A stretch of 23,163 nucleotides of DNA, taken from positions 1 through 23,163 of IMG/VR virus record IMGVR_UViG_3300028196_000095; one strand, 5' to 3'. The translations under genes were made by a program, and so were the position numbers. The stretch is from a virus. The notes below the pieces were generated by a model. That model did no database searches, was not told where the DNA came from, and was given only the letters and a program-made list of their open reading frames with translations. This document shows positions 1-23,163 of this stretch, piece after piece. The number at the start of each line of letters is the position of its first letter. The stretch's first letter is position 1.

Positions 1-201
1 TACACCCAAAACCCAACATTTATCTCTGGATCAACTGGTGAGGTAATTTATGATAATTTTATAAATAATCCCCAAACATATATTACCTCTATTGGATTAT
101 ATAATGATTCAAATGAATTACTATCAATAGCAAAACTTTCAAGACCTCTAATTAAAGATTTTACAAAAGAAGCCTTAGTTAGAGTTAAATTAGATTTCTA
201 A
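1..201 (+). CDS. C-terminal fragment of a probable virion protein
   Basis: The window opens inside this gene; 66 codons remain before a TAA stop. The readable part contains YTQNPTFISGS and then ITSIGLYNDSNELLSIAKL. It matches the C-terminus of the next gene closely (YSQNPTIISSS and ITTVGLYNNNKELLAVAKL), so the two are tandem paralogues. The rest of the protein lies upstream of the window. The family has no name that I recognise with certainty. Its beta-rich, Ser/Thr/Gly/Asn-rich composition and its repetition suggest a structural (tail or baseplate) protein, which is inference. Confidence 0.75.
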   Translation, partial: YTQNPTFISGSTGEVIYDNFINNPQTYITSIGLYNDSNELLSIAKLSRPLIKDFTKEALVRVKLDF

Positions 202-206
202 GATGA

Positions 207-1157
207 ATGAGTGTTTACAAACCTTTTACCACATCTGATATAATCACTTCTCCTTTTGAAGTGAATAAAAACTTCTCATTTCAAGGAGAAACCTCGTTGA
301 CTGGTTCGGGTATTGATAGATTTCTTGGTACTAATTTAGAACCTGAACTATGGATATCTGGTTCAAACCCAACAGGAGATATTTCAACTCAAGACCAATT
401 CTTAATATATAGATCTATAAGAGAATTATATTATTCTAACTTCCTTGAAGGAGATGATGGTTCACCAGCAGGAACTGCTTCATTCAACCCAGATGGAACT
501 ATAACAGGACCTTTTTATACTCCAAATTATTACAATTATTTATCATCTACTCTACCTGCTAGTAGATTCTTTCCAACAGGCTCAAATGAGAGTATAGGGG
601 TATTTTCAATACCCTCAAATTTATTTGGGGAACATATTAAACCAAACACTTTCAACTTAACTTCTAATGGGGTTAGTTTAAATGATGATGGTCAAGGTAA
701 TTTACTTTCAGGTAGTTATAAAGTTGGGGATATTATATATCAACATGGTATAGTAATATTAACTAGTGATGGTATACCTGGGGAGGATGGATACGGTTTT
801 GTTCAGTATGGAAGTGCTGAATATGGTGCTAGTGATGATGATTTTATTAATGGCTTCTTAACAGATACAAACATATCTTGCTCTTTTGATAGTAGTATAA
901 CTATATATGAAAATCAATATAAATGTAATATAAGAGAAAACGAATATAATTACTCACAAAACCCAACAATAATATCTAGTAGTTCAAATAGTGGTGTTGT
1001 AAACGATTTTGCTACTGGATCATATTTCTCCCCATACATCACAACTGTAGGTTTATATAATAATAATAAAGAGTTATTAGCCGTAGCAAAATTAGCACAA
1101 CCCTTACCCCTATCATCAACTACTGATATTAATATAATTATTAACTTAGACACATAA
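207..1157 (+). CDS. Probable phage virion protein, tandem paralogue of the preceding gene
   Basis: A 316-residue protein beginning MSVYKPFTTSDIITSPFEVN. It is rich in Ser, Gly, Asn, Tyr and Thr with few charged clusters, and shows no membrane segment or signal peptide, as is usual for beta-rich phage structural proteins. Related sequences with the same opening occur in marine T4-like phages as unnamed structural proteins; that is from memory and no function is firmly known. The last ~65 residues repeat the C-terminus of the gene that ends at base 201. The ATG lies 6 bases after that stop; another ATG at 203 is in a different frame and does not read through. No Shine-Dalgarno sequence precedes the start. 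A tail, baseplate or fibre role is likely but not proven. Confidence 0.7.
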   Translation: MSVYKPFTTSDIITSPFEVNKNFSFQGETSLTGSGIDRFLGTNLEPELWISGSNPTGDISTQDQFLIYRSIRELYYSNFLEGDDGSPAGTASFNPDGTITGPFYTPNYYNYLSSTLPASRFFPTGSNESIGVFSIPSNLFGEHIKPNTFNLTSNGVSLNDDGQGNLLSGSYKVGDIIYQHGIVILTSDGIPGEDGYGFVQYGSAEYGASDDDFINGFLTDTNISCSFDSSITIYENQYKCNIRENEYNYSQNPTIISSSSNSGVVNDFATGSYFSPYITTVGLYNNNKELLAVAKLAQPLPLSSTTDINIIINLDT

Positions 1158-1190
1158 TTATACTTTTAATAATTTCTTCAATCCCTTAAG

Positions 1191-1640
1191 ATGAATTGGA
1201 TATATAAAAATAAAGAAATCACTTCTAAAGATGACTTCTCTGAAGATACTTATGGGTTTATTTATAAAATAACCCATATCCCCTCTAAAAAATCCTACCT
1301 AGGTAAAAAAGTTTTAATACATAATAAAAAAACTAAATTAACAAAGAAAGATTTACTAATGTATGAGGGTATGAAAGGTCGTAAACCCACATATAAGATA
1401 CTACAAAAAGAATCTGATTGGAAAAGTTATTATGGATCTAATAAACCTTTACTAGAATTAATTCAAAAAGAACCCTTAGAAAATTTTAAAAGGGAAATAC
1501 TAATTCTAAGTACAACTAAAAAACTCCTTACCTATTATGAAACTCAAGCTCTATTTACTTATAGAGTATTAGAGGAAGAGGATACTTGGTTTAATGATAA
1601 TATACTTGGAAAGTTCTTTAGAAAAGACTTTGATACTTAA
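1191..1640 (+). CDS. GIY-YIG family endonuclease (Seg-like, free-standing)
   Basis: A 149-residue protein with the pattern of a GIY-YIG nuclease. GFIY lies at residues 22-25 and YLGKK at 36-40, about ten residues later, as expected for the two strands of the GIY-YIG sheet. WKSYYGSN lies at 77-84, and YETQ places a candidate catalytic Glu at 117. The protein is a single small domain without a recognisable DNA-binding extension, so it could be a Seg-type homing endonuclease or a phage repair or recombination nuclease. The second is plausible because it directly precedes the primase and another nuclease. No Shine-Dalgarno sequence is seen; the start follows the previous stop by 33 bases. Confidence 0.72.
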   Translation: MNWIYKNKEITSKDDFSEDTYGFIYKITHIPSKKSYLGKKVLIHNKKTKLTKKDLLMYEGMKGRKPTYKILQKESDWKSYYGSNKPLLELIQKEPLENFKREILILSTTKKLLTYYETQALFTYRVLEEEDTWFNDNILGKFFRKDFDT

Positions 1641-1663
1641 GATAAGTTATATATATTAACAGC

Positions 1664-2593
1664 ATGGTAAATGAACTCTTAGTAAGTTTAGTTAACTCTG
1701 TATTAGGTACTGGGAAAAGAACATCAAAAGGTAATCATTCATATAATTGTCCTTTTTGCAATCACCATAAACCTAAATTAGAAGTTAACTTTACAGACAA
1801 TAGAGAAGGTAATAATCCTTGGCATTGTTGGGCCTGTGATAAAAAAGGCAGAAAATTAAGAAGTTTATTAAAACAAATCAAAGCCCCCTCAGAATGTTTC
1901 TCTCAGTTACAAAAACTAGTTAAATCTGGTTACGAGGTAGTTGATGTTGAAGTAGAGGATAAAGTCTTAGAACTCCCTAAAGAATATAAAAATATTATAG
2001 GTAATAATGATATTATATCTAGACATGCCCTAGCATACTTAAAGAAAAGAAATATAAGTAAAGATGATATATTAAAATATAATATTGGTTATTGTGAATA
2101 TGGTCCCTATGCTGATAGGATAGTCATACCCTCTTATAATTCAATAGGTAAATTAAATTACTTCACATCCAGAACCTTTAAAAAAGATACATTTCAAACC
2201 TATAAAAACCCAGATACCTCAAGAAATGTTATACCTTTTGAGATATTTATTAATTGGGATCTACCTATAATATTATGTGAAGGTCCTTTTGATGCTATTG
2301 CTATTAAAAGAAATGTTATTCCTCTGTTAGGGAAAAACATTCAATCAAATTTAATGAAAAAATTATTATCCCCTAAAGTTAAAAAAATATATATAGCTTT
2401 AGACACGGATGCTCTTAAACAAGCCCTTAGGTTTTGTGAAGAGTTATTAAATGAAGGTAAAGAAGTTTACTTAGTAGAACTCCCAGGGAAAGACCCAAGT
2501 GAAATGGGGTTTGAAAAATTTACAAACTTAATTCAAAAATCAATACCTTTAAATCAATTTTCCTTAATGGAGAAAAAAATTATGTTAATATGA
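1664..2593 (+). CDS. DNA primase (zinc finger plus TOPRIM, T4 gp61/DnaG type)
   Basis: This protein makes RNA primers for lagging-strand synthesis at the phage fork. The N-terminus has a zinc finger of the CHC2 kind: C29-P-F-C32 with His34/35, then W-H54-C55-W-A-C58. A TOPRIM catalytic fold follows. Its Glu motif is LCEGPFDAIA with E206-G207, and its D-x-D motif is ALDTDA with D247 and D249. At 309 residues it is a stand-alone primase without the helicase domain of T7 gp4, as in T4-like phages where helicase is separate. Its last four bases overlap the ATG of the next gene (ATGA), which suggests translational coupling to the RecB-like nuclease. No Shine-Dalgarno sequence is visible. Confidence 0.9.
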   Translation: MVNELLVSLVNSVLGTGKRTSKGNHSYNCPFCNHHKPKLEVNFTDNREGNNPWHCWACDKKGRKLRSLLKQIKAPSECFSQLQKLVKSGYEVVDVEVEDKVLELPKEYKNIIGNNDIISRHALAYLKKRNISKDDILKYNIGYCEYGPYADRIVIPSYNSIGKLNYFTSRTFKKDTFQTYKNPDTSRNVIPFEIFINWDLPIILCEGPFDAIAIKRNVIPLLGKNIQSNLMKKLLSPKVKKIYIALDTDALKQALRFCEELLNEGKEVYLVELPGKDPSEMGFEKFTNLIQKSIPLNQFSLMEKKIMLI

Positions 2594-3378
2594 TAGAAAA
2601 AGATGTAAATGTTTTTAAGAAGAAAACAACACGTCTACTTGAAGTTGATCAAGAGATGAAAAGAGTAACAATCATGGATAATAGATATTACTCAAGAAAT
2701 GAGGAATACTACCCTTCAGTTACTACTATATTACAATATATGCCAAAGAATAGATTCTTTGAAACTTGGTTGAAAGATGTAGGTCATAACGCTGATATAA
2801 TCATGAGAAAAGCTGGAAAAGAGGGAACTCAAGTCCATGAAGCTATTGAAAGTTATTTATTAGGTGAAAAAATTACTATGTTAAATGATGCTGGATATTC
2901 AAATTATTCAACATTTGTTTGGAAGATGATTTTAAAATTTCATGATTTTTGGTCAACTCATAAACCTACATTACTAGAAACAGAAATCCATTTATTTTCT
3001 GATAAATTTAAATTCGCAGGTACCTGTGATATAATAGTAGAAATAAAAGGGGAAAGATGGTTATTAGATATTAAAACATCAAATTCATTACATACTTCTC
3101 ATGAATTGCAATTAGCAGCTTATACACAAGCTTGGAATGAGTTATATGAGGAAAAAATAGATCGTGTTGGTATTATATGGTTAAAATCATCCAAGAGAAA
3201 AGAAGATAAAACAGGTAAAAAGATTCAAGGAAAAGGTTGGGAATTATATGAACCTACAAGATCAATTGAAGAAAACTTTAAATTATTTGAATATATTCAT
3301 GCACTTTATAATTTAGAAAATCCTAATCCTAAACCAAATATTCAAGATTTCCCAACTGAAATCCAAATAGATAGGTAA
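2590..3378 (+). CDS. PD-(D/E)XK nuclease, RecB/Cas4-like exonuclease family
   Basis: A 262-residue protein with the core motifs of the RecB-like PD-(D/E)XK superfamily. FAGTCDII has D147, LLDIKTS has D160-I-K162, and the downstream helix QLAAYTQAW carries the Gln (Q174) and Tyr (Y178) that define the RecB/Cas4 subgroup. It should cut DNA with divalent metal ions. The other Cas4-type hallmark, an iron-sulphur Cys cluster, is absent. It overlaps the primase by four bases, so the two are probably translated together and act in replication, recombination or degradation of host DNA. No neighbouring CRISPR genes or arrays are present, so a Cas role is unlikely. Confidence 0.85.
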   Translation: MIEKDVNVFKKKTTRLLEVDQEMKRVTIMDNRYYSRNEEYYPSVTTILQYMPKNRFFETWLKDVGHNADIIMRKAGKEGTQVHEAIESYLLGEKITMLNDAGYSNYSTFVWKMILKFHDFWSTHKPTLLETEIHLFSDKFKFAGTCDIIVEIKGERWLLDIKTSNSLHTSHELQLAAYTQAWNELYEEKIDRVGIIWLKSSKRKEDKTGKKIQGKGWELYEPTRSIEENFKLFEYIHALYNLENPNPKPNIQDFPTEIQIDR

Positions 3379-3384
3379 TATGTT

Positions 3385-3402
3385 ATATTTATAACTAAAA
3401 TA
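3385..3402 (+). promoter_or_regulatory. AT-rich promoter-like motif (TATAAC core) upstream of 3406 gene
   Basis: ATATTTATAACTAAAATA, one of six close copies in the window, all just before a start codon. The TATAAC core at 3390-3395 is 16 bases from the ATG. It resembles a T4 late promoter (TATAAATA), but its function is inferred only from recurrence and position. Confidence 0.5.
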
Positions 3403-3405
3403 TAG

Positions 3406-4320
3406 ATGGTATCATTAGTTAAACTACTAAAAGAAATCTTAGTAACAGAAGGTGGAAATGTATTCAGAACACCAGAATATGAGACTAAATCAATCCCTCT
3501 AGATAACATACTACCAACTACAACTAGATTTGTTGAAGATTTAAGTAGAATATTCCCTGGTAAAGCTTCCACATTCAAAGAACTATTAAATAAGGATAAT
3601 TGGTTAGGTTCAACTGGTAGAAAACCTGAATCTGGGGATGTTGATATAGCATACCCCATTGAAAACTTTTTTATTAATGGAAAACCTGATATTAAAGGAT
3701 GGGGTGTTGATGAAAATGAGTTCAATGATTTATTTGAAAAAATTCAAAAACGATCACGAACAGCTACAGTTGAGCAATCTCAAGTGAAAGCATTAGTAAT
3801 GTTAATTGTCAAGAAGGTTAATAGTATAGGTGGTAATTTATTTTCTAGTGATAAAGCATCCAGTGCAGGTTCAATTCACTTCTCTTACCCTCAATTCTCC
3901 CCTAACGGAGAAGAATTAGAAGTAAGGGCACAATTTGATTTGGATGTTGGGGATATTGATTGGTTAAAATTTAGATTTAATTCTGATTTACCAAAAGATG
4001 ACCCTCAAATTAAAGGATTACATAGAGGGCAGTTAATGTTAGCTATGTTTGCTACTACTGGATATACCTACAAAAGTGGTAAAGGATTTATACGTAAATC
4101 AACACGTGAAACAATCGCTGATAAACCTAAAGAAGCGATGGAGGTGTTCAATCAAGAATATAAACCAAACCAACCTTTAACTTTAGAAATAATTAATAGT
4201 TATAGTAAACTAATGGATTATGTTAAAAATAATCTAAAACCTGAAGATAAAGAAACTACACTAAAAATGTTTAGAGAAGCTCTACGAAGAGCAGATTCTT
4301 ACATCCCAGATAATATTTAA
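3406..4320 (+). CDS. Nucleotidyltransferase-fold protein with capsid-targeting-like leader
   Basis: A 304-residue protein. WLGSTGRKPESGDVDIAYP (residues 66-82) has the polymerase-beta nucleotidyltransferase signature: G68-S69, then D78-V-D80-I. A third acidic strand is probably in the AQFDLDVGD stretch. The substrate cannot be read from sequence; candidates are tRNA, protein (AMPylation) or an antibiotic-like small molecule. The first 15 residues form a short amphipathic helix ending in LVTE followed by GG. That matches the T4 capsid-targeting leader and prohead-protease site (L/I-x-E, cut after E), so the mature enzyme may start at G16. The next gene also opens with a nucleotidyltransferase-like domain, suggesting duplication. 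A promoter-like motif lies just upstream, and no Shine-Dalgarno sequence is present. Confidence 0.65.
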   Translation: MVSLVKLLKEILVTEGGNVFRTPEYETKSIPLDNILPTTTRFVEDLSRIFPGKASTFKELLNKDNWLGSTGRKPESGDVDIAYPIENFFINGKPDIKGWGVDENEFNDLFEKIQKRSRTATVEQSQVKALVMLIVKKVNSIGGNLFSSDKASSAGSIHFSYPQFSPNGEELEVRAQFDLDVGDIDWLKFRFNSDLPKDDPQIKGLHRGQLMLAMFATTGYTYKSGKGFIRKSTRETIADKPKEAMEVFNQEYKPNQPLTLEIINSYSKLMDYVKNNLKPEDKETTLKMFREALRRADSYIPDNI

Positions 4321-4325
4321 TTAAT

Positions 4326-7300
4326 ATGAGTGGAGCTGCAGGTGGTGTGACCATCAATAAAGAGGATTTAAAAGCAACAATTAGAGATTATAGAGAAACT
4401 GTTTTAAAACCATTAAATCTTGATACATCATACAACATAACAGGTGTACGACGTAGACCTGAAAAAATGGTTTTTGGGGATATTGATATTGTTTTATCCT
4501 TTCCTCAAGGGGAAAAGAAACAACTTAAAAAGGATTTTGCTAATCACTTAGCACAGATAGAGAAAATCCCTACTATGCCTCATAAGAAAAATTTAAAATA
4601 CTTTATACATGGCTCTATAGTTACCACTTTATACCCTATAGTAGGTAAAGAAGATCAATTCATCCAAATAGATAATATAATAACAGCTTCAGAGGATGAA
4701 GGTAAGTTTACATATAATATGCTAGACCTACCAGCACAAGAACAAGGATTAGCCTTAGGATTAGCTAAAACTATATTTACTGAATTAGACCCAAATCAAG
4801 TAAAACAATTATTCAAAAATTTAAATATTCCAGAGCCAATTGAAACTCCTAATGAGGGTGAGGAATATGATTTTAATTTAAATACCTCTGAATTATCTTT
4901 AAGAATAGTCCCTATAGGCAAAAATGGGGGGAGAGAAATATGGAAGTCATCTAACCCCTCAAATATTAAAACTTTACTCAAGTCATTAGATATTGATATT
5001 GAAAAAGATAAATTTGAAACTATATTACAAAAGATTAAGGGTTTTAAAAATAGAAGATCAATAGAAAGACTTAAAGGAATGTTTGCTAGAAACATCAGGG
5101 TAGGAAGCGCTGAAGTTGGGAGGGATAAAGGTATTGCTAAACAGCAATCCTTAGATAAAGTAGCAATGTTAGAAGAGAAATATGGTTTATTAGCTATATC
5201 ATTAATCAAACCTTTTATTACAGAAGGAGAGGACTCACAAAGTATAGCCTTAATACCAGGAGCTTTCAAACCACCTCATAAAGATCATTTATCTAGAATA
5301 AATGCTGCTGCTAAATTAGTTGATAAAGCCATCATAATAATCTCCCCATTAGACAGAATTAAACAAAATCAAATTCCAATTTCAGCAAAGCAATCCCTTA
5401 ATATATGGAATTTATATAAAAATAAAGGAGTCTTAAATAGTAATGTTGAATTTATCATTAGCCCCCATAACTCACCTGTAAAAGTATCTTGGGATATAGT
5501 ACGAGATAATCCAAATAATGAGTATTTAGTAGTATATGGTAAAGGAGAAAATAAGAGGTGGATGGGAATTGAAGATAAATTTCCTAATGTAAAAACTAGT
5601 GATTTAGGTTTAGATTTAAATCTATCATCTAGTGGTTTAAGAGCAGCTCTCCTCAATAATGATGATATTTCCAAATGGCTCCCTAATGGGATTTCTTCTA
5701 AAGAATATCAACAAGCATTAAATACATCCTCTAATATTAATGAAGCATCAAATAATAAATTCACTTCTAAATCATTAATATCTAATTTATTAGAACAAGA
5801 AAATAATATTAAGGCATTTTTTGGTGGTAGTTTTAAACCTCCTACAAAAGGTCATTTTTTAGCAGTTAAAAAAATTTTAGAAAATTATCCTGAAATAGAC
5901 ACTTTACATATTGTTGTTGGTGGTGGGTTAAGAGATAACATTTCTCAAGATGAATCAAATTCAATATGGGAAATGTATAAAAAATACCTCCCTTTAGATA
6001 AAGTAGAAATAATTAACTCAAAAACCTCCCCATTCAAATATGTTAAGGATTATATAAAAACTAATACAGACCATAAATCTTACATACTTCTAGGCTCTAA
6101 AGCAGATGATGATCAGGATATGGATACTTTCCTCCAACAAAAAAACTTATTTGATCAATATGGTGATCATGTTGAAGTTAAAAATATAGTTATTAAAGAT
6201 AAAATTAGTGGGGCTAAAGCTAGAGAAGCTTCTAAATCATCAAAAGAACAATTCTTCCAATTCCTCCCAGAAGAATTAACTAATGAAGAAAAACAAACAA
6301 TCTTTAACTACATCCAAACATCAATCCAGGAAGGAGAAGTTAAAGAAATTAAATTAAATAATCTTCTAACTGATAAAATAAAACTTAAGTTAGAATTTTT
6401 CTTAAAAGCTCTAAAAAAAGAAAACTCAAAAACTAAACAAGCCTTCTCAAAAATAATTCATTCATCCCGTGGAGAGATTGAGTTAAGTGATGAAGATAAA
6501 AAGGAAATTGGGGATCAAATGAAGAATGCTCTTAAATTAGCTGGTTTAACTGCGATTACTCTCGTCCCAGGAGGTGTAATAGCAGCTATTCTAATTAAAA
6601 TATTTAAAGCTGAAAAATATATCACCCCCACCTCATTTCAAAAAGATAAAATAGAAGAAAAAGAATTGATAAAAGAAGAAGGAGATGCTAATATTTTTGA
6701 TTATGATAAGCATATCTCATCTCTATCAGAGTTTATGTTAGATTCTAATCTTAATATCAATCCTTTACCTGAAGTTGAATTTATAAATGATGATGTTGAG
6801 AATGCAAATGATTTTTTTGGTAAAACCGCTTATTACATCCCACAACAAAATAAAATAGTTTTATATACTTTAAACCGTCATCCTAAGGATGTTATGAGAT
6901 CATTTGCTCACGAAATGATCCACCACATGCAAAATTGTGAAGATAGGTTAGGTGAAATAACTACCCAAAATACAAATGAAGATGATCATTTGGAAAATAT
7001 TGAGAGGGAAGCCTATGAGAAGGGTAATATATGTTTTAGAAACTGGACTGATACTTTAACTGAATCAATTTTAACTGAATCAATTTTAGGTGATAAAATC
7101 ATATGCGATAATTGTGGTTGGAGCTGGAATATAGTAGATGGTGGAGATGATTTATTTATATGTCATAAATGTGGACATGATAATTCTCCATTAAATGAAG
7201 CTAAACCATATAAACACAAACATGGTTTTGATGATAAATTAGGTAAAGATCCATTTGGTATAAGTCAATTTGCTAGAGAAATAGCTGAAGAAGTTATAAG

Positions 7301-7985
7301 CGAAGGTCGATACGATGCTTTAGCTAATAAATTATCATCAATTGCATTTGAAGCATTTAAAGATATTCATGATAGAGGGGATAAAGAAGGCTCATTTGAA
7401 TTTAGAGTAGACCATCCAGATGAAGAGCATGATATTCCATCTAAAGATTTTTACTTTGATTTTGAAGGTGTAGTAGAAATTACAGATGATGAATATGGAG
7501 TAGATGGTGGAGCAAATGCAGGATTTGATAAAGATGGAAATGAAATAACCCCACTACTATCAGTTAAACTCAAAATACCCCAAAACCCAGACTGGCAAGA
7601 AATATCATTTGATTTAAAAGATGTTGTTAGGCATGAATTAGAACATTTAACTCAAGACGGTGATAATCTTAAAGGCGGGGTAGTAAGTGATGATCCCAAA
7701 CTAAAAAGACCTAGTAAATATATGAAGGATGATCAATTAATAAGAGATTTAATTGACGCCGACCTATTGTCTAAATCACAATACTTCAAATTAAAAAAAG
7801 AAGTAGATGCGATGCTTCAAGGTTTATATTTTAAAGCTAAAAAATCTAAACGTCCATTTAGCAATGTTATAGATGACTATTTAAATATATTCCTTGATCA
7901 AGACACTATTACACAAGAAGAAAAAGAAGAAATATTAAAAATTTGGAGAACCCGAGCATCTTCATTATCTTTACCTAAATTCTAA
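4326..7985 (+). CDS. Giant multidomain protein: NTase, two HxGH transferases, two HExxH proteases; probable polyprotein
   Basis: A 1219-residue ORF without internal stops. Domains in order: nucleotidyltransferase-like (GDIDIVL, D52 and D54); an adenylyl/cytidylyltransferase-like domain with GAFKPPHKDH at 312-321 and a late SSSGLR motif; a second one with GGSFKPPTKGH at 500-510 and ISGAKAR at 627-633; a LETM1-like hydrophobic helix around 735-762; a zinc peptidase with HEMIH at 862-866 and a likely third ligand E895; a four-Cys zinc ribbon (C927, C930, C946, C949); and a second HExxH peptidase (HELEH, 1103-1107). Most junctions carry [L/I]-x-E plus a small residue: ITE|G 300, IQE|G 669, LTE|S 913 and 918, LNE|A 958, ISE|G 993. 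The weaker LLEQE (492) and IKEEG (785) sit at two others. This is the T4 prohead-protease pattern, so the ORF looks like a polyprotein cut in the capsid. The transferases could act in NAD or nucleotide metabolism; substrates are unknown. Confidence 0.8.
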   Translation: MSGAAGGVTINKEDLKATIRDYRETVLKPLNLDTSYNITGVRRRPEKMVFGDIDIVLSFPQGEKKQLKKDFANHLAQIEKIPTMPHKKNLKYFIHGSIVTTLYPIVGKEDQFIQIDNIITASEDEGKFTYNMLDLPAQEQGLALGLAKTIFTELDPNQVKQLFKNLNIPEPIETPNEGEEYDFNLNTSELSLRIVPIGKNGGREIWKSSNPSNIKTLLKSLDIDIEKDKFETILQKIKGFKNRRSIERLKGMFARNIRVGSAEVGRDKGIAKQQSLDKVAMLEEKYGLLAISLIKPFITEGEDSQSIALIPGAFKPPHKDHLSRINAAAKLVDKAIIIISPLDRIKQNQIPISAKQSLNIWNLYKNKGVLNSNVEFIISPHNSPVKVSWDIVRDNPNNEYLVVYGKGENKRWMGIEDKFPNVKTSDLGLDLNLSSSGLRAALLNNDDISKWLPNGISSKEYQQALNTSSNINEASNNKFTSKSLISNLLEQENNIKAFFGGSFKPPTKGHFLAVKKILENYPEIDTLHIVVGGGLRDNISQDESNSIWEMYKKYLPLDKVEIINSKTSPFKYVKDYIKTNTDHKSYILLGSKADDDQDMDTFLQQKNLFDQYGDHVEVKNIVIKDKISGAKAREASKSSKEQFFQFLPEELTNEEKQTIFNYIQTSIQEGEVKEIKLNNLLTDKIKLKLEFFLKALKKENSKTKQAFSKIIHSSRGEIELSDEDKKEIGDQMKNALKLAGLTAITLVPGGVIAAILIKIFKAEKYITPTSFQKDKIEEKELIKEEGDANIFDYDKHISSLSEFMLDSNLNINPLPEVEFINDDVENANDFFGKTAYYIPQQNKIVLYTLNRHPKDVMRSFAHEMIHHMQNCEDRLGEITTQNTNEDDHLENIEREAYEKGNICFRNWTDTLTESILTESILGDKIICDNCGWSWNIVDGGDDLFICHKCGHDNSPLNEAKPYKHKHGFDDKLGKDPFGISQFAREIAEEVISEGRYDALANKLSSIAFEAFKDIHDRGDKEGSFEFRVDHPDEEHDIPSKDFYFDFEGVVEITDDEYGVDGGANAGFDKDGNEITPLLSVKLKIPQNPDWQEISFDLKDVVRHELEHLTQDGDNLKGGVVSDDPKLKRPSKYMKDDQLIRDLIDADLLSKSQYFKLKKEVDAMLQGLYFKAKKSKRPFSNVIDDYLNIFLDQDTITQEEKEEILKIWRTRASSLSLPKF
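7056..7085 (+). repeat. 15-bp perfect tandem duplication encoding LTESI twice
   Basis: TTAACTGAATCAATT occurs twice back to back inside the giant ORF and gives LTESILTESI at residues 911-920. It duplicates exactly the putative protease site between the first metallopeptidase domain and the zinc ribbon. Confidence 0.9.
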
Positions 7986-8029
7986 TTTAGGGGTATAGTA
8001 AGGAAAATAATAAGAATTAAGTTTATATT

Positions 8030-8590
8030 ATGTTAAAAAAAGAATTTAAGAAGAATGATGTTGAAAGATTACGTAACCTTATTAAGGGTAAATCTAATTC
8101 AAGAACATCTCAGGGTGTGGGTTATACAAAATCATTATCTGAAGATCATTTAGAAGGTGATATTTGGGAAGAGAATGGTCGTAGTTGGACTATTAAAGAT
8201 GGTATTATTGAAAATATAACTAAATTAGATAAATTTAAAAAATCAACAATCCCCCTATTTTGCCCAAGTTGTAAAAATATTATGGATAAGCAATTAGATG
8301 CTCTCCATTATAAATCTTATGGTGAATGTTTAGACTGTCGTGCTAAATTTGAGACGCAGCTTAAAATAGCAGGTAAGTGGGAGGATTATGTTAAAACAAC
8401 CAAAAACGCTGAATTAGATTTATTGATTGAAGAATATAAAGCCTATTATAAAGAACAAATTGCCGAAAGTACTGAAGGTTATGTTACTGAATCTGGTGAT
8501 GTAGAACAGTGGTTAGGTAGTATAGATGAGGGTAGAGCTCAAGAATCACTTAATAGTGTAATAGAATATTTAGAGGGACTAAAAAAGTAA
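8030..8590 (+). CDS. Conserved phage protein with four-Cys zinc ribbon
   Basis: A 186-residue protein of a family often seen in marine T4-like phages but without an assigned function. A central segment GDIWEENGRSWTIKDGI is followed by a treble-clef or zinc-ribbon pattern with C78-P-S-C81 and C100-L-D-C103. The N-terminus is basic (MLKKEFKKNDVERLRNLIKG). Near the C-terminus two [L/I/V]-x-E-S sites occur (IAES and VTES around residues 145-155), so the C-terminal tail could be cut off by the prohead protease. It may bind nucleic acid or be a virion component; neither is shown directly. No Shine-Dalgarno sequence precedes the ATG. Confidence 0.7.
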   Translation: MLKKEFKKNDVERLRNLIKGKSNSRTSQGVGYTKSLSEDHLEGDIWEENGRSWTIKDGIIENITKLDKFKKSTIPLFCPSCKNIMDKQLDALHYKSYGECLDCRAKFETQLKIAGKWEDYVKTTKNAELDLLIEEYKAYYKEQIAESTEGYVTESGDVEQWLGSIDEGRAQESLNSVIEYLEGLKK

Positions 8591-8606
8591 TATTTATAAC
8601 AAAATA
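8590..8606 (+). promoter_or_regulatory. AT-rich promoter-like motif (TATAAC core) upstream of 8610 gene
   Basis: ATATTTATAACAAAATA, starting in the stop codon of the previous gene. The TATAAC core at 8595-8600 is 15 bases before the ATG. If it works as a T4-type late promoter, the transcript would be nearly leaderless. It is identical to the copy at 15035. Confidence 0.55.
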
Positions 8607-8609
8607 CAC

Positions 8610-8873
8610 ATGAAAGATAACTTTGATCAACATAAATGGTTTAAAAATCAATATTTAAGTGAGGGAGACCTTAATAACGTTGATTACCTAGATGGTATGG
8701 ATGTTGAATCTGCTATCAAAACCTATATAACTAAATCCTTTAAAGCTATTGAACAATATCAAAACAATTTATCCCCTATGGGAGATGAAGTTGAGATTGA
8801 TTATAGTGAAGTAAAAAAACATTTAAGAGAAGCTTTTAATGCTTTTGATAGAGTTGATTATTCTTCTCTATAA
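8610..8873 (+). CDS. Small protein with MKDNFD-type leader, possible capsid cargo
   Basis: An 87-residue, mostly helical acidic protein of unknown function. The first 18 residues (MKDNFDQHKWFKNQYLSE) are followed by G19, so YLSE|G fits the T4 prohead-protease site. The leader is shared with the next gene (16 of the first 18 bases identical) and with the gene at 12858, while the remaining sequences are unrelated. This points to a movable targeting leader on different cargos. The mature part has no motif that I recognise. A promoter-like motif sits directly upstream. Confidence 0.65.
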   Translation: MKDNFDQHKWFKNQYLSEGDLNNVDYLDGMDVESAIKTYITKSFKAIEQYQNNLSPMGDEVEIDYSEVKKHLREAFNAFDRVDYSSL

Positions 8874-8907
8874 GAACTTAATAAATTATAAAATAAAATA
8901 AAACATA

Positions 8908-9339
8908 ATGAAAGATAATTTCGATTTAAAAAAATTCTTAAAAGAGAATAAAACATTAGAAAACTCTAATAAGTATCTAGCTAACGCTATCACAGAAGAT
9001 GACAAGAAAGATGCTCTAAGAACTAAAGTTAGAGAGATGATCATTACAGAAATGGAGGATATGGATTACCCTCTTGGAGAAGATGATATCTATGAAGCTA
9101 AAGATGATGAGGGTGAAGTTGAAACTGAAGAAACTGAAGAAACTGAAGAGGATGTAGATGTAGTTGATGCTGAAGATATGCCTGAAGATATGCCTGAAGA
9201 TGATTTATCTGATGAAGGTGATATAATGGGTCATTTAGAAGCAGCTATGGAAGCCGCTCGTTCTCTTGGAGATGAAAAACTCATGGATCAATTAGGTAAT
9301 ACTATTACTTTTTACACTAGACAACATATAGCTAAATAA
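8908..9339 (+). CDS. Acidic protein with MKDNFD-type leader
   Basis: A 143-residue, strongly acidic protein. The leader MKDNFDLKKFLKENK repeats that of the gene before it; FLKE|N is the candidate processing site at residue 13. The middle is a low-complexity acidic region built from short repeats (TEE and EDMP units). The C-terminus (residues ~110-143) is a predicted helix ending TFYTRQHIAK. Acidic proteins of this kind occur as head-core or internal proteins in T4-like phages, but the exact role is unknown. The start follows an A/T-only spacer without a Shine-Dalgarno sequence. Confidence 0.65.
   Translation: MKDNFDLKKFLKENKTLENSNKYLANAITEDDKKDALRTKVREMIITEMEDMDYPLGEDDIYEAKDDEGEVETEETEETEEDVDVVDAEDMPEDMPEDDLSDEGDIMGHLEAAMEAARSLGDEKLMDQLGNTITFYTRQHIAK
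9121..9147 (+). repeat. 9-bp tandem repeat, three copies (GAAACTGAA)
   Basis: Three perfect copies in the acidic region of the 8908 gene, encoding ETE units. Probably arose by replication slippage. Confidence 0.9.
9172..9195 (+). repeat. 12-bp tandem repeat, two copies (GAAGATATGCCT)
   Basis: Two perfect copies encoding EDMP twice, in the same acidic region and 24 bases after the 9-bp repeat. Confidence 0.9.
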
Positions 9340-9345
9340 AGTTAT

Positions 9346-9567
9346 ATGTCTTATAAGAGGAAAATCAAAGAATCCCTACCAAACACAATATCCCCAGCAG
9401 AATATACTACTATAGTAAATAAATATATGAGTAGTTTTTTAGCTGATAAACAAACTTGGATTGATAATTACGGACTTGAAAAAGCTAATTATGTAATGTA
9501 TAAGACTGCTGTAAAAAAAGCTAAAGAAGAGTCTGAATCTAAAAATATAGAAGAACCAAATGACTAG
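9346..9567 (+). CDS. Small basic/helical hypothetical protein
   Basis: A 73-residue protein, MSYKRKIKESLPNTISPAEY at the N-terminus and a charged, Lys/Glu-rich C-terminus. It has no cysteine motif, membrane segment or recognisable domain. It starts 7 bases after the previous stop and overlaps the next gene by 8 bases, so it is probably cotranslated. The short basic start with IKES resembles the other leaders of this region only weakly. Function unknown. Confidence 0.6.
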   Translation: MSYKRKIKESLPNTISPAEYTTIVNKYMSSFLADKQTWIDNYGLEKANYVMYKTAVKKAKEESESKNIEEPND

Positions 9568-10018
9568 GGAAGAATTAATATCAAAAATAAAAGTATTAGC
9601 TAAAACCGCCTATGCTGAACGTTCTAAAGCAGAATCCTCTGCTATTGAATATGATGAACTCACAAACTTTCCCGAACTCAAACAAATCATAATAGATCTA
9701 CTAACAGCTGAATTTGATAATTTCATATCAAGTATTGATTGGGTAGCTCCAAGACCTACAACTTTTAGAATAAATCTTAAGAATAATGCTAATTTCTATT
9801 TGATTTATGGTAAACGGGGTTGGATAGCACAAATAGAAGGTAAAAAATATTATTTACTTAACTTACCTGAAGAAGAAAGAGCTGCTGAAGCAATCTCTAG
9901 AGTATTAAGATATGGTACTAATGAAGATAGTGAAGGTGGATCTGCAGATAGTGGGGAAGATTTCCCAATGGAAGAACCACCAGTAGAAGAACCACCATCA
10001 GATGAACCAGAAGTATAA
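9560..10018 (+). CDS. Hypothetical protein with acidic, proline-rich tail
   Basis: A 152-residue protein. Residues 1-50 are helical (MTREELISKIKVLAKTAYAE at the start). Residues ~55-115 form a compact alpha/beta part containing YGKRGWIAQIEGKKYYLLNL. The last ~30 residues are disordered with a PMEEPPVEEPPSDEPEV-type tail. No enzyme motif is visible. It overlaps the preceding gene by 8 bases, and its stop shares one base with the ATG of the following gene (TAATG), so the three are very likely translated in series. I do not recognise the family. Confidence 0.65.
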   Translation: MTREELISKIKVLAKTAYAERSKAESSAIEYDELTNFPELKQIIIDLLTAEFDNFISSIDWVAPRPTTFRINLKNNANFYLIYGKRGWIAQIEGKKYYLLNLPEEERAAEAISRVLRYGTNEDSEGGSADSGEDFPMEEPPVEEPPSDEPEV

Positions 10019-11160
10019 TGGATGTTTACAAAAAATTTTTATATAGTATAGCTTATAAGTTTCCTAAAGGATACCCTGATATGGATGATCCTAAAGATAA
10101 AATTATACTTGAAAATGAATTAAAAAAGTTAGGGTTTAATTTATATGAAAATGAATTTAATGCTTTAACATTCTATGACCTCAAAAAACATACAGATGGG
10201 CATAGATTCTTAAACCTAATTAAGAAAATAGAAGAAAAACTTCCATTCAATATCATAGGAGGTGAATCTACCCCTCTAAAATTCATCACCCCAGAATATT
10301 CTGAAGCTTTTAAAACCCTTGATCCCCAAGAAATTAAAAAATTAACTAAGGGTCCCATAAATTCATTTCCTTTTTTCATAGATGATGGGGGTAAAAAATA
10401 TAGTATTTCAAATCTTCTTAAAGATACATACTTTGGAGGTAAAGGAAAAGGCTCATCTACTGTAGTTGAAGATTATAACCTCCAACTACTAAACACCCAG
10501 ATTCTTAAATTAGTAGAAGAAAATGGAGGGCCTATTAATATTAAAGTGGGAGGGAATATTTATAAAAATATTATCAAAGCTGAAACTCAACCTGGAGTCC
10601 CTAAATCAGATTTTAATTTAATTAATAATGAAGATACTCCTGTAGTATTTATTTCCCATAAAAAAGCAGGAGGAAAAGGGGCAAGTGCTGATGATTTTAT
10701 TAGATGGAGTGGATATACTATGTATAAAGACCACCCTGAAGTTAAAGAATTTAACCAAGCTTTAAATCAATGGGTTGAGGAAAATGACCCTGAGGGGGGC
10801 CTTCCACCATCTACTAGATTTATCTCTAAAATAAAGGATGAGGGGTTGATTAGGAAGTTAATTTATGGCCCTAAATATGGTGGGGGGTTTAGTAAAGATA
10901 ATGTAAATGTGATTTCACAAGGTAAAATTACTCTTAAACCTATAGAAAATAATACATTTGAACTCACTTCAGAATATGAATTAATTCCACCTGCACTTCC
11001 AATTGATGGGTACACACCATACTTATCATCCGCATATAGAGGAGATCGAAATATGTTTGGTATTAAGAATAATGAAGCTATAGTGATGACAAAATCCACA
11101 GTTATGAGATCATCATCAATATATGAGTTAGAGGGGGGTAAATTTAAAAAAATAAAATGA
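10018..11160 (+). CDS. Conserved phage protein of unknown function
   Basis: A 380-residue protein. The central stretch has PGVPKSDFNLIN (D198) followed by VVFISHKKAGG (K215), then GASADDFIRWSGY; this signature recurs, from memory, in unnamed proteins of marine T4-like phages. The spacing of D198 and K215 faintly recalls a PD-(D/E)XK nuclease core, but the residue two before Lys is Ser, not Glu or Asp, so I do not claim nuclease activity. The C-terminal third is beta-rich (residues ~290-375). No leader or signal peptide is seen. It overlaps the next gene by four bases (ATGA). Confidence 0.65.
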   Translation: MDVYKKFLYSIAYKFPKGYPDMDDPKDKIILENELKKLGFNLYENEFNALTFYDLKKHTDGHRFLNLIKKIEEKLPFNIIGGESTPLKFITPEYSEAFKTLDPQEIKKLTKGPINSFPFFIDDGGKKYSISNLLKDTYFGGKGKGSSTVVEDYNLQLLNTQILKLVEENGGPINIKVGGNIYKNIIKAETQPGVPKSDFNLINNEDTPVVFISHKKAGGKGASADDFIRWSGYTMYKDHPEVKEFNQALNQWVEENDPEGGLPPSTRFISKIKDEGLIRKLIYGPKYGGGFSKDNVNVISQGKITLKPIENNTFELTSEYELIPPALPIDGYTPYLSSAYRGDRNMFGIKNNEAIVMTKSTVMRSSSIYELEGGKFKKIK

Positions 11161-12377
11161 AAAAATCAGAGTTAAAACAGCTTATTATATCTAAAATAAC
11201 AAAAACCCTTAATGAATCTAAAAAGAAGGATTGTAACTGCGGTTGTAATACTTGTGAGAATGTAGGTAATGAAGGTGTGTTATTAAATGAAAGTGTAGCA
11301 CCTAAACAAATACTATCGGAAAATCTGCAATATCACGTGGATAATCAACTCCCACTAACTGAAAACACATTCCGTTATGGCTCTGAATCTTTCTTTAATT
11401 TATGGGCAGAAGCTCGCTCTTTATATTTACGTGAAATTATTCATGTAAATGAAGATGATAAAGAAATTTTAACTGAAACAGATTTAGGTCATTATGGCAT
11501 GTTTGAAGGTAAAAAAGTGCCTTTAGATTTTCCTATGGAAATAACTGAAGCATATTACACTGCCATAGCTAATTTAGGAAATGGAAAAACCAAAGAAAAT
11601 CTTGATTCATTTGAGGAAGTTCAAGACTTCATGGATAAAATGATTAAAAGACATGCTATTTCTGTTGAAGTAACTAAATTCTCCCAAGAAGGAAAATCAC
11701 AAACCCTTAAATATAATTGGGATGGGGAAAAATGGGTAAAGGTAAATACAACATCCATAAACGAACAAATGGACATATATGATGATATTGCAAATTCAGA
11801 ATTTGGAATGGATTATGATCAATTAGATTCAAATGAGCAAGAATGGGTTCGTGATGAGATAGATAATATGCCTATGAATGAAATTACAGATGGAAATTTT
11901 GTTAAAGGTATTGAATTATTAAGATCTACCCTATCAAAAGAAGGTGGTGCTGCTGGTTTAGAGCCATTAGTAAAAGCATTATCTGGTTTAGGATTTAGTA
12001 AAGATGAAGTTGTTGATTTAATTAAAAATAATATTAATATTAAACAACATAGAGATGGTGATTATATTTTATTACCATTAGAAGAAGCTGCTAAGAAAAA
12101 TACTAAAAAATTAAATAAACCAATGCGTGACTCATCTGGAGGTAAAGCATATAAGGTTTATGTTAAGGATCCTAAAACTAAAAAAATTAAAACAGTTAGA
12201 TTTGGGTCTGGAGGTTTAAGAGCAAAGATTAATGATAAAAAAGCAAGAAATGCTTTTGCTGCTCGTCATAAATGTGCTCAAAAGAAAGATAAAACAAAAG
12301 CAGGGTATTGGTCATGCCGATTACCACGATATGCTAAATTATTAGGTTTAAAATCCTCATTCTCAGGATTTTGGTAA
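11157..12377 (+). CDS. Multidomain leader-bearing phage protein with Cys cluster and Cys/His C-terminal domain
   Basis: A 406-residue modular protein. The leader MKKSELKQLIISKITKTLNE is followed by S21, so LNE|S is a candidate prohead-protease site. A tight cysteine cluster follows (C26, C28, C30, C33), bounded by two more possible sites, LLNE|S at 45 and ILSE at 55. Residues ~57-125 form a block starting YHVDNQLPLTENTFRYGSES that I associate with other marine phage proteins. The C-terminus (~320-406) has KAYKVYVKDP, ARHKCAQKKD and GYWSCRLPRYAK, a small basic Cys/His domain. Metal or nucleic-acid binding is plausible. The whole looks like cargo domains strung behind a targeting leader. It overlaps the upstream gene by four bases. 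Confidence 0.68.
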   Translation: MKKSELKQLIISKITKTLNESKKKDCNCGCNTCENVGNEGVLLNESVAPKQILSENLQYHVDNQLPLTENTFRYGSESFFNLWAEARSLYLREIIHVNEDDKEILTETDLGHYGMFEGKKVPLDFPMEITEAYYTAIANLGNGKTKENLDSFEEVQDFMDKMIKRHAISVEVTKFSQEGKSQTLKYNWDGEKWVKVNTTSINEQMDIYDDIANSEFGMDYDQLDSNEQEWVRDEIDNMPMNEITDGNFVKGIELLRSTLSKEGGAAGLEPLVKALSGLGFSKDEVVDLIKNNINIKQHRDGDYILLPLEEAAKKNTKKLNKPMRDSSGGKAYKVYVKDPKTKKIKTVRFGSGGLRAKINDKKARNAFAARHKCAQKKDKTKAGYWSCRLPRYAKLLGLKSSFSGFW

Positions 12378-12378
12378 A

Positions 12379-12855
12379 ATGGATAGAATAAGAAAAATAA
12401 TACAAGAAATCATCTCAGAAAAGAAAAAGAAGAGAGATAGATGTTTACGCATCGCAGATCGTAAATTTGACAAACCCTCTGCTTATAAATCAGGAGCTGT
12501 AGTTAGATGTAGAAAAGGTAATATCTGGAAAGGTATTAAAGAAACAGATAACCCACAATCAGGTAAAGCTGCTCCTTATGGTTCAGGATATTCTAAACTT
12601 AAAAATATAATAGAAGAAATCATCCTTGAAGACGAATCACTCCATAAATGGTTTAAAAGACAAGGTGCTCCTGGTAAAGGAGGAGGATGGGTTGACTGTA
12701 ACACCGGAACTAAAAATAAAAAAACAGGCAAGATGAAATATAAGTCTTGTGGTAGAAAAAAAGGAGAAAAACGTGCAAAATATCCTTCATGTAGACCAAC
12801 ACCTTCAAAATGTAAAGACAAAGGTAAAGGTAAAACATGGGGTAAAACAAAATAA
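12379..12855 (+). CDS. Two-domain basic protein with duplicated leader; C-terminal DUF5872-like
   Basis: A 158-residue, strongly basic, Cys-containing protein made of two units. Unit 1 is a leader (MDRIRKIIQEIISE) plus a domain DRCLRIADRKFDKPSAYKSG with AVVRCRKG. Unit 2 starts with an internal copy of the leader, KNIIEEIILE (75-84), followed by LHKWFKRQGAPGKGGGWVDC, SCGRKKGEKRAKYPSCRPTP and a GKGKTWGKTK end, which matches DUF5872 as I remember it. Both leaders end in [I/L]-I-x-E. The arrangement suggests a two-cargo precursor cut after E14 and E84. The basic mature parts may bind nucleic acid. It starts 1 base after the previous stop. Confidence 0.72.
   Translation: MDRIRKIIQEIISEKKKKRDRCLRIADRKFDKPSAYKSGAVVRCRKGNIWKGIKETDNPQSGKAAPYGSGYSKLKNIIEEIILEDESLHKWFKRQGAPGKGGGWVDCNTGTKNKKTGKMKYKSCGRKKGEKRAKYPSCRPTPSKCKDKGKGKTWGKTK
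12391..12420 (+). repeat. First copy of a duplicated leader segment
   Basis: Codes for RKIIQEIISE. It is identical in 24 of 30 bases, without gaps, to 12601-12630. Confidence 0.8.
12601..12630 (+). repeat. Second, internal copy of the duplicated leader segment
   Basis: Codes for KNIIEEIILE between the two domains of the same protein. The six residues I, I, E, I, I, E align with those in the N-terminal copy. Confidence 0.8.
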
Positions 12856-12857
12856 CT

Positions 12858-13295
12858 ATGGATAACTTTAATTTAAAAAAATATTTAGCTGAAGGTAAAC
12901 TTTATGAAGCAGCTATGGCTTGTCCTATAGCAACTCAAGACTTAGAAGTAAATACTAAAAATAGAGATGCTTCAATTAAAGCAGATTATATTAAATATGG
13001 TCCATTAAATGTAGATGAACCCGGTGATTATTGGCTTGATTTAGCTGAATATTGGGAAACAACAGAAGAAGCAGCTAAAAAAACACTATGTGGTAATTGT
13101 GTTGCTTTTGACATCTCACCTAGAATGGATGAATGTATGCCTGGTGAAGTATCAGATGACAGTGGTAGATTAGGTTACTGTTGGATGCATAATTTCAAAT
13201 GTCATTCAGCTAGAACTTGTAGAACTTGGGCTAAAGGTGGTCCAATCGTAGAAGATAGTGTATCATACGATTGGCAAGAAAGAAAAGAAAATTGA
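12858..13295 (+). CDS. Cysteine-rich leader-bearing protein, possible metal or Fe-S binding
   Basis: A 145-residue protein. Its leader MDNFNLKKYLAE followed by G13 is the third version of the MKDNFD-type leader (compare genes at 8610 and 8908), and YLAE|G is close to the T4 internal-protein site IAE|A. The mature part has six regularly placed cysteines near the C-terminus: C78-G-N-C81, C93, C108, C115 and C121, in sequences such as LGYCWMHNFKCHSARTC. This could hold an iron-sulphur cluster (a HiPIP-like pattern) or zinc; sequence alone does not decide. It is preceded by a 2-base gap and overlaps the next gene. Confidence 0.68.
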   Translation: MDNFNLKKYLAEGKLYEAAMACPIATQDLEVNTKNRDASIKADYIKYGPLNVDEPGDYWLDLAEYWETTEEAAKKTLCGNCVAFDISPRMDECMPGEVSDDSGRLGYCWMHNFKCHSARTCRTWAKGGPIVEDSVSYDWQERKEN

Positions 13296-13558
13296 AACCT
13301 TACACAGACATAGAAGTTACAGACAAATATATTATTCGTGAGTTTAACGAAAATATAGACCCAATTGAACTTATGTGGCATCGTGATGATGAAGATAGAA
13401 CAATAGAAATACTTGGAGAAACAAATTGGAAATTGCAACTTGATGATGAATTACCAACTTCATTAAATAAACTAATATTTATACCAAGACATAAATGGCA
13501 TCGCGTTATCAAAGGTGATGACAATTTAAAATTAAAAATATATAAATTAAAAAGATAA
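13271..13558 (+). CDS. Small cupin-like beta-barrel phage protein (TTG start)
   Basis: A 95-residue protein with alternating beta-strand pattern. YIIREFNENIDPIELMWHRD, a central NWKLQLDDELP, and FIPRHKWHRVIKGD resemble a small cupin barrel, with histidines in WHRD and KWHR that could bind metal. The family is frequent in marine T4-like phages and lacks an assigned reaction. There is no usable ATG in frame: the only methionine codon lies about 40 residues in. The start must be a TTG, either at 13271 (MARKKRKLKP) or at 13292, where TTG overlaps the upstream TGA as TTGA. I list the longer form; the start is uncertain. It is the last gene before the terminator at 13621. Confidence 0.68.
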   Translation: MARKKRKLKPYTDIEVTDKYIIREFNENIDPIELMWHRDDEDRTIEILGETNWKLQLDDELPTSLNKLIFIPRHKWHRVIKGDDNLKLKIYKLKR

Positions 13559-13620
13559 TAATCTTTTATCACTTATAGACTAGATTTATAGCCTAGTTGA
13601 TTTAAAAAAATCTTTTAAGG

Positions 13621-13657
13621 ATCTGTAGCCCAAAAATTTGGCCTATGGATTTTTTTT
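13621..13657 (+). terminator. Intrinsic (Rho-independent) terminator
   Basis: Arms 13621-13631 (ATCTGTAGCCC) and 13640-13650 (GGCCTATGGAT) pair over 10 positions, including two G-U pairs, with one C-C mismatch. The loop is the 8-base AAAAATTT. Eight T residues follow at once (13650-13657). It lies in the only long intergenic gap (13559-13685) and should end transcription of the 8030-13558 gene run. A weaker hairpin (13578-13583 with 13593-13598) lies upstream without a T tract. Confidence 0.85.
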
Positions 13658-13661
13658 ACTT

Positions 13662-13680
13662 ATATTATAACATAAAATTA
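13662..13680 (+). promoter_or_regulatory. AT-rich promoter-like motif (TATAAC core) after the terminator
   Basis: ATATTATAACATAAAATTA, one base shorter in the T run than the other copies. The TATAAC core at 13666-13671 is 20 bases before the ATG at 13686. Its place directly behind a strong terminator supports a promoter role. Confidence 0.6.
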
Positions 13681-13685
13681 AACAC

Positions 13686-15035
13686 ATGGAGAAAAAAAAG
13701 ATAGTGATTGTAGGTGCAGGCGTAGCCGGTGTAAATGCTGCTACTAAACTAATAGACAATGGATACCCAGGGGAATTAATTACTATTATTGATATGGGTA
13801 AAGACCCATATAGGAGAGAATATTCTGAAGTAATGGAAGGCTTCTTAGGAGCAGGTGGTTGGTCTGATGGTAAATTAACTTACCACACATCAATTGGGGG
13901 CCAATTATCTAAATATTGCGGTGAAGAAAAAGCAATGTCATTATTTGATGAAGTAATTGCAAATTTCAAACGCTTTCATCCTAAACCAGAGGAAGTACAA
14001 TGTTCAGATCCTCAAGCAGAACCAGATTTTATTAAACCATATTTTGGATTAAGATTATTCCCAGTGTGGCACGTTGGTACTGATTATTTACACGAGATAG
14101 GTAAAAATTGGTATGACTTTTTAGTTCAAGGTGGTGTTGAATTTCATTGGGAAACTAAAGTAACTAATATTAGTTTTGATGCCCAAGAACTATGGACAGA
14201 TAAATCAACATCAGATAACGATTGGATTGGATATGACACCCTAATATTTGGTGTAGGCAAATCAGGTATTGACTTTGGTAAACAATTAGCCGAACAATAT
14301 GATTTACCAACAGAACCAAAAGCAGTACAAATTGGTGTTAGATTTGAGGCACCCCAAGAACATTTCCAAAAACTAATAGATATAAGTTATGATTTTAAAC
14401 TTTATAGAAAATTTGAAGACAAAGGCGTTTCACTTCGCTCATTTTGTACAAACAATAATGCCGCTTATGTTGCTGCGGAACACACTTATGGCGATGTAAG
14501 TTATAATGGTCATGCTAAAAAAGATGAATCATATAGAAATAATATGACTAATTTTGGTATATTAATGGAAATTAAAGATATAGATAAACCTTTTGATTGG
14601 TCTAGAGAGGCAGTAAAAAAGTTACAAGTTGATAGTGTCGGAACATATTTTTCACCTTCACAAAGAACACCATCTAAAACATCAGAAGGTGATTATGTAG
14701 GATGTAAAATAGTAAACAGTATTGATGTGTTATATGAAGCAATAGGAGATTATGCTTTGTATATTGAGGATTTTATTGAGGATATGAAGAAAGTATTTCC
14801 AACATTAGGTAATGATTGGGGTATTTATATGCCTGAAGTTAAATACTTAAGCCCAGAACCGTTAGTAAATTATAAAGATTTATCATTAACTAAATATCCT
14901 AATGTACATTTTGTTGGGGATGCTTTATCTGCTCGAGGTATTACGGTTAGTGGAGCTCAAGCGATTTACACCGTTGAAGGTATTTTAAATGATATAGATA
15001 ATTCATATAATTGGGATAATACTATACAACCATAA
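13686..15035 (+). CDS. FAD-dependent oxidoreductase/dehydrogenase (COG2509-like)
   Basis: A 449-residue flavoprotein. The N-terminus has the Rossmann dinucleotide motif IVIVGAGVAG, with G10-x-G12-x-x-G15. GFLGAGGWSDGKLTYHTSIG (~55-75) matches the 'GGAGTFSDGKL' segment of uncharacterised FAD-dependent dehydrogenases. A late FVGDALSARGITVSGAQAIY motif is the second FAD-contacting segment. Its substrate is unknown. It is cytosolic, with no signal peptide. The gene is isolated between an intrinsic terminator plus promoter-like motif upstream and another such motif downstream, as expected for a 'moron', an independently transcribed acquired gene. No leader or prohead-protease site is seen at its N-terminus, so it is probably made and used in the infected cell. 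Confidence 0.85.
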   Translation: MEKKKIVIVGAGVAGVNAATKLIDNGYPGELITIIDMGKDPYRREYSEVMEGFLGAGGWSDGKLTYHTSIGGQLSKYCGEEKAMSLFDEVIANFKRFHPKPEEVQCSDPQAEPDFIKPYFGLRLFPVWHVGTDYLHEIGKNWYDFLVQGGVEFHWETKVTNISFDAQELWTDKSTSDNDWIGYDTLIFGVGKSGIDFGKQLAEQYDLPTEPKAVQIGVRFEAPQEHFQKLIDISYDFKLYRKFEDKGVSLRSFCTNNNAAYVAAEHTYGDVSYNGHAKKDESYRNNMTNFGILMEIKDIDKPFDWSREAVKKLQVDSVGTYFSPSQRTPSKTSEGDYVGCKIVNSIDVLYEAIGDYALYIEDFIEDMKKVFPTLGNDWGIYMPEVKYLSPEPLVNYKDLSLTKYPNVHFVGDALSARGITVSGAQAIYTVEGILNDIDNSYNWDNTIQP

Positions 15036-15051
15036 TATTTATAACAAAATA
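15035..15051 (+). promoter_or_regulatory. AT-rich promoter-like motif (TATAAC core) upstream of 15063 gene
   Basis: ATATTTATAACAAAATA, starting in the stop codon of the oxidoreductase gene. It is identical to the copy at 8590. The TATAAC core at 15040-15045 is 23 bases before the ATG. Confidence 0.55.
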
Positions 15052-15062
15052 AAATAGAGAAA

Positions 15063-15569
15063 ATGATCAAACTTACAAACCTATTAAAAGAAATAACCCA
15101 AACTCACACCTTAACAATGATAGCCATATTCACAGATAAGAACGGTGATTGGCATAATGAAGATTGGTTTTTTGATCCTTCAATGGAAACTCAAGGGTTA
15201 ATCTCAAAATATGGGAAAGGAGCTAATGGTCAAAGTTGGAAGAAACCATCAATATTATGTACAGAATACCAAGAGGATGATCCTTTTGATGGGTTTCATG
15301 AGTATTGGAAATGGGCTGTCATTTTTAAAAAAAACATTAATGAAATCTTCTTAGATGATGAAATATTTTATTATGGTGAATATCCTTCAAAAGAAATGGA
15401 AACTCAAGCCCTAAACTTTATAAAAAATAACTACTCAACTCCTAAAAATATTTCTTTAGGTATTTTGAAGGATAAATTTAAGGTTAAAATTACACAAGAT
15501 AATTTCCCCTACGGGAATTATGTTTTGGATATAAAACCTGATGAAATAATCAAAATTTCAAAAAAATAA
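15063..15569 (+). CDS. Hypothetical protein with short amphipathic leader
   Basis: A 168-residue protein with a short amphipathic start MIKLTNLLKEIT, similar in style to the other leaders (compare VKLLKEILVTE in the gene at 3406). Here the first acidic site is LKE|I at residue 10, which departs from the small-residue P1' of the others. The rest is aromatic-rich (Trp, Tyr, Phe) with segments such as NEDWFFDPSM and DGFHEYWKWAVIF; no domain is recognised. It may be a cargo or a morphogenesis protein. A promoter-like motif lies just upstream. Confidence 0.6.
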   Translation: MIKLTNLLKEITQTHTLTMIAIFTDKNGDWHNEDWFFDPSMETQGLISKYGKGANGQSWKKPSILCTEYQEDDPFDGFHEYWKWAVIFKKNINEIFLDDEIFYYGEYPSKEMETQALNFIKNNYSTPKNISLGILKDKFKVKITQDNFPYGNYVLDIKPDEIIKISKK

Positions 15570-15574
15570 CCCTT

Positions 15575-16066
15575 ATGGCACGAATAGTATTTCTTAGTTG
15601 TACTAAATCTAAATTTGATAAAAGATCAGAGGCTCAAGAACTATACTCAGCCTCCCCTATGTTTAAAAAGACTTTGGAGTATGGTAAATCTCTTAAACCT
15701 GAAAAGATGTTTATCCTATCAGCAAAACATCATTTAACACCCTTAACAATGATGTTAGAGCCTTACGATTTAACTCTAAAAGATATGAATAAGGCTGAAA
15801 AAGATGCCTGGGGTGAGAAAACTATAAGCCAAATAAAAGCTAATGGAATGAATCCTGAAACTGATACTTTTATATTTTTAGCAGGAACTGAATATATAAA
15901 ACCCTTAACCAAATACATACCAGAATCTAATGTAGAGGAACCTATGAGGGGTAAACGATTTGGGGAAAGATTGCAATGGTTAAATCAACAAATTGCAAAA
16001 ATTGGTGAAGTTCTTAAACGAATTAAAAACATGATATATGAAGCTTACAAACGAAAATCTAAATAA
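15575..16066 (+). CDS. DUF6884-like protein
   Basis: A 163-residue protein with the features I associate with DUF6884: an N-terminal ARIVFLSCTKSKFDKRSEAQ strand and Cys-Thr-Lys-Ser-Lys motif, ELYSASPMFKK, then MFILSAKHHLTPL and EPYDLTLKDM. Proteins of this family occur in phages and bacteria; their reaction is not established to my knowledge. The fold is likely alpha/beta with the conserved Cys near the N-terminus. It starts 5 bases after the previous stop and overlaps the next gene by 29 bases, so it is part of the same transcript. Confidence 0.75.
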   Translation: MARIVFLSCTKSKFDKRSEAQELYSASPMFKKTLEYGKSLKPEKMFILSAKHHLTPLTMMLEPYDLTLKDMNKAEKDAWGEKTISQIKANGMNPETDTFIFLAGTEYIKPLTKYIPESNVEEPMRGKRFGERLQWLNQQIAKIGEVLKRIKNMIYEAYKRKSK

Positions 16067-16274
16067 ATATATTAATCTATATCTAAATGATGTAGATGAT
16101 TACGGTATAGAAACTGAATTCCTTTTAGCAGAATCAGTATTATCACCAATCAAAGGATTATTAACTGAATCAAAGGGTGATGGTCGTCTTATATTAGAAT
16201 CCCAATTAGAGGATTCTTCAACATATGAAAGGGAAATTATAGAAGATTTTATGCTTTATGTAGAAAGTATATAA
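16038..16274 (+). CDS. Small protein with repeated L-x-E-S sites
   Basis: A 78-residue acidic protein starting MKLTNENLNKYINLYLNDVD. Within 30 residues it carries LLAE|S, LLTE|S and ILE|S, three close matches to the prohead-protease pattern. Such density suggests a leader-like or scaffold-type protein that is degraded or trimmed in the prohead, as T4 core proteins are. It overlaps the upstream gene by 29 bases in another frame; no other in-frame start lies nearby. Without homologues to compare, its reality rests on length, context and the motif pattern. Confidence 0.55.
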   Translation: MKLTNENLNKYINLYLNDVDDYGIETEFLLAESVLSPIKGLLTESKGDGRLILESQLEDSSTYEREIIEDFMLYVESI

Positions 16275-16313
16275 AAGTTTGGTTTAGATAAAAATAATAG
16301 TTATATTTAGAAT

Positions 16314-16844
16314 ATGAAAATAGGTTTTACAGGAACAATGAGTGTAGGAAAGACTACACTAGTTAATGCATTAAAGGAACTCCCAGAATTTAAAGATTAT
16401 AATTTTAAAACAGAACGTTCTAAATATCTCAGGGATTTAGGTATCCCACTTAATACTGATAGTACATTAAAAGGTCAAATTATATTCTTAGCTGAACGTT
16501 GTAGTGAATTATTTCAAGATAATGTTATTACTGACCGGACTATTATAGATGTAATGGCATTCACATCCTTAGCTAAAACCATACCTGTAACACAAAATAC
16601 CTTATATGAAACCCTAGCCTCAAAGATATTAAAAGAATATGATTATATTTTCTATATATCACCTGATGGAGTAGGTATTGAGGATAATGGAGTAAGAACA
16701 ACAGACCCAGAATATAGGGATCAAGTTAATTCTTCAATCCAAGATATTATAACAAAATATCAAGGTTCTATTCAAAATTTAATAGTATTGAATGGTTCTG
16801 TTGATGAGCGTGTACAACAAATAAAACAGACACTTAATCTATAA
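16314..16844 (+). CDS. P-loop NTPase/kinase, AAA_28 type
   Basis: A 176-residue single-domain nucleotide-binding protein. The Walker A motif is GTMSVGKT (G7 to T14), at the very N-terminus. NVITDRTIIDVMAFT supplies the acidic Walker B/DR element typical of nucleoside- and NadR-type kinases, and DYIFYISP forms the following strand. The fold fits AAA_28, which includes the ribosylnicotinamide kinase domain of NadR and related nucleotide kinases. A substrate cannot be assigned from sequence. The nearby adenylyltransferase-like domains in the 4326 protein make a link to NAD or nucleotide salvage conceivable. No leader is seen, so it probably acts in the infected cell. Confidence 0.75.
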   Translation: MKIGFTGTMSVGKTTLVNALKELPEFKDYNFKTERSKYLRDLGIPLNTDSTLKGQIIFLAERCSELFQDNVITDRTIIDVMAFTSLAKTIPVTQNTLYETLASKILKEYDYIFYISPDGVGIEDNGVRTTDPEYRDQVNSSIQDIITKYQGSIQNLIVLNGSVDERVQQIKQTLNL

Positions 16845-16859
16845 TATTTATAATAAAAT
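16844..16859 (+). promoter_or_regulatory. AT-rich promoter-like motif (TATAAT core) upstream of 16866 gene
   Basis: ATATTTATAATAAAAT, overlapping the stop of the kinase gene. The TATAAT core at 16849-16854 is 17 bases before the ATG. A variant of the family consensus. Confidence 0.5.
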
Positions 16860-16865
16860 TTAGAA

Positions 16866-17813
16866 ATGAAAAAAAATCGTATTATTCAAATTATTCATGA
16901 GGAGATTGAAAAAATCACAAACGAAAATTATAGACCTTCTCATAGAGGGTATGATGTTATAGATAAATCATCAGGAGAAATTATTGATTCAAACCTACCA
17001 AAACATATGGCATTAGCATTAGCTGCTAAAAAAAATGGATGGATGATTCGAGCTACTGATCAATTAGCAAATGATGAACCAATTAATGAGGAGGAAATAA
17101 ATGAAATGGCTACCTTTTATAAAGTTAAAGGTAACAAAGGTGCTGCTAAAGCTGCTCTAAAAAAAGCTAAAGCTAAATATAGAGAAGGAACTGCTCTGTA
17201 TAATACCTTAGACACTCTTGAGAAAAAAGGAGAAATTGATTACAAAGCCTTATCTAAGGAAACTGGTAAAGATGTTGCGTCTTATAACAATCCTAAATCT
17301 AGAGGAGTACTTGAAAAAGACCTAGCAGATTTTATTGAATTTGAAGTTGGTAAACGAGGTAGAAAAGCAGACCCAAATAAACCTGCTAAAACTAAACCTG
17401 CTAAAACTAAAAAAGAGAAAGGTGAAAAAGCATCAGATAAAAAGAAAGACCAAGATATAGGATATTCTACAATAGATAAAACAATAACTACTACTAAGGA
17501 CACACCAGCCTCAGATATCAAAAAAGCAGAAAAGAAAATCAAAGCTAAAGCAAAAAGAGACTCAGTCCCTAAAATTCAGAAAGGAAAGAAAGGTGATAAA
17601 GATGCTTTAGATTTATTAGATGATCATAAAGCTGAAATGCAGAAAGTAGCAAAAGAATTTAAAGCTGCTAAAGAAGAAGGAGATAAAACTAAATCTGACT
17701 CTTTAATCTCAAAACTTAAAGATATGACTGCTAAAAGAAAAGAACTCCAAAAAGCATATGAGGATAGTGCATCTGATGAGGGTAAAGACGATGAATTAAG
17801 TAATAAGGATTAA
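16866..17813 (+). CDS. Lysine-rich protein with leader and AT-hook-like motif
   Basis: A 315-residue, very Lys/Ala/Glu/Asp-rich protein. The leader is MKKNRIIQIIHEEIEKITNE, then N21, similar to the others in this window. Residues ~22-75 form a small ordered part (HRGYDVIDKSSGEII). GKRGRKADPNKP (162-173) looks like an AT-hook. It is followed by low-complexity KPAKT/KAKAK stretches and a coiled-coil-like C-terminus (~250-300). It could be a DNA-condensing or histone-like protein packaged with the genome, or a scaffold component; both are inferences. An [I/L]-x-E pattern also occurs around INEEEINEMA. Confidence 0.62.
   Translation: MKKNRIIQIIHEEIEKITNENYRPSHRGYDVIDKSSGEIIDSNLPKHMALALAAKKNGWMIRATDQLANDEPINEEEINEMATFYKVKGNKGAAKAALKKAKAKYREGTALYNTLDTLEKKGEIDYKALSKETGKDVASYNNPKSRGVLEKDLADFIEFEVGKRGRKADPNKPAKTKPAKTKKEKGEKASDKKKDQDIGYSTIDKTITTTKDTPASDIKKAEKKIKAKAKRDSVPKIQKGKKGDKDALDLLDDHKAEMQKVAKEFKAAKEEGDKTKSDSLISKLKDMTAKRKELQKAYEDSASDEGKDDELSNKD
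17379..17408 (+). repeat. 15-bp perfect tandem duplication encoding KPAKT twice
   Basis: AAACCTGCTAAAACT occurs twice back to back, directly after the AT-hook-like motif of the 16866 gene. Confidence 0.9.
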
Positions 17814-17818
17814 ATAAT

Positions 17819-18412
17819 TTGAAAAGTTTCTTCAAAAATATCCAAACATTACTTATAGTAGTATTAGTTATTATAATATTATTACTAAGGAACTGTAAAA
17901 GTGATCCTAAACCCAACCCTGTAGGGACTGTAGTAGTTAAAACAGAAACTACCTGGGATACTATTCGTGAGAAAATCCCAACATACATCCCTAAATGGTA
18001 CACTCAAATAGAATATAGAGACACCACAATATACAGTACCTTATATAAAGACGTAGATACATCAGAAATTTTAAAAGATTACTTTGCTACCTATGTCTAT
18101 TTTGATACATTAGCATATGACAGTATTAATATAAGAATTAAAGATACTATTACTCAAAATCGAATTAAAAATAGAAGTATAGAATATGATTTAATCTATT
18201 CAACAACTACAATAACAAGAGACTCAATAGTGAATAATAGAGGATTTTATGCTGGAATTGGGGTTGGAGGTTCTACTTCACAGTTAAATTATATAGGGGG
18301 TGAATTTCTATTTAAATCTAAAAAAAGAACAGCATTTGGTTTAGGTGTAGGGGTTAATACGAAATTTGAACCTGTTTTTATTGGAAAGTTGTATTGGAAG
18401 TTAGGGAAGTAA
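17819..18412 (+). CDS. Membrane-anchored protein, Bacteroidota-phage style (TTG start)
   Basis: A 197-residue protein with one N-terminal membrane segment (TLLIVVLVIIILLL, residues ~10-23) after a short basic start, then a soluble part. A single cysteine (LLRNC) follows the hydrophobic stretch but lacks a normal lipobox, so lipid attachment is doubtful. The soluble part has IPTYIPKWYTQIEYRDTTIY and ends with a Gly-rich strand set (YAGIGVGGSTSQLNYIGGEF to GKLYWKLGK). That suggests a periplasmic or outer-membrane-facing beta part. The protein has no internal methionine, and an in-frame stop at 17804-17806 precedes the TTG, so TTG is the best start. A role in lysis (spanin-like) or envelope modification is possible but unproven. 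Confidence 0.65.
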   Translation: MKSFFKNIQTLLIVVLVIIILLLRNCKSDPKPNPVGTVVVKTETTWDTIREKIPTYIPKWYTQIEYRDTTIYSTLYKDVDTSEILKDYFATYVYFDTLAYDSINIRIKDTITQNRIKNRSIEYDLIYSTTTITRDSIVNNRGFYAGIGVGGSTSQLNYIGGEFLFKSKKRTAFGLGVGVNTKFEPVFIGKLYWKLGK

Positions 18413-18417
18413 TCTAA

Positions 18418-20010
18418 ATGAAAAAAGATATAAAACATATAATCCGGGAGGAATTTGTAAAATGTGCCCAAGATCCTGTACATTTTATGAAAAAATATTG
18501 TTATATCCAGCACCCTCAAAGGGGTAGAATACAATTTAGCTTATATCCATTCCAAGAAAAAGTATTAACTTTATTCCAAGAAAACCCTTACAATATAGTT
18601 CTTAAATCCCGACAATTAGGACTCTCAACTTTAAGTGCGGGTTATGCTTTATGGTTAATGATTTTCCATGAGAATAAAAACGTATTAGCTTTAGCGACTA
18701 CTCAAGCAACAGCTCGTAACTTAGTAGCAAAGGTTCAATTTATGTTTGAGAATTTACCTTCATGGTTGAAAGTAGATTCAATGGAAAATAATAAATTATC
18801 TCTAAGATTAAAAAATGGATCAAAAATACAAGCAAAATCATCTAACAGTGACGCCGCACGTTCAGAAGCTGTTTCATTATTGATTATTGATGAGGCTGCT
18901 TTTATTGATAATATTAAAGAAACTTGGGGTGCCGCTCAACAAACACTAGCTACTGGTGGGGGTGCTATTATTCTATCAACACCTTATGGTACTGGAAATT
19001 GGTTTCATCAAATGTGGGAAGGTGCTGAAGGTGGGATAGATGATGGTAATGATTTCCTACCAATTAAACTCCCATGGTTTGTACACCCAGAAAGAGATCA
19101 AGCTTGGAGAGATAGACAAGATATTTTATTAGGTGACCCAAGATTAGCTGCCCAAGAATGTGATTGTGATTTTAGCACATCAGGTGATGTTGTATTTTAT
19201 AATGAGTTTATGGAGTTTTATAAACAAACTTATATAGTTGAACCTTTAGAAAAACGTGGTGCTGATAGAAATTTATGGATATGGGAACCCGCTGATTACT
19301 CTAGAGGGTATGCTATAATAGCAGATGTAGCTCGGGGAGATAGTAAAGATTTCTCTGCTTTTCATATATTAGATATAGAAAATAATACCCAAGTAGGGGA
19401 ATATAAAGGAAAGATAGACACAAAAGAATTTGGTCATTTACTAGTTGGTATTGCTACTGAATATAACAATGCCTTGCTGGTCGTTGAAAATGCAAGTATA
19501 GGATGGAATACAATCCAAACAATTATAGATAGAGGATACCAGAATTTATACTATTCTCCAAAAGGAGGAAACGTAACTTCAAATTCTTATTTTAGTGAAT
19601 ATGTAGATACTTCAAAAATGACAGCTGGATTTACCATGTCTTCAAGAACAAGACCTATTTGTATAAATAAATTCCAAGAATCCATAGCAGATAAGGGAGT
19701 GATTATTCACTCAAGCCGATTACTATCAGAAATGAAAACCTTCATATGGAAAAATGGTAGAGCTGAGGCCCAACAAGGATACAATGATGATTTAGTAATG
19801 TCTTTTAGTATAGGGCAATATATTAGAGATACGGCTTTTAAATATAATAAAAATGGTATAGATTTAACTAAAAGTATGTTAAATAATACCACAAGTACTC
19901 AATATAAATATTTAGGTGGCTATTCTGCTAATGCAGATAAAGACCCATTTACAATAGATAACCCATACTCAGGGGGTGGGGAAGACATAAGATGGCTTCT
20001 CAATAAATAA
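18418..20010 (+). CDS. Terminase large subunit (T4 gp17-like DNA-packaging ATPase/nuclease)
   Basis: A 530-residue packaging motor subunit: the ATPase pumps DNA into the prohead and the nuclease cuts concatemers. The ATPase domain has the variant Walker A SRQLGLST at residues 64-71. The usual GKT lysine is replaced, as in other marine T4-like terminases. Walker B is LLIIDEAAF with D158-E159, and ILSTPYGTGNW is the coupling motif. The RNase-H-like nuclease domain has IADVARGDSKDFS (D303), VVENASIGW (E357) and YNDDLVMS (D457-D458). The N-terminus MKKDIKHIIREEF resembles the leaders of the cargo-like genes but is followed by the terminase signature CAQDPVHFMKKYCYIQHP. The portal gene follows after 8 bases. 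Confidence 0.95.
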   Translation: MKKDIKHIIREEFVKCAQDPVHFMKKYCYIQHPQRGRIQFSLYPFQEKVLTLFQENPYNIVLKSRQLGLSTLSAGYALWLMIFHENKNVLALATTQATARNLVAKVQFMFENLPSWLKVDSMENNKLSLRLKNGSKIQAKSSNSDAARSEAVSLLIIDEAAFIDNIKETWGAAQQTLATGGGAIILSTPYGTGNWFHQMWEGAEGGIDDGNDFLPIKLPWFVHPERDQAWRDRQDILLGDPRLAAQECDCDFSTSGDVVFYNEFMEFYKQTYIVEPLEKRGADRNLWIWEPADYSRGYAIIADVARGDSKDFSAFHILDIENNTQVGEYKGKIDTKEFGHLLVGIATEYNNALLVVENASIGWNTIQTIIDRGYQNLYYSPKGGNVTSNSYFSEYVDTSKMTAGFTMSSRTRPICINKFQESIADKGVIIHSSRLLSEMKTFIWKNGRAEAQQGYNDDLVMSFSIGQYIRDTAFKYNKNGIDLTKSMLNNTTSTQYKYLGGYSANADKDPFTIDNPYSGGGEDIRWLLNK

Positions 20011-20018
20011 AAGAAAAG

Positions 20019-21920
20019 ATGGCAGATAAAGGATTATTTCCAAGATTAAAAAGATTATTTTCAACCGATGTAGTTATTCGTAATGCTGGTGGAAACCAAC
20101 TTCGAGTAATGGATATTAATAAAATCCAACAATCCGGAGAATTTCAAAATAACTCTCTAGTAGATAGGTTCAATAGAATTTACACTAATTCATCCACCTC
20201 ACTCTATGGACAGCAAAATGCATTTAATTACCAAACCCTTCGTCCTCAACTCTACTCAGAGTATGATGCTATGGATACTGATGCTATTATAGCTTCTGCT
20301 CTTGATATTTTAGCTGATGAGTCTACTTTAAAAAATGACATGGGTGAGGTATTGCAAATTAGAAGTAGTGATGAAGATATCCAAAAAATCCTATATAATT
20401 TATTTTATGATGTTTTAAATATTGAATTCAACTTATGGCCTTGGATCCGTAATCTATGTAAATATGGAGATTTTTTCTTAAAATTAGAAATTGCTGAAAA
20501 ATTTGGAGTATATAATGTTATACCTTATACTGCATATCACATTGAAAGACAAGAAGGATATGACCAAAACAACCCATCAACAATTAGATTCCGATTTGAT
20601 CCAGCAGGTGTATCTGCTTCAAGTTATGGGTATTATCAAATGCCTGGTAATGAAAAGGATGGAAACGCTATATTTTTTGATAATTATGAAATGGCTCATT
20701 TTAGGTTATTAACAGATACTAACTTCCTCCCATATGGTAGATCTTATATTGAACCTGCTCGTAAGTTATTTAAACAATATACATTAATGGAGGATGCTAT
20801 GTTAATTCATAGAATTGTAAGAGCTCCTGAAAAACGTGTTTTTTATGTAAATGTTGGAAACATTGCTCCAACAGAAGTTGAAAACTTCATGCAAAAAACA
20901 ATATCAAAAATGAAACGTACTCCTTATATTGACCAAGACACAGGTGAATATAATTTAAAATACAACATGCAGAATATGCTTGAAGATTTTTACATCCCAA
21001 CTCGAGGGAATGACTCTTCAACTAAAATTGATACTTTAGGAGGTTTACAATATGATGGAATCCAAGATGTAGAGTATTTAAGAGATAAATTATTTGCAGC
21101 TTTAAAAGTTCCAAAAGCCTTCTTAGGATATGAGAAAGATTTGGAAGGTAAAGCAACTTTAGCTGCTGAAGATATTAGATTTGCTCGTACTATAGAGCGA
21201 ATACAAAGAATAGTAATATCAGAACTTAATAATATAGCCTTAATACACTTATACACTCAGGGGTATAGAAATGAAAATTTAACTAATTTTGAACTATCAT
21301 TAACAACTCCTTCAATTATATATGATCAAGAAAGAATTGCTTTAATGAAAGAAAAAGTAGATTTAGCTTCCCAAATGATGGATAATAAGCTACTTCCTAC
21401 AGATTATATTTACGAAAATATCTTCCATTTAAGTGAGGATCAATATGATGAATATAGAGGACTTATCAGAGAAGATGCTAAACGTAACTTTAGAATTACC
21501 CAAATTGAAAATGAAGGAAATGATCCATCAGTAACAGGACAATCATATGGGACACCTCATGATTTAGCTTCACTATACGGAAAAGAAAGAATGCATGGAG
21601 AACCAGGTAATGTTCCTGATGGGTATGATGAGAAAAAGCCTCTAGGTAGACCTAAAGAAAAAGTATCTAATATTAATAAGCAAGATAATGCTTTCGGGAA
21701 AGATAGACTCGGTAAATCTGGTATGAAAAAAGATGGTGAATCATCCAATCCCTTAAAACATAAATATAATGGTAACTCCCCATTAGCTTTAGAGACAAGA
21801 CATTTATCAAAATCTCAAGAAGATATGCTAAATAAAATGTCAGTCAATAAAAAGCAAATGATCTTTGAAAAAGAGGAGGAAAAATTGTCTTTACTAGATG
21901 ATAAGCAAATACGTAGATAA
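20019..21920 (+). CDS. Portal vertex protein (T4 gp20-like)
   Basis: A 633-residue protein that builds the ring through which DNA enters and leaves the head. Recognisable T4-like portal segments include LRPQLYSEYDAMDTDAIIAS near residue 70, CKYGDFFLKLEI, YGRSYIEPARKLFKQ, RIVRAPEKRVFYVNVGN and FLGYEKDLEGKATLA. It is longer than T4 gp20 (about 524 residues); the extra length is a charged, Lys/Asp/Gly-rich C-terminal extension after ~residue 510. Its place directly after the terminase supports the assignment. No Shine-Dalgarno sequence precedes the ATG, only an A-rich spacer. Confidence 0.92.
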   Translation: MADKGLFPRLKRLFSTDVVIRNAGGNQLRVMDINKIQQSGEFQNNSLVDRFNRIYTNSSTSLYGQQNAFNYQTLRPQLYSEYDAMDTDAIIASALDILADESTLKNDMGEVLQIRSSDEDIQKILYNLFYDVLNIEFNLWPWIRNLCKYGDFFLKLEIAEKFGVYNVIPYTAYHIERQEGYDQNNPSTIRFRFDPAGVSASSYGYYQMPGNEKDGNAIFFDNYEMAHFRLLTDTNFLPYGRSYIEPARKLFKQYTLMEDAMLIHRIVRAPEKRVFYVNVGNIAPTEVENFMQKTISKMKRTPYIDQDTGEYNLKYNMQNMLEDFYIPTRGNDSSTKIDTLGGLQYDGIQDVEYLRDKLFAALKVPKAFLGYEKDLEGKATLAAEDIRFARTIERIQRIVISELNNIALIHLYTQGYRNENLTNFELSLTTPSIIYDQERIALMKEKVDLASQMMDNKLLPTDYIYENIFHLSEDQYDEYRGLIREDAKRNFRITQIENEGNDPSVTGQSYGTPHDLASLYGKERMHGEPGNVPDGYDEKKPLGRPKEKVSNINKQDNAFGKDRLGKSGMKKDGESSNPLKHKYNGNSPLALETRHLSKSQEDMLNKMSVNKKQMIFEKEEEKLSLLDDKQIRR

Positions 21921-21931
21921 CACTTTTTTAT

Positions 21932-21947
21932 ATATTTATAAATAAAC
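21932..21947 (+). promoter_or_regulatory. Promoter-like motif with exact T4 late-promoter core
   Basis: ATATTTATAAATAAAC. This copy contains TATAAATA at 21937-21944, the T4 late-promoter consensus, 22 bases before the ATG at 21959. It supports reading the other five copies as variants of a late promoter. Confidence 0.6.
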
Positions 21948-21958
21948 ATTCCAATAGA

Positions 21959-22822
21959 ATGAAGATTAAACATTCAAAGTATAAAAATTCGGGTATATTA
22001 TTTGAACTTCTTGTAAGACAAATCACATCAGACACTCTTGAAGGAAAAGCTTCCCCAATAAAAGAAATACTTAAAAAATATTTTGTTAAAACTGAATTAG
22101 GGAAGGAATATAAGTTATATGAAACTCTGTTAAATAAAACTAGTTTAACTGAAGCTAAAGCTGATTTAATTATCAATACCTTAATTGAATCCTCCAAAAC
22201 TCATAATCGTAAACTTATTAAGCATCAAAAATATAACTTAATAGCAGATATTCAAAAACATTATAATTTGAATGAGTTTTTTAACCATAAACTACCTCAT
22301 TATAAAGTTCATGCCGCTTTTCATACTTTATTAGAGATTTACAACTCACAGAAATTCTCAAATCCTGAATATATCATCACAAATAAGATGACTATTCTTG
22401 AACATTTAACAGCTGCCAAAATCCAAGAGGAAGAAGTTAGAGATAACATTTTAAGTGAGTTTAAAAAAGAGGATAAAGATGTTAGAATCTTAACTTACCG
22501 AATCCTTTTAGAGAAATTCAATGGTAAATATGATGAACTAGGTAATGATCAAAAAGAAATATTAAAAGAACTTATTTACTCAATTGATAATAAGCCTAAA
22601 TTAAAAGAATTTTACTTGGTTAAAACAACCCAATTAAGATCTCAACTCAAAACTTTAAATAAAAATGTAGCTGATGAAGTTACTAAAATTAAAATTAATG
22701 AAATTATTTCATTAATATCCCCATCTACTAAAAATTCTAAAATAACAGATGATCATTTAGTAAATCTATTGCAATATTGTGATTTAGTAAAAGAATTAAA
22801 ACTAGCTAATGAGCATGCTTAA
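21959..22822 (+). CDS. Conserved head-region protein of unknown function
   Basis: A 287-residue, almost entirely helical, charged protein beginning MKIKHSKYKNSGILFELLVR. The family is, as I recall, regularly found just after the portal gene in marine T4-like phages, in the region where T4 has its prohead core and protease genes (67, 68, 21, 22), but I cannot match it to a T4 gene. It has no cysteine motif, membrane segment or enzyme signature. An assembly, scaffold or chaperone role is a context-based guess. Its 3' end overlaps the next gene by 14 bases. A late-promoter-like motif precedes it. Confidence 0.72.
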   Translation: MKIKHSKYKNSGILFELLVRQITSDTLEGKASPIKEILKKYFVKTELGKEYKLYETLLNKTSLTEAKADLIINTLIESSKTHNRKLIKHQKYNLIADIQKHYNLNEFFNHKLPHYKVHAAFHTLLEIYNSQKFSNPEYIITNKMTILEHLTAAKIQEEEVRDNILSEFKKEDKDVRILTYRILLEKFNGKYDELGNDQKEILKELIYSIDNKPKLKEFYLVKTTQLRSQLKTLNKNVADEVTKIKINEIISLISPSTKNSKITDDHLVNLLQYCDLVKELKLANEHA

Positions 22823-23163
22823 AGAAAATATCCGAGAAGTTATTAAATCTTTAAAAGAAACTGAGGATTTTTATACTAGAGAAACAGGTGTTGATGATGA
22901 AACAGGTCAAATAAGTTGGGATATTACTTATAAACCTAATCTATCTAGACTTTATAAAGATATTAAAGATATAGTGCATAAATTAAAGAAGCTATCTGCA
23001 GAATTCAAAACCTCAGATACTGATTCAGCTCTAGAACTTTCTAAAACTTTAAAGAATAGATTTGCATCCATAGTTAGAAAATATAAAGACTTAAAAGAAC
23101 AATCATCAACATCCCAAGGGGGAGCTAGTATGGCTGCTGGTAGTGGTGCTCAATATGCAACTC
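22809..23163 (+). CDS. N-terminal part of a head-region protein, cut by the window edge
   Basis: An open frame of 118 codons runs off the right edge without a stop. It reads MSMLKENIREVIKSLKETED, then a helical, Lys-rich region, and ends in a Gly/Ala-rich linker, QGGASMAAGSGAQYAT. ATG codons at 22809 and 22815 share the frame; the first overlaps the previous gene by 14 bases and the second by 8. The amphipathic start resembles the leaders of other genes here. It lies where prohead core proteins are expected. Function unknown. Confidence 0.7.
   Translation, partial: MSMLKENIREVIKSLKETEDFYTRETGVDDETGQISWDITYKPNLSRLYKDIKDIVHKLKKLSAEFKTSDTDSALELSKTLKNRFASIVRKYKDLKEQSSTSQGGASMAAGSGAQYAT

Follow-up and report, generated by a model that had tools for sequence, protein, structure and literature searches.

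The ORF at 4326-7985 (+ strand), a single reading frame from ATG to stop within the window (the whole stretch of 23,163 nucleotides analyzed here), encodes a 1219-residue modular polyprotein of a marine T4-like phage with up to seven enzyme-like modules, and we put the chance at about three in four that it is a head-packaged cargo polyprotein whose linkers are cut by the phage's own Peptidase_S77 prohead protease and whose products are delivered. Candidate cut sites lie in its interdomain linkers and are avoided inside modules, the modules are shuffled among homologues, and the same motif occurs in the classic substrates of the protease of relatives and in tag-like N-termini. By analogy with T4, the precursor would be packaged, cut and injected, and each module is likewise a putative rather than an established enzyme.

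Modular architecture and genomic setting

Two AF2 models, of residues 1-690 (pLDDT 88) and 640-1219 (pLDDT 77), both resolve into separately folded modules, listed here as D1 to D7 beneath the ORF itself.

4326..7985, + strand: ORF of 1219 aa, putative modular polyprotein
4326..5180, + strand: D1 (residues 1-285), Pol-beta-type nucleotidyltransferase; AF2 pLDDT about 90; conserved in homologues
5232..5735, + strand: D2 (residues 303-470), nucleotidylyltransferase, HKDH variant; PF01467, E 3.3e-7; NadR/CoaD fold
5805..6275, + strand: D3 (residues 494-650), HxGH nucleotidylyltransferase; second PF01467 stretch; supported by homologues and AF2
6378..6623, + strand: D4 (residues 685-766), helical, with a hydrophobic helix; conserved in homologues
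6693..7055, + strand: D5 (residues 790-910), HExxH (HEMIH) putative metallopeptidase; near-universal in homologues
7083..7190, + strand: D6 (residues 920-955), zinc ribbon by sequence (CxxC...CxxC); position changes among homologues
7305..7982, + strand: D7 (residues 994-1219), HELEH putative metallopeptidase; first residues GRYD; supported by homologues

A preliminary description, made from the sequence alone, had given this ORF its 1219 residues at 4326-7985 and had read it as a nucleotidyltransferase, two HxGH transferases, a LETM1-like hydrophobic helix, two HExxH peptidases and a zinc ribbon. The reading frame holds, as do the zinc ribbon, whose cysteine pairs are present by sequence, and the nucleotidyltransferase, for which Foldseek returns DNA polymerase beta/lambda (E ~5e-6). 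Two nucleotidylyltransferase domains are indeed there, matching NadR/CoaD adenylyltransferases in Foldseek and PF01467 in Pfam, but the first copy reads HKDH. Neither Pfam, PHROGs nor Foldseek supports a LETM1 identity for D4, which has no match in the first two, and that label is dropped. Both HExxH motifs stand, but the zincin fold is unconfirmed: the C-terminal half, with D5 and D7, has no match at E<0.001 in a PDB fold search, the HExxH domains reach only sub-threshold matches (Peptidase_M91, E 0.03; neurolysin, E 0.03), and a BFVD fold search of the same half returns uncultured phage proteins only.

A T4-type terminase at 18418 and a portal at 20019, both downstream of the polyprotein ORF, mark the window as a T4-like fragment. 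The orthologue is gp183 of the 160-kb Flavobacterium phage immuto, which grows on Flavobacterium sp. LMO8 (907 aa, QQO91862.1, annotated as NMN adenylyltransferase); it has the same gene order, modules D1-D2-D5-D7 and sites at 286 and 565; it carries fewer modules than the 1219-residue protein, and its record does not describe a polyprotein. Among other isolated phages, HxGH relatives were found only in immuto, Agrobacterium phage Atu_ph07 (weak) and one faecal phage, and Sinorhizobium phage phiM12 and Methylophilales phage Melnitz share one cassette only.

Candidate cut sites at the junctions

The motif [LI]xE followed by G, S, A or N occurs eight times, after E300, E473, E519, E669, E913, E918, E958 and E993. 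The preliminary description had named six of these (300, 669, 913, 918, 958 and 993), each at the exact residue, and had pointed to weaker matches near 492 and 785, which correspond to LxE at 490 and 784 followed by Q/E and are thus weaker as claimed; E473 is a further junction site that it did not name. The linkers are as follows, with a slash at the candidate scissile bond.

5181..5231, + strand: D1-D2 linker, FITE300/GEDS; from AF2 pLDDT
5736..5804, + strand: D2-D3 linker, INE473/ASNN and the weaker LLE490/QEN; pLDDT<50 at 469-489
6276..6377, + strand: D3-D4 linker/helix, IQE669/GEVK; low pLDDT at 671-674
6624..6692, + strand: D4-D5 linker, weak LxE at 778 and 784; pLDDT<50 at 767-789
7056..7082, + strand: D5-D6 linker, TLTE913/SILTE918/S
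7191..7304, + strand: D6-D7 linker, PLNE958/AKPY ... DPFGISQFAREIAEEVISE993/G; pLDDT<50 at 955-992

The AF2 models fall below pLDDT 50 only at about residues 285-302, 469-489, 671-674, 767-789, 914-921, 955-992 and 1118-1121, and seven of the eight sites lie inside or within two residues of these segments (binomial p 2e-6), although the segments cover no more than 12% of the protein and hold 22% of all its Glu. The earlier proposal that the sites occupy interdomain linkers is therefore borne out by structure prediction for all except E519, the sole match inside a folded domain (D3), which lies within a helix and probably matches by chance. E669 also sits in a predicted helix. Judged by the predicted structures, the placement of the sites in the 1219-residue protein is not chance.

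Their number is another matter. Against shuffled sequence, [LI]xE[GSAN] is found 8 times with 4.2 expected (p 0.055), an excess barely above chance, and [LI]xE[GSA] 7 times with 3.1 expected (p 0.04); the pattern [LI][TSA]E[GSAN], chosen post hoc, gives 4 with 0.7 expected (p 0.0025). We reject the motif count in this single protein as evidence, since it is too weak.

Two of the linkers hold further peptides of note. SLIKPFITE, the stretch before the E300 bond, is similar to the tag MNSLVKSLIQPILE/A with which single-gene homologues start, and the D6-D7 linker carries a recurrent PFGLxQYAREL peptide.

The motif across homologues

One scan yielded 80 loci with relatives, and 42 non-redundant proteins made up the main test; scanning again with a distantly related member added a held-out set of 24 further non-redundant proteins, none of them used before. 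Expected counts came from shuffling linkers for linkers and modules for modules, with composition kept. Among the 42 homologues, [LI]xE[GSA] occurs 74 times in linkers, with 19.9+-4.3 expected (3.7-fold enriched), and 12 times in modules, with 45.9+-6.5 expected (about 4-fold depleted), whereas control motifs with D, K or Q in place of E, or with altered spacing, show no linker enrichment. The motif ranks first among 494 patterns of the same form (z 12.2, runner-up 7.6). Because the homologues are related, such z-scores overstate significance, and the control motifs and a sign test measure it more fairly; by the sign test, 32 of the 35 informative proteins are denser in the motif in linkers and 3 in modules (p 4e-7). 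In the held-out proteins [LI]xE[GSAN] again favors linkers (25 vs 9.5 expected) over modules (14 vs 27), with a weaker in-module depletion (0.52-0.63). The prospect that the motif is no more frequent at linkers than inside domains is countered by the linker enrichment, the module depletion and the held-out trend.

A strict site is present at 59 of 102 junctions (58%), where 20.7 are expected. The suggestion that homologues carry sites at their junctions thus stands in substance, but coverage is incomplete, the strict motif being absent at the other 43 and a few homologues having no site at all; some non-strict junctions have M/V at P3 (e.g., VMAE/GRYD) or Q/E at P1'. P1' is mainly G, A, S or N, and the codons at the sites are variable, which indicates that the constraint acts on protein. 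In immuto proteins outside the late cluster the motif is not depleted, with an observed/expected ratio of 0.93, and the ratio is 1.17 in large early proteins.

These counts bear on the simplest alternative, an ordinary multidomain enzyme with flexible Glu/Leu-rich linkers in which the motif merely follows composition. The near-chance count in the single protein is what such an enzyme would give, but the linker enrichment survives shuffles that keep composition and is not shared by the control motifs, and we regard this alternative, already disfavored on those grounds, as very improbable.

Protease and classic substrates

The immuto protease, gp201, belongs to Peptidase_S77, the gp21 family (E 9e-35), and its propeptides end in the same way, ...KGLLTE/SK at the N-terminal one and ...SLNE/GK at the C-terminal one; the early part of the immuto capsid protein carries LLE/G, MILE/N and VSE/A, and proteins of the scaffold region have several sites. 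The [LI]xE motif is thus common to the polyprotein linkers and to the relatives' protease, scaffold and capsid protein. An S77 protease with such sites is found in immuto and in relatives reached via 8 of the 12 polyprotein-carrying contigs, and judging by these relatives the present phage, whose contig ends before that locus, presumably encodes one as well.

Could the embedded HExxH domains instead cut the linkers themselves? Iyer et al. (2017; PMC5512222) propose zincin self-processing for polyvalent proteins, and D5 is present in nearly all homologues. That ubiquity is, however, biased by retrieval, because one search peptide was HEMIHHMQ, and the motif also marks tags on genes that lack an HExxH domain, as well as the S77 protease, the scaffold and the capsid proteins; self-cutting seems improbable to us. 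Still less credible, indeed scarcely so, is that DNA recombination exchanges cassettes at the junction repeats, with the peptide as a by-product: modules do change position, but the motif recurs in protease and capsid proteins, and we rejected a DNA-level motif on the variable codons at the sites.

In the cargo-polyprotein reading that we prefer, the precursor would enter the prohead together with the scaffold core, and the gp21-family (Peptidase_S77) prohead protease would cut after [L/I]-x-E in the interdomain linkers, giving separate nucleotidyl- and nucleotidylyltransferase, metallopeptidase-like and zinc-ribbon proteins. The released modules would stay in the head and presumably be ejected with the DNA. 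Points against this reading are the protein's own untagged N-terminus, the 43 junctions without a strict motif, the helical setting of E669 and the weaker held-out depletion. No virion proteomics for immuto or phiM12 was found in the literature searched.

Tagged neighbors and module fusion

A wider pattern, absent from the preliminary description, is that genes around the polyprotein carry site-ended tags and that its modules fuse and split. Within the window, three neighbors start with such tags or tag-like peptides, and one further ORF has many sites.

8610..8873, + strand: neighbor gene with tag-like N-terminus MKDNFDQHKWFKNQYLSE/G
8908..9339, + strand: neighbor gene with tag MKDNFDLKKFLKE/N, of the FDLKKFLxE tag family
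11157..12377, + strand: candidate for a second polyprotein with many sites, of 406 aa; strict sites number 6 where 1.27 are expected, p 0.0016
12858..13295, + strand: neighbor gene with tag MDNFNLKKYLAE/GKLYE/A

In immuto, N-terminal tags of at most 30 residues that end in a site occur on 13 of the 31 genes at 100.8-128.5 kb but on only 13 of the other 178 genes (p 4e-6), with controls flat. These short tags on many neighbors resemble T4 capsid-targeting sequences. One tag, MENFDLKKFLVE/NKLT, of the form M(E/D)NFDLKKFLVE/NKLT, recurs at different loci, where more than 20 ORFs bear it. The bodies of other proteins in the immuto cargo region show no site enrichment (observed/expected 1.0-1.1), and having many sites is therefore no general trait of that region.

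Among homologues, profiles of D1 to D7 reveal modules gained, lost and reordered, with extra cassettes in the same slots, among them an HFxERVNDERN module, a 5'-nucleotidase and a third HExxH domain. An HxGH module at the N-terminus often begins with the MNSLVKSLIQPILE/A tag; where it is fused behind D1, the junction reads SLIxPxLxE/, and in another branch the module starts directly and untagged with MIALYPG. The 5'-nucleotidase (NT5C) stands alone as a gene in more than 30 loci, where its start is mostly tag-like, and is fused C-terminally in L011, L014 and L018. In L079, two tagged genes that immuto has side by side as separate genes are joined in frame. A whole tag is likewise found internally, flanked by a site at either end, in L055, L059, L073 and L081 (LQE/GAFDLRKFLAE/NKIT). 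Since tagged single genes occur beside fused forms in which internal tags are kept, the comparison suggests that the polyprotein grew via fusion of tagged cargo genes.

Alternatively, the LxE peptides could be scaffold-binding tags left over from fusion, uncut or partly cut, on a protein packaged and injected as one chain; fused genes do retain tag peptides, and the N4 virion RNA polymerase is packaged uncut (PMC5512222). Avoidance of the motif inside modules and the preference at P1 (E) and P1' (G, A, S, N) favor cutting over binding alone, and we consider the single-chain explanation unlikely.

Relation to known systems

T4 gp21 cuts after short Glu-ended motifs and removes capsid-targeting sequences, and it cuts Alt at ITE6 and LTE619 (PMC9026906, PMC5694885). 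IPI-III and Alt carry a short N-terminal tag that gp21 removes after Glu, Alt being cut also internally, at LTE619 (PMC9026906, PMC5694885, PMC7411985); T4 ejection proteins yield one mature domain per gene, whereas here up to seven modules are parted by sites in one gene. The 1219-residue ORF lacks the N-terminal tag of T4-type CTS ejection proteins (it starts MSGAAGG, and its tag-like peptides are internal), although many homologues with D2 or D3 first, and the neighbors, do have one; we therefore say that it works like a CTS protein without classing it as one. In phiKZ and SPN3US, the gp21-related gp175/gp245 cut head proteins after x-E motifs (S/A-x-E, A-x-E), several times per protein, but what is taken off there are propeptides, with 13 of the 14 sites in SPN3US at the N-terminus, and no enzymes are parted (PMC10052503, PMC9026906).

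The nearest concept is that of the polyvalent proteins of phages and conjugative elements, which, in the text of Iyer et al. (2017; PMC5512222) available to us, likewise combine several unrelated enzymatic domains per chain, including HExxH peptidase-like and Pol-beta nucleotidyltransferase domains, are encoded near virion genes, are presumed to be injected, and are likened to RNA-virus polyproteins. The present protein has at least two unrelated domains in one chain by Pfam, homologues, AF2 and Foldseek, and its gene lies near virion/late genes, as the matching immuto gene order also has it. The difference is in processing, for which that text holds metallopeptidases within the chain, or an assemblin-type peptidase at its C-terminus, responsible, describing no prohead-protease junction sites. 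In our search, with most subscription journals outside it, no phage polyprotein was reported to be split into enzymes by a prohead protease, and we claim no priority.

On balance, we lean toward a broader view in which the protein is a counterpart of RNA-virus polyproteins in tailed phages: an effector precursor built from cassettes as tagged cargo genes fused in frame again and again. The capsid maturation protease would free its modules within the prohead, and selection would purge cut sites that arise inside modules.

Implications

If the proposal is true, tailed phages would make polyproteins and process them with the capsid protease, and one gene could load several enzymes at a fixed ratio, freed only in the virion. 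The 'polyvalent' phage proteins would gain a concrete processing mechanism in this T4-like group and a suggested origin, the fusion of tagged cargo genes. With Flavobacterium phage immuto, a relative in culture, the proposal can be put to a direct test. Finally, [LI]xE/[GSAN] tags and linkers, together with in-module depletion, would constitute a sequence rule that predicts packaged effectors of uncultured phages, and tags and sites would let the head-packaged proteome of such phages be read from sequence.

Tagged neighbours and a second multi-site ORF

First, the 406-aa ORF at window 11157-12377 is a candidate second polyprotein, in which six strict sites ([LI]xE|[GSAN]-type motifs, putatively cut by the prohead protease) were found against 1.27 expected (p 0.0016). 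Its stretch QYHVDNQLPLTENTFRYGSESFF is similar to the beginning of a separate gene at 101270 in the related Flavobacterium phage immuto. The same motif closes a short N-terminal peptide of the ORFs at window 8610, 8908, 9346, 11157, 12858 and 16038, near the main ORF (4326-7985), and the FDLKKFLxE tag family is among these N-termini; the tag-bearing neighbours are probably further capsid-targeted proteins. In the 78-aa ORF at 16038-16274 the strict motif occurs three times, as LLAE|S, LLTE|S and LILE|S.

Immediately upstream of the main ORF, the ORF at 3406-4320 has the N-terminus MVSLVKLLKEILVTE|GG and a nucleotidyltransferase-like motif, GSTGRKPESGDVDIAYP, and gave no above-threshold match in Pfam. 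The 449-aa ORF at 13686-15035, surrounded by late genes, begins with IVIVGAGVAGVNAATKL, like an FAD/NAD(P)-dependent oxidoreductase.

Modules and linkers among relatives

Second, an FDLRKFLxE tag recurs as a second, internal copy in proteins of the homologous loci L055, L059, L073, L079 and L081; that of L079 comprises two tagged genes, adjacent in immuto, fused in frame. The HFxERVNDERN cassette, an extra module of polyprotein homologues, lies at the C-terminus of a 602-aa protein in Sinorhizobium phiM12 (L094, 4543-6351), and stands alone in Methylophilales phage Melnitz (L095, 7905-8354).

Finally, the peptides DPFGLNQYAREL and APYGSGYxxLxE recur in many loci, both between differing modules and inside small separate ORFs, and perhaps serve in scaffold binding. 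In the window, such peptides fall within:

7248-7304, recurrent peptides DPFGLNQYAREL / APYGSGYxxLxE
12379-12855, recurrent peptides DPFGLNQYAREL / APYGSGYxxLxE
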